A stretch of DNA of 64,000 nucleotides from positions 1-64,000 of the forward strand of contig JAERTE010000148.1 in the NCBI GenBank assembly GCA_016845145.1, given 5' to 3'. Made by a program: the position numbers and the translations under genes. Below the pieces are notes generated by a model, which ran no database searches, was not told where the DNA came from, and worked only from the letters and a program-made list of their open reading frames with translations. The DNA comes from Rhodospirillaceae bacterium. GTDB lineage: Bacteria; Pseudomonadota; Alphaproteobacteria; Rhodospirillales; Casp-alpha2. This document shows positions 1-64,000 of this stretch, piece after piece (the stretch's first letter is position 1; every line of letters begins with the position of its first letter).

Positions 1-53
1 GTTCGCCAGAAACTCTCTCCATATCGGGCCCGGGAAATAAATTCGTCGCTCAT
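1..53 (-). CDS. IS66-type TnpA-like protein, N-terminus only (runs off window)
   Basis: Minus-strand ATG at 53 preceded by an aaggagat-like RBS; reads MSDEFISRARYGESFWR, resembling the N-terminus of IS66-associated transposase accessory proteins. Confidence 0.5.
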   Translation of the reverse strand, partial: MSDEFISRARYGESFWR

Positions 54-140
54 CTCGATCTCCTTCCGTTGAAAAATCACAACGAAAACAAATCAGATTA
101 TCCCAACCCTCGAATAGTGTGCGTTCCCAGGACGCTTACC

Positions 141-365
141 ATTGCCGAATGCGAAATCCCTGATCTTTGATTTCGATTCCCTGATCTTGATGTAATTTTC
201 CCTGTTAATTTTTTAGGGAATTTTCAAAAGAAACCGCAGAACTCAGGCATTTTCCGCACTCGAGATAGTCGCCGCTACCGGGAAATGACGAAATTTCCCT
301 GTTTTTTCCCTGTAAAACAGGGAAATCACCGGAGACTGGTTCGCTCCAGACTGCCTCCACCGCCA
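141..365. repeat. ~225-bp long direct repeat, copy 1
   Basis: attgccgaatgcgaaatcc...ctgcctccaccgcca is closely matched at 12852-13077; contains an inverted TTTCCCTGTT/AACAGGGAAA hairpin at about 293-326. Confidence 0.9.
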
Positions 366-408
366 TTTACCCCCTGTCCGACCCGGAGACATGGGTAACA
401 GGTCGTAC

Positions 409-871
409 CTAAGACATGGGTAACAACCTCGAACCGAACGGGTTGTCGATAGTTTGCAGTGTTTTCTGTTCCAAGTCGATATATCCAAGATCGTGATGCA
501 TGAAGCTGACGATCCAGATGCCTTCGTCGACCTCCTTTAATCCGAGCCTTTGGCCTGCCATGACGGTTGATATGTTGATCTTTTTTCGGTGCATGCAGAT
601 TCGCCCGCAAGCGGTGACGAGGATGTCTTTGTCATGGAATGGATATTCCACCTCGGGCAGTCCGCTATAGGGGCGTTGTGAAGGCATGTAGACGTCTTTC
701 GGGCACTTCATGTCGAGCGCCTCATGAGGTCTTTCCGTATTGAACTCATAGACGAATTCATCAAAGCGGGCCTGCTGCTGTAGACTGTTCATCTGCGGCG
801 GCCTGGTTGTTTCCTTCTTCAGGGTCAGGTGCATACGCTCATGACGGCCATTCTGCTGCGGATGCTCTTAG
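409..871 (-). pseudogene. IS481-type transposase, C-terminal fragment
   Basis: Reads HPQQNGRHERMHLTLKKETTRPP...FNTERPHEALDMKCP...LGYIDLEQKTLQTIDNPFGSRLLPMS; N-terminal DDE part absent. Downstream end has repeated agacatgggtaacag/agacatgggtaacaa. Confidence 0.85.
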
Positions 872-980
872 CCGCATAATGTGCATTCAGAAGAATGAGG
901 GCCGGCACTGACGCGGGCGTAATATTCCGATATTGATCCAGCACCGGACCAAAAATCTGAGTCCCGATAACTTCCGAGTC

Positions 981-1060
981 TGTTAAGGCTTGTCCGACAC
1001 CTGCCGGACCGTACATGTCGCAGCTACCTCGCAGCGGCAGGTGTCCGACAACCCTTAACA
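981..1060. repeat. 80-bp element with 25-bp near-perfect terminal inverted repeats
   Basis: tgttaaggcttgtccgacacctgcc (981-1005) vs ggcaggtgtccgacaacccttaaca (1036-1060), 23/25 complementary, 30-nt spacer. Confidence 0.8.
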
Positions 1061-1221
1061 ATAGCTGACATAACGATAACACGGAAACGGGCTCTCCTTT
1101 TTTGGAACCGTTCGATTTTCAATTTCGAGTTCTTCATGTTCTCGATTTATGTTGTTCCGCGGCGAAACAATGAACTAATTTGACAATTGGCGAGTATTGA
1201 CAGGCATTTTAGAAGGCAATC

Positions 1222-1872
1222 ATGAGAAACGGAAACAGCGAGCCAAAAGTTCGGGATAGCCTCTCGAGGGTTGCCTATGATTCCGTCTTTCAGATGATCC
1301 TTTCGCGCGAATTGCCGGGCGGCACCGTGATCCAGGAACGGAAATTGGCCGAAACCCTGGGTATCTCGCGCACGCCAATGCGTGAAGCGCTGGTTAGGCT
1401 CGAGGGCGAAGGGTGGCTGGTCCGGTTGACCGACCGTTTGCTCTCGGTGAAAGTCGTCGATCTCACTGAATTCTTGCATGCTTTGAGCGTGCGGCGGTTG
1501 CTGGAGTGCGAGGCGATCCGAAACGCCGCAGCCAAACTGACCGATACGGATATCGAGCGGTTGAGCGGAAAGCTGGCCGAGTTAAAGGCCGATCCGGACC
1601 CGGAGAACCAGGTTCACTGGTCATTTGATGACGATCTTCATCGAACCATTGCGATTTTTGGGGGAAATCCCGTGCTCGCTCGGATCGTCAACGATCTTCG
1701 AAAAACGACCCATCTGTTCGAAGCGCAAACCGTGCCCCAGAGATTGAGCCCCGGCGTTGCCGAACATGAAGCCATCCTTGACGCACTTGCGGCCCGCGAT
1801 CCCGAGCGGGCGGTCGAGGCCATGCAGACACACCTGGAATGTGTCCGTGCCGGCGTTATGGACAATCTATAG
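1222..1872 (+). CDS. GntR-family transcriptional regulator (FCD-type)
   Basis: N-terminal wHTH (LAETLGISRTPMREALVRLEGEGWL) and FCD-like C-terminal domain. Confidence 0.92.
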   Translation: MRNGNSEPKVRDSLSRVAYDSVFQMILSRELPGGTVIQERKLAETLGISRTPMREALVRLEGEGWLVRLTDRLLSVKVVDLTEFLHALSVRRLLECEAIRNAAAKLTDTDIERLSGKLAELKADPDPENQVHWSFDDDLHRTIAIFGGNPVLARIVNDLRKTTHLFEAQTVPQRLSPGVAEHEAILDALAARDPERAVEAMQTHLECVRAGVMDNL

Positions 1873-1937
1873 ACCCCGGCCCAATCAACACACGCTGTTG
1901 TCACGAAGGACGCGGGGTCTGCAAAGTTGCAGCGATG

Positions 1938-1965
1938 TTATACAAGTGGTATACCACTTGTATAA
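1938..1965. promoter_or_regulatory. Perfect 28-bp palindrome, probable operator for the adjacent GntR regulator
   Basis: ttatacaagtggtataccacttgtataa equals its own reverse complement; core TGGTATACCA fits FadR/FCD-type operators; lies between gntR and dctP. Confidence 0.8.
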
Positions 1966-2082
1966 GGATGTGCTGATAACTCATCCGGGGGGGTCCTGGC
2001 TGATACTTTGTACAAGCATGTCCATGATGACTGGATAGATGAGGCGCCCGCACAGGCGCCAAAACACAGAGAGGATGTCGAA

Positions 2083-3051
2083 ATGAAAAAATTTGTCATG
2101 GGGTTGGCATTGGCGGCGATGACCGCGTTTCCGGCCGCTGCTGAAACCATCATACTGAAAGCCGGCCATTCGGCGAACGCGGATGAGCCGTATCACATCG
2201 GCCTGACCGAATTTGCACGTATCGTGAAGGAAAAGTCCGGCGGCCGGGTTGAGGTTCAGATTTTCCCGAACAATCAGCTTGGCAATGAAAAGGAAATGAT
2301 CGAAGGCTTGCTCCTCGGCACCGTCGATATCACCGTGCCGTCGAACGGCGTGGTGACGAACTTCGTCAAGAAACTCGGCATTTTCGACTTGCCGTTCCTG
2401 TTCCGCGACCGCGCGCACATGTACAAAGCCATGGACGGCGAGCCCGGCAAAATCCTCAATAAGGCAATGGAAGAAAAAGGTTTCCGCCTGCTCGGATTTT
2501 ATGAAGCCGGCATCCGCCACATCATGACCCGCACCAAGCCGATCAATTCCTATGCCGATCTTCAAGGTTTGAAAATCCGCACCATGGGCGTTCCGGCGCA
2601 CGTGGCGTCCTTCAACGCCTTTGGCGCCAACGCAACGCCGCTCGCTTACTCCGAGCTTTACGGCGCATTGCAGTCGGGCCTGGTTGACGGCGCGGAAGCG
2701 GCGAACACCAACTACAACTCGAAGAAATTCTACGAAGTGGCCCCGCACTGGGCCCAGATCGGTTGGACGGCGTTGGTCGCTGACTTGATCATGTCGGCGA
2801 AGAAGTTTAATTCGCTGCCCAAGGATATCCAGGGCATCTTGTTGGAAGCCGGCTTGAAGTCCGCCGCCAAAGAGCGTGCAGCCTATTCCAACAGCGACAA
2901 CAGCCTGTTGGGTAGCCTGAAAGCGAAAGGCGTCAAGGTCACGCACCCTGACCCGGCACCGTTCCGCAAGGCTTCGCAGAAAGTTTACGACGAGTTCGTC
3001 AAATCGGACTCCGATCGCAAACTTCTCAACACGATCATCAATACCAAGTAA
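2083..3051 (+). CDS. dctP: TRAP transporter substrate-binding protein (DctP)
   Basis: Signal peptide MKKFVMGLALAAMTAFPAAAE; DctP-family features (GLKIRTMGVPAHVASFNAFGANATPLAYSELYGALQSGLVDGAE). Confidence 0.93.
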   Translation: MKKFVMGLALAAMTAFPAAAETIILKAGHSANADEPYHIGLTEFARIVKEKSGGRVEVQIFPNNQLGNEKEMIEGLLLGTVDITVPSNGVVTNFVKKLGIFDLPFLFRDRAHMYKAMDGEPGKILNKAMEEKGFRLLGFYEAGIRHIMTRTKPINSYADLQGLKIRTMGVPAHVASFNAFGANATPLAYSELYGALQSGLVDGAEAANTNYNSKKFYEVAPHWAQIGWTALVADLIMSAKKFNSLPKDIQGILLEAGLKSAAKERAAYSNSDNSLLGSLKAKGVKVTHPDPAPFRKASQKVYDEFVKSDSDRKLLNTIINTK

Positions 3052-3072
3052 GCTTCTCCCTGAAGCATGACG

Positions 3073-3115
3073 CCCGGCTAGGCTTGCCGAAAGTTTAGCC
3101 TCAGCCGGGTGTTTT
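3073..3115 (+). terminator. Intra-operon hairpin with short U-tract (attenuator) between dctP and dctQ
   Basis: cccggctaggct ... agcctcagccggg stem (one bulge) followed by tgtttt. Confidence 0.65.
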
Positions 3116-3150
3116 CTTGCCTCAAACAAGCGGGGCGGATTTTTTTTAGA

Positions 3151-3675
3151 ATGTTTGAAACGGCACTCAATATTGGTGAGCGGTTCACGGGCTTGCTGCG
3201 GCGATGCGTCGCGGTGCTGGTGATTATCTTTTACACCTACATGGCCACCGCGGTGGTGATTCAGGTGTTCGGCCGTTATGTGTTTAATTATTCCATTGGC
3301 TGGGCTTCAGAGACAGCCACCTTCGCCCAAATCTGGATGGTTCTGCTGGCCGCCGGCGTTGCCATGCATCGCAACCTCCATGTCGGCGTCGATGCATTGG
3401 CCCGGAAATTCCCGCTCTATATTCGTCGCCTGTTGATCCTCGTCACGGGCGTATCGGCGTTTTGGTTCCTGTGGCAGGCGATCTCCGGCAGCATGGCGAT
3501 GATTGAAATCGGCCAAATCCAGACGTCGCCGGCCATCGGTCTGCCGATGTGGATTCCGTATTTATCGCTGCCCATAGGCCTGACGTATTTCGGTTTTGAA
3601 GTGATGCTGGCGCTCGTTGCGAAATGGGACGATCCCGATGACGAACCGAACGTTATTGGAGACGACGCATCATGA
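3151..3675 (+). CDS. dctQ: TRAP transporter small permease (DctQ)
   Basis: Four predicted TM helices; WASETATFAQIWMVLLAAGVAMHRNLHVGVD typical of DctQ. Confidence 0.9.
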   Translation: MFETALNIGERFTGLLRRCVAVLVIIFYTYMATAVVIQVFGRYVFNYSIGWASETATFAQIWMVLLAAGVAMHRNLHVGVDALARKFPLYIRRLLILVTGVSAFWFLWQAISGSMAMIEIGQIQTSPAIGLPMWIPYLSLPIGLTYFGFEVMLALVAKWDDPDDEPNVIGDDAS

Positions 3676-4949
3676 CCGTCACCGTCATTTCGTTTTTGGG
3701 ACTCATTTTGATCGGCACGCCGATCGTATTCGCGCTTGGTGTTTCGGCGGCATTGACGCTGTACATCACCGGTGTCCCCATGAGCATCGTCTCGCAGCGG
3801 ATTTTCGCCGGCCTCGACAGCTTCACGATCATGGCCATACCGTTTTTCGTTTTCGCCGGCATCATCATGGAGCGCGGCGGCATCGCCCAGCGCATCATCG
3901 ATTTCGCCGCTGCCTTGGTGGGTTGGATCACCGGCAGTCTGTTGATGGTCGCCGTTGTGGCTGGCACCGGCTTGGCGGCGATTTCGGGCTCGGGCTCGGC
4001 CGATACGGCGGCGACATCTTCGATCATGCTGCCCGAAATGCGCCGGCGCGGTTACAACATCGATTTCGCCGCCGGCATCATGGCCGCAGCCGGCACACTG
4101 GGCCCGGTGATACCGCCCAGCATAATGATGGTCGTATTGGCGACAATCTCGAACCTGTCCGTCGGCGGCATGTTCCTGGGCGGCATTGTGCCCGGCCTGA
4201 TCATGGCTATCGGTTTGATGATTGCCAGTTATTACCACGCACGGCGCGGTGGTGATGCCTATAAGGACTCAGAGCCCTTCACTCTGGGCCGCCTTGGGCG
4301 CACATTCGTGGCCGCGGTGCCGGCATTTGTTATGCCGGTGATCATCGTCGGCGGGATTGTCGGCGGCGTCTTCACGCCCACCGAGGCGGCGTCCATTGCG
4401 GTCGTGACAGGGCTAGCGATCGCCATGTTCGTCTACAAGGAATTGCGCCTCGCTGATTTGCCGGAGATCATCCTCAAGGCATCTTCGATTTCGGCTGCGG
4501 TGATGATGATCATCGCCACGGCCAGCGTGTTCTCTTGGCTGATCGCGTCTCAAAACATTCCGGCCCTGATTGGCGGCACCATCCGCGAGTTCTCCGATAG
4601 TCCGTGGGTGTTCCTGGCCTTGGTCAACGTCTTGCTGATCGTTATCGGCATGTTCATGGAAAGCATTTCGGCGATCTTGATCCTAGTTCCGGTGCTGATG
4701 CCGATTGCCAAATCATTCGGCATCGACCCGTTGCATTTCGGCGTCATCATTATCATTAACTTGTCCATCGGCATGATCACGCCGCCCTACGGCATTACCT
4801 TGTTTGTGGCCAGTTCCATTGCGGGCCGGCGCATAACGCAAGTCTCTCAGAAAATTTTGCTCCCACTATCTTTCATGCTGGCAACGTTGATCCTGGCCAC
4901 CTACGTGCCGTCGGTCGTGACCTTCCTGCCCAACCTTTTCCTGAAGTGA
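3672..4949 (+). CDS. dctM: TRAP transporter large permease (DctM)
   Basis: DctM-like GSGSADTAATSSIMLPEM and IPPSIMMVV; overlaps the DctQ stop. Confidence 0.95.
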   Translation: MTVTVISFLGLILIGTPIVFALGVSAALTLYITGVPMSIVSQRIFAGLDSFTIMAIPFFVFAGIIMERGGIAQRIIDFAAALVGWITGSLLMVAVVAGTGLAAISGSGSADTAATSSIMLPEMRRRGYNIDFAAGIMAAAGTLGPVIPPSIMMVVLATISNLSVGGMFLGGIVPGLIMAIGLMIASYYHARRGGDAYKDSEPFTLGRLGRTFVAAVPAFVMPVIIVGGIVGGVFTPTEAASIAVVTGLAIAMFVYKELRLADLPEIILKASSISAAVMMIIATASVFSWLIASQNIPALIGGTIREFSDSPWVFLALVNVLLIVIGMFMESISAILILVPVLMPIAKSFGIDPLHFGVIIIINLSIGMITPPYGITLFVASSIAGRRITQVSQKILLPLSFMLATLILATYVPSVVTFLPNLFLK

Positions 4950-4960
4950 GAATAAACAAA

Positions 4961-5848
4961 ATGACCCAATTCAAGGGAACCTTCACTGTCATGATCACCC
5001 CGTTCTCTGAGGACGGTCGGCAAGTTGATGAGACCGCGTTGAAGCGCTTTGTCGATTGGCAAATCTCGGAAGGCATTCACGGCCTTATCCCACTGGGCAG
5101 TACGGGTGAGTTTCTGTCTGTTAGCGATGAGGAACGCCAGCAAGTCGCCGAGATAACCATCAAACAGGCCGCTGGCCGGGTGCCGGTGCTGGTCGGGACG
5201 GCGGCGGAAAACACCTGGGATGCCGTTCACTACAGCCGTGAAGCTGAGGCGCTGGGTGCCGACGGCGTGATGATTATTCCGCCATTCTACAGCACGCCCA
5301 CGGATGACGAGTTGTACCAACACTACAAGACCATCGGCGATGCTATCTCGATCCCGATCATGATCTACAACAACCCGGCCACATCCAATGTCGACATGCT
5401 GCCCCAACTGGTGGCGCGCTTGTCCGAGATCGAGAATGTCTCATATATCAAAGAATCGACCATGGACGTCACCCGCGTGCGCGACATCGTCCGGTTCTGT
5501 GGTGAGCGGATGACCGTCTTCGGCGGTATCATGGGCTACGAGTCGTATCTCAACGGCGCCATGGGATGGGTGGCCGTCGGCTCCAACCTGATGCCCAAGG
5601 CCTTTGCCGATATCTACGGTGCAACGGTTGAACGCAGCGACGTTGCCGCAGGCCAGGAAATCTACAGGCGCATCTTGCCGGTTATCGAATTGGTGGGCGG
5701 GCACCGTTACGTGACAGCCACCAAGACAGCACTGGCCCGTATGGGATTGCCGGTCGGACCACCGCGCCCACCAAGGCTTCCGGCTGCGGGCGAAGACCTG
5801 GCTTGGGTCGAACGCGTCGTCGATGAGCTAGAACTGAAAATCACCTGA
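4961..5848 (+). CDS. Dihydrodipicolinate synthase/N-acetylneuraminate lyase family protein
   Basis: LIPLGSTGEF, YNNPATSNVDM, YIKES (Schiff-base Lys) motifs. Confidence 0.93.
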   Translation: MTQFKGTFTVMITPFSEDGRQVDETALKRFVDWQISEGIHGLIPLGSTGEFLSVSDEERQQVAEITIKQAAGRVPVLVGTAAENTWDAVHYSREAEALGADGVMIIPPFYSTPTDDELYQHYKTIGDAISIPIMIYNNPATSNVDMLPQLVARLSEIENVSYIKESTMDVTRVRDIVRFCGERMTVFGGIMGYESYLNGAMGWVAVGSNLMPKAFADIYGATVERSDVAAGQEIYRRILPVIELVGGHRYVTATKTALARMGLPVGPPRPPRLPAAGEDLAWVERVVDELELKIT

Positions 5849-5858
5849 GGACCCCGCC

Positions 5859-7277
5859 ATGCCCGGACTGGACACGATTATCCGCAACGCCAACGTGGTG
5901 ACCGCGACCGACAAGTACAAAGCCGACATCGGTATCCGCGACGGCGTCATTCAAATGATCGGCACAATCAGCGAATCCGCCGAGAGCGAAATCGATGCCG
6001 CTGGCCGCATGGTCACCCCCGGCGGCGTCGATGGTCATTGCCATCTCGACCAACCCATGGATGACGGATCGATCATCGCTGACGATTTCACCAGCGGCAC
6101 GATATCGGCAGCGTGTGGCGGCACCACGACCGTGATCCCATTTGCTTGCCAGGTTAAGGGGGAAGGCTTGCGCGCCGCTGTCGAGAATTATCACACCTGC
6201 GCAGACGGCAAGGCCGTGATCGACTATGCCTTTCACCTGATCGTCACGGACCCGACACCGAACGTACTGGGCCAGGAATTGCCGGCGCTGATCAAGGACG
6301 GCTATTCGCACTTCAAAATTTACATGACCTACGATGCTTTGAAGCTGCGCGACCGCGAAATCCTCGACGTCTTGCACCTGGCCAAGCGCGAAGGCGCCAT
6401 GACCATGATCCACGCCGAGAACGACGATTGCATCGCATGGCTGACCGAAACCCTGGAAAACGCCGGCAAGACCGCGCCAATTTATCATAGTCATTCGCGC
6501 CCGCCGGTGGTCGAACGCGAAGCCACGCACCGCGCCATTTCATTGGCGGAGTTGATGGACGTGCCGGTGTTGATTGTGCATGTGTCGGGCAACGAGGCGA
6601 TGACGCAGATCCAGAACGCGCAAGCCCGCGGCATCCGGATTTACGGCGAGACCTGCCCGCAATACCTGTTCCTGACCGCCGACGATCTGGACCAGCCGGG
6701 CTTTGAGGGTGCTAAGTGCGTTTGCAGCCCGCCACCGCGCACCGCCGATGACCAAGAGCACATCTGGCGCGGCATCAAGACCGGCGTGTTTCAGGTGTTC
6801 TCCTCCGATCACGCACCGTTCCGTTTCGATGACGACAAGGGCAAGAAAAACGCCGGCACCGACGCAAAGTTCAGCCAAATCCCGAACGGCGTTCCCGGCA
6901 TTGAAACACGCCTGTCACTGTTGATGTCGGAAGGCGTGATGAAGGGCCGGATCGATGTACATACGTTCGTCTCGGTCACATCGACGGGCCCGGCGCAGAT
7001 GTACGGCCTGTTCCCGCGCAAGGGCACCATCGCACCCGGCAGCGACGCGGATCTGGTAATCTGGGATACGGAAACCGAGTTCACGCTTACCAACGAACGC
7101 CTGCACCACAACGTCGATTACACGCCCTACGAAGGCATGGAACTCCAGGCTTGGCCGGCGACGGTCTTGTCCCGAGGCCGCGTGGTTGCCGAGAACGGTG
7201 AGTGCATGGCACAGCCCGGAGATGGCGAGTTCCTGCCCAGCGATCCGCCAAACCCCTTGCGCCCGCAACAACCCTAA
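5859..7277 (+). CDS. Hydantoinase/dihydropyrimidinase family amidohydrolase
   Basis: GGVDGHCHLDQP, HFKIYMTY (carboxy-Lys), HAEN, SSDHAPF motifs. Confidence 0.93.
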   Translation: MPGLDTIIRNANVVTATDKYKADIGIRDGVIQMIGTISESAESEIDAAGRMVTPGGVDGHCHLDQPMDDGSIIADDFTSGTISAACGGTTTVIPFACQVKGEGLRAAVENYHTCADGKAVIDYAFHLIVTDPTPNVLGQELPALIKDGYSHFKIYMTYDALKLRDREILDVLHLAKREGAMTMIHAENDDCIAWLTETLENAGKTAPIYHSHSRPPVVEREATHRAISLAELMDVPVLIVHVSGNEAMTQIQNAQARGIRIYGETCPQYLFLTADDLDQPGFEGAKCVCSPPPRTADDQEHIWRGIKTGVFQVFSSDHAPFRFDDDKGKKNAGTDAKFSQIPNGVPGIETRLSLLMSEGVMKGRIDVHTFVSVTSTGPAQMYGLFPRKGTIAPGSDADLVIWDTETEFTLTNERLHHNVDYTPYEGMELQAWPATVLSRGRVVAENGECMAQPGDGEFLPSDPPNPLRPQQP

Positions 7278-7295
7278 CACCGAAAGAACCGCTTT

Positions 7296-8471
7296 ATGAA
7301 CGCCGAAAGCCGTAAACTCGTGACGGAACGGGTGACCAGCCTGTTGTCCGATCTCATCGCCATTCCGACAGCCTATCCGCCCGGCAATTCGGTCGATATC
7401 TCGCGCTATATCGGTGACGTCCTGGGCGCGGCAGGATATGAGGTCGAGATTCTGTCGCGCCAGGATGGGCTTGATAACGTCGTCGCACGTATGGGAAACG
7501 GATCACCATCATTGGTGTTCAACACCCATATCGATACGGTCGGTCCCGGCGATCTGGAACTGTGGAACCACCCGCCGTTCGAGGCCCGGGTCAAAGACGG
7601 ACAACTGAGCGGCCTGGGTGCTGTGAACTGCAAAGGCAGCGGTGCCACGCAAATCTGGTTGGCTGAGGAAATCGCGCGTTTGGGCGGCCCAGCCAATGGC
7701 GAAGTTGTCTTTTCCTTTGTCACCGATGAAGAGAGCCTGGCTTGCGATGGCATGGATTTTCTGCGCGAAAGCGGCGCGCTAAAGCCCGATATGCTTTTGG
7801 TCGCCGCACCGACGGACAACGCGTTGATCGTATCGGAACGCGGTGTGCTGTGGATGGAAATCGAAACCTTCGGCCGCCCAGCGCATGCGGGCGAGCCGGC
7901 CGAAGGCGATAACGCCATCAGCCGCATGATGCGCATTTGCACGGCGATTGAGGCCGAAATGGCGACGCGCCTTGCTGAACGGGTCGACGGCGACATGCGC
8001 TCCACGATGAACCTGGGTATGTTCCATGGCGGCTTGAACACCAATGTGGTGCCGAGCCGCTGCCGGGTTGAGATCGACCGCCGCTTGCTGCCGAGTGAAA
8101 CCGTCGATGGCGCATTCGCCGAAATTTCCGCGATCGTCGATGGCTTGGGCGAGCCCAAAGAGATGGTTGAGGTTCGGAAACTGCGCGGCACCAATGGCTT
8201 TATCGGTGACGGCGACGGCCGTTTGGTCACCGCCATGACCGCGGCGATCCGGGGTGAGACCGGAAACGATCCGGACTTCATCAGCGCGATCGGCGTCAGT
8301 GATGGCCGCTATTTCGCCGATGACGGCATCGAGATCATGAGTTTCGGTCCCGGTGACGGTAATGAAGGGCACGCCGCCAATGAAACCATCGAGATCTCCA
8401 AGTTGACCGAAAGCGCCGTTATCTTGAAGCGCATGGTTGCGGATGTCCTGGGCTTCGCCAATGATGGGTAA
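7296..8471 (+). CDS. M20-family peptidase/amidohydrolase (ArgE/DapE/carbamoylase-like)
   Basis: VFNTHIDTVGPG, VTDEESLACDGMDFL, GRPAHAGEP motifs. Confidence 0.9.
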   Translation: MNAESRKLVTERVTSLLSDLIAIPTAYPPGNSVDISRYIGDVLGAAGYEVEILSRQDGLDNVVARMGNGSPSLVFNTHIDTVGPGDLELWNHPPFEARVKDGQLSGLGAVNCKGSGATQIWLAEEIARLGGPANGEVVFSFVTDEESLACDGMDFLRESGALKPDMLLVAAPTDNALIVSERGVLWMEIETFGRPAHAGEPAEGDNAISRMMRICTAIEAEMATRLAERVDGDMRSTMNLGMFHGGLNTNVVPSRCRVEIDRRLLPSETVDGAFAEISAIVDGLGEPKEMVEVRKLRGTNGFIGDGDGRLVTAMTAAIRGETGNDPDFISAIGVSDGRYFADDGIEIMSFGPGDGNEGHAANETIEISKLTESAVILKRMVADVLGFANDG

Positions 8472-8514
8472 CTTGTGCAGGTAACGGGAAACCTCCCATG
8501 ACGGTCGCCCTCCG

Positions 8515-11466
8515 ATGACTGAAACTGATGACCCCCGGTTCCGCCGCCAAGGTCGCCAGATCGCATTTTCGTTCGACGGCATCACCATTGCAGCAATTGA
8601 AGGACAATCCATCGCTGCCGCATTGACGAACGCCGGCATGCGTGAATATCGGCGCGACAGGGATGGTGCGGGCCGAGGCCTTTTCTGCGGTATGGGCGCA
8701 TGCTTCGAGTGCGCCGTTTCCGTGGACAGTGGCCCCAGTGTCAGATCGTGCCTGACCAAAGCGCACGAGGGAATGAACGTCAGGTCTCTCGATTATCTTT
8801 CTCCGGCGCATTCCAAAGATGACCAAACTGCGGGCCCGGTCGAGCATGACCATATCGAGGCGGTCGACGTTTTGATTGTCGGCGCCGGCCCGGCAGGATT
8901 GGCGGCGGCAGGCGGCCTTGCAGGTCATGGGTTATCCATCGCGATTGCCGATGAACGCCCCGATCTCGGTGGGCAATTCTTCAAGCAACTCGCCGATTCC
9001 CACAGCTTTTCTGATGGCCGTTCCGCCGATGTGCAATACGCCGATGGCGCACGTATGATTGCGGAGGTCCGATCCAGCGGCGCAAAGCTTTTTTTGGGAG
9101 CCACGGTATGGGGCATTGAGCGAAGTGAAAGCGATGCGTATCAGATCGTCCTGAACATTGAAGGCGGGTCGAAACGGATTGAACCGAAACGGTTGATCAT
9201 CGCTGCCGGCGCCTATGAACAACCGCGCGCATTTCCGGGCTGGACACTGCCCGGTGTGATGATGACGGGGGCCGCGCAAGGTTTGTTGCGGTCCTACCGG
9301 ACGACGCCTGGAAAGGCCGTGGTGGTTGCCGGAAATGGTCCGTTGAATTTCCAACTTGCGGCGGAACTCCTGAAAGCAGGCGCGCATGTCGTCGGATTGG
9401 TTGAGGCCGCTCCGGCACCGTTCCCACGGCGATTACTTGAGGGCATCGGCATCTTCTTGCGCGGGCCATCGCTTGCAATGCGCGGCATGAAGTATATCCA
9501 GGACGTAAAGGCAGCCGGCGTGCCGATATTCCATGGGTATCATGTTGTCTGCGCGGAAGGAGATGAAGGGTTATGCACGGTTTCCATTGCCCCGATCAAT
9601 GATGATGGCGCGATCGAGCGCGGCGCCGTAAAGCGGATTGGAGCCGATACCTTGTGCCTCGGGTTCGGCTTTGCGGCGAACAGTGAATTGCCGAGATTGC
9701 TCGGTTGCGAATTCGACTACGACGATGCTGGAACAGCCAATCCTATCCGCAATAGGGATGGCCGAAGCTCTGTGCCGGAAGTCTTCATCATCGGTGACGG
9801 TGGACGGTTTGGCGGCGCGCACGCGGCCTTGGCGGAGGGGCGTATTGCAGCTGGAGCCCTACTCGAAGATCTGGGAGTAGCCGCTCGCCACGATCAATAT
9901 GCGCACCGTGAGCTTAAGCGCCATCTCCGTTTTCAAAAAGCGCTTTGGGACCTTTTCCGCGGGCCGTCGCCCGGGCTTTCCCTCGCATCACCGGAGACGA
10001 CGATCTGTCGGTGTGAAAACGTCACCCTCGGAAAGCTTGATGGTTTCATCGACGCAGGAGTCACGGACCTTGGAAACCTGAAACGCCTGAGCCGCCTTGG
10101 CATGGGGCGCTGCCAAGGTCGATACTGCACGCAATTGGCGGTGCAGCGTATGCAAGAGCGGAAAGGCACGATTCCCATCTATCCGGCATTTGCCGCGCAA
10201 AACCCCATAAAACCGCTGCCCGTAAGATCGTTCCTGCGCGAACAACCGGAATGGCGCGGCTATAAACCTGCGGCGGTTGAGCTGCCGGAACCGGGCCCGG
10301 ATATAGAGAAAATCGATCAGCGCAATGTGGACACCCTTGTCATTGGCGGCGGTGTGGTGGGCGTATCCACGGCGTTGTATCTGGCCCGTTTCGGTGTTGA
10401 GACGGTGCTGTTGGAGGCCAATCAGATCAACAGCCAAGCTTCGGGCGGTAATGCTGGAAGCCTGCATCTACAATTGTTGTCGTTCGATTTCACAGCCGCG
10501 GACGTTGCCGGAACATCGCCGGCGATCCGGACCTTGGGCCTGCAAAAACACGGCATCGAATTGTGGCAAGACCTGGAACGGGAATTGAACGCCGATTTCG
10601 AGATCAAGATTACCGGCGGCTTGATGGTCGCTGAGACAGATCAAGACATGGCATTCCTTGAAAAGAAGGTCGAGGCCGAGAGGCGCATGGGGATCGACAT
10701 GGAGTTGCTCGGCGCCAAGGAATTGAGAGACCTTGCGCCAGCGGTATCCGACCGAATGATCGGCGCGGCATTGTGCCCAGGCGAGGGGAAAATCAATCCG
10801 TTGTTGGCGACGCCGGCACTGCGCGATGCCGCAGTGAACGCGGGCGCGGAAATCGTCACGAATGTGCAAGTCGTCGGGATTGAGCAAGACGGCAACGGGT
10901 TCAAAGTTGTTACAAATGCTGGAACGGTTCACTGCCGGCGTATCGTCAATGCAGCCGGCGCGTGGAGCGCGGAGGTCGCCAAGCTGGCCGGATTTGATCT
11001 TCCGGTACAGAGCGCACCGCAGCAAATGATTGTGACTGAACCGGCGGCGCCAATGGTGGATCACCTGCTCGCCCATGCGCATCGCCATCTGACCATGAAA
11101 CAGGCCATCAACGGCAATCTTATCATCGGCGGCGGGTGGTTTGCCGGGTTCGACCGCAATCTCGGCCGCCCAAGAACCTTGATAGACGCGATATCCGGCA
11201 ACCTGTGGATTGCCCAGCGCGTGGTGCCCGCGATCGCCGAATTGAATGTCATCCGCACCTGGGCAGCGGCCGGCGTCACGATTGATGGTGCACCGATCGT
11301 CGGCGCGGCGCCCGGAGTGCCAGGGTTCTACAATGCCGTCGGTGCAAACGGATACACGATGGGGCCGATCATGGGGAAAATCACCGCCGAATTGATTGCC
11401 TATGGCGACAGCAGAATTGACCACCACCCGTTCGCTCTTGAGAGAATAATGCCAACGGTGGCTTAA
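8515..11466 (+). CDS. Three-part fusion: HcnA-like [2Fe-2S] domain + HcnB-like FAD/NAD oxidoreductase with BFD-like [2Fe-2S] + HcnC-like D-amino-acid dehydrogenase (FAD)
   Basis: N-term GRGLFCGMGACFECAVSV; VLIVGAGPAGLAAAGGLAG; TICRCENVTLGKLDGF...GRCQGRYC; second Rossmann fold VDTLVIGGGVVGVSTALYLARFG from about residue 608. One uninterrupted 983-aa ORF. Confidence 0.9.
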   Translation: MTETDDPRFRRQGRQIAFSFDGITIAAIEGQSIAAALTNAGMREYRRDRDGAGRGLFCGMGACFECAVSVDSGPSVRSCLTKAHEGMNVRSLDYLSPAHSKDDQTAGPVEHDHIEAVDVLIVGAGPAGLAAAGGLAGHGLSIAIADERPDLGGQFFKQLADSHSFSDGRSADVQYADGARMIAEVRSSGAKLFLGATVWGIERSESDAYQIVLNIEGGSKRIEPKRLIIAAGAYEQPRAFPGWTLPGVMMTGAAQGLLRSYRTTPGKAVVVAGNGPLNFQLAAELLKAGAHVVGLVEAAPAPFPRRLLEGIGIFLRGPSLAMRGMKYIQDVKAAGVPIFHGYHVVCAEGDEGLCTVSIAPINDDGAIERGAVKRIGADTLCLGFGFAANSELPRLLGCEFDYDDAGTANPIRNRDGRSSVPEVFIIGDGGRFGGAHAALAEGRIAAGALLEDLGVAARHDQYAHRELKRHLRFQKALWDLFRGPSPGLSLASPETTICRCENVTLGKLDGFIDAGVTDLGNLKRLSRLGMGRCQGRYCTQLAVQRMQERKGTIPIYPAFAAQNPIKPLPVRSFLREQPEWRGYKPAAVELPEPGPDIEKIDQRNVDTLVIGGGVVGVSTALYLARFGVETVLLEANQINSQASGGNAGSLHLQLLSFDFTAADVAGTSPAIRTLGLQKHGIELWQDLERELNADFEIKITGGLMVAETDQDMAFLEKKVEAERRMGIDMELLGAKELRDLAPAVSDRMIGAALCPGEGKINPLLATPALRDAAVNAGAEIVTNVQVVGIEQDGNGFKVVTNAGTVHCRRIVNAAGAWSAEVAKLAGFDLPVQSAPQQMIVTEPAAPMVDHLLAHAHRHLTMKQAINGNLIIGGGWFAGFDRNLGRPRTLIDAISGNLWIAQRVVPAIAELNVIRTWAAAGVTIDGAPIVGAAPGVPGFYNAVGANGYTMGPIMGKITAELIAYGDSRIDHHPFALERIMPTVA

Positions 11467-11623
11467 ACCCTTCGACCGGAAACCAAATCGTAAAACGTCC
11501 GCTCCGGGTTTTGGTTGTGCAAAAACGTTTCGGCTGGTGCGGTCCGATGGTGACTGGATAGGCATTCGTAGATTTCGGCGTTGATTTTGTGACTTCGGCC
11601 TGAGAACGGCCGATTTCTCTTTT

Positions 11624-12631
11624 TTATGGGGGTTTTGAGAGGCGGTTTTGGTTGCCGGCGACCGGACGCAGGTCTGTCAGGCCCGCATGGCCTGCATCAG
11701 CGGTCCGGTGCCCAGGATATTCATGACACGCGTGAGATTGTAGGCGAGCACGCTCAGGGCCGTTTCCGTTTTGACGTTTTTGAGCCGCTTCATCAGAAAG
11801 TGGGTTGCGCCCATCCTGGCCTTGATGGTGCCGAAGGGATGTTCGACGGTCTCGCGGCGCCGGCACATTGTAGCCGACAACGCCCGATCCCCGTCCGCTG
11901 GTGGCCATGGAGCGCGCATCCGGATCAGTCAGCGAGATCTGCTCACCGGGAGTGGCCATCATCTCCACTTCCAAGGCCTTCAACCGTTTCATCTCGCCTT
12001 GCAGCTTGTCGGTCTGCTCATGCAGGCGGGTCACCCGGGATGCAATAGCATCCGTCGGCTCCTGACGGTCCGCGCTGTCCAGTTGATGAAGATAACGCCC
12101 GACGCTTTCTTCGATCTGCTTCAACCGCCGCGCCATCTTCGCCTTGGTGAAGTTCCGGTCCCGGTTGTTCATCGCCTTGAACTTGGAACCGTCGATCGCC
12201 ACGCTGGCCGTCGCCAACAAACCGATGCGGCGGCACAGCTCGACAAACCGCGCACACACCTTGCGGATCGCCGGGCCGTTATCCTTGCGGAAGTCGGCGA
12301 TGGTCTTGTGATCGGGAACCAGCCGGCCCAACAGCCACATCACTTCGACGTTGCGCGCCGCCTCGCGCTCCAGCCGCCGGCTCGATTGCACCCGGTTCAG
12401 GTAACCGTAGATGTAGAGCTTCAACAAAACCGACGGGTGATAGGAAGGCCGGCCCGTCGACTTCGGATCAACCCGCTCGAACCCCAGTTCTCGCAGATCA
12501 AGTTCCTCGACAAAAACATCGACTACACGGACTGCATTGTCCCCACCAACGAAGTCATCCAGGCATTCCGGCAACAACGTCGCCTGGCTACGATCAACAC
12601 CCTCGACAAAACGCTTCATCAAAAACCTCAC
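11624..12631 (-). pseudogene. IS1182-family transposase with internal deletion and frameshift
   Basis: N-terminal part FGVDRSQATLLPECLDDFV-type and DPDARSMATSGRGSGVVGYNV joined directly, out of frame, to CRRRETVEHPFGTIKARMGATHFLMK...ALSVLAYNLTRVMNILG; central region missing. Confidence 0.9.
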
Positions 12632-12851
12632 CGCTTCACACAGCGAGATTCTAGCACAGCCGCGTTTTTACACAGACAGGGTCAAAAAGGGAAGTTCTGG
12701 GCCTGCGAGAAAGTGGTCCGGAGCCGAACTATGAGCAGTCATTGGACGTAGATATTTAGGAGTTACCGAGATCAGGCCTGCTTTACCCTCGATTCCGGAA
12801 GTGGACCACCCACTCCGTTTAACATCCGATGAAGCCTGTTTATCACCATTA

Positions 12852-13077
12852 ATTGCCGAATGCGAAATCTCTGATCTTTGATTTCAATTCCCTGATCCTG
12901 ATGAAATTCTCCCTGTTTAATTCTTAGGGAATTTTCACAAGAAACCGCAGAACTCCGACGTTTTCTGCACTCAAGATAGCCGCCGCTACCGGGAAATGCC
13001 GAATTTTCCCTGTTTTTTCCCTGTACAACAGGGAATTCATCGGAGACGGGTTCGCTTCAGACTGCCTCCTCCGCCAG
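12852..13077. repeat. ~225-bp long direct repeat, copy 2
   Basis: attgccgaatgcgaaatctctgatctttg...ctgcctcctccgcca; same orientation as copy 1 at 141-365. Confidence 0.9.
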
Positions 13078-13201
13078 ATTTCTTATTTAGTGCACTGATA
13101 TCATTGAAGTCTTAATATCCATTATGTGGATAGCCCATTAACGTGTCCATAAGTGCAATGGGCTAAATCGTGGTTTATCTCACCATCGGCTAATCGGTGC
13201 C

Positions 13202-14245
13202 ATGGGTGATTTCCAAAAAGACCAATTGGTCGCTGACTTGATCAGCAGGATTCTTGGGAGTTTGTGTAACGTGTTGAACGTGCTGCTTATCGGGGCTGGT
13301 CGAATGGGCTTGCGACACCTACGTGGTGTGGCGAAAGAAGCCGATGAGATTTCGATCGTTTACCATCATCGAAACATTGATAAGGAAGTGCGTCAGGTTC
13401 TCGATGATTGCGATTTCGGAGGAACTGTTAACGTTGTTTCTTCGATAGAAAAGGCTGCTCGTGGTGAAAACAAGTTTGACGCTGCAATCCTATCAGCAAC
13501 GGCGGAAAAGAGATCTGAACGCTTCGAAAAGGTGGTCGCTTTGGACATAGCCCACATATTGGTCGAGAAGCCGCTGGAACAATCACGTGAAAATGTTCTC
13601 AAAATGCAGACCCTTGCCAATCAAACGACATCAGACATACGTTGCAACAACGTTTTCAGAGAACAATCCATTTTCGATGACTTTCGCAATGGGAATGATT
13701 CTGTCCAAATGACCGTCAATGCGGGCGCAATAGGTCTAGGTTGTGGCGGTATTCATTGGATTGACCTAGCACTTTTCTTGTCACGGGAAGAGTCCGGTCA
13801 ACTTGTTTGCGGAAAGCTTGATCATCTTGCCATCAGCAGCGGGCGAGGAGCACAATTTGGCGACTTTGGGGGTTACGGTCTTTACGAATTTGGTGATGGG
13901 TCCACCCTTTATCTACGGATCGGAGCCGAAAGCTCAGCTTCTGTTGTCTGTGTCATTACTCAGGGTCACCGACAGACGGTTATTGATTATCTTGGCGGCG
14001 TGTCCGTGCATCAAAGAGACGAGAACGTCGATCACCCAAATTATCTTTACGGTCAAGGTTACGATACTCATCACGAATCTAGCTTTTCCATTGCCGATGC
14101 ATCTGCACAGACCAGGCTGTGGCTGCAAAATGTGAAAGGCGCCCGAAGATCAAAGCTCCCGACTCTGAAAGAAGCAGTGAAAGGTCACGAGCTCTTGTTC
14201 GATCTTTTGGAAACGGGCGGTGCAAAAGTTTTCCCAATCACGTGA
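13202..14245 (+). CDS. Gfo/Idh/MocA-type NAD-binding oxidoreductase (start uncertain, possibly about 13274)
   Basis: NVLLIGAGRMGLRHLRGVAKEADEISIVY and HILVEKPLEQSRENVLKM (EKP motif). Confidence 0.75.
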   Translation: MGDFQKDQLVADLISRILGSLCNVLNVLLIGAGRMGLRHLRGVAKEADEISIVYHHRNIDKEVRQVLDDCDFGGTVNVVSSIEKAARGENKFDAAILSATAEKRSERFEKVVALDIAHILVEKPLEQSRENVLKMQTLANQTTSDIRCNNVFREQSIFDDFRNGNDSVQMTVNAGAIGLGCGGIHWIDLALFLSREESGQLVCGKLDHLAISSGRGAQFGDFGGYGLYEFGDGSTLYLRIGAESSASVVCVITQGHRQTVIDYLGGVSVHQRDENVDHPNYLYGQGYDTHHESSFSIADASAQTRLWLQNVKGARRSKLPTLKEAVKGHELLFDLLETGGAKVFPIT

Positions 14246-14300
14246 TCTAAAGGCATTGGATAGGTGCATTTGATCAACTCAGCCCCATAGGCCAAGCCAA

Positions 14301-14328
14301 TAAAAGAAAACCGGGCCCAACGGCCCGG
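14301..14328 (-). terminator. Rho-independent terminator, minus strand
   Basis: ccgggcc-caac-ggcccgg perfect 7-bp stem at 14311-14328; minus-strand transcript continues TTTTCTTTTA. Confidence 0.75.
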
Positions 14329-14430
14329 CGAGTTTAACAGGGAAAGTCAGAGGGCGCTTGGCAAGCGCGGGGAGGAAGTCCTCTAACAAACGCAATTGAA
14401 GCAAGTCTCGCTCCTTCGCGCCTTGACTTG

Positions 14431-14557
14431 AATCAATCGTCGCCACCCGGTTGATGGCCGACTGAATCTGCATATTTCGCCAGTTCTTCTGGGTCCGGCA
14501 TGGTCCTCGCGTCGCGCTTTTTTCTGCGAAATCATAGACTGCCTGCATGGTCGCATT
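14431..14557 (-). pseudogene. Duplicated 3' end of the PEP-mutase-family gene at 18412-19350, with internal deletion
   Basis: First 52 nt (aatcaatcgtcgcc...atttcgcca) identical to 18410-18461; resumes at cgtcgcgc..gcgaaatcatagac[t/c]gcctgcatggt after loss of about 110-120 nt. Confidence 0.88.
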
Positions 14558-15147
14558 GTGTCTATCTTGACCTGCCATCTGTCTTTCGATTGTGAGTCAT
14601 TGGTCGGCATTTCGAACTTGGCGTTGTGATCTCGAAATGGCGCCACAGATGGTTCTCGCACCAACCGCGGGCCAGTATAATTCTTAGTGTATTTGGAGTT
14701 TCTGCCAAGGGGGCTTATACACTGGACGGTCTAGGTGTGCCTGATCACCTAGGCGGCTAAAACTGTGCGCTTCGGTGCGGGCTGGTTCGTCGCGCATTTC
14801 TTTGTTGCATTATATCCATAGACACTATCTTAGTTTAACTTATCACGACTTCAAAAATTGATAATCTGGTTTGCTTGGGGGTGAATGGGCAAGTGTATTT
14901 TAGGACCGTCCATGGAATCGGTTGCGGGGATATTTGCCAAATCTCTGGACTTGTATTTCTCGCAGGGCTAACTCAAAACTTGTTCTCGCCGAAAGGACTG
15001 TCTCCCTTAAGTCGGTGCGTGCCAACTGCCCTCACTACAATCGGTGGTGCCGACATATTTGCAAAGATTTCGGCATTTCGCTTATCTATCGTTATGGAAC
15101 GCAATTCGTAACTCATTCCGCATGTGCTATTTAGGGAGGCCAACAAA

Positions 15148-15687
15148 ATGTCTGAACAAGAGAGCGTTATTCCCGAGTTTGACATTTCCGTATCCAAAGT
15201 AGGGAACGAATATACCCTGAGAATAGCAGAGTTACATTTGATCGAAACTGGATTGGATCTGGAGGCCGCTTACAAAAGTATTGAGTCAAGAAAGCATGAC
15301 TTGTTCGCGGCCTATGAAAAGGCAGGCAGACTAGATGATTTAAGTGTTTCACATCAAGCGTCAGATCGTGACAATCGTCTTAGAGTATTCGCCGTCAAAT
15401 CTGGTCTCGTTGCTTTAGTGGGCGTGATTGTTGTCAGTGCAGCTGCGTTTTCATTTTCATATGCGGTCCGTGAATCAACACGAAAGGCAGGGCTGAAGTT
15501 GGGCCGGTCCGCGATCAAACAGGTTGAGCGGGGGCTTAAAGACGCCGCGAAAAAGGAACTCACGCCAGAACGGAAAGAAAAAATTAGGGTGCTGGTTTCT
15601 GACGCAGTCCCCCATTTAAAACCTTATGTGCGAGAATTGCGCCCTTTGTTCGCTGAGCTTTGCGTGCCTGTCGATCAGTTGCAATGA
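15148..15687 (+). CDS. Hypothetical protein with one central TM segment
   Basis: RBS ggagg before ATG; VKSGLVALVGVIVVSAAAFSFSYAV hydrophobic segment; no family recognised. Confidence 0.6.
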   Translation: MSEQESVIPEFDISVSKVGNEYTLRIAELHLIETGLDLEAAYKSIESRKHDLFAAYEKAGRLDDLSVSHQASDRDNRLRVFAVKSGLVALVGVIVVSAAAFSFSYAVRESTRKAGLKLGRSAIKQVERGLKDAAKKELTPERKEKIRVLVSDAVPHLKPYVRELRPLFAELCVPVDQLQ

Positions 15688-17189
15688 TGCTGAACCCGAT
15701 TGGCAAGTTCAGGTTCTAGATAGCCTTGAGCTTGACCACATATATGGGATTTTGGTTGTATCGGGACTATCGACGCACCCAAACCTACGTTCACGTTCAA
15801 CGCTATGACTAGAGCAAGCAATAAGAAACATAGTCTGCGATTGCCGATGGATGTTTTTTGAAGCAATTTACTGCCGCCTATCAAGAGGGCAAGGATAACC
15901 CATATCTCTGTATATATGAGATATCTGGAAGGAAACCCCCGTAGGCCAAAAACGGTCTCAGTGGCCAAAGAGAACCCTAGAAACAAGAGGACAAGCAAGC
16001 CCCCTCGCCAGGCTTTATGAAAACTCAAGTAGCAGGCCAGGAAAAGTCCAGAAAGCTGGAGTAAATGGGTCGGTGAAGGTATATCGCCTATTCGCCTATC
16101 AATGACACTGAACAGTTTGTCGCTCGCGTAAGTCATCGACAGGCCCTGCTCTCCCGAAAGGGATGAAAATTGCTTCATATGTTCGAAAGAATGGACAATC
16201 AGATCCAACACTTGGTGAGAATGCCAGAAAAACAGAAGATACGTGCCAAAGGCAAAGCCCAGAGCCAATGCAACAGCACCGGCCAATTGCACTGAAACAG
16301 AGATATTTCGCCAATACCCGTAAAGAAGGATGCATGTCGTTACATATACGAGGTTCAAGCATAAAAAAACTCCACCAAATGATGTGCTGGAGCCGTCTCT
16401 AACGGCAAACGCGAGAAGCACAAACATAGGGATAATCGCGGCAACAGCGAAAAACAACGGAGCCGCCATCCGATCCAATTTCATGTAATCAGATTTCAAT
16501 CTCTCACGCTGCACCTGGGCAAGAACCAAAATCGGCACCCCCAGCATCGGAATGATGGATTGTATTTTGCTTTCCAGTGAAACCATTACCGAGAACCCAG
16601 CTAGAGTAAGATACAAAAGCTGTTTTCTCCCGTATGATTGATCCGCAACCAAAAAAAAGAAAAATGCCGCGACTAAGCCAAAGGCTGACCATAGTTCAGC
16701 TCTCAAAATAACGGCATGTGAAGCTATGCCTTCCATGGAAGCAAAAAGAATTCCTGCCAATACGGCAAATGTTAAATTGCTCGTAAGTTGCTTTGTGCCC
16801 CAGATTACCAACCCAACAAAACAAGCGCATATGACGGCCGAAAGATATCGAGCGCTAACGGTCAAGGCTTGTAAGTGAGAATCTATATCTTGCACCTGAA
16901 TAGCAAATGCATGTGATGGATTTGGCGACAAACCAATCCAAAATGCCGCCTTCAGCCACATCCCCAACCCCATGATGTATGTGTGTGCTGGATGATCGAA
17001 GTAAGTTTGTGGAAGACTGTCAACAAACCTGAGGGCTTGCGCAAGGTAAACTAAGTCTGCGTCTGGCGTGATGGTGTAACTTCTTGAGATATCGTGCCAA
17101 TTGGCAATGAAAATCGGGTACGCAATCGCCAATACAGTTCCCGTAACCAGTAATAATAGTGTTTTATCTTTCGATATGTCCGCTAACAT
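15675..17189 (-). CDS. Polytopic membrane protein, possible GT39/GT83-like glycosyltransferase
   Basis: 504 aa, many hydrophobic helices; overall resembles dolichyl-phosphate mannosyltransferase-like proteins. Confidence 0.6.
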   Translation of the reverse strand: MLADISKDKTLLLLVTGTVLAIAYPIFIANWHDISRSYTITPDADLVYLAQALRFVDSLPQTYFDHPAHTYIMGLGMWLKAAFWIGLSPNPSHAFAIQVQDIDSHLQALTVSARYLSAVICACFVGLVIWGTKQLTSNLTFAVLAGILFASMEGIASHAVILRAELWSAFGLVAAFFFFLVADQSYGRKQLLYLTLAGFSVMVSLESKIQSIIPMLGVPILVLAQVQRERLKSDYMKLDRMAAPLFFAVAAIIPMFVLLAFAVRDGSSTSFGGVFLCLNLVYVTTCILLYGYWRNISVSVQLAGAVALALGFAFGTYLLFFWHSHQVLDLIVHSFEHMKQFSSLSGEQGLSMTYASDKLFSVIDRRIGDIPSPTHLLQLSGLFLACYLSFHKAWRGGLLVLLFLGFSLATETVFGLRGFPSRYLIYTEIWVILALLIGGSKLLQKTSIGNRRLCFLLLALVIALNVNVGLGASIVPIQPKSHICGQAQGYLEPELANRVQHHCN

Positions 17190-17349
17190 TTAAGCACTTG
17201 ACCCTAAGTTGAGATAGTTCCGCCTCAATCTGACACCGCTCTTCTAACGAAGAAAGGGGTACCGGTTTTGATAGCGGTGCGGACCGTAACCATCAAAAGC
17301 TTATGGGGATAACCCTCATGTTATAGAGTAACCAAAGAATCACTCATTT

Positions 17350-17690
17350 TAAAGTTGGCCTTCTCACTCTGACCGAAGAAATTGGAAGTGTGTCCAAGGC
17401 GTACCAAATGGTGAGGCTGACGAGAGATACCTTTTATCGATATCGCGACGTCGCCAAAGAAGGTGGTGTCGATATGCTGTTGTGAAAAACCTCGTTGTGG
17501 TCCGAACCTGAAAAACCGGGTCGATGAATAAACGGAAGATGCCGAGGTCGATTATGCCTTTGGATATCAGGCCGACGGTCAGATTCGTGTCAGCAACGAG
17601 ATACGCAGGCTGGGCATGTTTGTGTCGGCTCGCGGCGCTGATCTGCCTACCCAAATCCGAGTCACGAAGAAAGAGGATTCTCCGCTAAGC
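17350..17690 (+). pseudogene. IS481-type transposase N-terminal remnant (stops and frameshifts)
   Basis: LTEEIGSVSKAYQMVRLTRDTFYRYRDVAKEGGVDMLL* and NLKNRVDE*TEDAEVDYAFGYQADGQIRVSNEIRRLGMFVSARG. Confidence 0.8.
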
Positions 17691-17699
17691 TGAACTGCG

Positions 17700-18330
17700 G
17701 CCGACAGCATGAAGTAGCGATTTTCAGAAGAGCAGATTATCAATGTATTGAAAGCCCATGAGGTTGGTTTCCCGGTGAAGGATATCTCGCGCCGACCGAC
17801 CGACAATCGATCGCATCGCCCGAACGGGTCAACGAACGTTGGTCCATGGACTTCATGTCGGAGATGCTCTCGAACGGCATACGGTTCCGGGCTTTAAACA
17901 TCGTCGATGGCTACAGCCGGGAATGCCAGGCCATCAAGGTCGATACGCTATTGCCGGGTATCTGGGGTGTCAGGGTTTTCAAACGCTCGTCCGAGACGCG
18001 ACGATTTCCCAGGGCTATCGTCGTCGACAACGGCCCGGGGTTGAACAGCACGACCCTGGATGAATGGAGCTTGTCACAATGGTATCCGGCTGCACTTTAC
18101 TGAACCTGGCAAGTCCGTTCAGAATGCCTTCGTCGAGAGATTCAACGGCAAGTTCCGGAACGAATGGCTGAACGAGCATTGGTTCAGCAGCTTGGCCGAC
18201 GCTAGGTGGACCACCGACGAATGGATGATCGATTACAACACCCACAGACCACACAGTTCCTTGGGTTACATGACGCCCATTGAGTACGCCCGAAAGAGCA
18301 ACTATCGTGCTGTAGAACTCTCAACGTGAT
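17700..18330 (+). pseudogene. IS3-family transposase remnant (orfA start plus frameshifted orfB)
   Basis: FSEEQIINVLKAHEVGFPVKDISR; then NERWSMDFMSEMLSNGIRFRALNIVDGYSREC...; frameshift; PGKSVQNAFVERFNGKFRNEWLNEHWFSSLADAR...YNTHRPHSSLGYMTPIEYA. Confidence 0.88.
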
Positions 18331-18411
18331 TGACGGGTTTAAAGGGGAAGGTCTGCGCGATCAAAACTAGACCGAACTCACACCCGATCCACCGGAAATC
18401 CTAACCTGCAA

Positions 18412-19350
18412 TCAATCGTCGCCACCCGGTTGATGGCCGACTGAATCTGCATATTTCGCCAATTCCTCGGGGTCCATGTAAGCTTCCTCCCATTGCTTGA
18501 TCTGGTCGAAACCAGCGAAGGTGTGGAAGTCGCCGACAGGATGGTTTTGGAAGTTCTTGAAAAACTCGGCCTCCGCCATGGGCCCTTCGTCGCGCATTTT
18601 TACCGCGAAATCATAGACCGCCTGCATGGTGACGCGCATGGTGGCGCCCGGCAGGATGGTGACGGCGATGCCGAAGTCGTTCATTTGGCCCTCGGTCAGG
18701 CGTGGTGAAATGCCGGTCTGGTTATAGAATACCGGGCCTTTGACCTCGTTGCAGACGCGCTCGATCTCGCCCAAATCCGTCGGCCCCTCGACGAACGCCA
18801 AGTCGGCGCCGGCATCCAGATATGCATTGGCGCGCGCAATCGCGTCGTCCAAGGAGCCGCCGTGCGCGCCGCGTGCGTCGGTGCGCGCAATGAGTACAAA
18901 ATCGGGGTCGATCTCGTCGCGGGCATCGGCAGCGGCGCGGTACTTGCCGACCGCCTCGTCCATGGGAATCACGCGGCGTCCAGCCACATGGCCGCAGCGT
19001 TTTGGCATGATCTGATCTTCGATGTGAATGCCGGCAGCGCCCGTCTGGATGTATTCGCGCACCGTGCGGATGACGTTGATGGCATTGCCGTAGCCGTTGT
19101 CGGAATCGGCGACCAGCGGCACATCTACGGCATTGGCGATAAAGCGCGCGTTGGCATGCATCTCGGTCATGGTCGCGAGCCCGGCATCGGGCATGCCCAA
19201 CAGCGACAGCGACGTGCCGTAGCCTGTCATGTAGACGGCGGGAAAGCCGACTTTTTCCAGAATTTTAGCGCTGAGCGCATTGTAGCAACCCGGAATGATC
19301 AGGGTTTTATCCGACTTAAGTAGTTCCCGCAGACGCGTCGATTGGCGCAT
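18412..19350 (-). CDS. Isocitrate lyase/PEP mutase family protein
   Basis: VYMTGYGTSLSLLGMPDAG, ADSDNGYGNAINV, IHIEDQIMPKRCGH motifs. Confidence 0.93.
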   Translation of the reverse strand: MRQSTRLRELLKSDKTLIIPGCYNALSAKILEKVGFPAVYMTGYGTSLSLLGMPDAGLATMTEMHANARFIANAVDVPLVADSDNGYGNAINVIRTVREYIQTGAAGIHIEDQIMPKRCGHVAGRRVIPMDEAVGKYRAAADARDEIDPDFVLIARTDARGAHGGSLDDAIARANAYLDAGADLAFVEGPTDLGEIERVCNEVKGPVFYNQTGISPRLTEGQMNDFGIAVTILPGATMRVTMQAVYDFAVKMRDEGPMAEAEFFKNFQNHPVGDFHTFAGFDQIKQWEEAYMDPEELAKYADSVGHQPGGDD

Positions 19351-19411
19351 GTCCCCCTCCGATAATTGATGCGTATTGTCGGAAGGAGAGTAGGGCAGCC
19401 GTGACGCTCGT

Positions 19412-20395
19412 TCAACCGGCGGCGGGTACCGTCGTCACGGCGATCGGGCAATCTTGCCGGGCCGTCATATCCGGCTCCGCGGGTGGCCCGGCGGTGAGCC
19501 AAAGCACCGATTGACCCTCGGTGGCCAATTCGCAAACGCGCTTCCATGCGCTCGCGTGATCGTCATCGGTGATGCGTTCGGCGTCTTTGCGCGCGAGGTC
19601 GAGGATGGCGCCCGAAACGGTGCTGTCATGCACCATGATATCGCCGGTTTGCATCAATCGAAGGGCGCGGAAGGTCAACAGGTCGGGGTCGCCGCTGCCC
19701 GTGCCGAGAATCGCAATTTCTCCCACGACCTCGATGTCCTCGCCATCGGACAGCCTGGCGATGGTTTGTTCAACCAGGGCATCCGCTTCGTGCATACGTC
19801 CGGCCAATACATGACCGGCGATGGGACCGTCGGCGAATTGCTGCCAGAACCGTCGCCGCGCGGTGCTGTCGCTGATCCCGCTGTTGACTTGCGGTCTTAC
19901 CTTTCCGGCATAGGCGGCGAGGTCTCCCAGATTGGCGGGAATCGCCGATTCGACAGCCGTTTTCACGCGCCTTGCCAGAACCGGGGCCGCACCGCCGGAT
20001 GAGATGGCGGCGGTGATGGGCGCGCGATCGACGATGGCGGGCATAATGAAACTGCATAGCGCTAGGCTGTCGGCAACGTTGACCGGAAGCCCAGCTGCTT
20101 GCGCCAAGGTCGAGACCTGCGTGTTGAGGGCATCGTCTTCAGTCGCGACCATGACCAGACGGCAACCGTCGATGTCCGCCGGCTCGAAAGCTCGGCCGAG
20201 CCACGTAACGCGGTCAGAATCCATCAGGTGCGTCACGGGCGGCTCGATCGATGCGGCCGCCAAACGTACGCGGGCGCCGGCGCGGAGTACGGCCTCGGCA
20301 CGTCTTGCGGCAATGTCATTCGATCCGACGACCAACACGTTGGCGTCTGCAAGATTGAGAAAGATCGGAAACGGCGGCGGTTTGCGCTCAGTCAT
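19412..20395 (-). CDS. CysG-like siroheme synthase: precorrin-2 dehydrogenase domain plus truncated SUMT-like domain
   Basis: PIFLNLADANVLVVGSNDIAARRAEAVLRAGARV (Met8-like NAD domain); C-terminal AILGTGSGDPDLLTFRALRLMQTGDIMVHD is a SUMT N-terminus, domain ends about 100 aa later. Confidence 0.85.
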   Translation of the reverse strand: MTERKPPPFPIFLNLADANVLVVGSNDIAARRAEAVLRAGARVRLAAASIEPPVTHLMDSDRVTWLGRAFEPADIDGCRLVMVATEDDALNTQVSTLAQAAGLPVNVADSLALCSFIMPAIVDRAPITAAISSGGAAPVLARRVKTAVESAIPANLGDLAAYAGKVRPQVNSGISDSTARRRFWQQFADGPIAGHVLAGRMHEADALVEQTIARLSDGEDIEVVGEIAILGTGSGDPDLLTFRALRLMQTGDIMVHDSTVSGAILDLARKDAERITDDDHASAWKRVCELATEGQSVLWLTAGPPAEPDMTARQDCPIAVTTVPAAG

Positions 20396-20621
20396 TTTGC
20401 GAGTCTTCAAGTGTGCCCGTACTTTCAGCCCAGCTGCTCATGGCGTGGCCCCAAGCCTTGGCGGTGGCCGGATCGATATCGAAAACGGTAAAGCGCGAAC
20501 GTTCGCGGATTCGGACCCGCATCATTTTCACGCCGTCCACCATCTCAACGTCCTGCAAAAGGATTTCCTGGCCAAACGGTGCGGCCAGTTCGGCCACGAG
20601 GGTCGTGGTTTCGCCGCTCAT
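20388..20621 (-). CDS. Small hypothetical protein (about 77 aa)
   Basis: MSGETTTLVAELAAPFGQEILLQDVEMVDGVKMMRVRIRERSRFTVFDIDPATAKAWG...; overlaps start of the CysG-like gene. Confidence 0.7.
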   Translation of the reverse strand: MSGETTTLVAELAAPFGQEILLQDVEMVDGVKMMRVRIRERSRFTVFDIDPATAKAWGHAMSSWAESTGTLEDSQND

Positions 20622-20634
20622 TGGATTGCCTCCA

Positions 20635-20862
20635 TTAACGCGTTCCCCAAGTAAACGCGTTCTCGACCAAAAATTCCCAATTGCGCGGTGTGTCCGGATA
20701 ATCGGGTTTGATATCCATTTCCAGCATCGCCTTGCCGGCTTCATCGGCAACGTGCTTGATCACTTCGATTAATTCCTGGAACGACGCGGTGTCGGGGTTG
20801 CGAATAATAATTTGGCTCAAGAGGATGGGCGGATTGGCGTGTTCGGTGATGGTCGGGGTCAT
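20635..20862 (-). CDS. Small hypothetical protein (about 75 aa)
   Basis: MTPTITEHANPPILLSQIIIRNPDTASFQELIEVIKHVADEAGKAMLEMDIKPDYPDTPRNWEFLVENAFTWGTR; RBS aggagat upstream. Confidence 0.7.
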   Translation of the reverse strand: MTPTITEHANPPILLSQIIIRNPDTASFQELIEVIKHVADEAGKAMLEMDIKPDYPDTPRNWEFLVENAFTWGTR

Positions 20863-20881
20863 GGCGGATATCTCCTGAAAT

Positions 20882-21781
20882 TCAAAAAGCCACCCGGTCT
20901 CGGAAGCGTGCGCGGTAGAGCAGCCGCCCTTGGCCTGTTTGGTCCGGGTTTTCGAAACTGGTGCGCCGATGCAGCACGTTATTACATATGACACCTTCGC
21001 CGGCCTGCAAGCGGTGTGTCATCATCAATGGGTCGCCGCCATCTAGAAGATCGCGCAGAAAAGCGCGTGCGTCTGCCGTTGCCGGGTCGTCGCGCCACAC
21101 GGCGGAGCGTACGCGATGAGTGTAGCGCATGGCCAACTGTCCATCGATAACCGCGAACACCGGCCCTGTCTCTGCGCCGCGCACGTCTCCCGGCTCGATG
21201 TCGTTGGCGGGGATCGTCAGCGCGTCGGCGTGCATGAGGGCGTTGATCCACTCCGGATTCTCGTCACGCAACCGGATGTAGGCGATGTCTGTGTCGAAGA
21301 GTTGCGATTCGCCCCCCGTTGCGGCCGATCGAACGCAATGCAACACCATGCCCAGGACCCATTGGCCGGTTGGATTGTAGTAGCCGTCGGTGTGCCAGCT
21401 CAGTTGTTTATTGGAATAAGGGATATAAACACCGCGCCGCGAATCGGCCATGCCGGCAACGGAAAGCTCGGTGATTCCGTCTTCTCCCGTAAGCAGGGGT
21501 TTTTCCAGCCGATTAAGGCCGAACAGCGCCGCCAAGGACAGCACATCGTCTTTCGAAAGAACGCTGGAAACCTTATAGACCGCCATGTTGAAGCGCTGGC
21601 AGCGGTCGCGAATTTGGCTTATTTCCAGGGCGCTCGGGCTGGATGCATCTTCAATGATGACCTGAAGGTCATGGACGCTGGTGGGTGAGTCGGCCAGTTT
21701 GGCGGCCCGCCACTCTGTATAGGCCGCCTCGTCACGCAGGTCGAAAGAGTTTCCGGTTCTTGCTTGAACTGTTGCCGTCAT
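20882..21781 (-). CDS. TauD/TfdA-like Fe(II)/alpha-ketoglutarate dioxygenase
   Basis: SWHTDGYYNPTGQWVLGMVLHCVRSAATGGESQLFD and GVICNNVLHRRTSF (HxD...H triad). Confidence 0.85.
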   Translation of the reverse strand: MTATVQARTGNSFDLRDEAAYTEWRAAKLADSPTSVHDLQVIIEDASSPSALEISQIRDRCQRFNMAVYKVSSVLSKDDVLSLAALFGLNRLEKPLLTGEDGITELSVAGMADSRRGVYIPYSNKQLSWHTDGYYNPTGQWVLGMVLHCVRSAATGGESQLFDTDIAYIRLRDENPEWINALMHADALTIPANDIEPGDVRGAETGPVFAVIDGQLAMRYTHRVRSAVWRDDPATADARAFLRDLLDGGDPLMMTHRLQAGEGVICNNVLHRRTSFENPDQTGQGRLLYRARFRDRVAF

Positions 21782-21856
21782 GATGTGAAACGCCTTAAAA
21801 TCAAGGCTTCAAGCATAGCCGCGAATTCGATTTACGGCACGCTGAAAGCCAAAGTA

Positions 21857-21893
21857 CAACAAACCTTGTTGATAATTTATATTTTTTGAATAT
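21857..21893. promoter_or_regulatory. AT-rich dsr divergent promoter region with two short inverted repeats
   Basis: caacaa-acc-ttgttg (21857-21871) and atatt-ttttg-aatat (21879-21893) between the dioxygenase gene and dsrA. Confidence 0.45.
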
Positions 21894-22033
21894 GATAATG
21901 TCCAGGTCGTGAATAACGGGTCCGGACCGACACTCGAAAACCCCCGGAACTCTACGCCCCGAAGGATGAATAAAAAGGGTAAACAGGGGACGGTCCGTTG
22001 TCGGCGGCCCGTCGGGTAACTTGGAGAAAAAAC

Positions 22034-23323
22034 GTGGCAACCAAAAAGCATGAAACAAAACTTCTCGACGAGCTGGAAGATGGCCCCTGGCCCAGTTTCG
22101 TCAAAGGCCTGAAACGGCTTCGCGATTCCGATGACAAGCAATACGCGCCGATGATGAACGACTTGCTCGGCCAGCTCGAGCACAGTTACGAAACGACGCG
22201 TGGCTATTGGAAGGGCGGCACGGTCAGCGTGTTCGGGTATGGCGGCGGTATTATTCCGCGCTTCTCCGAAGTCTCTGAAGAATATCCTGAATCGAAAGAG
22301 TTCCATACATTGCGCGTCATGCCGCCAGCCGGCATGCACTATGACACCAAGGTGTTGCGCGACCTATGTGATGTCTGGGAGCGGCATGGCTCCGGTCTGA
22401 TCGCCTTTCACGGCCAATCAGGCGATATCATGTTCCAAGGTGCGACGACGGAAAACGTCCAGGCGGCCTTTGACGAGCTCAATGAAATGGGTTTCGACCT
22501 CGGCGGCGCGGGCCCGGCCTTGCGCACGTCGATGAGCTGCGTCGGCCACGCGCGTTGTGAACAGTCCTGCTACGACGAAGCCCGTGCGCTGCGTTCGGTG
22601 ATCAACGAGTTCCTCGACGAAATGCACCGTCCGGCACTGCCCTACAAGTTTAAGTTCAAGTTCTCGGGCTGTCCCAACGATTGCGTCAACGCCATTCACC
22701 GCGCCGACTTCGCCGTGATCGGCACCTGGCGCGATGACATGAAAGTCGATCAGGGCGAGGTTAAGGCCTACATCGACGAGGTTGGGCGCAAATACATGAT
22801 CGACAACGTCATTGCGCGTTGTCCGACCAATGCCTTAAGCCTCAACGACGATGACACCCTGGACGTGGACAATTCCAGCTGCGTGCGCTGCATGCACTGC
22901 CTGAATGTCATGACCAAAGCGCTGTCGCCGGGTGATGACAAGGGTGTCTCCATTCTCATGGGTGGCAAACGCGCGCTGAAGATCGGCGATCTCATGGGTA
23001 CGGTCATTGTGCCGTTCATGAAACTCGAGACGGATGAAGACTTCGAGAAATTCACAGAGTTCGCCGAGCGGGTAATCGAGTTCTTTGCCGAGAACGCGCT
23101 TGAGCATGAGCGTGTCGGTGAAACCATCGACCGCATCGGGATCACGAACTTCCTTGAAGGTGTCGGCGTTGATATCGACCCGAACATGATCAGCCATCCG
23201 CGTACAAATTCGTTCGTACGCACCGATGACTTCGATGAAGCCGCCGAGCAGTGGGAAGAGCGCAAGAAGCGCCGGGCCGCTGGTGAGGACAACATTCGTG
23301 AGGACTTCGTCGCCGCCGAATAG
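22034..23323 (+). CDS. dsrA: Reverse-type dissimilatory sulfite reductase alpha subunit
   Basis: GTG start; siroheme/FeS motif CVGHARCEQSCYDE, FSGCPNDCVNA, ferredoxin domain CVRCMHCLNVM. Confidence 0.97.
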   Translation: MATKKHETKLLDELEDGPWPSFVKGLKRLRDSDDKQYAPMMNDLLGQLEHSYETTRGYWKGGTVSVFGYGGGIIPRFSEVSEEYPESKEFHTLRVMPPAGMHYDTKVLRDLCDVWERHGSGLIAFHGQSGDIMFQGATTENVQAAFDELNEMGFDLGGAGPALRTSMSCVGHARCEQSCYDEARALRSVINEFLDEMHRPALPYKFKFKFSGCPNDCVNAIHRADFAVIGTWRDDMKVDQGEVKAYIDEVGRKYMIDNVIARCPTNALSLNDDDTLDVDNSSCVRCMHCLNVMTKALSPGDDKGVSILMGGKRALKIGDLMGTVIVPFMKLETDEDFEKFTEFAERVIEFFAENALEHERVGETIDRIGITNFLEGVGVDIDPNMISHPRTNSFVRTDDFDEAAEQWEERKKRRAAGEDNIREDFVAAE

Positions 23324-23357
23324 GGTGCCGCGACCAGAAGAATAGGAAGGCAGAAAA

Positions 23358-24440
23358 ATGTCTGAGGAAAAACAAGCACCCCGTCGTCCCGTCGAATGCG
23401 GCGTTCCCGACCCGATGCAGTACATGCATCCGGTCCTGAAGGCCAACTACGGTAACTGGGATTGGCATGACCGCATGCGCCCAGGCGTTTTGCATCACGT
23501 CTCTAAAAGCGGAGACGAGGTTTGGACGGTCCGTGCCGGTACGCAACGCCAGATGGACGTCTATACCATCCGCCTGCTGTGCGATATTGCCGACGAATTT
23601 GCCGAAGGCCACGTGCGCTTCACAACCCGCTCCAACATCGAGTTCATGGTGTCGAGTGAAGCCCAGGTGGAGCCGCTGATCGGCAAATTGAATGATGAAG
23701 GGTTCCCTGTCGGCGGTACCGGTAACTCGGTGTCGATGATTTCGCATACTCAAGGTTGGCTGCATTGCGACATTCCGGGCACGGATGCGTCGGGTGTGGT
23801 GAAGTCGTTGATGGATATGATGTACGAGGAATTCGTCAAGGAAGAGATGCCGAACCGCGTGCGTATCACCACATCGTGCTGCCAGATCAACTGTGGCGGC
23901 CAGGGCGATATCGCCATTAACGTGCAGTACACCAAGCCACCCGTGATCAACCACGACTTGGTGGCCAATGTCTGTGAGCGCCCAGCCGTTGTGGCGCGTT
24001 GCCCGGTTGCGGCTATCCGCCCCGCCATGGTCAACGGCAAGGCGACCCTGGAAATTGACGAGAAGAAGTGCATTTGCTGTGGCGCGTGCTATCCGCCGTG
24101 CCCGCCGATGCAAATCAACTCTCGTGAATCCACCAAGATCGCGATCTGGGTCGGGGGCAAGCACTCCAATGCGCGTTCCAAGCCGACCTTCCACAAATTG
24201 GTGATGGCCAATCTGCCCAACAATGCGCCGCGCTGGCCCGAGGTTGAAGAGGTGGTTCGGAAAATCCTCTACGCCTACAAGGACAACGCCCGTGACTGGG
24301 AGCGTATGGGCGAATGGATTGAACGCATCGGCTGGCCGAAGTTCTTCGAATTGGTCGATACGCCGTTCACGCACCATCACCTGGATGATTATCGTGGTGG
24401 TCGTGCGGCGTTGAACGCCTCGGCACACATTCATTTCTAG
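23358..24440 (+). CDS. dsrB: Reverse-type dissimilatory sulfite reductase beta subunit
   Basis: TTSCCQINCGGQGDIAI, CICCGACYPPCPPM. Confidence 0.97.
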   Translation: MSEEKQAPRRPVECGVPDPMQYMHPVLKANYGNWDWHDRMRPGVLHHVSKSGDEVWTVRAGTQRQMDVYTIRLLCDIADEFAEGHVRFTTRSNIEFMVSSEAQVEPLIGKLNDEGFPVGGTGNSVSMISHTQGWLHCDIPGTDASGVVKSLMDMMYEEFVKEEMPNRVRITTSCCQINCGGQGDIAINVQYTKPPVINHDLVANVCERPAVVARCPVAAIRPAMVNGKATLEIDEKKCICCGACYPPCPPMQINSRESTKIAIWVGGKHSNARSKPTFHKLVMANLPNNAPRWPEVEEVVRKILYAYKDNARDWERMGEWIERIGWPKFFELVDTPFTHHHLDDYRGGRAALNASAHIHF

Positions 24441-24452
24441 GGGCTTTGAAGA

Positions 24453-24812
24453 ATGAAGTTTGGAGTTCTCGTCAACGAAGGTCCGTTCACGCACCAAGCG
24501 TCGGATTCGGCCTACCACTTCACCAAAGCCGCCCTGGAAAAGGGGCACGAGGTGATGCGGGTGTTCTTCTATTACGACGGCGTCAACAACGCCAATAAGC
24601 TCTCCGAGCCACAGTCAGACGACCGCAATCTGGTGAAGATGTGGGGCGAACTGGCTGCCGAACACAATCTGGATTTGGTGGTCTGCGTCGCGGCTGCGCT
24701 CCGGCGCGGCATCAAAGACGAGATTTTGGCGGATGGGTTCAGGATTTCCGGCCTCGGTCAATTGATTGAATTGGGCATGGCGGCCGACCGCACGGTCGTG
24801 TTCGGCGATTGA
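24453..24812 (+). CDS. dsrE: Sulfurtransferase subunit DsrE
   Basis: DsrE/F fold; conserved Cys in LVVCVAAALRRGI; position in operon. Confidence 0.95.
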   Translation: MKFGVLVNEGPFTHQASDSAYHFTKAALEKGHEVMRVFFYYDGVNNANKLSEPQSDDRNLVKMWGELAAEHNLDLVVCVAAALRRGIKDEILADGFRISGLGQLIELGMAADRTVVFGD

Positions 24813-24822
24813 GGGGGCTTAA

Positions 24823-25245
24823 ATGGAAGACGTACAATTCGATACAGAGGGCGTGAAAAAGAAATTCATGTTCGTCAATTCAAAGGCTCCCTATGGCACC
24901 ATTTATGCCTTGGAAGTGCTGGAGATGATCATGATTTCGGCCGCTTTTGAGCAACATGCCGTGATCGCCTTCGTTGATGACGGGGTGTTTCAGATCAAGA
25001 AAGGCCACAACACCAAAGCGACGGGCATGAAGAACTTCTCGCCCACATACGGTGTGGTCGAAATGGAAAAAGAAGACGCCGACGAGGACGAAGACATCGA
25101 TATGGTCTGGCGCATCGTGGTGGAGAAAGAATCCATCGAAGCCCGCGGGCTCTCTGCGGATGATTTCGTCGTTGACGTGGAGGTGCTGAGCAGCGCCGAG
25201 CTTTCGGACCTGATGGCCGAGCAAGAAGTCGTGTTGAGCGGCTAA
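24823..25245 (+). CDS. dsrF: Sulfurtransferase subunit DsrF
   Basis: KKFMFVNSKAPYGTIYALEVLEMIMISAAF; GMKNFSPTYG; position in operon. Confidence 0.94.
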   Translation: MEDVQFDTEGVKKKFMFVNSKAPYGTIYALEVLEMIMISAAFEQHAVIAFVDDGVFQIKKGHNTKATGMKNFSPTYGVVEMEKEDADEDEDIDMVWRIVVEKESIEARGLSADDFVVDVEVLSSAELSDLMAEQEVVLSG

Positions 25246-25263
25246 GGTAAAGGATTGCACAAC

Positions 25264-25572
25264 ATGAACATGCTGCATACGGTTAATAAATCACCTTTCG
25301 AGAGGGGCGCGTTGGAAACCTGCCTGCGTCTCGCCAAGTCGGGTGCTGCTGTGTTGCTGATCGAAGACGGCGTCTATGCCGCTTTGGCCGGCACCGCCAA
25401 GAGCGACCTGATTGAGGGCCGCAAGGGCGATTTGAAATTCTATGTCCTGGACACGGATATCGACGCCCGGGGCTTGAACGAAAAACCCATGATTGATGGG
25501 GTTGAGACGGTCGACTACGGGGGATTTGTCGATCTCGTCGCTGAACACGACGCCGTCCATTCATGGCTATAA
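25264..25572 (+). CDS. dsrH: Sulfurtransferase subunit DsrH
   Basis: MLHTVNKSPFERGALETCLRLAKSGAAVLLIEDGVYAAL. Confidence 0.95.
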   Translation: MNMLHTVNKSPFERGALETCLRLAKSGAAVLLIEDGVYAALAGTAKSDLIEGRKGDLKFYVLDTDIDARGLNEKPMIDGVETVDYGGFVDLVAEHDAVHSWL

Positions 25573-25614
25573 CAACAGATACCACGACCGAAATTTAGAA
25601 TAGGAGTTAAACAT

Positions 25615-25947
25615 ATGGCATACGAACTGAATGGCCAGAGCATCGAATCCGATGAAGAAGGCTATCTCACCGACATCAGCGTCTGGAACGAAGACTTGGC
25701 CGATCTGATCGCCAAGGACGAAGACATCGATATGACTTCCGAGCACTGGGAGGTCGTGAACTTCCTGCGTGAATATTACGAAGAATACCAGGTCGCTCCG
25801 GCAGTGCGCGTGCTCACCAAGGCGGTGAAAAAGAAACTCGGCGCCGACAAGGGTAACTCGGGCTACTTGTACGAACTGTTCCCCTACGGTCCGGCCAAGC
25901 AGGCATGCAAAATTGCCGGTTTGCCGAAACCGACGGGTTGCGTGTAA
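25615..25947 (+). CDS. dsrC: Sulfur carrier protein DsrC
   Basis: C-terminal CKIAGLPKPTGCV with both conserved cysteines. Confidence 0.97.
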   Translation: MAYELNGQSIESDEEGYLTDISVWNEDLADLIAKDEDIDMTSEHWEVVNFLREYYEEYQVAPAVRVLTKAVKKKLGADKGNSGYLYELFPYGPAKQACKIAGLPKPTGCV

Positions 25948-25991
25948 GCGTCTGTTTTAGAACAGATTTCAGTTTTCTGGCGGTGTTTTGA

Positions 25992-26021
25992 CCGTTCTCG
26001 GACGAAACCCGTCGGGAACGG
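25992..26021 (+). promoter_or_regulatory. Hairpin between dsrC and dsrM (possible processing/stability element)
   Basis: ccgttctcgg acgaaacccg tcgggaacgg; 10-bp stem including two G-T pairs, 10-nt loop. Confidence 0.6.
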
Positions 26022-26039
26022 ATACGGGAGGGCTTTGAG

Positions 26040-26774
26040 TTGACGACGGTGTTCGCGATATTGCTATTGGTGGCATTCGCCGTGCTGGTCGTTGGCGTGG
26101 CCCTTAAGGTCCGTCAGTATTGGAACACCCCGGCGCCATTGAAAATCGCCACCACCCCGGCGCCGACGACGCGCTCGGGCGTGGTCGTGCGGATGTTCCG
26201 CGAGCTGGTGTTTTTCGAAAGCCTGTTCAAGTCCAACAAATGGATCTGGGTGTTCGGCTATCTGTTCCACGGCGCCATGGCCTTGGTGTTGCTCCGGCAT
26301 CTGCGCTATTTCACCGAGCCCGTCTGGGATTGGGTGGTGTTGATCCAGCCGTTCGGCAAATACGCAGGTTTTGCCATGGCGATTGGCTTGTTCGGTCTAT
26401 GGGCGCGGCGGTTCTTGGTGGATCGGGTGCGTTATATCTCGGCACTGTCCGATCATCTGATGCTGGCGTTGCTGGTCGGCATTACGCTGACGGGGCTGGG
26501 CATGAAGTATGTGGCGCACACGGATATCGTCATGCTCAAGGCTTTTGCGCTGGGGCTGTTGCACTTCGATTGGCAGCCCTTGCCGACGCACCCGTTGCTG
26601 CTTGCGCACCTAGGGATGGTCGCGTTGTTGATGGTGGTATTTCCGTTTTCCAAGCTATTGCACGCGCCCGGCGTATTCTTCAGCCCGACCCGTAACCAGG
26701 TGGACAATCCGCGCGAGCGTAGGCATTTGGCGGCGTGGGCGGCGGAGCTTGAATCCAAAAATGGTGGAGACTGA
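26040..26774 (+). CDS. dsrM: DsrM, membrane cytochrome b (TTG start likely)
   Basis: NarI-like membrane protein; between dsrC and dsrK. Confidence 0.92.
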   Translation: MTTVFAILLLVAFAVLVVGVALKVRQYWNTPAPLKIATTPAPTTRSGVVVRMFRELVFFESLFKSNKWIWVFGYLFHGAMALVLLRHLRYFTEPVWDWVVLIQPFGKYAGFAMAIGLFGLWARRFLVDRVRYISALSDHLMLALLVGITLTGLGMKYVAHTDIVMLKAFALGLLHFDWQPLPTHPLLLAHLGMVALLMVVFPFSKLLHAPGVFFSPTRNQVDNPRERRHLAAWAAELESKNGGD

Positions 26775-26776
26775 TC

Positions 26777-28342
26777 ATGGCTGACCAGGATTTCGCCACA
26801 CCAGAACTCGACGAATACACCAAGGTGCCGCCCGTTGAGGTCGATTCCATGGCCCATTCCAGCCCGTACGTGGCCGCCGCCGGACATCAGGAGGCCCTGG
26901 GATTTCCGGGTGAACTGGTGGACAACTGGCAGGAAAAAGCCATTGAGAAGATGGGCGATCTGCTGGGCAAATACCGTTCCTTGCCGGTCTATCTTGATGC
27001 TTGCGTCAAATGCGGGGCGTGTACCGACAAGTGCCACTATTTCCTCGGTACGGGTGATCCGAAAAACATGCCCGTCGCTCGCCAAGACCTGTTCCGTAGC
27101 GTTTACCGGCGCTACTTCACCAAGGCCGGCAAGTGGTTCCCCTGGCTGGTCGGCGCCAAGGATCTGACGGAAGAGGTTCTGGACGACTGGTACAAGTATT
27201 TCCACCAGTGTTCGCAGTGCCGGCGCTGTTCAGTGTTCTGTCCCTACGGTATCGATACTGCCGAGATTTCCATGGCGGCGCGCGAGATTATGGATCACGT
27301 GGGCAAGGGCCAGAAGTACTGCAACGAGATCATCGGTAAAGTGCACGACATCGGCAACAACCTAGGTCTGCCACCGAAAGCTATGCGCGCGACGCTGGAA
27401 GACCTTGAAGAAGACCTGGAAGACGAGACCGGATTGGAAATCAAGCTGCCCTTGGATGTACAGGGAGCAGACGTTTTGCTGGTAACGCCCAGTGCCGATT
27501 TCTTCGCAGAGCCGCATATCGATGGCCTGATGGGCTATGCCAAGGTGTTCCATCAATCGAACACCAGTTGGACGCTTTCGACCTATGCATCCGAGGCCGC
27601 AAACTTTGCCATGTTCATTGGTTCCTACGAGCAGATGAAGCAAATCGCCGAACGTATCCGCAAGGCGGCCCAGGACTTGGGCGTGAAGCGTATCGTCGTC
27701 GGCGAGTGCGGGCATGCATGGCGGGTTGCCTACAATTTCTGGAACACGCTGGCCGGGCCGTTCGATTTCCTCGACCCCAATTATCCGGCACCCCAGCACA
27801 TCTTGGAATTCACGCGCGACCTGATCGAAGATGGGACGTTGAAATTCGACAAATCCCAGAACGATCACATGACCATCACGTTCCACGACTCGTGCAACGT
27901 GTCGCGTGCGTCGCGCATGGGTGATGAGCCGGGCGGGCAATTCGAATATCCGCGCGCAGTGATCCGTGCATGCTGCAACAACTTCGTCGATATGGCCGAC
28001 AACACCACGCGTGAGAATACGTTCTGTTGCGGCGGCGGCGGCGGGTTGTTGACCGACGATCTGATGGAGTTGCGCGTCAAGGGCGCCAAGCCCCGCATGG
28101 AGGCATTGAAGCAAGTTGTAGAGGACAACGGCGTCACCCACATGGCGGCCATCTGCGCGATTTGTAAAACACAGTTTGCCAAAGTGATGCCCTACTACGG
28201 CATGCGCATGGACCAAATTGTCAGCGTCCACCAATTGGTGTCCAACGCCATTATTTTGGATGGCGCCGAGGGCGGTGACGACGATGACGACGAACCAACC
28301 GAAGCCACTGAGACGGCCGATGGAGACGTGCAAGATGAATGA
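26777..28342 (+). CDS. dsrK: DsrK, HdrD-like FeS protein
   Basis: CVKCGACTDKCHYFLGTGDPKNMP, CSQCRRCSVFCPYGID, ENTFCCGGGGG. Confidence 0.96.
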   Translation: MADQDFATPELDEYTKVPPVEVDSMAHSSPYVAAAGHQEALGFPGELVDNWQEKAIEKMGDLLGKYRSLPVYLDACVKCGACTDKCHYFLGTGDPKNMPVARQDLFRSVYRRYFTKAGKWFPWLVGAKDLTEEVLDDWYKYFHQCSQCRRCSVFCPYGIDTAEISMAAREIMDHVGKGQKYCNEIIGKVHDIGNNLGLPPKAMRATLEDLEEDLEDETGLEIKLPLDVQGADVLLVTPSADFFAEPHIDGLMGYAKVFHQSNTSWTLSTYASEAANFAMFIGSYEQMKQIAERIRKAAQDLGVKRIVVGECGHAWRVAYNFWNTLAGPFDFLDPNYPAPQHILEFTRDLIEDGTLKFDKSQNDHMTITFHDSCNVSRASRMGDEPGGQFEYPRAVIRACCNNFVDMADNTTRENTFCCGGGGGLLTDDLMELRVKGAKPRMEALKQVVEDNGVTHMAAICAICKTQFAKVMPYYGMRMDQIVSVHQLVSNAIILDGAEGGDDDDDEPTEATETADGDVQDE

Positions 28343-30284
28343 GATGACCAAGGACCCGACGCTGCTGACCAATCGGCGTTTCAAGGATGGCGACCAGGAT
28401 TTGGGTCCGCTGCGTGACAAGATCTTCAAGGCCGATCACAGCTACAAGTGCCCGACCTATGTGCATCGCACACCGCCGTGCCAGGGGAGTTGCCCGTCGG
28501 GCCATGAAATCCGCGGTTGGCTGGCCATCGCACGCGGCATGGATAAGCCGCCCGTTGAGGGCATGACATGGCAGGAATATGCCTTCAAGCGCATGGCCGA
28601 GGCCAATCCGTTTCCGTCGATCATGGGCCGGGTTTGTCCGGCACCTTGCGAGGATGGCTGTAACCGAAACGAAGTTGATGATTTCGTCGGTATCAACGCC
28701 GTCGAGCAATACGTCGGCGACTGGGCCATTGAGAACAATCTCACTCTCGACGGTCCGGCCGAAGAGACTGGCAAGAAAGTTGCCGTCATCGGTGGCGGAC
28801 CCGGCGGCTTGGCGGCAGCGTACAAGCTGCGCCGTATGGGCCATGGTGTCACCGTGTTCGAGGCGCACGATCAACTGGGCGGCATGATGATCTACGGCAT
28901 CCCCGGGTACCGTACGCCGCGCGACATGGTCGCGGCTGAAATCCAACGTATCTTGGATACGGGCGTTGAAGCTAAGCTCGGTGTGCGGGTTGGCGAAGAT
29001 GTCAGCCTGGAGCAGTTGGAAGCCGATTTCGATGCCGTCTTATGGGCTGTTGGCGCGCAGAACGGCCGCGACCTGCCGGTCGAAGGCTGGGCCGGTACAT
29101 CCAATTGTATCTCTGGCGTTGATTTCCTCGAAGCCTTCAACAAGGACCGCCTGCAGTTCGTCTACGAGAAAGTCGTCGTGGTCGGTGGTGGCGATACCTC
29201 TATCGACGTAGCTTCGGTAGCACGCCGCATCGGACACATCGAAAAAATTGCCGAACACGATATGCCGGAAGCCGTGATCTTGGGCCATACCGCGCACGAC
29301 GTGGCTGGTTCCATCACCCGTCAGGGCGTGAAGGCGGTGCTGACGTCGCTGTTTCCGCTTGAGGGCATGACAGCGGCAGAACGCGAACGCGAAGATGCGG
29401 TGCGTGAAGGTATCGACATCAAAGGCGGTGTTATACCGCTGGAAGTGATCAAGGGCGACGATGGTCGCGCACGGGCGCTGAAAATGTGTGAGTGCGACAT
29501 GGAAGGCATGAAGCCGATCCCGCGCGAAGGCACTGAATTCGAGATCGAATGCGACCTGATCGTCTCGGCCATCGGCCAGATGGGTGATTTGACCGGCTTC
29601 GAAGCCCTGGATAACGGCAAGGGCTTCATGGATTGCGACGGCCTCTATAAGGTCAAGAACCACGACAAGCACTTTGCATGCGGCGATATCGTGCGCCCGC
29701 ACCTGCTGACCACGGCCATCGGCCAGGGCGGCGTGGCGGCAGACAGCATCGATCGTTACCTTGCCGGTGCCTCGATGGATAAACGGCCCAAAGTGGACGT
29801 GCATCATTTCAAACTGCTGAACGAGTTGACGCAGCGCGAACTGTCACCGGAAGAATATGACGACGAGCCGACGCGTGGCACTGATGATTCGAACTTCGCT
29901 GTGCACAATTATGAAGATCGGTCGTCGACGCATATCATTGCACATGAGGAACTGTTCGTTGGTCATTTCGGTTATGACGCGCGCGCCCGGCGTACGGAGG
30001 TCCATATCGATGCGGACCAAGTACTCGGCAATTTTGAAGAACGTATCGAAGGCTTGACCGAGGAACAGGCTCAGCACGAAGGCGAACGCTGCATGAGTTG
30101 CGGGATTTGTTTCGAGTGTGACAACTGCGTCATTTTCTGCCCGCAAGATGCGATCTTTAGGGTCAAGAAAGATCAGCGAGCGGTCGGCCGCTACGTGGAT
30201 ACCGACTACAACAAATGCATTGGGTGTCACATCTGTAAAGATGTCTGCCCCTCTGGTTACATTCAAATGGGATTGGGTGAATAA
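28335..30284 (+). CDS. dsrL: DsrL paralog 1, iron-sulfur flavoprotein
   Basis: CPTYVHRTPPCQGSCPSGHEIRGWL; two Rossmann folds; C-terminal CMSCGICFECDNCVIFCP and CIGCHICKDVCP; cofactor-domain motif VLTSLFPLEGMTAAE. Confidence 0.95.
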   Translation: MNEMTKDPTLLTNRRFKDGDQDLGPLRDKIFKADHSYKCPTYVHRTPPCQGSCPSGHEIRGWLAIARGMDKPPVEGMTWQEYAFKRMAEANPFPSIMGRVCPAPCEDGCNRNEVDDFVGINAVEQYVGDWAIENNLTLDGPAEETGKKVAVIGGGPGGLAAAYKLRRMGHGVTVFEAHDQLGGMMIYGIPGYRTPRDMVAAEIQRILDTGVEAKLGVRVGEDVSLEQLEADFDAVLWAVGAQNGRDLPVEGWAGTSNCISGVDFLEAFNKDRLQFVYEKVVVVGGGDTSIDVASVARRIGHIEKIAEHDMPEAVILGHTAHDVAGSITRQGVKAVLTSLFPLEGMTAAEREREDAVREGIDIKGGVIPLEVIKGDDGRARALKMCECDMEGMKPIPREGTEFEIECDLIVSAIGQMGDLTGFEALDNGKGFMDCDGLYKVKNHDKHFACGDIVRPHLLTTAIGQGGVAADSIDRYLAGASMDKRPKVDVHHFKLLNELTQRELSPEEYDDEPTRGTDDSNFAVHNYEDRSSTHIIAHEELFVGHFGYDARARRTEVHIDADQVLGNFEERIEGLTEEQAQHEGERCMSCGICFECDNCVIFCPQDAIFRVKKDQRAVGRYVDTDYNKCIGCHICKDVCPSGYIQMGLGE

Positions 30285-30341
30285 TGAGTTGACGCAACGG
30301 CCCCCGGATCGGGGGTGACAGGGAGAGGAAAGGGTAAGGCA

Positions 30342-32270
30342 ATGGCTGAAGAACGCGTGAATTACCGCCGTTATCAGGACGGCGACGCAGAGCATCCGGA
30401 ATGGCCGGAACTTCGGGTCTCGGGAGGGGAGTCCGACAGTTGTCCTACCTACGTTCACCGCACGGCGCCGTGCCAGGGCAGTTGTCCGTCCGGCCACGAT
30501 ATCCGTGGCTGGCTCAGTATCGCCCGCGGCATAGATAAGCCGCTCGATGATGCGCCCTGGCAACAGTATGCTTTCGAGCGTATGACCAAGGCCAATCCGT
30601 TTCCATCGGTCATGGGTCGGGTCTGTCCGGCTCCCTGTCAGGACGGCTGCAACCGCAACGACGTCGAAGAGTTCGTCGGCATCAATTCCATCGAACAATA
30701 TGTCGGTGACTGGGCGTTGCAGAACGGTCTGGCTTTCGAAAAACCGAAAACCGAATCCGGCAAAAAGGTCGCTATCGTCGGTGGCGGACCGGGCGGGTTG
30801 GCGGCAGCTTATTTTCTGCGAAAAAAGGGCCACGCCTGCACGATCTTCGATTCCTACTCGGCGCTTGGCGGTATGATGGTATTCGGCATTCCCGGCTACC
30901 GCACGCCCCGCGACGTGCTGGAAGGGGAAATTCAGAGAATCGTCGACATGGGCGTTGAGACGCGACTCGATACGCGGGTCGGTGTCGATGTCTCCATTGA
31001 TGAGTTGGAGAAAGATTTCGATGCCGTCTTTTGGGCGATCGGTGCGCAAAGCGGCAAGCCGTTGCCGGTCCCCGGCGCCGAGGCGCCAAACTGCGTCGAC
31101 GGCATTGTCTTTTTGCGCGCCTTCAACGAAGGCCGTCTGCAGCATCTGACCGGCCGTGTGCTGGTCGTTGGTGCCGGTGACACGGCCATGGACGTCGCCG
31201 CTGTGGCGCGGCGCATCGGCAACGTCGATGCCGCCGACGGCGAAAAACTGCCCGAGAAGGTGATCATGGGCCAAACGGTGCACGATGTCGCGCAGGCGGC
31301 CAAGCGGCAGGGTGCGGATGTTTGGATTGTCTACCGCCGACCCATTTCGAAAGCGCCGGCCACGGAACACGAGCTGCAATCGGTGATTGCGGAAGGTGTT
31401 GAGATTCATGAAAATTTGGCGCCGAAAGAAGTCATTCTCGATGCCGAGGGACGCGCAACCGCACTACGCGTCATGCCCGCGGACTGGAGCAGTGGTGAGA
31501 TGGTGGCCGATGAAGATGCCGCCTTCAATATTGAGTGCGAGCTGATTGTCGGTGCCACGGGCCAGGCCGGGGACTTTACCGGCTTCGAGAGCCTCGACAA
31601 TGGCTGGGGATTGATGAACGCCGACAGCCATTATCGCATCCCGGATCACGAAGGGCATTTTGTTGGTGGCGACATCATCAAGCCGCATCTGCTGACCACC
31701 GCGATTGGTCACGCGTCCTTCGCTGCCGACAGCATCGACGCCTACCTGGACAACCGCGATCTGAAGGATCGGCCCAAGGTCGACGGCTTCCGGTTCAACT
31801 TGCTGGCGGCATTACGCGACCACGAACTGGAACCCGAGGAAGCCGAAAACGAGCCGGTGCGTGGGACCGACAGCGGCAATTTCGCCGTCCATAATTATGA
31901 GGACCGGTCGTTTGCCGAAATCATCCCAAGTACCAAGCAGTTCCTCGGGTATTTTTCCGGCACGCCGCGGCTGCACCGTGACGAGGTCGAAATCTCCGCG
32001 GATAATGTACTCGGCAATTTTGATGAGCGTTTCACCGGCCTGTCCGAGGAAACAGCCGTCGAAGAGGCCGACCGCTGCATGGCCTGCGGACTCTGCATGG
32101 AGTGCGACAACTGCATGATTTATTGCCCGCAGGACGCGATCGAGCGTGTCGCCAAGGATCAGCGGGTGTCGGGGCGCTATGTGGAGACCGATTATACGAA
32201 GTGCGTCGGCTGCTACATCTGCGCCGATGTCTGTCCTTCCGGTTACATCCAGATGGGTTTGGGAGCCTAA
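30342..32270 (+). CDS. dsrL: DsrL paralog 2, iron-sulfur flavoprotein with GltD-like VYRR motif
   Basis: CPTYVHRTAPCQGSCPSGHDIRGWL; CMACGLCMECDNCMIYCP and CVGCYICADVCP; cofactor-domain motif VWIVYRRPISKAPA. Confidence 0.93.
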   Translation: MAEERVNYRRYQDGDAEHPEWPELRVSGGESDSCPTYVHRTAPCQGSCPSGHDIRGWLSIARGIDKPLDDAPWQQYAFERMTKANPFPSVMGRVCPAPCQDGCNRNDVEEFVGINSIEQYVGDWALQNGLAFEKPKTESGKKVAIVGGGPGGLAAAYFLRKKGHACTIFDSYSALGGMMVFGIPGYRTPRDVLEGEIQRIVDMGVETRLDTRVGVDVSIDELEKDFDAVFWAIGAQSGKPLPVPGAEAPNCVDGIVFLRAFNEGRLQHLTGRVLVVGAGDTAMDVAAVARRIGNVDAADGEKLPEKVIMGQTVHDVAQAAKRQGADVWIVYRRPISKAPATEHELQSVIAEGVEIHENLAPKEVILDAEGRATALRVMPADWSSGEMVADEDAAFNIECELIVGATGQAGDFTGFESLDNGWGLMNADSHYRIPDHEGHFVGGDIIKPHLLTTAIGHASFAADSIDAYLDNRDLKDRPKVDGFRFNLLAALRDHELEPEEAENEPVRGTDSGNFAVHNYEDRSFAEIIPSTKQFLGYFSGTPRLHRDEVEISADNVLGNFDERFTGLSEETAVEEADRCMACGLCMECDNCMIYCPQDAIERVAKDQRVSGRYVETDYTKCVGCYICADVCPSGYIQMGLGA

Positions 32271-32277
32271 TCCGACT

Positions 32278-32655
32278 ATGATCAAGATCGGCCAAATGTT
32301 GGCGATATTAGCGCTGCTCTTTGCGGGTAGCGCCAGCGCGACGGAATGGAAGGTACCGTTCCCGAACGTGCCCAAGGGCGAGGGCGAGTCGTGCGTACGT
32401 GACACGGCTTTCATGCGCGCCAATCACATGGACTTGTTGTCGCACCAGCGCGACGACACCGTGCACCAGGGTGTTCGTCCGAAACAGACGGCACTGACCG
32501 AGTGCCTAACCTGTCATGCGGTCAAGGATGAGGCAGCCAAGCCTGTGACCTACAGCGACCCGAAACATTTCTGCCGAACCTGCCACGACTACGCGGCGGT
32601 AACGATCGATTGCTTCAGTTGCCACAATTCGGCTCCGGAGAAAGCCAAGCCATGA
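32278..32655 (+). CDS. dsrJ: DsrJ, triheme cytochrome c
   Basis: Signal sequence; CLTCH, CRTCH, CFSCH haem motifs. Confidence 0.95.
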   Translation: MIKIGQMLAILALLFAGSASATEWKVPFPNVPKGEGESCVRDTAFMRANHMDLLSHQRDDTVHQGVRPKQTALTECLTCHAVKDEAAKPVTYSDPKHFCRTCHDYAAVTIDCFSCHNSAPEKAKP

Positions 32656-33404
32656 GTGAACATCGTAAAGTTCCCGCTTGTGAAAACGCGCCTGCGCGTG
32701 GTCGGCGCGGGTTTTTGAAGGGGTTGGCGGCAGCCGGGGCTTTGGCCATAGCGCCGGGCGTGACGCTCTACAAGTTTGCCGAGGCCGCAGGCGTCTCAAA
32801 CGCTGTCCGATGGGGCATGCTGATCGATATCAACAAATGCCAGGACGATTGTCAGGCCTGTGTAACGGCGTGCTCAAACGAAAATGGATGGGGTGGCGGA
32901 AATCGACCAAGCACCGACGCGCAGTGGATCCGCAAGATGACCCTCAAACACACGGCGAGTGGACATCAGAAATCATTGCCGATGATGTGCCAGCACTGTG
33001 CCGAGCCGCCTTGTGTCTACGTCTGCCCCACTGGCGCCTCGTTCAAGCGCGCCGATGGCATTGTATTGGTGGACAAACACATCTGCATTGGCTGCCGGTA
33101 TTGCATGATGGCATGCCCCTATAAGGCGCGATCGTTCGTGCATGAGGACGTTGAGGGGCAAAAAGCCCATGCGCCGCGCGGTAAGGGTACCGTGGAAAGC
33201 TGTACCCTGTGTGTGCATCGCATTGACGCCGGCAAGCAACCGGCTTGCGTTGAAGCTTGTGGAAAAGACGGTGGCGGGGCGTTCGTATTTGGCGATCTGA
33301 ACAACCCGAACAGCGACATATCGAAACAGCTCGCCCAGTATGGCGGTACGGCTATTCGCGGCGATCTCGGTGTTGATCCGGGTATCAGGTATCGGGGGCT
33401 CTGA
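32652..33404 (+). CDS. dsrO: DsrO, periplasmic FeS protein (Tat signal)
   Basis: RRGFLKGLAAAGALAIAP Tat motif; CQDDCQACVTAC, CQHCAEPPCVYVCP, CIGCRYCMMACP. Confidence 0.95.
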   Translation: MSEHRKVPACENAPARGRRGFLKGLAAAGALAIAPGVTLYKFAEAAGVSNAVRWGMLIDINKCQDDCQACVTACSNENGWGGGNRPSTDAQWIRKMTLKHTASGHQKSLPMMCQHCAEPPCVYVCPTGASFKRADGIVLVDKHICIGCRYCMMACPYKARSFVHEDVEGQKAHAPRGKGTVESCTLCVHRIDAGKQPACVEACGKDGGGAFVFGDLNNPNSDISKQLAQYGGTAIRGDLGVDPGIRYRGL

Positions 33405-34612
33405 TGAAAACATTGCGCTATCGCCCGTTCAGCTTGGACAGCAAACCACTTGTCGGCGCTTTCTTCTTTGCCGGTCTGCTGGCGCTGATGGGCTTGGGCT
33501 CCGCTTGGTACATGGAACACAATGGCCATGTGGTCACCGGCATGGACAATCAGGTCGTGTGGGGTATGCCGCATGTGTTTGCTGTGTTCTTGATTGTCGC
33601 TGCGTCGGGTGCGCTGAATGTGGCGTCCATGGGGTCCGTGTTCGGACGCGCGTCCTACAAGCCGCTGGCGCGCCTATCGGGCCTGGTGGCCATGGCGTTG
33701 TTGATGGGCGGATTGGCTGTTCTGGTGCTCGATCTGGGACGGCCCGACCGCTTGATCGTCGCCATGACCAGCTACAATTTCAAATCCATCTTTGCCTGGA
33801 ATATTTTTCTCTATACTGGGCTTTTGGTCGTCACCGCCGTCTATCTCTGGACCATGATGGAGCGGCGCATGAACGGCTACACCAAGGCAGCCGGTATGGC
33901 GGCATTCCTGTGGCGTCTAATGCTGACCACCGGCACCGGGTTGATATTCGGCTTTCTGGCGGCGCGCCAGGCCTATGACGCGGCGGTCATGGCGCCGATG
34001 TTCATCGCCATGTCGTTTGCTTTCGGGCTGGCGATCTTTTTTCTGCTGATGCTCGGCTTGTACGAAGGCGATGGGCGTCCGGTCGGCGATTATATCGTTA
34101 ACCGCATGGGCAAGCTGCTGGGGCTTTTTGTCGCTGCCGTCCTGTACTTTACGTTTGTCCAGCACGCTACCAATCTTTATGCGCCCGAGCATCACGGTGT
34201 CGAGCGGTTCATCCTGCTTGATGGCGGATTCATCACGACGCTGTTTTGGGTCGGACAAGTGATCATTGGCGGTCTAATCCCGCTGGCGCTGTTGTTCCCG
34301 CTGGGCAGCGGCAAGTTGGGCCGGGGGCGCGTGTCGGTGGCCTCGGTACTGGTGATCTTGGGCGGAATCGCGCAGGTTTACGTCATCATCATTGGCGGCC
34401 AGAGCTATCCGCTGGTCCTGTTTCCAGGCTGGGAGGCTTCCAGTTCCTTCTTTGACGGCACGGTGAGCGATTATCAGGCCAGTCTGCCAGAGGTCGGGCT
34501 TGGCATCGGCGGTATTGCCATCGCCGGTCTGATCGTGCTTGTTGGAACCAAGGTACTGGATTTCATGCCGGTCAGCCTCGCCGACGAAGAGGTCGACCCG
34601 CATCACTCCTGA
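33404..34612 (+). CDS. dsrP: DsrP, NrfD-family membrane protein
   Basis: About 10 TM helices; overlaps dsrO stop; NrfD-like. Confidence 0.95.
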   Translation: MKTLRYRPFSLDSKPLVGAFFFAGLLALMGLGSAWYMEHNGHVVTGMDNQVVWGMPHVFAVFLIVAASGALNVASMGSVFGRASYKPLARLSGLVAMALLMGGLAVLVLDLGRPDRLIVAMTSYNFKSIFAWNIFLYTGLLVVTAVYLWTMMERRMNGYTKAAGMAAFLWRLMLTTGTGLIFGFLAARQAYDAAVMAPMFIAMSFAFGLAIFFLLMLGLYEGDGRPVGDYIVNRMGKLLGLFVAAVLYFTFVQHATNLYAPEHHGVERFILLDGGFITTLFWVGQVIIGGLIPLALLFPLGSGKLGRGRVSVASVLVILGGIAQVYVIIIGGQSYPLVLFPGWEASSSFFDGTVSDYQASLPEVGLGIGGIAIAGLIVLVGTKVLDFMPVSLADEEVDPHHS

Positions 34613-34627
34613 TAGGAGATTTATCTG

Positions 34628-35629
34628 ATGGATCGCGAAGAGCATCCGTTCGCGCAATATGTGCGCATTGTCGGTCGTGGCAAAAACGTCGGCCGTTCGC
34701 TCACCATGGACGAGGCCGAGGCGGCCATGGACATGATTCTGGCCGATCAAGTGCGCCCCGAACAATTGGGCGCCTTCCTGATGCTGCTGCGAGTTAAGGA
34801 AGAGACACCGGAAGAGGTGGCGGGTTTCGTCAAGTCGGCGCGCAAGGGGTTCGATATTCCGTCCGATGCGCCGAAGGTCGACCTGGATTGGTCCTCCTAC
34901 GCCGGTAAGCGCCGGCAGTTGCCGTGGTTCTTACTCGCAGCCCTGGCACTGGCGCAGCAAGGGGTGAAAATATTTATGCATGGCGCGGAAGGCCACACGC
35001 CGGGCCGCCTTTATACGCGCGAAACGTTGGAGGCGTTGGGGCTGCCGGTGGCGGGTGATTTTGCTGAGGCCTCGGCCCAAATCAAGGCCGCCAACTTCGC
35101 CTACCTGCCGCTCTCGGTGGTGAGCGCCAAGATGCACGAGATCATCGAGTTGCGCCCGATCTTGGGGCTGCGCTCGCCGGTGCACACCATTTCGCGCATG
35201 CTCAACCCGTTTGGCGCGCCGAATGTGCTGCAGGGTATTTTCCACCCCGGCTACAATGCCATCCACCAAGGCGCGGCCCAATTGCTGGGCTATGAGCACA
35301 TGGCCGTGTTCCGCGGCGAAGGTGGTGAGATTGAACGCCGCCCGTCGAAATCGCTGGATGTCTGGACTGTTGAGAACGGCGTGATGGGTACGCACGAGTG
35401 GCCGGCCCTTTTGCCCGAACCGCAGCAACCGAAAGACGATGAGATGGAGATCGACCGCCTGGTCGAGGTCTGGAAGGGTGACGAGAGCGATGCTTACGCC
35501 GTTGCCGCCGTTACCGGGACCTTGGCGTTGGCGTTGCATCTCATGGGCCGAGCAGCGAACCCCGCCGATGCGCAGGCCAAAGCCGAAGCGCTCTGGGCCG
35601 AGCGCAACCGCGAACAGCTTGCTGCCTAG
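34628..35629 (+). CDS. TrpD2/YbiB-like protein (anthranilate phosphoribosyltransferase-related fold)
   Basis: RSLTMDEAEAAMDMILADQVRPEQLGAFLMLLRVKEETPEEVAGF; LGLRSPVHTISRMLNPFGAPNVLQGIFHPGY; lacks canonical TrpD catalytic GNRxxSS segment. Confidence 0.85.
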   Translation: MDREEHPFAQYVRIVGRGKNVGRSLTMDEAEAAMDMILADQVRPEQLGAFLMLLRVKEETPEEVAGFVKSARKGFDIPSDAPKVDLDWSSYAGKRRQLPWFLLAALALAQQGVKIFMHGAEGHTPGRLYTRETLEALGLPVAGDFAEASAQIKAANFAYLPLSVVSAKMHEIIELRPILGLRSPVHTISRMLNPFGAPNVLQGIFHPGYNAIHQGAAQLLGYEHMAVFRGEGGEIERRPSKSLDVWTVENGVMGTHEWPALLPEPQQPKDDEMEIDRLVEVWKGDESDAYAVAAVTGTLALALHLMGRAANPADAQAKAEALWAERNREQLAA

Positions 35630-35632
35630 AAC

Positions 35633-37027
35633 ATGAACGGCGTCCTGATATCGGCGCTGCACAAATCGTCGGGAAAGACGACGATTTCCCTTGGTGTGGC
35701 GGCGGCGCTAAGTGCTCGCGGCCTCAAGGTGCAGAGCTTCAAAAAGGGCCCGGACTACATTGACCCCATGTGGCTGGCGCTGGCCAGTGGCCAGCGCTGC
35801 CGCAACCTGGATTTCCACACCATGAAACCGGCCGATATCTCGGATTTTTACCGTGACCACGGTGAAGGCGCGGATATGAGCCTCGTTGAGGGCAACAAAG
35901 GCCTGTTTGACGGCGTCGATGTGGCTGGTATGGACAGCAATGCCCAACTAGCCAAGTTGTTGGGAGTGCCGGTGGTGCTGGTCGTCGATACCCGCGGCAT
36001 GACCCGCGGGATTGCGCCTGTGATTCAAGGCTACACGGGCTTCGATACCGACGTATCCATCGCCGGTGTGATCCTTAATCAGGTCGGTGGCCCCCGGCAC
36101 GAAAGCAAACTGCGCGCAGCTTTGGAGCACTATACCGATGTCCCGGTAATCGGCGCCGTTGGCCGACATCCGGAAATGGAAATCGCAGAGCGGCATTTGG
36201 GATTGGTGCCGGCCAACGAGGCCAGTGAGGCGGTGACACTCATTGAGCACGCGCGGGTGGCAATCGAGCAAAGTGTGGATATTGGCGGACTTGGCGTTAT
36301 CGCCTGCATGGCCGATGAACCGGCGAAACTGACCACGCCCCTAGCGGCATTGCCCGCCGCCGATATCCGTATCGCGGTCGCCCGTGACGCGGCATTTGGG
36401 TTTTATTACCCGGACGACCTGGAGGCCATGCGCCGCGCCGGCGCGGAAATTTTGCCGTTTGATGCGTTGCGTGATGCCCACTTACCCGATTGCGACGGTC
36501 TATTCATCGGTGGCGGGTTTCCGGAAACCCAGGCCGCCGGGTTGGCCGCCAATGCCCAACTTCGTGGCGACATCCGCCGTCGGCTTAGCGCAGGGCTGCC
36601 GGCTTATGCGGAGTGCGGTGGATTGATGTATTTGTCCGGGTCGCTCACCTGGCAGGGCGAGCGCCATGAGATGGTTGGAGCCATCCCGGGCGAAGCAGTG
36701 ATGCACAAGACGCCGGTCGGACGTGGCTACGTGCGATTGCAGCCGACCGGTCTTTCGCCTTGGCCGGCTAACGGTGCGTCAGCGCGAAATATCGCAGCCC
36801 ATGAATTCCATTATGCTTCACTTGAGGGCCTGCCAGCCAATTCCGATTTCGCCTTCCGTGTCACACGCGGCTACGGTATCGATGGCTTGCATGATGGTCT
36901 GATCGTCGGCAACACGCTGGCAACGTTTTCGCATCATCGCAATATCGGCGGGAACGATTGGGTGCGCCGGTTTCTGGCGTTCGTGCGCCAGATCAAAACC
37001 GGTAACGATGGTATCGAAACGGCGTAG
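35633..37027 (+). CDS. dsrN: DsrN, cobyrinic acid a,c-diamide synthase-like (siroheme amidation)
   Basis: ALHKSSGKTTISLGVAAALSARGLKVQSFKKGPDYIDP; PAYAECGGLMYL glutamine amidotransferase; adjacent to dsr operon. Confidence 0.93.
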   Translation: MNGVLISALHKSSGKTTISLGVAAALSARGLKVQSFKKGPDYIDPMWLALASGQRCRNLDFHTMKPADISDFYRDHGEGADMSLVEGNKGLFDGVDVAGMDSNAQLAKLLGVPVVLVVDTRGMTRGIAPVIQGYTGFDTDVSIAGVILNQVGGPRHESKLRAALEHYTDVPVIGAVGRHPEMEIAERHLGLVPANEASEAVTLIEHARVAIEQSVDIGGLGVIACMADEPAKLTTPLAALPAADIRIAVARDAAFGFYYPDDLEAMRRAGAEILPFDALRDAHLPDCDGLFIGGGFPETQAAGLAANAQLRGDIRRRLSAGLPAYAECGGLMYLSGSLTWQGERHEMVGAIPGEAVMHKTPVGRGYVRLQPTGLSPWPANGASARNIAAHEFHYASLEGLPANSDFAFRVTRGYGIDGLHDGLIVGNTLATFSHHRNIGGNDWVRRFLAFVRQIKTGNDGIETA

Positions 37028-37034
37028 TGTGTCT

Positions 37035-38018
37035 ATGGAGTACACCACACTCGGGCGCACGGGCCTCAATGTCAGTGTCGCGGGATTGGGCTGCGGCGGT
37101 GGCAGCGGTTTGGGATCCAAGCAGGGAAAAAGCGAGGCGCATAGTGTTGCAATCGTGCATCAGGCGGTTGACCTGGGGGTGAACCTTCTCGATACGGCGA
37201 AGGCTTACGGTACGGAGGCCATTGTCGGTAAAGCCATGCAATCGCTTCGGCGCGACCAGCTCGTTGTTTCCACAAAGTCTAGTCCCCTCAAGGACGGGAA
37301 GCGCCTAAGCGCAGCGGAGATCGTTGCCAATCTCGACCAATCGCTGCGCGACCTTAAGACGGATTATGTCGATATTTTCAATCTACATTCCTTACAGTTG
37401 AAAGATTACGACTACGCCATGAACGAGTTGGTTCCGGCGTTGTTGAAGGAACAGGAGAAGGGGAAGTTTCGCTTTCTCGGCGCGACCGAGCAGGGGCCGC
37501 GCGACCTGAACCACGACATGTTTTTACGCGCTTTCGATGACGATCCGTTTGATGTGATCATGGTGGCCTACAACATGATGAACCAGAATGCCGAAGACAC
37601 CGTCTTTCCGGAAACGCGCGAACGGCGCATCGGCACGTTGATCATGTTTGCGGTGCGCGCGGTGTTCAGCGTGCCGGGGCGGCTTCAGCAAGACGTTGCA
37701 AAACGGATAGAGAACGGCCAATTACCGGGGTGGCTGGCCGATAAAGAGAATCCGCTTGGGTTTCTCATCCATGACGGCGGTGCTGAAAGTGTTATAGACG
37801 CGGCCTATCGCTATGTGCGTCACCAGCCGGGGGCGGATGTCATTTTATTCGGAACCGGTAACCCCGACCATCTTGACACCAACTTAGCGTCTATCCTGAA
37901 GCCGCCATTGCCAGAGGCCGACACGGCCCGCATGCGCGAATTATTTGCGCATCTGACCGGTTTCGGTCTCGATTTTCCGGCTTGGCGCAAAGCGGATAAA
38001 CCGACCCAATCCAATTAG
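37035..38018 (+). CDS. Aldo/keto reductase
   Basis: MEYTTLGRTGLNVSVAGLGCGGGSGLG; NLLDTAKAYGTE. Confidence 0.9.
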   Translation: MEYTTLGRTGLNVSVAGLGCGGGSGLGSKQGKSEAHSVAIVHQAVDLGVNLLDTAKAYGTEAIVGKAMQSLRRDQLVVSTKSSPLKDGKRLSAAEIVANLDQSLRDLKTDYVDIFNLHSLQLKDYDYAMNELVPALLKEQEKGKFRFLGATEQGPRDLNHDMFLRAFDDDPFDVIMVAYNMMNQNAEDTVFPETRERRIGTLIMFAVRAVFSVPGRLQQDVAKRIENGQLPGWLADKENPLGFLIHDGGAESVIDAAYRYVRHQPGADVILFGTGNPDHLDTNLASILKPPLPEADTARMRELFAHLTGFGLDFPAWRKADKPTQSN

Positions 38019-38740
38019 CCGGTTTTAGCTGTTTTTGTGGTCTCCAGATGCCAATCGACGGCAGCTCTGGCGAGAGCATCGGTGGCATCCAGATAGCCGA
38101 TGCCCGGCGCCGGTGACATATCCTTCGTCAGCACGATGGGTATTTCAGTGCACCCTAAAACAATCGCCAGGCAGTCTTGCTGGGCCAAAGTTATAGCGGC
38201 GGTTTCAAGCAACGTGCGGCCTTTCCGCAAATCGCCGGCCTTTACGGCGGCTATTCCGGCCGTGACATTCTCCGACTGGAGGGCATCGTCTGGGGCGCGG
38301 CAATTGAACCCGAGTTTCTCAAACCGATTCTGGTAGACTCCGGCATCGACGGTGCCCTTGGTGGCAAGCAGGCCGACGGTGCCGTTGATAATGCCCGCCG
38401 ATTTCAGTTGGGCGGCGGCGGCATCGACGATATGCAATACCGGAACATCGATGTGGTTGGCCAAATCATCATACCAGTAGTGTGCCGTGTTGCATGGGAT
38501 GGCGATGGCTTCGGCTCCCGCGGACCGTAAAATCGCCGCACCCTCGCGCAGCCATGTCAGGGGTTCGTCTGATCCGGCCAGAATGGCCTCTGCCCGGTCC
38601 GGCACCTGGGGCACGGCATGGACCAAAAGCGGGATGTGATCCTGGTCGCGGTTTGCGGGTGTGGCTTGGATGACTTTCTGCATGAAGTCCACTGTAGCCA
38701 GTGGCCCCATGCCGCCAAGAATGCCCAATGTACCTTTCAT
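38015..38740 (-). CDS. Aspartate/glutamate racemase family protein
   Basis: LGILGGMGPLATVDFMQKVI; IPCNTAHYWYDDL; IVLGCTEIP. Confidence 0.93.
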   Translation of the reverse strand: MKGTLGILGGMGPLATVDFMQKVIQATPANRDQDHIPLLVHAVPQVPDRAEAILAGSDEPLTWLREGAAILRSAGAEAIAIPCNTAHYWYDDLANHIDVPVLHIVDAAAAQLKSAGIINGTVGLLATKGTVDAGVYQNRFEKLGFNCRAPDDALQSENVTAGIAAVKAGDLRKGRTLLETAAITLAQQDCLAIVLGCTEIPIVLTKDMSPAPGIGYLDATDALARAAVDWHLETTKTAKTG

Positions 38741-38748
38741 GACGTCAC

Positions 38749-39609
38749 CTAGGCTGGGCGCTCACCGGCGACGGTGACGCGGTTCATGTGACGGCGGTGG
38801 CCATCGTAGTCGCCAATGGCGAAATGCATGGTGCAACGATTGTCCCAAATGGCCACTGAGTGGGTTGTCCAGTCGAAGCGGCAGGTGAACTCGGGTCGGG
38901 TGGCATGCGCGTGCAAGAAACCAAGCAAGGGTGCGCTTTCCTCTTCGGTCATGTCTTCGAAGCAAACAGTGTACACGGGATTGATATAAAGAGACTTTCT
39001 CCCCGTTACCGGATGCGTGCGAACCACCGGATGGGCGATGCGCGCGTCGCCGCTTTCGGACGGTTTGATGTCCATGGCGACGCCTTGGTTGTCGTCATCG
39101 TTGAAGTACCCGCCGGAACCATAGTTGCGTTCGGCGCTGTGCATGGCGTTGACGCCGTTCAATAGAGTTTTCATGCCATCCGACAAGGCCTCATAGGCGG
39201 CCTCCATATCGGTCCACAAAGTATCCCCGCCATAGGGCGGGGATTCGAGAGAATAGAGCACGGAGCCCATGGGCGGGCATTCGTCGAAACTGGCGTCGGA
39301 ATGCCACACACCACCAAAATTGTATTTCCCGGCATCGGCTTCCTCACGAACGATATCGATGATATCCGGGTAGTCGTCGCGCGCCTTGACGAACGGCACG
39401 CGGTAAACGTCACCAAACGTGCCGGCGATACGCAAATGGTCTGCGGGCGTGAGGTCCTGGTCACGGAAGAAGATCACTTTGTGATCCCAAAGCGCTTTTT
39501 GAATGTCGTCGGCGGTGGCGTTGCTCAGTGGCTTGGAGAGGTCCGCACCGGTGATTTCCGCGCCCAGTGAACCGGCAATGGGTTGAGATTGGATCGTCTG
39601 GTAAGTCAT
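38749..39609 (-). CDS. TauD/TfdA family dioxygenase
   Basis: GAEITGADLSKPLS; VWHSDASF; WDNRCTMHFAIGDYDGHRRHMNRVTV. Confidence 0.93.
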   Translation of the reverse strand: MTYQTIQSQPIAGSLGAEITGADLSKPLSNATADDIQKALWDHKVIFFRDQDLTPADHLRIAGTFGDVYRVPFVKARDDYPDIIDIVREEADAGKYNFGGVWHSDASFDECPPMGSVLYSLESPPYGGDTLWTDMEAAYEALSDGMKTLLNGVNAMHSAERNYGSGGYFNDDDNQGVAMDIKPSESGDARIAHPVVRTHPVTGRKSLYINPVYTVCFEDMTEEESAPLLGFLHAHATRPEFTCRFDWTTHSVAIWDNRCTMHFAIGDYDGHRRHMNRVTVAGERPA

Positions 39610-39678
39610 ATGATTGTTCTCTGCATTACTCGTATTGAGAAGGTATCTCTATAGCTTTAGGGCGGCAATTCCCACGGG

Positions 39679-40734
39679 TCATTGGTGATGCGCGGTCATC
39701 GCCAGTTCTCGGTTGGCCTCGAACCATTCGATACTTGCCTCCAGCCCCTGGCGCAATGGTACTTGGGTTTGAAACCCCAGTATTTTCTCAAGCTTGGTCG
39801 TGTCGCAGTTCCGCCGCGGCTGATCCGTCAGATCAGTCGGTTCAAAAGTCGGCTGGATATCAATCCCCCGGCGGGCTCCGACAATTTCGGCAATCATCTG
39901 AGCAATCTCGCCAATTGTGATCTCGTTGTATTCGCCGATGTTCAATGGATCCGCTTCGGCGTAGCATGCGGTAACTTCCAGTAGTCCGCGCGCAAGGTCG
40001 TCGACATAAAGAAAAGATCGGCTTTGTTGACCCTCGCCCCAGACAGGCAAGGTGCCGTCTTGGCTTTCGAAGGCTTTTAAGATCAAAGCCGGCAGGACGT
40101 GAGAGCTTACAGGGTTGAAATTGTCGCGCGGGCCGTAGGCGTTGTAGGGGCGTGCGATGGCCACCTCAAGTCCGTGCTCTTCAGCGTAGCACTGGGCGGC
40201 GAATTCTTCCATGCGCTTGGCCCAACCGTACCCGGCATTAGTTGGTTCAGGCCAGCCTGTGGTTCCTTCGGTTTCGGGCGTAGGGATGATGCAGTGGCGA
40301 GGGTAGATGCATGCGGAACTCACCACCAAAAGCCGCTCTGTACCGGTCCGTTCGGCAGCATCAATCACATTGAGAAAAGTGCGCTTGTTTGCTTGGAAAA
40401 CAGTGGCTGCATGGGCCGCATTGTATTGGATGCCACCTACGCTGGCAGCTAGGTTGAGCACTGCTGATGCGCCATTGAGGGCGTTTGCGGCTTGCTGCCG
40501 ATCCGCTAAGTCGAGACTGCGAATGTCGATCTCACCGTGTAGGTGCGCCAACAACGGCGGCGCCTCTTGGCGGGTTGGAACGATCGGTTCGGCCCCGAGT
40601 GCAAGCAATTGCTCGACCACGTGCGATCCGATAAAGCCGCCGCCGCCGGTAACGCAGACCTTGCGGCCTTTAAAATAAGCACGGGTATCTGCGTGGAATT
40701 GGTCGGCGCCGACAGGACTGCGGTAATGGCTCAT
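39679..40734 (-). CDS. NAD-dependent epimerase/dehydratase (GDP-fucose-synthase-like)
   Basis: KVCVTGGGGFIGSHVVEQLL; NAGYGWAKRMEE (YxxxK). Confidence 0.9.
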   Translation of the reverse strand: MSHYRSPVGADQFHADTRAYFKGRKVCVTGGGGFIGSHVVEQLLALGAEPIVPTRQEAPPLLAHLHGEIDIRSLDLADRQQAANALNGASAVLNLAASVGGIQYNAAHAATVFQANKRTFLNVIDAAERTGTERLLVVSSACIYPRHCIIPTPETEGTTGWPEPTNAGYGWAKRMEEFAAQCYAEEHGLEVAIARPYNAYGPRDNFNPVSSHVLPALILKAFESQDGTLPVWGEGQQSRSFLYVDDLARGLLEVTACYAEADPLNIGEYNEITIGEIAQMIAEIVGARRGIDIQPTFEPTDLTDQPRRNCDTTKLEKILGFQTQVPLRQGLEASIEWFEANRELAMTAHHQ

Positions 40735-40741
40735 GTTCCAG

Positions 40742-41179
40742 TCAGCGGTTCATGCGACCTGGGTCGATCGGCCCGGTTTCAAGGGCGGTGGCGATGCGGC
40801 TTTCCAACGCTTGGCGTGATATCGGTTTCACGAGATAGCCGTGAATACCCGCATCGACCGCGCTACGCACACTTTCCGGCTCGGCGTGGCCGGTGACGAT
40901 CAGGACTGGTAGATTCTTGAATTGTTCATCTTTAGCGGCGCGCAGCTTGCGGACGAACTCGAACCCATCGATGCCGGGCATCTCCAGGTCGCAAATAATC
41001 AGGGTGGGCCTCTCTGTGGCGGTTGCCAATTGATTGAGGCCTTCGGCACCGTTGTTGGCTTCCTCGATGTTGAAGATGCCGATCTCATTGAGCACACGGA
41101 TGATCAATTTGCGCATAAACGGCTCATCATCAATGATCATGATGACGAGGCCGTCGATTTGTTGCTGCGTCAATGCCAT
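40742..41179 (-). CDS. Response regulator (CheY-like)
   Basis: IMIIDDEPFMRKLI; LIICDLEMPGIDGFEFV; GYLVKPISRQAL. Confidence 0.93.
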   Translation of the reverse strand: MALTQQQIDGLVIMIIDDEPFMRKLIIRVLNEIGIFNIEEANNGAEGLNQLATATERPTLIICDLEMPGIDGFEFVRKLRAAKDEQFKNLPVLIVTGHAEPESVRSAVDAGIHGYLVKPISRQALESRIATALETGPIDPGRMNR

Positions 41180-41195
41180 GGTGGCTGATGTCCCT

Positions 41196-43382
<2,187 letters not shown>

Positions 43383-43545
43383 ATTCGTTCCCGACCGAAG
43401 TTGGTCGACAATGCACCGTACCGTATGTTCAGCGGAGACAGCAATCCCCATAGGGGCAATTGAAGAATTGCCTCACTATCTTCAATCAACGTTGGCCTAA
43501 ACCAAGCGCCCGGTTTATCTTTTTTCTTCTGCTAGCGGAGGGAAC

Positions 43546-45342
43546 ATGGACGACACAGCTGGAAAACCGATCAGTGCCACCGATCCTGATGAAATGTCCA
43601 AGGCGATGACGGCCTATGCCGAGCGTTCGCAACGCATCATCAATGCTTTTTACGAGCGCCAAGCCAAGGATGGTGGGTTTCAAATTCCCGACCCGGCGGT
43701 CATCGGCAAAGCTTTTCTGGATGTGGGCGCCAAGATGATGGCTGATCCGGCGAAGCTCATGGAAGCGCAAGCGCAATTGTTCCAGAGTTATGCCAAGCTG
43801 TGGGAAACAGCGGCCAAGCGCATGTCTGGCGAAGAGGTCGAGCCCGTGGTGAGCCCGGCCAAGGACGACAGGCGCTTCAAAGACAAGGCCTGGGAGGAAG
43901 AGGCGCTCTACGACACCATGAAGCAGTCGTATCTGCTGAGCGCCAATTGGATCCAGCAGGTGGTCGGGAGCGTAGAAGGCCTGGATGATAAAACCCGGGA
44001 AAAAGCGGAGTTCTATACGCGGCAGGTCGTCAACGCCATGGCGCCAACCAACTTTGCCGCCACCAATCCCAAGGTTTTGCAGCACACCATCGACAGCAAG
44101 GGCGAAAACCTGGTGAAAGGCCTCGACCATTTGTTGCGGGACCTGGAGGCCGGCGAGGGCCAGTTGCGCATTTCCATGACAGATGCCGATGCGTTTACGT
44201 TGGGTGAAAATGTCGCCACCTCTCCGGGCAAGGTGGTATTTCAGAACGATCTGATGCAATTGCTGCAATACACGCCGAGCACGGAGAAGGTCGCCAAGAC
44301 ACCACTGCTCATCGTTCCGCCGTGGATCAACAAATTCTATATCCTGGACCTGCAGCCCAAGAACTCTTTCATCAAATGGGCCGTTGATCAGGGACATACG
44401 GTGTTCGTGATCTCGTGGGTCAATCCCGACGAGACGCTCTCCGATAAACGCTTCGACGACTACATGCTGGAGGGGCCGCTGGCCGCGATTGATGCTGTCA
44501 CCGAGATGACCGGCGAGAAAAAGATCAACGTCATCGGGTACTGCATTGGCGGCACTTTGACCGCCTGCACACTGGCCTATATGTCGGCCAAAGGCGATGA
44601 TCGGGTCAAGTCGGCGACGTTCTTTACCTCAATGGTCGATTTCAAAGACCCCGGTGAGCTCGGTGTCTTCATCGACGACGAACAACTGGAAAACCTGGAC
44701 GAATATATGTCCAAGACCGGTTATCTCGACGGCAAGCATATGTCGCAGGTGTTCAATCTGATGCGCGACAACGATCTGATCTGGTCCTTCGTGGTTAATA
44801 ATTATCTGATGGGGCGCGAACCTTTCGCTTTTGATTTGTTGTACTGGAACGCCGACAACACCCGCATGCCGGCAATGATGCATTCGCTCTATCTGCGCCA
44901 GATGTATTTGGAGAATAAATTGATTGAGCCCGGCGGGATAACGTTGGACGGCGTGGCGCTTGATCTTCGGAACATCTCGGTGCCGACCTATATCGTATCG
45001 ACCAAGGAAGACCATATTGCACCCTGGAAATCCACTTATGCCGCAACCCAGCTTTACAAGGGCAATGTCCGGTTCGTTCTATCGGCATCGGGACATATCG
45101 CCGGTATCGTCAACCCGCCGGCTGCGAACAAGTATTGCTACTGGACCAACACCAAGACGCCTGCCGAACCGGACGCTTGGTTTGCCGCCGCGCGTCAGCA
45201 TGACGGATCTTGGTGGAACGATTGGCAAAAATGGGTAAAGAAACATGCAGGAACGCAGGTCGACGCCCGTGACCCCGGGTGCGGTAAGGTAAAACCCCTG
45301 GAGGATACCCCCGGTTCTTACGTCAAGGTGCGGCTCAGCTGA
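43546..45342 (+). CDS. phaC: Class I poly(R)-hydroxyalkanoic acid synthase
   Basis: NVIGYCIGGTLTACTLAYMSAKG lipase-like box; VPPWINKFYILDLQPKNSFIKWAVDQGHTVFVISWVNPD. Confidence 0.96.
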   Translation: MDDTAGKPISATDPDEMSKAMTAYAERSQRIINAFYERQAKDGGFQIPDPAVIGKAFLDVGAKMMADPAKLMEAQAQLFQSYAKLWETAAKRMSGEEVEPVVSPAKDDRRFKDKAWEEEALYDTMKQSYLLSANWIQQVVGSVEGLDDKTREKAEFYTRQVVNAMAPTNFAATNPKVLQHTIDSKGENLVKGLDHLLRDLEAGEGQLRISMTDADAFTLGENVATSPGKVVFQNDLMQLLQYTPSTEKVAKTPLLIVPPWINKFYILDLQPKNSFIKWAVDQGHTVFVISWVNPDETLSDKRFDDYMLEGPLAAIDAVTEMTGEKKINVIGYCIGGTLTACTLAYMSAKGDDRVKSATFFTSMVDFKDPGELGVFIDDEQLENLDEYMSKTGYLDGKHMSQVFNLMRDNDLIWSFVVNNYLMGREPFAFDLLYWNADNTRMPAMMHSLYLRQMYLENKLIEPGGITLDGVALDLRNISVPTYIVSTKEDHIAPWKSTYAATQLYKGNVRFVLSASGHIAGIVNPPAANKYCYWTNTKTPAEPDAWFAAARQHDGSWWNDWQKWVKKHAGTQVDARDPGCGKVKPLEDTPGSYVKVRLS

Positions 45343-45356
45343 GCGGCAAAAAGGCC

Positions 45357-47153
45357 ATGGATCAAGATACAGCCCCTGACGAAGTCGACGACGACGAAGC
45401 ACAGGTTTATGACCATCTCGAATTGCTGTCGGAGATGGGGCACGACTTTGCTTCGACCCGCGATATCAACGCGTCACTGATGCGCGCTGTTGAACATATT
45501 ACCCGCTATGTGGGTGCGGAAGGCGGGGCGTTGTTCATGCTGGAGGGCGAGGGGGAAGCCGAAGTGTTGGTTTGCCGGGCCTGCGTGGGACCTGTGGACA
45601 TCACCGGCCTGTCGCTTCCGGCGGACCAGGGCATCGTCGGGCGCTCAGTGCAGGATAATCGCGCCGAAATGATTCGCGATGCGCAAAACGATTCACGTTT
45701 TTACAAGGGTATCGACGAAGAAACCGGAACCACGACGCTGTCTATTCTGTGCGCGCCGCTCAGTGTCAAAGACCAGCGTATCGGCGCCATCGAACTGATC
45801 AATAAAATATCCGACGACGGCCTATTCGAGGAACACGACCTGCATATGCTGCGCGCCATGGCATCTTCAGCGGCGCTCGCAATTCTAAATGCGCGCATGG
45901 CCGAAGCCCTGGTGGAACAAGAACGCTTGGCGCGTGAGTTGGAACTCGCTGCGGAAATTCAACGCTCACTGCTGCCCGATGTGCCCGGCGAAAACTATCC
46001 GATTTTCGGTATCAACGTGCCGGCACGGACCGTATCGGGGGACTTTTTCGATTTTTTCGAACTGGATGACGGACGCATTTGCTTCAATCTGGGCGACGTA
46101 TCGGGAAAGGGCATGAACGCGGCGCTGCTGATGGCCAAGACCGCGAGTTTGTACAGATGCCTGGGGAAAACCATCGACAGCCCTGGAATCTTGCTCGCGC
46201 GGGTGAACGATGAGATTTGCGAGACCGCGGCGCGCGGGATGTTCGTCACCATGATCGGCGGTATCTACGATCCACGCACCCGACAACTGGTGTTCGCCAA
46301 TGCAGGGCACGAGCCGCCGTTGGTTCAACAGGCTGATGGGTCTTTCGACGCGTTGCCGGCCGATGCGCCGCCGATCGGGATATCGCCGTATCTGGTCGGC
46401 GAGGAAGGCTACCCGGAGGAAACCCTGGATCTGCTGGATGCCGGGTTTTTCGTGTTCACCGACGGTGTCACCGAGGGCTATACGGAGAACGGCGACGAGC
46501 TTGAGGTCGACGGCGTTAAGGACGAATTGACGGAAACCCGGCAACAGCCTTTGGCGGCGCGGCTCACCAAAATCGCCGATATGATTAATCGCGAGGACGT
46601 CACTCTGCGCGATGATCTGACCCTGGTCGGTATTGACGGTGCCGTGCAGACGGATTTACCTGCGCTGCCGGTTGATAAACTGGAACAGGTCGGTGGCGAA
46701 AGCATCGCCACTTTGAAAGTGCCGTCGAGGCCGAATCGTCTGCGGATCGTCCGGCAAATGGTCCGGGAGGCCTCTGGACTTGCGGGTTTCGATGACAATG
46801 ATATCCGCGACATTGTTTTGGTCGTTGACGAGGCATTGCAGAATGTTATCCGCCATGGTTACGGCGGGGCCGGCGATGGCGAGATCCAGGTGACCATTGG
46901 TACGCTTGATGATAGCTTGGTTATCGATGTACGGGATTGGGCGCCGACCGTTGATCCCAGCACCGTAAAACCGCGAGATTTGGATGATGTCCGCCCGGGA
47001 GGTTTGGGGACGCATATCATTCGTGAGATCATGGATGAGGCGGAATTTCTAACCCCGCCCAAGGATGGCGGTAATCTGTTAAGGATGGTAAAAGGGTTAC
47101 AACGGTTGGGGTCGGGAAAGCCAACGGACACAAAAACTGGGGAAGCGGAATGA
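45357..47153 (+). CDS. GAF + SpoIIE-type PP2C phosphatase + HATPase (RsbU/RsbW-like)
   Basis: GAF-like N-term; LAAEIQRSLLPDVPGENYPIFGINVPARTVSGDFFDFFEL; C-terminal VVDEALQNVIRHGYGGAGDGEIQVTI kinase fold. Confidence 0.92.
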   Translation: MDQDTAPDEVDDDEAQVYDHLELLSEMGHDFASTRDINASLMRAVEHITRYVGAEGGALFMLEGEGEAEVLVCRACVGPVDITGLSLPADQGIVGRSVQDNRAEMIRDAQNDSRFYKGIDEETGTTTLSILCAPLSVKDQRIGAIELINKISDDGLFEEHDLHMLRAMASSAALAILNARMAEALVEQERLARELELAAEIQRSLLPDVPGENYPIFGINVPARTVSGDFFDFFELDDGRICFNLGDVSGKGMNAALLMAKTASLYRCLGKTIDSPGILLARVNDEICETAARGMFVTMIGGIYDPRTRQLVFANAGHEPPLVQQADGSFDALPADAPPIGISPYLVGEEGYPEETLDLLDAGFFVFTDGVTEGYTENGDELEVDGVKDELTETRQQPLAARLTKIADMINREDVTLRDDLTLVGIDGAVQTDLPALPVDKLEQVGGESIATLKVPSRPNRLRIVRQMVREASGLAGFDDNDIRDIVLVVDEALQNVIRHGYGGAGDGEIQVTIGTLDDSLVIDVRDWAPTVDPSTVKPRDLDDVRPGGLGTHIIREIMDEAEFLTPPKDGGNLLRMVKGLQRLGSGKPTDTKTGEAE

Positions 47154-47482
47154 ATTACCAGACACGGGAAGATCGAGGAGCGATGATCGTTGCCTTTGAA
47201 GGTGACGTCGATCTGCAATCGTCGCCGGATGCGCGCAAGGTGTTATTGGAAGCCGTGGGCAAAGGCATGCCGATCATGGTTGATTTGAGCGGCGTCGGAT
47301 ATATCGATTCATCCGGGGTTGCGTCGCTGGTTGAAAGCTTCCAGGCCGCGCGAAAGGCTGGCCAGGACCTTGTGTTGGTCTCCGTCAGTGACGGCGCGCG
47401 GCGGGTTCTTGAATTGGCCCGGCTCGATAAAGTATTCACAATCTGCGACACGTTGGATGACGGCATCGCCTCTATCGGCTGA
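47150..47482 (+). CDS. STAS-domain anti-sigma-factor antagonist / MlaB-like protein
   Basis: PIMVDLSGVGYIDSSGVASLVESFQAARKAG; start overlaps upstream stop. Confidence 0.92.
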   Translation: MNYQTREDRGAMIVAFEGDVDLQSSPDARKVLLEAVGKGMPIMVDLSGVGYIDSSGVASLVESFQAARKAGQDLVLVSVSDGARRVLELARLDKVFTICDTLDDGIASIG

Positions 47483-47515
47483 CTAAGCCCCAATGGACAC
47501 GGCGTAGGATACCTC

Positions 47516-48331
47516 ATGGACGGCGAAAAACCGACAAACGCCTTTACCCGTACCTTGGACAAAGTGGGCCGCTCGACGGTTCACGGCGTCGAGGAAGTGG
47601 GCAATGGCGGCGTCATGGTGTTCGAAAGCCTGTATTGGCTGATTTTCGGACCTCGCCAGGGCCAGCCGGTGCGCATGAATGCAGTGATTGAGCAGATGAT
47701 GGGGATCGGCATCACCGCCATTCCGATCATTGCCATGTTGGCCGGCGCCATCAGCGTCACGCTCGCCATTCAGGGGATTTATACGCTTCGCATTTTTGGC
47801 GCCGAAAGCCATGTGACTGCCGGATTGGGGTTCGTTGTGGTGCGTGAATTCGCCCCGATGATCACCGGTATTCTTGTTGCCGGTCGGTCGGGATCGGCGC
47901 TGGCTGCGCGCATCGGCACCATGAAAATCAATCAAGAGATTGATGCGTTGAAAGTGATGGGTATCAATCCGGTCCGCTATCTGGTGGCGCCGCCCTTGAT
48001 CGCCATGTTGATCATGGTGCCGTGCCTGACGATGATGAGTAATGTGGTCGGCCTGTTTCTGGCAGGTGTCTATATCAACATCGAGCTTTCGATATCTCTG
48101 GCTGCCTACCTGGATGGTCTGATCGATGTCCTGACCGTCGATGACGTATTCCATGGCCTCGGTAAGAGTGTCATCTACGCCATAGAAATCGCCGTCATCG
48201 GCGTGGTCAATGGTGCCGGCGTACAGGGTGGGGCCGAAGGCGTGGGCAAGGCGACCACGCGTTCCGTGGTGCAGGCCATTTCCGCCATTATCGTCACGGC
48301 GATGGTCGTCGTTATTGTCTCGACCTTCTAG
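47516..48331 (+). CDS. mlaE: MlaE-family ABC transporter permease
   Basis: EFAPMITGILVAGRSGSALAARIGTMKINQEIDALKVMGINPVRYLVAPPLIA. Confidence 0.95.
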   Translation: MDGEKPTNAFTRTLDKVGRSTVHGVEEVGNGGVMVFESLYWLIFGPRQGQPVRMNAVIEQMMGIGITAIPIIAMLAGAISVTLAIQGIYTLRIFGAESHVTAGLGFVVVREFAPMITGILVAGRSGSALAARIGTMKINQEIDALKVMGINPVRYLVAPPLIAMLIMVPCLTMMSNVVGLFLAGVYINIELSISLAAYLDGLIDVLTVDDVFHGLGKSVIYAIEIAVIGVVNGAGVQGGAEGVGKATTRSVVQAISAIIVTAMVVVIVSTF

Positions 48332-48343
48332 GGGGCCAGTTTG

Positions 48344-49171
48344 ATGCAGACCGATCAGCCTGCCACTGTTATTGAAGTCCAAGACCTAGTCACCCATTAC
48401 GGTGAGCGGGAAATCCTCAAGGGCATTACCATGGAGGTCCGTGACGGCGAGATAATGGTGATCATGGGGGGCTCGGGGTCCGGCAAATCGACGCTGTTGC
48501 GCCATCTCATGGCGTTGGAGACAAAGACATCCGGTACGATGAGTATCCTGGGCAATGATATTGACGATCTTTCGGCCCGCGAGTTCGTCGACTTGCGCAA
48601 GAAGCTGGGCGTGGCCTTCCAGGGCGGGGCGTTGTTCAGCTCTCTCACCGTGGGTGAAAACGTCATGCTGCCGCTCTATGAGCACACCGATCTCGACCGC
48701 AAAACCATGGAAATCATGGCACGCATGAAACTGGAGGTGGTCGAACTGGGCGGATTTGAAGGTTTGATGCCGTCGGAACTCTCCGGCGGAATGATCAAAC
48801 GTGCGGCTTTTGCTCGTGCAATGGTTATGGACCCGCGCATCATGTTTTGCGATGAGCCGTCAGCAGGTTTGGACCCAGCCGTGGCGTCGGCTCTGGATGA
48901 CCTGATTTTGCGCCTGCGCGACGCCATGGGTATGAGTATCGTCGTCGTCACGCATGAACTCGACAGCGCTTTCAAGATCGCAGATCGGATTACCATTCTG
49001 GATCGCGGCCATATTTTGATGATCGGCACGGTCGATGAGATCAGGAATTCGGACAACGAACGAATCTACAATCTCCTCAACCGTGTGGCGGATAGCGACG
49101 CCATCGATCCAGATGAGTATCTGGCGCGTCTAACGGGTGAGGAGTACACAGTGGGGAATCAACCTCTATGA
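48344..49171 (+). CDS. mlaF: MlaF-family ABC transporter ATPase
   Basis: Walker A GGSGSGKST; ELSGGMIKRAAFARAM; DEPSAGLDP. Confidence 0.95.
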   Translation: MQTDQPATVIEVQDLVTHYGEREILKGITMEVRDGEIMVIMGGSGSGKSTLLRHLMALETKTSGTMSILGNDIDDLSAREFVDLRKKLGVAFQGGALFSSLTVGENVMLPLYEHTDLDRKTMEIMARMKLEVVELGGFEGLMPSELSGGMIKRAAFARAMVMDPRIMFCDEPSAGLDPAVASALDDLILRLRDAMGMSIVVVTHELDSAFKIADRITILDRGHILMIGTVDEIRNSDNERIYNLLNRVADSDAIDPDEYLARLTGEEYTVGNQPL

Positions 49172-50142
49172 GAAGCTCAAAAATTAACTATCTTCTTGTT
49201 GGCATGTTTGTCCTGTTGACGATTGCGGCGTTGGTCGTCTCCATCGCCATGCTCACCGGACGGACCGGTGCCGTGGATGCCTACCATGCGATTTACCGCA
49301 ACGTCACTGGTATCAAATTTGGCACTCAGGTGATCTACGAGGGCTATCCCATTGGCCAAGTGGAGAGTGTAGCGCCGCAGCACCAAGAGGGCGGCATGGT
49401 GTTTCGGGTCGACTTTACGGTTCAGCAAGGCTGGAAAATACCCGAAGACAGCAAAGTCGAAATCGCCGCCCCAGGGCTGTTGGCGGCAAAGACCTTGAGT
49501 ATCCATGCCGGCTCTTCCAAAACAGCGCTCAAGCCCGGCGATGCCGCGCGTACTCTTGATGCGCCGGATGTGTTCGGCGCTATGACCTCATTGGCCGATC
49601 AGCTGTCCTCGTTGGTCGAAAAAGAGGTCAAGCCGTTGCTGCAAAACGTCAGCTTCGCCGTCAATGACATCAACAAGTTTTTGATCGGTGATGGCACCAC
49701 ATTGGTCAATGACGCGTCCGGCCTGATCAAGGATGTCAGTGGGCGCTTGCCGCAGATTGCCAATGATATTGAGACTTTCACGCGTAATCTCAATAATGCC
49801 AGCGGCGAAGTGATGAAGCTGGCATCAATGAAAAATCGCAAGCAGATTGAGGACGTCCTTGATCACATGGAGGTTGCGGCGATCAAGTTCAACACCGTAC
49901 TCAGTGCAACCAAACAGGTGGTTGGAGACCTCAACAAATTGGTGGTCGATCCGAAAGGGGATGTGGATGCAATTGTAGGAGAGTCGCGCTACATCATCGA
50001 GTCGGTTGCGCGCCATATTGATTCCATCAATCAAAACATGGAAGGCGCTGCACGCAACATGAACGAATTTTCGCGCCAGATCAGGGCTAACCCAGGCCTC
50101 CTTTTGAGTGGTACGGCGCAGACCGACAAAGCGCGGCGTTAG
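49168..50142 (+). CDS. mlaD: MlaD-family MCE protein
   Basis: N-terminal TM; YRNVTGIKFGTQVIYEGYPIGQVESVAPQ MCE domain. Confidence 0.93.
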   Translation: MRSSKINYLLVGMFVLLTIAALVVSIAMLTGRTGAVDAYHAIYRNVTGIKFGTQVIYEGYPIGQVESVAPQHQEGGMVFRVDFTVQQGWKIPEDSKVEIAAPGLLAAKTLSIHAGSSKTALKPGDAARTLDAPDVFGAMTSLADQLSSLVEKEVKPLLQNVSFAVNDINKFLIGDGTTLVNDASGLIKDVSGRLPQIANDIETFTRNLNNASGEVMKLASMKNRKQIEDVLDHMEVAAIKFNTVLSATKQVVGDLNKLVVDPKGDVDAIVGESRYIIESVARHIDSINQNMEGAARNMNEFSRQIRANPGLLLSGTAQTDKARR

Positions 50143-50150
50143 GGGACGAT

Positions 50151-50762
50151 ATGAAAAATTCGATGCGGATCGTAAACCGGAATATCGCTCTTGCTGTGCT
50201 GTCGGTGTTGGCGTTGTCAGCGTGTGCATCCGCACCGCCAGCACCCGAGGATCACTATTATCGCCTACAGGCGACTTTTGCCGGCAATGGGATGGCGAAC
50301 CCCTTGCCCGGCACCATAGAGATCGACCGATTTGTTGCCGATGGCCTGACCTCCGAGCGTGGCCTTGTTTATTCCGACGCACGTGCGCCTAACCAGGTCA
50401 AAGCCTACCATTTCCATTTCTGGACCAAACCGCCAACAGTGATGTTGCGTGACGAGTTGGTTACCTTCCTGCGCGAAGCCAGGGTAGCGAAAGCCGTGGT
50501 CACACCTGAACTGCGTGTCGATGCCGATTACGTCTTAACCGGCAAGATCGAGCATCTGGAGCAGATCGTCGGAAAGGGTGAACGAACAGTTATGGAGGTC
50601 GAATTGGGGCTCCGGTCGGCTCGCGATGGCAAGCTCATGTTCTTGAAGACCTATCGTCAGGAGAACGCGGCTGCCAAAGGCGTTGCAGCGGCGGTTGAAT
50701 CATTGAATACGGCGCTTTCCATTGTATTTGCGGATTTCGTCGCCGACTTGTCTAAGCGTTGA
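50151..50762 (+). CDS. ABC-type transport auxiliary lipoprotein (PqiC/DUF330-like)
   Basis: Lipobox LSACAS; HYYRLQ; downstream of mlaD. Confidence 0.85.
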   Translation: MKNSMRIVNRNIALAVLSVLALSACASAPPAPEDHYYRLQATFAGNGMANPLPGTIEIDRFVADGLTSERGLVYSDARAPNQVKAYHFHFWTKPPTVMLRDELVTFLREARVAKAVVTPELRVDADYVLTGKIEHLEQIVGKGERTVMEVELGLRSARDGKLMFLKTYRQENAAAKGVAAAVESLNTALSIVFADFVADLSKR

Positions 50763-50767
50763 GTTCT

Positions 50768-51355
50768 ATGCATCAGCCGATCTCGCATCTGGTTGGCCCC
50801 AAAAACCGATGGCAACGCCAAGGACACCGGAGCGGTGTTTTGTGGTTCACCGGGCTTTCGGGGTCAGGCAAATCGTCGCTGGCGGTTGGATTGGAGCGCG
50901 CCTTCTTTGAACTCGGCGCGCGGGTTTTTGTTCTGGACGGGGACAATCTGCGCCACGGACTGAACGGAGATTTGGGTTTTTCGGACGAGGATCGTCAAGA
51001 AAACATCCGTCGGGTAATCGAAGTTGCGGCATTGTTCTCGGAAGCCGGCTTTATTGTTGTGACGGCATTCATTTCACCGTTTCAGGTCGACAGGGCCGGT
51101 GCCCGAGGAGCCATTGGAGACGGGTTTCACGAGATATTCATCCACGCCGATCTCGAAGTCTGCGAAAAGCGTGATCCAAAAGGTTTGTATGTGAAGGCAA
51201 GGTCTGGAGAAATTCCCGATTTTACTGGGATTTCTTCACCGTACGAAGCGCCGTTAGAACCGGATATGACCGTGAATTCAGGTGAGGAGGATTTCGACAC
51301 CTGTTTAGCAGCGCTGGTGAATTACGCCACCCAGGTTTTTGATGTCGCTCGATAG
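50768..51355 (+). CDS. cysC: Adenylylsulfate kinase
   Basis: LWFTGLSGSGKSSLAVGLERAFFELGARVFVLDGDNLRHGLNGDLGFS. Confidence 0.95.
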   Translation: MHQPISHLVGPKNRWQRQGHRSGVLWFTGLSGSGKSSLAVGLERAFFELGARVFVLDGDNLRHGLNGDLGFSDEDRQENIRRVIEVAALFSEAGFIVVTAFISPFQVDRAGARGAIGDGFHEIFIHADLEVCEKRDPKGLYVKARSGEIPDFTGISSPYEAPLEPDMTVNSGEEDFDTCLAALVNYATQVFDVAR

Positions 51356-51358
51356 CGG

Positions 51359-51604
51359 CTACATCATCCCCAATGCACGTTTGTAGACATCCAAAACCTC
51401 TTCCATCTCATTCCGATCGGACGAGTCCATCTTACGTAAGCGGATGATCTGACGCAGAACCTTGACGTCGAAACCGGTCCCTTTGGCTTCCGAATAGACC
51501 TCGCGAATATCATCGCTCAGCGCTTTCTTTTCCTCCTCAAGCCGTTCGATACGCTCCACGAAGGAACGCAACCGATCTCCGGCAACACCTGCAACGTCAT
51601 TCAT
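51359..51604 (-). CDS. GapR-like (DUF2312) DNA-binding protein
   Basis: LRSFVERIERLEEEKKALSDDIREVYSEAKGTGFDVKVLRQIIRLRKMD. Confidence 0.94.
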   Translation of the reverse strand: MNDVAGVAGDRLRSFVERIERLEEEKKALSDDIREVYSEAKGTGFDVKVLRQIIRLRKMDSSDRNEMEEVLDVYKRALGMM

Positions 51605-51761
51605 CGACAATGTCTCCCATGAGGCCTCTGTTCTGGAGCCGCGATTGATATACTTTGAGCTGCTGGTTCGCAAGTCTCATTGCCGATCACCATAACAGTT
51701 GTCATAGGCGGATATCTTTTATAACATAAGGGATAGGTCAGGTGGTTGGAGGTGTTCGCCA

Positions 51762-52826
51762 GTGGCAGAATATGATCTCAGTCGTTGCAGTGTGTTTCTA
51801 GTCGAAGACAACATTTACGTCCGCAACACATTGGAAGATTTGCTGCGGAACTTTCAGTTCGCACGTGTTTCCACAGCTGAGAACGGCGAGGAAGCAATCG
51901 ATTTCCTGAAATCCATGAAGCAGGCGGGAAATCCTGGCCCGGACTTGATCATTTCCGATCTGGTCATGACTCCCATCAACGGGTTGCTGTTGTTGCGCTG
52001 GGCCCGCACGGCGAAGGACAGTCCCAACCGCATGGTGCCCTATGTGATGGTTTCCGGTGCGGCCGACCGCGAATATGTGAACTCGGCGCGTGATCTGGGC
52101 GTCACCGAGTTTATCGCTAAACCATTCTCCGCGACGTCGGTCTACGAGCGAATTCTCGAAGTCATCGATTATCCGCGTCAATTCGTTACCACACAAAAAT
52201 ATTTCGGCCCCGATCGGCGTCGTAAGGAAGGCTCCGCACCCGACGGGTCCGACAGACGAACCGTCAAAGATGAAGATGTCACCATTGTCTACTCCGCCGA
52301 CAAGGTAACGAAAGCCACCAAGCCGACGGAGGTTTGGTATTGGCGTCTTCCCAACTCGCTTAAGGAAAAGGCCGCGAGCGGTCTCGGCGGTGGCGCAAAT
52401 ACAAAGGGTGAATTGCCGTCGGCTTTGCTCGAAGAGGCCGAACAGCAGTTGGAGCGTGCTGCCCTGGACTTTTCCACCTGGGCCCTGGAATACCTTTCCA
52501 AGTTGGCGGACTTGTGTACGGAAGCTTTGATGGAGCCTGGGCGCCGCAGCCGCCACTTTTCGGAGATCCATACTCTTGCCTTGGAACTTCGCGGGCAAGG
52601 TGGAACCTTCGGATATCCATTGGTGTCACAAATCGGCAAGATGCTGTTTGACTTGACGCTGGAAGGCTGCCGAGAAGACGACAACGCCGTGGAGATCGTC
52701 AAGTGTCACGTGGATGCCATGCGGGCCGTTCTTCGTGAGAAAGTCGCCGGAGACGGCGGTGATGTCGGTAAGGCGGTGATCAAAGGCTTGCAGCAGAGTA
52801 TTTCGAAGTTCCAGGTGGTGGAATGA
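51762..52826 (+). CDS. Response regulator with C-terminal helical domain
   Basis: VFLVEDNIYVRNTLEDLLRNF; DLIISDLVMTPINGL; EFIAKPFSATSVYERI. Confidence 0.9.
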   Translation: MAEYDLSRCSVFLVEDNIYVRNTLEDLLRNFQFARVSTAENGEEAIDFLKSMKQAGNPGPDLIISDLVMTPINGLLLLRWARTAKDSPNRMVPYVMVSGAADREYVNSARDLGVTEFIAKPFSATSVYERILEVIDYPRQFVTTQKYFGPDRRRKEGSAPDGSDRRTVKDEDVTIVYSADKVTKATKPTEVWYWRLPNSLKEKAASGLGGGANTKGELPSALLEEAEQQLERAALDFSTWALEYLSKLADLCTEALMEPGRRSRHFSEIHTLALELRGQGGTFGYPLVSQIGKMLFDLTLEGCREDDNAVEIVKCHVDAMRAVLREKVAGDGGDVGKAVIKGLQQSISKFQVVE

Positions 52827-53030
52827 GACCGGAACAAATTGCGCATTAGGTATTTGAAATTCTTCAAAGGATGCGCATATCATAAGAGGATGAAAGACGG
52901 AAATTGGGTTTTCCGTTGTCCGCATGTGGTTCCAAAGGTCTGAAATGACAGATAGGTATTGCAATGCGTCTTATTCACACGGGGGTGGAAAGGAACTGAA
53001 CGAACGATAAAAAAATAGGAGCGGGACAAA

Positions 53031-54140
53031 ATGAACGAAGCTACCGGCATTACGTTGCCGTCGGTTTTCTTGATAGCTCATGAGCCGCGGCATCGAGGGG
53101 AATTAGAAAGCCTCCTCGCCAGACACTTCAACGTTCAAACATACGACGACCTACACGCTGCCTTGGGCGCCCTTGAAAGCCAGGCCCCAGATGTGGTGGT
53201 GATTGAGAACGACATGCCGCCGAAAGGTGGGTTGCGCATGTTGGTCATGCAGGCCGGTGGACTACCGAAGCCGCCGGGATTCTTGGTGACGGCAAAAAAA
53301 GGCGAGGGCTTGAACGTTTCCTTTGCTGACGGACCTGCAGCCGGTCGGTATCTCACTTGGCCGTTCAGTGGGCGCGTATTGATCGATCAGATCAGCGAAC
53401 TGATCAATCACTCGGCCGAGAAGGGGTGGGAGAACCTACCCGACAACCAGCGCCGGCCATTGCAAATGACGGTCGAAGAATACCAGAAGGTCGCGGATGC
53501 CATCGCGGCTGGCGAACCTATCGACTACAAATCGGCCGCTGAAAGCTGCGAGCCGTTGGTTGACGCAACAAAAGACGGAGCGGCTCACGCGTTGTTGGTC
53601 GCCGTCCAGTCGCACCATGACTACACCTATGTTCATTCGACGCGGGTGGCGACGTTATTGACGCTGTTCGGTCATGGACTCGGGATGAAAGGCGACAATC
53701 TGCTGATCTTATCTACGGGTGGATTACTGCACGATGTCGGCAAGTTGGTAACGCCTCCGGAAATTCTGGGGAAACCCGGTAAATTGGACGACCAGGAATG
53801 GCCGATCATGCAGAATCATGTGGTCGAGTCCGGCCATTTGTTGAGCCATAACCCGGATGTCGTCCGCGGTGCGCGGATCATCGCCGAGCAGCATCACGAA
53901 AAATTGGATGGGACAGGCTATCCGCTCGGGCTCAAGGGCAAAGACTTGAACGATTTGGCACGCATGTCGACCATTGTCGATATCTTTGGCGCATTGACCG
54001 ACGCGCGTTCCTATAAGCCGGCGTTTCCGGCGGAAAAGGCATTCGCCATTCTTGAAGACATGGGCGGCGGCATCGATCAAAACCTGCTCAAGGTGTTCAA
54101 GGAGATTTTCCTTCCCGGCAGTAAAGCCGAAGCAGCCTAA
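53031..54140 (+). CDS. HD-GYP domain protein with degenerate receiver domain
   Basis: GGLLHDVGKLVTPPEIL; EQHHEKLDGTGYPLGLKG. Confidence 0.93.
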   Translation: MNEATGITLPSVFLIAHEPRHRGELESLLARHFNVQTYDDLHAALGALESQAPDVVVIENDMPPKGGLRMLVMQAGGLPKPPGFLVTAKKGEGLNVSFADGPAAGRYLTWPFSGRVLIDQISELINHSAEKGWENLPDNQRRPLQMTVEEYQKVADAIAAGEPIDYKSAAESCEPLVDATKDGAAHALLVAVQSHHDYTYVHSTRVATLLTLFGHGLGMKGDNLLILSTGGLLHDVGKLVTPPEILGKPGKLDDQEWPIMQNHVVESGHLLSHNPDVVRGARIIAEQHHEKLDGTGYPLGLKGKDLNDLARMSTIVDIFGALTDARSYKPAFPAEKAFAILEDMGGGIDQNLLKVFKEIFLPGSKAEAA

Positions 54141-54161
54141 GCCTATAGCTCAGTTGAGCTG

Positions 54162-55295
54162 TCAGCCCAGTTCGGCGGTTTCCTCGATAAGGTGGTCAAC
54201 GACGGCATTGAGCGCGGCATCGTGGCCGGCACCGGATTGCTCTGCCGCTGCATATGCTTGGCGTTGACGATGCGCACTGGTGCCTCGTCGGCAGATCGTA
54301 CGGATGTGCGCGATCTCTTTTTCACAACCCAACGCCTGGGCATCTTCCGCGACTAGGTTCAACAGCTCTTCGACCAACTCATCGACGGGGACGATGCGTC
54401 CTTGCCCGAAATCGACCAGTCCTTCGTCGATCCCGTAACGTTGCGCGCGCCAACGGTTTTCATTGACCAGCATGGTCGCGTACTGGCGCCAACGCTGATT
54501 GTTCAGCCGAAGCCGGTACAACATATGCAGCACGGAAGCATAAAGCGCCGCGATGGCCGCCGCATCGTCGATATTCGTGCACACATCGCAAATACGCATT
54601 TCCAATGTCGGGAAGCGGCTCGACGGGCGGATGTCCCACCAAATCTTCGATGCATCTTCGATCAGGCCGGCATCGACCAGAACATCCACATGGCGCATGT
54701 ATTCGGCGTGCGATTCGAACAGGTTCGGCAGTCCCGTACGTGGCATCTCGTCCCACACACTGAGCCGGTAACTGTTAAGGCCGGTGTCAAAGCCCTGCCA
54801 ATAGGGCGATGACGTGCTGAGCGCCAGGAAATGCGGCAAAAAGTACGCAGCCTGGTTCATCAGATCGATGCGTAAATCGTCTTCACCCGCCGAGACATGC
54901 ACATGCATGCCGCATATGAGTAACCGACGCACCACAGCCTGCAAGTCTTCGGCAATAACGTTGTAGCGCTCGGCGTCAGTATGATCCTGTTCCGACCATT
55001 GTGAAAACGGATGCGTCGATGCGGCGATGGGGGCGAGGCCGTGCTTGTCGGCTATGTCGATGACAGATCGCCTGAGATCTGCCAGATGCTCGCGTGCTTC
55101 GGCGACGTTTTTGCTTGGTGGTGTATTGACTTCAAGCTGGGATCGCATGAATTCGTGCGCCACCTGATCACCGAGCGCCTTCGAGCATGCGTCGAACATT
55201 TCTTGCGGCGGCTCCGCCAGCGCTCGCGTTTCTCGGTCGACGATCAGGTATTCTTCCTCAATGCCGATGTGAAAATGCGGTGCTTCGAAGACCAT
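54162..55295 (-). CDS. Carboxylate-amine ligase YbdK family (GCS2)
   Basis: HFHIGIEEEYLIVDRETRAL; GMHVHVSAGEDD; PSSRFPTLEMRICDVCT. Confidence 0.94.
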   Translation of the reverse strand: MVFEAPHFHIGIEEEYLIVDRETRALAEPPQEMFDACSKALGDQVAHEFMRSQLEVNTPPSKNVAEAREHLADLRRSVIDIADKHGLAPIAASTHPFSQWSEQDHTDAERYNVIAEDLQAVVRRLLICGMHVHVSAGEDDLRIDLMNQAAYFLPHFLALSTSSPYWQGFDTGLNSYRLSVWDEMPRTGLPNLFESHAEYMRHVDVLVDAGLIEDASKIWWDIRPSSRFPTLEMRICDVCTNIDDAAAIAALYASVLHMLYRLRLNNQRWRQYATMLVNENRWRAQRYGIDEGLVDFGQGRIVPVDELVEELLNLVAEDAQALGCEKEIAHIRTICRRGTSAHRQRQAYAAAEQSGAGHDAALNAVVDHLIEETAELG

Positions 55296-55306
55296 TGTCC
55301 GTCTCC

Positions 55307-56113
55307 CTAAAACCTCTCGACCCGGTGCAGGCCGGGTTGTTCGAGTATTTTCGTCAAGGCGCGTTCCAGGTAGCCCGCCCAGCGCTCAATACCGGCGTCG
55401 TCGCGAACCTGGTTTTGGTTGATCTCGATGACGCAACTGGGTAGGCCCGCGGCGCCCGCGTGCATATCGATGGTGTAGGCGAGATCATGACCGGAATAGG
55501 GCTCGTTGTCGCCCACGTTCAGGCCTTCCGCTTCTAGTAATTCCATCAGCGGCACCGCAATGCGTGGGTCATGGTTCCACAAAACGCCTACATCCCACGG
55601 GCGCGGCTGTCCGCCGAACCCGGGTGAGAAGCTGTGCACCGAAAACAGTGCCGGTGCTTGTCCGTGTTCCCAAAGCCGTGCCAACGCCCGGTTGACGGCG
55701 TCGTGGTAGGGCTCGAACAGATCGCGGATACGTTGGCGTTTGGCGGCTTCGCTCAAATCCTTGTTGCCCGGGATAGCCGTATCATCGCTCCTGTCCATGA
55801 TCGATTGCGGATGGCCCGGTGGCCGGTTGAGATCGATCAGCAGGCGGGAATATCCGGCCAATACCAAAGGCGCATCCAGGTTTGCGGACAAGCGCCTGGA
55901 GATCGCTTCGGCACCAATATCGTAGGCGATGTGGCGATCAAAGGCATCATCGGCCATGCCGAGCCGGCCAAGGCTCGCCGGAATTTCCCGGCTCGCGTGA
56001 TCGCAAACCAACAGCAGCGGTGTCGGCGCATCACGATTTACCACCTCGAAGGGTGCCGGATCACCGTCGTCCAAGAGCGGCGGTATGGGTTCTTGTAGCG
56101 TGTCGATATTCAT
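55307..56113 (-). CDS. N-formylglutamate amidohydrolase family protein
   Basis: LLLVCDHASREIPASLGRLGM; LFSVHSFSPGF; YTIDMHAGAAGLPSCVIEINQ. Confidence 0.92.
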   Translation of the reverse strand: MNIDTLQEPIPPLLDDGDPAPFEVVNRDAPTPLLLVCDHASREIPASLGRLGMADDAFDRHIAYDIGAEAISRRLSANLDAPLVLAGYSRLLIDLNRPPGHPQSIMDRSDDTAIPGNKDLSEAAKRQRIRDLFEPYHDAVNRALARLWEHGQAPALFSVHSFSPGFGGQPRPWDVGVLWNHDPRIAVPLMELLEAEGLNVGDNEPYSGHDLAYTIDMHAGAAGLPSCVIEINQNQVRDDAGIERWAGYLERALTKILEQPGLHRVERF

Positions 56114-56186
56114 GACAAGACTATAGCGGATCGTGTCTCAAAAGCGAGGCGCGAGAATTCCCCCGTCAGGTTTTGGAAGAAACACA

Positions 56187-56681
56187 ATGAGCGAGAACCG
56201 CTCCGCATTTTTGGAAGGCATGAGCCGCGCCGCAGCGAGCGTTTCCGTCGTCGCGACAGATGGGGCTGGCGGGCGTGGCGGGGTCACGGTCAGTTCCATG
56301 ACATCGGTCTCAGCTGATCCGCCGACTATGCTTGTGTGCATCAACCGTGAAGCACGGAGTGCCGGCCGCATTCAGGAAAATGGCAATTTCTGCATCAATC
56401 TTCTACGCGACGATCAAGACGATATTTCCAATGTGTTCGCGGCCATTGTCGACCCGCCGGGCGGAGATAAGTTTTCAGTGGGCGATTGGGAAAGGGGCGA
56501 AAGCGGCGCGCCGAGATTAACCAATGCCCTCGTCACTTTTGATTGCCGTCTCATCGACACCCACCAATCGGGGTCGCATTTCATGTTCGTGGGCGAAGTT
56601 GTGGAGACCACCGTTGATGAAGGAAAACCGTTAATCTATGGCAGCCGTTCCTACGGTATTCCCAAATATCATTCCGAATAA
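56187..56681 (+). CDS. Flavin reductase family protein
   Basis: ASVSVVATDGAGGRGGVTVSSMTSVSADPPTMLVCIN. Confidence 0.93.
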   Translation: MSENRSAFLEGMSRAAASVSVVATDGAGGRGGVTVSSMTSVSADPPTMLVCINREARSAGRIQENGNFCINLLRDDQDDISNVFAAIVDPPGGDKFSVGDWERGESGAPRLTNALVTFDCRLIDTHQSGSHFMFVGEVVETTVDEGKPLIYGSRSYGIPKYHSE

Positions 56682-56687
56682 AACGAC

Positions 56688-58673
56688 CTATAGCTTGCGG
56701 GCGAGTTTGCGGCCTTCGTAAATCGCCATCACCGCCAAGCGTGGCGCCACGGCATCTCCGATCACCTCTATATCCAAACCTCTGTCCGTCAATTCGTCGG
56801 CCAGCCAGGTCTGTGATTCGTTGGTGCATGCCAGCACCAAGCCATCCGCATCCAAATGACCCGTATCGCCATCGCGCAGGTCGACAATGTCGGCACCATT
56901 ACCATGCCAATGGGTGATCGCCGCGTCAGTAATGGTCTTGATCCCCAATTGTTTGAGCTTTTGACGGAGCGGCCAATCGGTTGCGGTACGGATCAATTCC
57001 CAAGCAGTCATGGCAAAGCGGGTAACGATTGTGACGCCGCAGCCTTGTTCCGCCAATTGCCACGCGGTGCCCGCACCGTGCCAATGGCCGATATCGTCGA
57101 GCACGACAATATGTCCGCTGGGCCGGGCGGCACGGCCCATGATGTCCTCCACGGACCAGACATTGCCCTTGGTGTAGCCGGGCAATTTGTCGACATGCGG
57201 CAAGGCGCGCTGAAAACCGCGTTCATCGGGCAGAGAGCCGGTGGCGGTGATGACATTACCAGCACCGAATGCAACCACGTCTTCAGCCTCGATCAGTCGA
57301 TTGAGTTGTACGTCAACGCCCAGTCGCTGTAACTGAGCCTCGTACCATTCGATCAAATCGAGAATTTGTGCGCGGCGAGGTTGCTCACCGGCGAGCCGGA
57401 AGCGCCCGCCCAACTGTGGTGCGGCCTCAGCCAAGGTCACACTGTGGCCCCGTTCTGCTGCCACACGGGCGGCTTCCAGGCCCGCCGGGCCGCCGCCCAC
57501 GATCAAGACCTTTTTCGGCGTTTCCGTGGGTTTGAACCTGTCGCCGCCCCATTCGAACTCACGGCCGGCGCTTGGGTTCACCAAGCAAGAAATCCAATAA
57601 TCCCGGTGCCGTCGGCCCCAACACATTTGGTTGCACGACAAGCAGGGGCGGATGTCTTGCGGTCGCCCGGCTTCGGCCTTGCGTGCCATATGCGGATCGG
57701 CGATTTGGCCCCGCACGATCGACACCATGTCGGCCTGTCCGGCCCCGATAACGGTATTGGCGGCTTCTGGGGTGCGGATGTGGCTCTCGCACTGCACGCG
57801 GGCCGTTTTCACCACCTGCTTCAGCGCTTCGGCGAAAGGCGCACCCAGTTTATCTTCGTAGAGCACGGTGGGCATCAGTGGGTAGAAATCGAAATAACTG
57901 CCGGTGCCGCACGTGACATAATCCATCATGCCGCGTTCGTCGTGATAGGCGATAATCTCCTGCATGGCCTCGATTGAAAGCGAGGCCTCGACACCGGGGT
58001 GCATGTTGATGGCAAGGCCGATAATGAAATCGTCACCAACCTTGGAGCGGATGCGTTCGATAATGGTGCGCGAGAAACGCGTGCGATTTTCCAGGGAGCC
58101 GCCCCACTTGTCGTCGCGTCGGTTCGACCATGGAGTCCAGAATTGATCGATCAATGCATGGTAGGCGGCGAACAGTTCAATGCCATCGAAGCCTGAGCCC
58201 CGAGCCCGCCCGGCTGCTTCGGCGAAGGCGTCGATGATCACCTCGATCTCTTGGTCGGTCATGGCGTGGCTTCCGTCGGAATCGTGATAGGACGGCAAAC
58301 CTGATGGTGACCAGTTCGGCATGTACGAGTTATCAAAATCTCCGTGTTGGCCAACATGATAGAGCTGATGGATCATCACCGTGTCTTGATCGTGACAGGC
58401 GTCTGTGATTTTCCGGAAGTGTGGGATGACAGCGTCATCACCGGGGCGGAAATTGCCGCGCGTAAGCACGGCGGTCGCATGCACCGGCATGGGCTCGACG
58501 ACGATCATCGCGGCGCCGCCGCGCGCGCGTTCTTCGTAGTATCCGAGATGCCGCTCTCCAGGCAGACCTTGTTCGGCCATGTTGGCCGTGTGTGCGCCGA
58601 AAACCAGGCGGTTTTTTAAGGTTTTGTGACGCAGATCCAGTGGCTGGAAAAGATGCGGAAATTGCTGTGGCAA
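56688..58673 (-). CDS. NADH:flavin oxidoreductase / trimethylamine-dehydrogenase-like protein (TTG start proposed)
   Basis: FQPLDLRHKTLKNRLVFGAHTANMAEQGLPGERHLGYYEERARGGAAMIVVEP; CLSCNQMCWGRRHRDYWISCLVNP FeS motif; VLIVGGGPAGLEAARVAAERGH. Confidence 0.92.
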   Translation of the reverse strand: MPQQFPHLFQPLDLRHKTLKNRLVFGAHTANMAEQGLPGERHLGYYEERARGGAAMIVVEPMPVHATAVLTRGNFRPGDDAVIPHFRKITDACHDQDTVMIHQLYHVGQHGDFDNSYMPNWSPSGLPSYHDSDGSHAMTDQEIEVIIDAFAEAAGRARGSGFDGIELFAAYHALIDQFWTPWSNRRDDKWGGSLENRTRFSRTIIERIRSKVGDDFIIGLAINMHPGVEASLSIEAMQEIIAYHDERGMMDYVTCGTGSYFDFYPLMPTVLYEDKLGAPFAEALKQVVKTARVQCESHIRTPEAANTVIGAGQADMVSIVRGQIADPHMARKAEAGRPQDIRPCLSCNQMCWGRRHRDYWISCLVNPSAGREFEWGGDRFKPTETPKKVLIVGGGPAGLEAARVAAERGHSVTLAEAAPQLGGRFRLAGEQPRRAQILDLIEWYEAQLQRLGVDVQLNRLIEAEDVVAFGAGNVITATGSLPDERGFQRALPHVDKLPGYTKGNVWSVEDIMGRAARPSGHIVVLDDIGHWHGAGTAWQLAEQGCGVTIVTRFAMTAWELIRTATDWPLRQKLKQLGIKTITDAAITHWHGNGADIVDLRDGDTGHLDADGLVLACTNESQTWLADELTDRGLDIEVIGDAVAPRLAVMAIYEGRKLARKL

Positions 58674-58785
58674 GGCGCGCTCCTCCGAGGCTAACGACCA
58701 TAGGGGTCCTTCACATTGCCGCCCAAATGCTTTTCGCGCAATGGGGCGGCTTGCTCCCAATTCCCGCATGCTCCATATATCAGTG

Positions 58786-60039
58786 ATGAACGACGCGGTA
58801 ACTTCCACGTGGCGCGCCTGGGCCGTTTGGGCCGTGGGGGCGCTGTTCTTTTTTTATGCGTTCCTGCATCGCGTGGCGCCGAGTGTCATGGTGCCCGACC
58901 TGATGCGGGATTTCCAAGTTGGCGCCTCGGCATTGGGCGGCTTGTCGGCTTTTTATTTTTACGCCTACGTGGCCGTGCAAATGCCGACGGGTTTGATGGC
59001 GGACCGTTTCGGCCCGCGCCGACTGCTGACTGCGGCTGCGCTGGTTTCCGCGATTGGTGGATTGTTATTCTCCAGTGCCGATAGTCTCAACATCGCGGGG
59101 CTTGGACGGTTGCTGGTCGGCTTGGGGGCGGGATTTGGGTTTGTCTGTACGCTCAGAATGATCACCGATTGGTTTCCGCCGCAGCGCCTGGCTTTGCTGA
59201 CCGGCGCGACCATGATGCTCGGTATGGCCGGGGGTGTTTTCGGCCAGGCGCCGTTGGCGCTGGTGGTCGAAAATGTGGGGTGGCGACCGGCGATGACCGG
59301 TGTGGCGCTTATCGGCTTCGTGATCGCGCTGGGTGCGTGGCTGATCACCAAGGATCAACGTGGCGCCAGTGGTGTCGTGCATCATGCACCTTCGATTTTG
59401 GGCGGGCTGCGGGTTGTGTTGTCCAATCCCCAAACCTGGGTGCTTGCCGGATATGGATTTACCATTGTTGTGATCATGTTTGCGTTTGGCTCGCTTTGGG
59501 GTGTGCCGTACCTGCAACAGGTGCATGGTATGTCGCGGCCAGACGCGGCGTTTTCGGCATCGCTGATTTTGCTTGGCTGGGGTTTGTTTTCGCCCGTTGT
59601 CGGGTGGTTGTCGGACCGCTGGCGGCGGCGCAAGCTGCCGATGATATTGGGGGCATTGCTGACATTAGTAACCATGGCTCTGGTTCTCTACGTTCCTGAA
59701 TTATCAGGATTGACGATCAAGGTGTTGTTGTTCCTTTGCGGCGTTTCCATGGCCGGCATGGTTGTGACGTTCGCTACCGTTCGCGAACACAACGAAAATG
59801 CTCATGCCGGAACGGCCATGGCGTTCGTCAATATGGCGGTGATTGGCTCCGGAGCGGTCATGCAACCTGTGACCGGTTGGCTTTTGGATCGCAACTGGGA
59901 CGGCATGGTTGTTGCCGGTGTGCGGATCTATTCACCCGAAGCTTATGAGGCGGCTTTCGTGGTTTTGCCGCTAAGCTGCGTCTGCGCGTTGGTGCTGGCT
60001 GTGTTGGTTCGCGAAACCTATGCGCGGCCTCAAAAGTAG
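58786..60039 (+). CDS. MFS transporter
   Basis: 12-TM-like; QMPTGLMADRFGPRRLLTAAALVSAIGGLLF. Confidence 0.92.
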   Translation: MNDAVTSTWRAWAVWAVGALFFFYAFLHRVAPSVMVPDLMRDFQVGASALGGLSAFYFYAYVAVQMPTGLMADRFGPRRLLTAAALVSAIGGLLFSSADSLNIAGLGRLLVGLGAGFGFVCTLRMITDWFPPQRLALLTGATMMLGMAGGVFGQAPLALVVENVGWRPAMTGVALIGFVIALGAWLITKDQRGASGVVHHAPSILGGLRVVLSNPQTWVLAGYGFTIVVIMFAFGSLWGVPYLQQVHGMSRPDAAFSASLILLGWGLFSPVVGWLSDRWRRRKLPMILGALLTLVTMALVLYVPELSGLTIKVLLFLCGVSMAGMVVTFATVREHNENAHAGTAMAFVNMAVIGSGAVMQPVTGWLLDRNWDGMVVAGVRIYSPEAYEAAFVVLPLSCVCALVLAVLVRETYARPQK

Positions 60040-60042
60040 GCG

Positions 60043-61020
60043 CTATTCCAACACATCGGAGTTTGGCTCGTATCGTTTGTGCCATTGCCGCCAGAGCGGG
60101 CTATCACCGTCAAGATGCCGCCATTGGCGCACGGCGACGCGAATGGCGGTGCGGGCGGAGCGCGTGTTGTCTACCTCCTCTTTTTCAGGCGCGGTTTGAG
60201 TTTTCATGGCCTGCCAGACCATGTGTTTCGCAGCCTTGATCTCGTCTGGCGCGAAAGTGTCGATCAGGCTTTGGAAGTGGTTATGAGCGGCAGTGTCGAA
60301 ATGCTTCCGCTCGCCCAAGATATCGCGTGCCGGATTGGGAGGGAAGAAAGCCAGGCACGGAACCCATCCCGGAGGGACAGGCACATTGGCAGATTGTGTC
60401 CGGCCCCGGCCAAGCAATTCGGGTAGAATATGTGTGTGCGGCCCCAAAGGTGTCTCACCACCGGTTGCCGGGATTTCCTGTTTCACTTCGATGCGGCCGA
60501 GTTTCGATTGGAAAACCCGATCCGGATGAGCTGCTTTGATCGCTGTAACAACTTGGGGCGGGAGCTCCAAGAACGACGTGCCCAGATGTGCACGCAAGGT
60601 CTCGATCAACGTCGCGTTATCGGTGCGTAGGCAGGGCAGCAAATGCGGTACGCCAAGCCCGAGATCGAACAGCAACGCGCCATCATCATCACCGCAAAGA
60701 GCATTTTCGTCGGGACCTAGCTCGGTCAAACCGCGCGCAGCGCAAATGACGGCGGCGCTCTCCGGTAGGCAAACCATGACCCCGTGTGTCCAGGCCGTCG
60801 GAATTTTCGACAATCCCTCGTAAGGGACGATGCGGATCTCGTCGTGCACGCGGATTTCGATGGCACCACGCCGCGTCACGATGCGCAGTTCGCTGGCATC
60901 GGTTTCTTCACCGGCATTGCGATGGAACTCCGCCAATGCGCCGAACGTGCCGAGGCTCCAGCCTGTCGCCGGGTCAGCAATGGCCGCGCGCAGGACCTGT
61001 TCTACATCTCGCCATCTCAT
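60043..61020 (-). CDS. Conserved hypothetical protein
   Basis: MRWRDVEQVLRAAIADPATGWSLGTFGALAEFHR...; family not confidently recognised. Confidence 0.7.
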   Translation of the reverse strand: MRWRDVEQVLRAAIADPATGWSLGTFGALAEFHRNAGEETDASELRIVTRRGAIEIRVHDEIRIVPYEGLSKIPTAWTHGVMVCLPESAAVICAARGLTELGPDENALCGDDDGALLFDLGLGVPHLLPCLRTDNATLIETLRAHLGTSFLELPPQVVTAIKAAHPDRVFQSKLGRIEVKQEIPATGGETPLGPHTHILPELLGRGRTQSANVPVPPGWVPCLAFFPPNPARDILGERKHFDTAAHNHFQSLIDTFAPDEIKAAKHMVWQAMKTQTAPEKEEVDNTRSARTAIRVAVRQWRHLDGDSPLWRQWHKRYEPNSDVLE

Positions 61021-61067
61021 GTTCACCATGATAACGTCCGCCGCAAATAATGGGAGAGCCACTTACA

Positions 61068-61487
61068 ATGAGATACCTGCATACCATGGTCCGGATTACG
61101 GACATTGACGCATCCGTTCATTTTTACTGCGATCTTCTCGGTCTTCACGAGACCCGCCGCATTGAGCGCCCGGAACACGGCTATTCGCTGGTGTTCGTCG
61201 CCGCCGATGCCAATCCCGATTCCGAAATCGAGTTGACCTACAACCACGACCCCGAAGAGTACGCCGGTGGCCGCAACTTCGGCCACTTGGCGTTCCGCGT
61301 CGATGATATCTACGCCGCCTGCCAAAAGCTGCAGGACGGCGGTGTCACCATCAACCGGCCGCCTCGTGACGGCCGCATGGCCTTCGTGCGTTCGCCCGAC
61401 GGGATTTCCATCGAGCTGCTGCAGGAAGGTGATCCGCTGGAAGCCGCCGAGCCTTGGGCATCCATGGAAAACACCGGTAGTTGGTAA
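61068..61487 (+). CDS. gloA: Lactoylglutathione lyase (glyoxalase I family)
   Basis: HTMVRITDIDASVHFYCDLLGL; RNFGHLAFRVDDIYAACQKLQDGGV. Confidence 0.94.
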   Translation: MRYLHTMVRITDIDASVHFYCDLLGLHETRRIERPEHGYSLVFVAADANPDSEIELTYNHDPEEYAGGRNFGHLAFRVDDIYAACQKLQDGGVTINRPPRDGRMAFVRSPDGISIELLQEGDPLEAAEPWASMENTGSW

Positions 61488-61503
61488 CCGGGCGCCTGGT
61501 AGA

Positions 61504-62475
61504 CTATTCGCTACCGGGTGGCGGCACCTTGATCGGGCCGAGCGCTTCGACGATCTGGTCCTGGCTGGGCGCCGGTTTCGGCTCGTAACCGTCCAGCGCA
61601 TCGACGATGGCACCCAGGCGCTCGGGCGTGGTGCCGCAACACCCGCCGATGATCCGTGCACCGCAATCGCGGGCCAACCGCGCATATTCGGCCATCACCT
61701 CGTTGGTGCCGGAGTACACGACCTGGCCGTCGATCATCTGCGGAATGCCGCAGTTGCCCTTGGCGATGATCACGTCGTTGTCGTCGGCGGCCTCACACAG
61801 GCCGACCACCGTATCGATCAGCATCGACGGACCGGCGCCGCAGTTGGCGCCAAAGGCTGTCAGGCGTGGCTCAAACGTATGGGTGAACTCAACCGCTTTT
61901 TCCGGCGTGTCGCCCATCATGGTGCGGCTGGCGGTATCGAAGGTCATGGTCGAAACCACCGGCAGGCCGGTGCGGTGCGCGGCGCGGATGGCGGCGGAGA
62001 GCTCATCGAATGCGAAGATGGTCTCGATCCAGATCACATCGACGCCGCCTTCGGCCAGAGCGCTCATCTGCTCAAAAAAAGCAGCTTCGGCCGCGTCGCT
62101 GGTCAGTGTGCCGAAGGGCTCCATCATTTCGCCCGTGGGGCCGACCGAGCCGCCGACGACGACCGTCCGTTCGCTCGCATCGGCGGCGGCGCGCGCCAAC
62201 TGGGCGCCCGCGATGTTGATTTCGCGTGTCTTGTCTTCGATCTTGTCGAGCTTCAAGCGGCACGGATTGGAGCCGAACGTGTTGGTCAAGATGATGTCGG
62301 CGCCGGCTTCAATGAAGCTTTCGTGCAGCCACGTGACATGTTCGGTGCCGTCCAAATTCCACAAATCCGGCGGGCGTCCGGCGGGCAGGCCGCGCGTCAT
62401 CATGTTGGTACCGGTGCCGCCGTCGGCAATCAGGTAGTCGCGTTCAGCCAATAGATCGGCGAGGACAGTGCTCAT
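61504..62475 (-). CDS. Betaine-homocysteine-type S-methyltransferase family protein
   Basis: ADGGTGTNMMTRGL; FGANCGAGPSM; RIIGGCCGTTPERL. Confidence 0.93.
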   Translation of the reverse strand: MSTVLADLLAERDYLIADGGTGTNMMTRGLPAGRPPDLWNLDGTEHVTWLHESFIEAGADIILTNTFGSNPCRLKLDKIEDKTREINIAGAQLARAAADASERTVVVGGSVGPTGEMMEPFGTLTSDAAEAAFFEQMSALAEGGVDVIWIETIFAFDELSAAIRAAHRTGLPVVSTMTFDTASRTMMGDTPEKAVEFTHTFEPRLTAFGANCGAGPSMLIDTVVGLCEAADDNDVIIAKGNCGIPQMIDGQVVYSGTNEVMAEYARLARDCGARIIGGCCGTTPERLGAIVDALDGYEPKPAPSQDQIVEALGPIKVPPPGSE

Positions 62476-62484
62476 GGTTCGTTC

Positions 62485-62688
62485 CTATTCTTGTTTCTGC
62501 CGCTTGGCCGCCTCGCGACGGTTGCGTGCCTGGATGACGATGTCGCGGCGGCGGTCCAAACTGGCCGACGCCCATTCCGCCACTTCTTCCAATGACCGCC
62601 AGCAGCCGATGCACATGTTGGTTTCCTGGTCGAGCTCGCAAATGCCGACGCAGGGCGAAACCACGGACAAAGATGCAGGTTCACTCAT
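62485..62688 (-). CDS. DUF1289 family protein
   Basis: SPCVGICELDQETNMCIGCWRSLEEVAEWA. Confidence 0.9.
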   Translation of the reverse strand: MSEPASLSVVSPCVGICELDQETNMCIGCWRSLEEVAEWASASLDRRRDIVIQARNRREAAKRQKQE

Positions 62689-62797
62689 CCGCTGGACCTA
62701 AGCCCCGAGGCCCGGAAAATCAAGCTTCATCGGCGACGCTCCAACGTTAATCAATCATATCCGCAATCGGCTGCGAGCTCAAAGAGGGTGGTTTCTG

Positions 62798-63757
62798 TCA
62801 ACGTACGCCCAATAGTAACAAGACGCCTGCCAAAGACACCACCGACAACAGCGTCGACAGCAAGATCGATGTCGCCACGGTTGCCGTGCCGGTGTCGTAT
62901 CGCAGGCCGAACAGATAGACGTTGATACCCACTGGCGTCGCCGCCACGATGACAACGATGCTCAGCCACATGGGGGCGAGGTCGAACACGTGCGCGCCGA
63001 TGACGTAGGCCGCCAGCGGGTGCAGCACCAGTTTCAGGAACGTCGCCACACCGGCCTGCGGTAACGCGCCTTTAAGCTCGTAGCGCGCCAGTGACGCCCC
63101 CAATACAAACAGCGAGCACGGTATCGCTGCCGCACCCAACAAGCCCAAGAACCGATCCGCCGGGCCGGGCAGGGCAAAGCCCGCCGTCTTCCACGCGACA
63201 CCCGCCAACAGGCCCATGATGATTGGGTTGGTGACCAATCCGCGGATCACATCGTACAGTAACGCCGCAATCCGCCCACGCCGGCCTTTTGCCGCCTCGA
63301 CCATCACCGTGACGACGAAAAACAGCTGCCACGAGTGAAACGAGATAATCAAAAACACCGGCAACAACCCGGCCTCGCCATAGGCCAAATGCACCAACGG
63401 CAGGCCCAGCATCACCGTATTGCCGAAACCGCCGCTCATGCCCACCACCGAGGCGGTTGCCCAATCGCGTCCGAACCACCGCTTCGAAATCCAGATGCCG
63501 ATGCCCCATGCGAGATACCCGGCTCCGTAATAGGCGATCAGAAACTCCCACTCGATGGGGTCCGGCATATCGCGCGTCGCCATGGCCCTGAACAACATCG
63601 CTGGCACGGCAAAATTGAAGACGAAGGTGCCCAGCCCTTCCGTGCCGGCGGCGCTGATCCAGGCGAAGCGCGTTGCCGCAAACCCGATGCCGACGATGGC
63701 GAAAACCGGCAAGATGATGTCGATAAGAACGGACATGACGCCAGCATCGCCATTCAT
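62798..63757 (-). CDS. AEC family transporter (auxin efflux carrier-like)
   Basis: ILPVFAIVGIGFAATRFAWI; GGFGNTVMLGLPLV; 10-TM-like. Confidence 0.92.
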   Translation of the reverse strand: MNGDAGVMSVLIDIILPVFAIVGIGFAATRFAWISAAGTEGLGTFVFNFAVPAMLFRAMATRDMPDPIEWEFLIAYYGAGYLAWGIGIWISKRWFGRDWATASVVGMSGGFGNTVMLGLPLVHLAYGEAGLLPVFLIISFHSWQLFFVVTVMVEAAKGRRGRIAALLYDVIRGLVTNPIIMGLLAGVAWKTAGFALPGPADRFLGLLGAAAIPCSLFVLGASLARYELKGALPQAGVATFLKLVLHPLAAYVIGAHVFDLAPMWLSIVVIVAATPVGINVYLFGLRYDTGTATVATSILLSTLLSVVSLAGVLLLLGVR

Positions 63758-63815
63758 GGCAGAAAGGCAAGATGGGCTTATTGCCTCCGTGGAGTTCCGT
63801 TGCTAGCGTGACGTC

Positions 63816-64000
63816 ATGATGAAATTGTTCTATTCCGGCACCTCGCCCTACGCCCGCATCGCCCGCATTTCCGCCGGCGTTTGCGACGTCGACCATGCCG
63901 GTGGTCACATCGCCTCCGCGCAATTGCGCACCGACGAAAACCCTGTGCTTCAATACAACTGCACCGGCCGCGTACCGACATTGGTCGATGGCGACACTAT
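63816..64000 (+). CDS. Glutathione S-transferase, N-terminus (runs off window)
   Basis: MMKLFYSGTSPYARIARI...NCTGRVPTLVDGDT thioredoxin-like GST N-terminal domain. Confidence 0.85.
   Translation, partial: MMKLFYSGTSPYARIARISAGVCDVDHAGGHIASAQLRTDENPVLQYNCTGRVPTLVDGDT

Follow-up and report, generated by a model that had tools for sequence, protein, structure and literature searches.

Two adjacent DsrL-1A proteins with different nucleotide-pocket motifs in the oxidative dsr locus of a marine sulfur oxidiser

The DNA analysed here, a stretch of 64,000 nucleotides from a Rhodospirillaceae bacterium (contig JAERTE010000148.1, positions 1 to 64,000; "the window"), belongs to a marine sulfur-oxidising bacterium. 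It contains a full oxidative dsr locus in which two dsrL genes follow directly upon each other, while dsrB is present as a single copy in the genome. This raises the question whether the two DsrL proteins are equivalent or whether they connect the same siroheme enzyme, rDsrAB, to different cofactors.

The locus and its two dsrL genes

The genes are arranged in the order dsrA, B, E, F, H, C, M, K, L1, L2, J, O, P, a TrpD2-like gene and dsrN. The individual features, with the profile or other basis of each assignment in brackets, are:

20885..21781, minus strand: TauD-family dioxygenase, dsrQ-like, divergent from dsrA (PF02668)
21998..23323, plus strand: dsrA, start approximate (NIR_SIR and NIR_SIR_ferr domains; synteny)
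23358..24440, plus strand: dsrB (TIGR02066)
24453..25572, plus strand: dsrE, dsrF and dsrH, oxidative-type sulfurtransferase genes (TIGR03012, TIGR03010, TIGR03011)
25615..25947, plus strand: dsrC (TIGR03342)
26040..26774, plus strand: dsrM, start approximate (NF038037, under its curated cutoff; synteny)
26777..28342, plus strand: dsrK (NF045796)
28335..30284, plus strand: dsrL1, DsrL-1A with a predicted non-YRR (TSLF) NAD-type pocket (open reading frame, profiles, domains, alignment)
29346..29354, plus strand: SLF, the DsrL1 residues at the NADP-phosphate position (recomputed coordinates; alignment)
30301..30315, plus strand: GC hairpin CCCCCGGATCGGGGG without T tract in the gap between dsrL1 and dsrL2
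30342..32270, plus strand: dsrL2, DsrL-1A with a predicted YRR NADP-type pocket (open reading frame, profiles, domains, alignment)
31170..31187, plus strand: GAGDTA, the GxGxxA fingerprint of the NAD(P) Rossmann domain of DsrL2 (residues 277-282)
31332..31340, plus strand: YRR motif of DsrL2 (residues 331-333; recomputed coordinates; alignment to solved relatives)
32278..32655, plus strand: dsrJ, by position and conservation only (synteny)
32610..34612, plus strand: dsrO and dsrP (Fer4_11, NrfD; synteny)
34628..35629, plus strand: TrpD2-like glycosyl/phosphoribosyl transferase between dsrP and dsrN (Glycos_trans_3N)
35633..37027, plus strand: dsrN, CobB/CobQ-like amidotransferase (GATase_3, AAA_26, CbiA)

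A Pfam search with dsrJ gave no match, and neither did a plasmid search. The genome also carries RuBisCO and pntB.

A preliminary description of this DNA had reported two complete, back-to-back DsrL proteins of 650 and 643 codons, and both reading frames were indeed found intact between dsrK and dsrJ. The first encodes 649 amino acids plus stop; its first 8 bases coincide with the end of dsrK. The second, at a spacing of 57 bases, encodes 642 amino acids plus stop from an ATG; an alternative in-frame GTG start lies at 30315. Both proteins score above the cutoff of 516 bits for NF009410/PRK12771, the subfamily that contains DsrL (703.8 bits for DsrL1, 682.1 bits for DsrL2), and contain the Fer4_20, FAD/NAD(P) and C-terminal 4Fe-4S domains. 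The cysteine motifs described at both ends could be located residue by residue: the N-terminal cysteines are at positions 39, 49, 53, 101, 105 and 109 of DsrL1 and at 34, 44, 48, 95, 99 and 103 of DsrL2, and the C-terminal sets are present in both. The published characteristics of DsrL (PMC7596348) were thus all found: complete genes in an organism with dsrAB; an N-terminal ferredoxin domain, FAD and NAD(P) Rossmann domains, a linker and a C-terminal ferredoxin domain in both proteins; and dsr genes as neighbours, with no linked genes for a 2-oxoacid:ferredoxin oxidoreductase.

The pair is not an assembly artefact: its contig measures 178 kb, and the pair is seen again in many independent assemblies. 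In comparison with a genome of the same genus, dN/dS was 0.03 for dsrL1 and 0.067 for dsrL2, i.e. both genes are under purifying selection; dsrA, B, K and P gave 0.015-0.035 in the same comparison (about 0.03 for dsrK and dsrP). Recurrence in relatives and low dN/dS together rule out a pseudogene as well as an artefact. The closest named relative is SI072_bin112, a metagenome-assembled genome labelled 'Rhodospirillaceae', with a DsrL2 that shares 91% identity with that of the window.

The preliminary description had set the locus apart from that of Allochromatium vinosum, with one dsrL in this position. This contrast does not hold in general, as a tandem (dsrABEFHCMKL1L2JOP) has already been reported for Myxococcales SURF_8 (PMC7596348; PMC10591310). 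The window has what characterises that tandem, namely an adjacent dsrL pair between dsrK and dsrJ together with rdsrABEFH. SURF_8 (Myxococcota_B, GCA_003598065) shares the order dsrABEFHCMKLLJOP and the divergent tauD/dsrQ, and its proteins are described as DsrL-1A. As far as its description goes, it differs in that no cofactor-motif difference was reported and that a reductive dsrAB is present in addition. What was known beforehand is therefore the tandem in this position, reported once and without mention of differing motifs.

Class assignment of the two DsrL proteins

Three types of DsrL have been distinguished: DsrL-1A with a long insert and a long linker, which prefers NAD(H); DsrL-1B, which uses NAD(H) only; and DsrL-2, which carries a YRR motif and, for the enzyme tested, that of Desulfurella amilsii, uses NADP(H) only (PMC7596348). 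In this scheme of 2020 YRR occurs in DsrL-2, with one exception, and is absent from DsrL-1; within the family YRR is associated with a strict dependence on NADP(H), and a lack of YRR with the use of NAD(H) (PMC7596348).

Both window proteins have the architecture of DsrL-1A. The insert of about 32 amino acids in the NAD(P) domain is present in either protein, and the span from the Rossmann fingerprint to the YRR position is 53 residues in both compared to 22 in the DsrL-1B-like outgroup. The linker comprises 128 residues in both compared to 81-82 in the outgroups, in agreement with the roughly 30 amino acids by which DsrL-1A linkers are longer. In the tree DsrL1 and DsrL2 fall inside the DsrL-1A clade (support 100/99), the outgroups being assigned by features (dsrABL order, length, motif) and not by named reference proteins. 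These outgroups are real DsrL proteins in dsrABL arrangements, one DsrL-1B-like without YRR and insert, the other DsrL-2-like with YRR.

At the pyridine-nucleotide domain the paralogs had been described as differing in motif, and the residues concerned proved to be those tied to NAD(H) versus NADP(H) use (PMC7596348). The YRR of DsrL2 had been placed correctly; the DsrL1 segment VLTSLFPLEG extends over 29337-29366, while the positions first assigned to it, 29343-29357, span TSLFP. The SLF of DsrL1 fits the published residue set of DsrL-1, and DsrL1 lacks YRR as a DsrL-1A should. DsrL2 shares YRR with DsrL-2, but its insert, its linker and its position in the DsrL-1A clade rule out that it is the published 'DsrL-2' enzyme. 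By its sequence, DsrL2 is a DsrL-1A protein with a predicted NADP-type pocket, a combination that is excluded by the published scheme.

Comparison with individual proteins gives the same picture. The Allochromatium vinosum DsrL (DsrL-1A; Loeffler et al. 2020, PMC7596348) shares with the window proteins the domain order, the insert of about 32 amino acids, the long linker, the position between dsrK and dsrJ and the oxidative rDsrAB; it differs from the window in being one copy instead of two, and from DsrL2 by the YRR and GxGxxA motifs of the latter. The strictly NADP(H)-dependent DsrL-2 of D. amilsii shares YRR at the phosphate-binding position with DsrL2, which unlike this enzyme has the DsrL-1A insert and linker and does not group with the DsrL-2-like outgroup. 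NfnB has a homologous FAD/NAD(P) domain in which YRR touches the NADP phosphate (PMC7596348); unlike DsrL it has neither a C-terminal ferredoxin arm with a long linker nor a Dsr partner.

The placement of YRR is well conserved. All 13 aligned DsrL2 orthologues have YRRP at the NADP-phosphate site, and the YRR of DsrL2 is in register with that of NfnA in the solved structure 9n5u. By sequence, the nearest relatives of solved structure are Nfn-type. An AlphaFold model of DsrL2, of low confidence (mean pLDDT 52), places YRR at the end of a Rossmann strand.

A second position varies together with YRR. GxGxxA is the classical NADP-type fingerprint of Rossmann domains; DsrL2 has GAGDTA, and the counterpart in DsrL1 is GGGDTS. 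Among 115 DsrL-1A proteins GxGxxA was found in 53/53 with YRR versus 1/62 without it, the last fingerprint position being Ala in all 53 of the former and Ser in 61 of the 62 others. Given this coupling, a real change of cofactor preference is likelier than chance variation at three residues. The earlier expectation of one NAD-type and one NADP-type enzyme thereby gains from a motif split that is ancient, conserved and mirrored by the second fingerprint, although YRR does not make DsrL2 a DsrL-2. The outcome named as speaking against it, one common clade with the same specificity, was found by half: the DsrL-1A clade is common to both, the motif is not.

Distribution and history of the YRR motif

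Among 120 relatives searched, contiguous dsrL pairs, counted from gene coordinates, were found in 13 genomes (that of the window included) from 8 families of the same order. In two further genomes the contigs end between the two dsrL copies. One genome (G046) has the pair in reversed order, and another (G080) has two adjacent YRR copies with a TSLF copy on another contig. Tandems of a YRR and a non-YRR gene occur in both gene orders and in Rhodospirillales-like genomes, Paracoccaceae/Rhodobiaceae and Burkholderiales. The Paracoccaceae and Rhodobiaceae tandems (L112, L117) use a YRR lineage other than that of the window, and the Burkholderiales tandems (L107, L108, L113) a third one, with the YRR gene first. 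In several lineages (L073, L077, L079, L099) a YRR DsrL is the only one in an otherwise oxidative operon, which suggests that a YRR enzyme can suffice for oxidation. Two or three DsrL per genome, thought to allow two directions, are also known from Nitrospirae CG2_30_53_67 and Gaiellales SURF_19. There, however, each dsrL has its own dsrAB and the classified proteins are DsrL-2, whereas the window has two DsrL-1A and one dsrB.

In many gammaproteobacterial sulfur oxidisers the operon contains a TSLF-type DsrL, and a YRR copy stands alone at another site; all 22 stand-alone copies with 3 kb of flank carry YRR. Of the YRR loci outside the operon, 7/23 have pntA/pntB at a distance of at most 3 kb, and these belong to two to three separate lineages; among operon dsrL copies the count is 0/64, and the window's type of tandem shows no such linkage either. 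The arrangement is pntA-pntB-dsrL in Thiomargarita nelsonii and dsrL-pntA-pntB in bin114. PntAB is the proton-driven NAD/NADP transhydrogenase that makes NADPH. Its neighbourhood suggests, as independent genomic support short of proof, a link between YRR DsrL and NADP(H).

The history of the motif was followed on a careful tree of 60 rows from which the trait columns had been left out. The YRR label requires 6 changes on this tree (bootstrap 5-95% range 6-6), and at least 5 changes are forced by starred branches. YRR in DsrL-1A arose or was lost at least about five times. A single YRR clade, i.e. one origin, was rejected (p-AU 3.2e-12); one origin of the tandem YRR partners was rejected only weakly to moderately (p = 0.023 and 0.0375). 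The window DsrL2 clade (100/100), which also contains copies from Thiomargarita, Beggiatoa-like bacteria and Acidiferrobacteraceae, is sister to the alphaproteobacterial DsrL1 clade (96/94). With DsrL1 and DsrL2 in separate, strongly supported deep clades (100/99 and 100/100), a recent duplication is rejected. A tree of the NAD(P) domain alone, which is poorly resolved, still gave 5 YRR changes; exchange of this domain is a possible source of the pattern.

Possible functions of the pair

Our preferred reading, to which we give a probability of about two in three, is that DsrL1 and DsrL2 are specialised partners of one rDsrAB, the former for NAD(H) and the latter for NADP(H). Cofactor preference, the partnership of both proteins with rDsrAB and the direction of flow are what we infer here. 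DsrL1 would act as a typical DsrL-1A, exchanging electrons with NAD(H), and DsrL2 as a DsrL-1A with its nucleotide pocket switched to NADP(H) by YRR and GxGxxA. When sulfur is oxidised, either protein would be able to carry electrons away from the siroheme enzyme, yielding NADH for respiration or NADPH for biosynthesis. DsrL2 might also work in reverse, with NADPH pushing electrons back, as each of the three DsrL proteins assayed to date has proved reversible. The split may be one of preference and not a strict choice, since the A. vinosum DsrL-1A turns over NADP+ weakly without YRR, and specificity can depend on residues beyond YRR.

A dedicated reductive role of DsrL2 appears unlikely. NADPH from PntAB or other routes would then reverse rDsrAB under anoxia (sulfite or sulfur reduction, overflow or disproportionation), leaving oxidation to DsrL1. 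The characterised NADPH-type DsrL-2 enzymes do go with reduction (PMC7596348), and pntAB, whose product makes NADPH, adjoins some YRR copies. However, dsrEFH and DsrL-1A mark the locus as oxidative, and the oxidative operons with YRR DsrL alone show that YRR also serves oxidation. DsrD was not found, although no control genome gave a match in the same search either. Still less probable is that DsrL1 and DsrL2 join into one heterodimeric, transhydrogenase-like hub on rDsrAB that equilibrates or splits electrons among NADH, NADPH and the sulfur substrate. DsrL of A. vinosum forms a homodimer, and for the SURF_8 tandem a heterodimer has been proposed (PMC7596348); adjacent genes, equal insert and linker lengths and the Nfn-type solved relatives would also suit such a machine. 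Yet in many genomes the two types lie far apart or one occurs alone, and each must therefore be able to work by itself.

That DsrL2 is a general NADPH:ferredoxin-type oxidoreductase, placed in the operon by chance and no partner of Dsr, we regard as very improbable. It would account for the related orphan copies away from dsrAB, some of them next to pntAB, and such copies could indeed serve another partner. But in the window and its relatives the gene sits between dsrK and dsrJ, a place where several genomes have no other DsrL. We give least credence to a duplication for dosage, with redundant proteins and a motif difference of little effect. The common domain layout and DsrL-1A clade agree with it, but the split is old, with well-supported separate clades, YRR is invariant in DsrL2 and absent from DsrL1, the second fingerprint is coupled to it, and comparable pairs have come together several times with different YRR lineages.

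With two specialised partners, sulfur electrons may enter two separate cellular currencies, NAD and NADP. Sulfur oxidisers would repeatedly have gained or kept an NADP-type partner beside the NAD-type one, sometimes adjoining transhydrogenase genes. Direct formation of NADPH would be useful to a genome with RuBisCO and PntB, which raises the question whether oxidation of stored sulfur feeds NADPH directly to CO2 fixation, sparing costly transhydrogenation. CO2 fixation does not explain which genomes have the pair, because relatives with a single NAD-type dsrL have RuBisCO and pntB just as often.

The pairs kept by this bacterium and many relatives break the published rule for telling DsrL types apart. 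Text searches of openly available papers found neither YRR described for a DsrL-1 protein nor DsrL pairs of the NAD/NADP kind. DsrL type is used to infer the direction of sulfur metabolism from genomes, YRR being treated as a mark of DsrL-2. Since YRR is common in DsrL-1A of proteobacterial sulfur oxidisers, motif and clade should be scored separately.

Two minor observations concern the surroundings of the pair. Hairpins similar but unrelated to that in the dsrL1-dsrL2 gap are present in some tandem relatives, with none clear in others. The TrpD2-like gene is kept at the position between dsrP and dsrN in many loci.

DsrL pairs and additional copies

Three distant genomes of the same phylum, perhaps Magnetococcia (G153, G184 and G224), each encode two DsrL proteins, one without and one with the YRR motif. 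At loci L198, L199 and L201 of these genomes the DsrL copy is preceded by dsrAB, such that two dsrABL sets are likely. Two such sets would constitute an alternative route to a NAD/NADP pair of DsrL proteins.

One relative, G080 (contigs C2 and C145), contains three dsrL genes, of which two adjacent ones are of the YRR type and a separate one carries TSLF. The genome of the window itself encodes on contig C116 a 552-aa DsrL-like protein (L003) that possesses YRR in absence of the DsrL-1A extensions, and proteins of this type were also found in several relatives. Extra-operonic YRR-type dsrL genes adjoin the pntAB transhydrogenase genes at L062 (6730-11926), L063, L070, L078, L084, L086 and L087.

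Motif loss within a YRR clade

Five Woeseia-like and related DsrL proteins (L083, L089, L091, L097 and L111) nested within a YRR clade have lost the motif, with SWE, SRE or YRE in its place. The final alanine of the GxGxxA fingerprint is replaced by serine in all of them except L091.

Intergenic hairpin and flanking genes

30301-30315, perfect GC hairpin CCCCCGGATCGGGGG between dsrL1 and dsrL2
20885-21781, minus strand, TauD-family dioxygenase gene, divergent from dsrA
34628-35629, plus strand, TrpD2-like transferase gene between dsrP and dsrN

The hairpin at 30301-30315 lacks a T tract and could tune the DsrL1:DsrL2 protein ratio. Among tandem relatives, the dsrL gap contains different hairpins in some (L044, L117) and no clear hairpin in others.

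The TauD-family gene is arranged as described in the literature for SURF_8, a Myxococcales bacterium with a dsrL1L2 tandem, and for Roseobacter-type clusters, where dsrQ/tauD is likewise divergent. The placement of the TrpD2-like gene recurs in many alphaproteobacterial and some gammaproteobacterial dsr operons.
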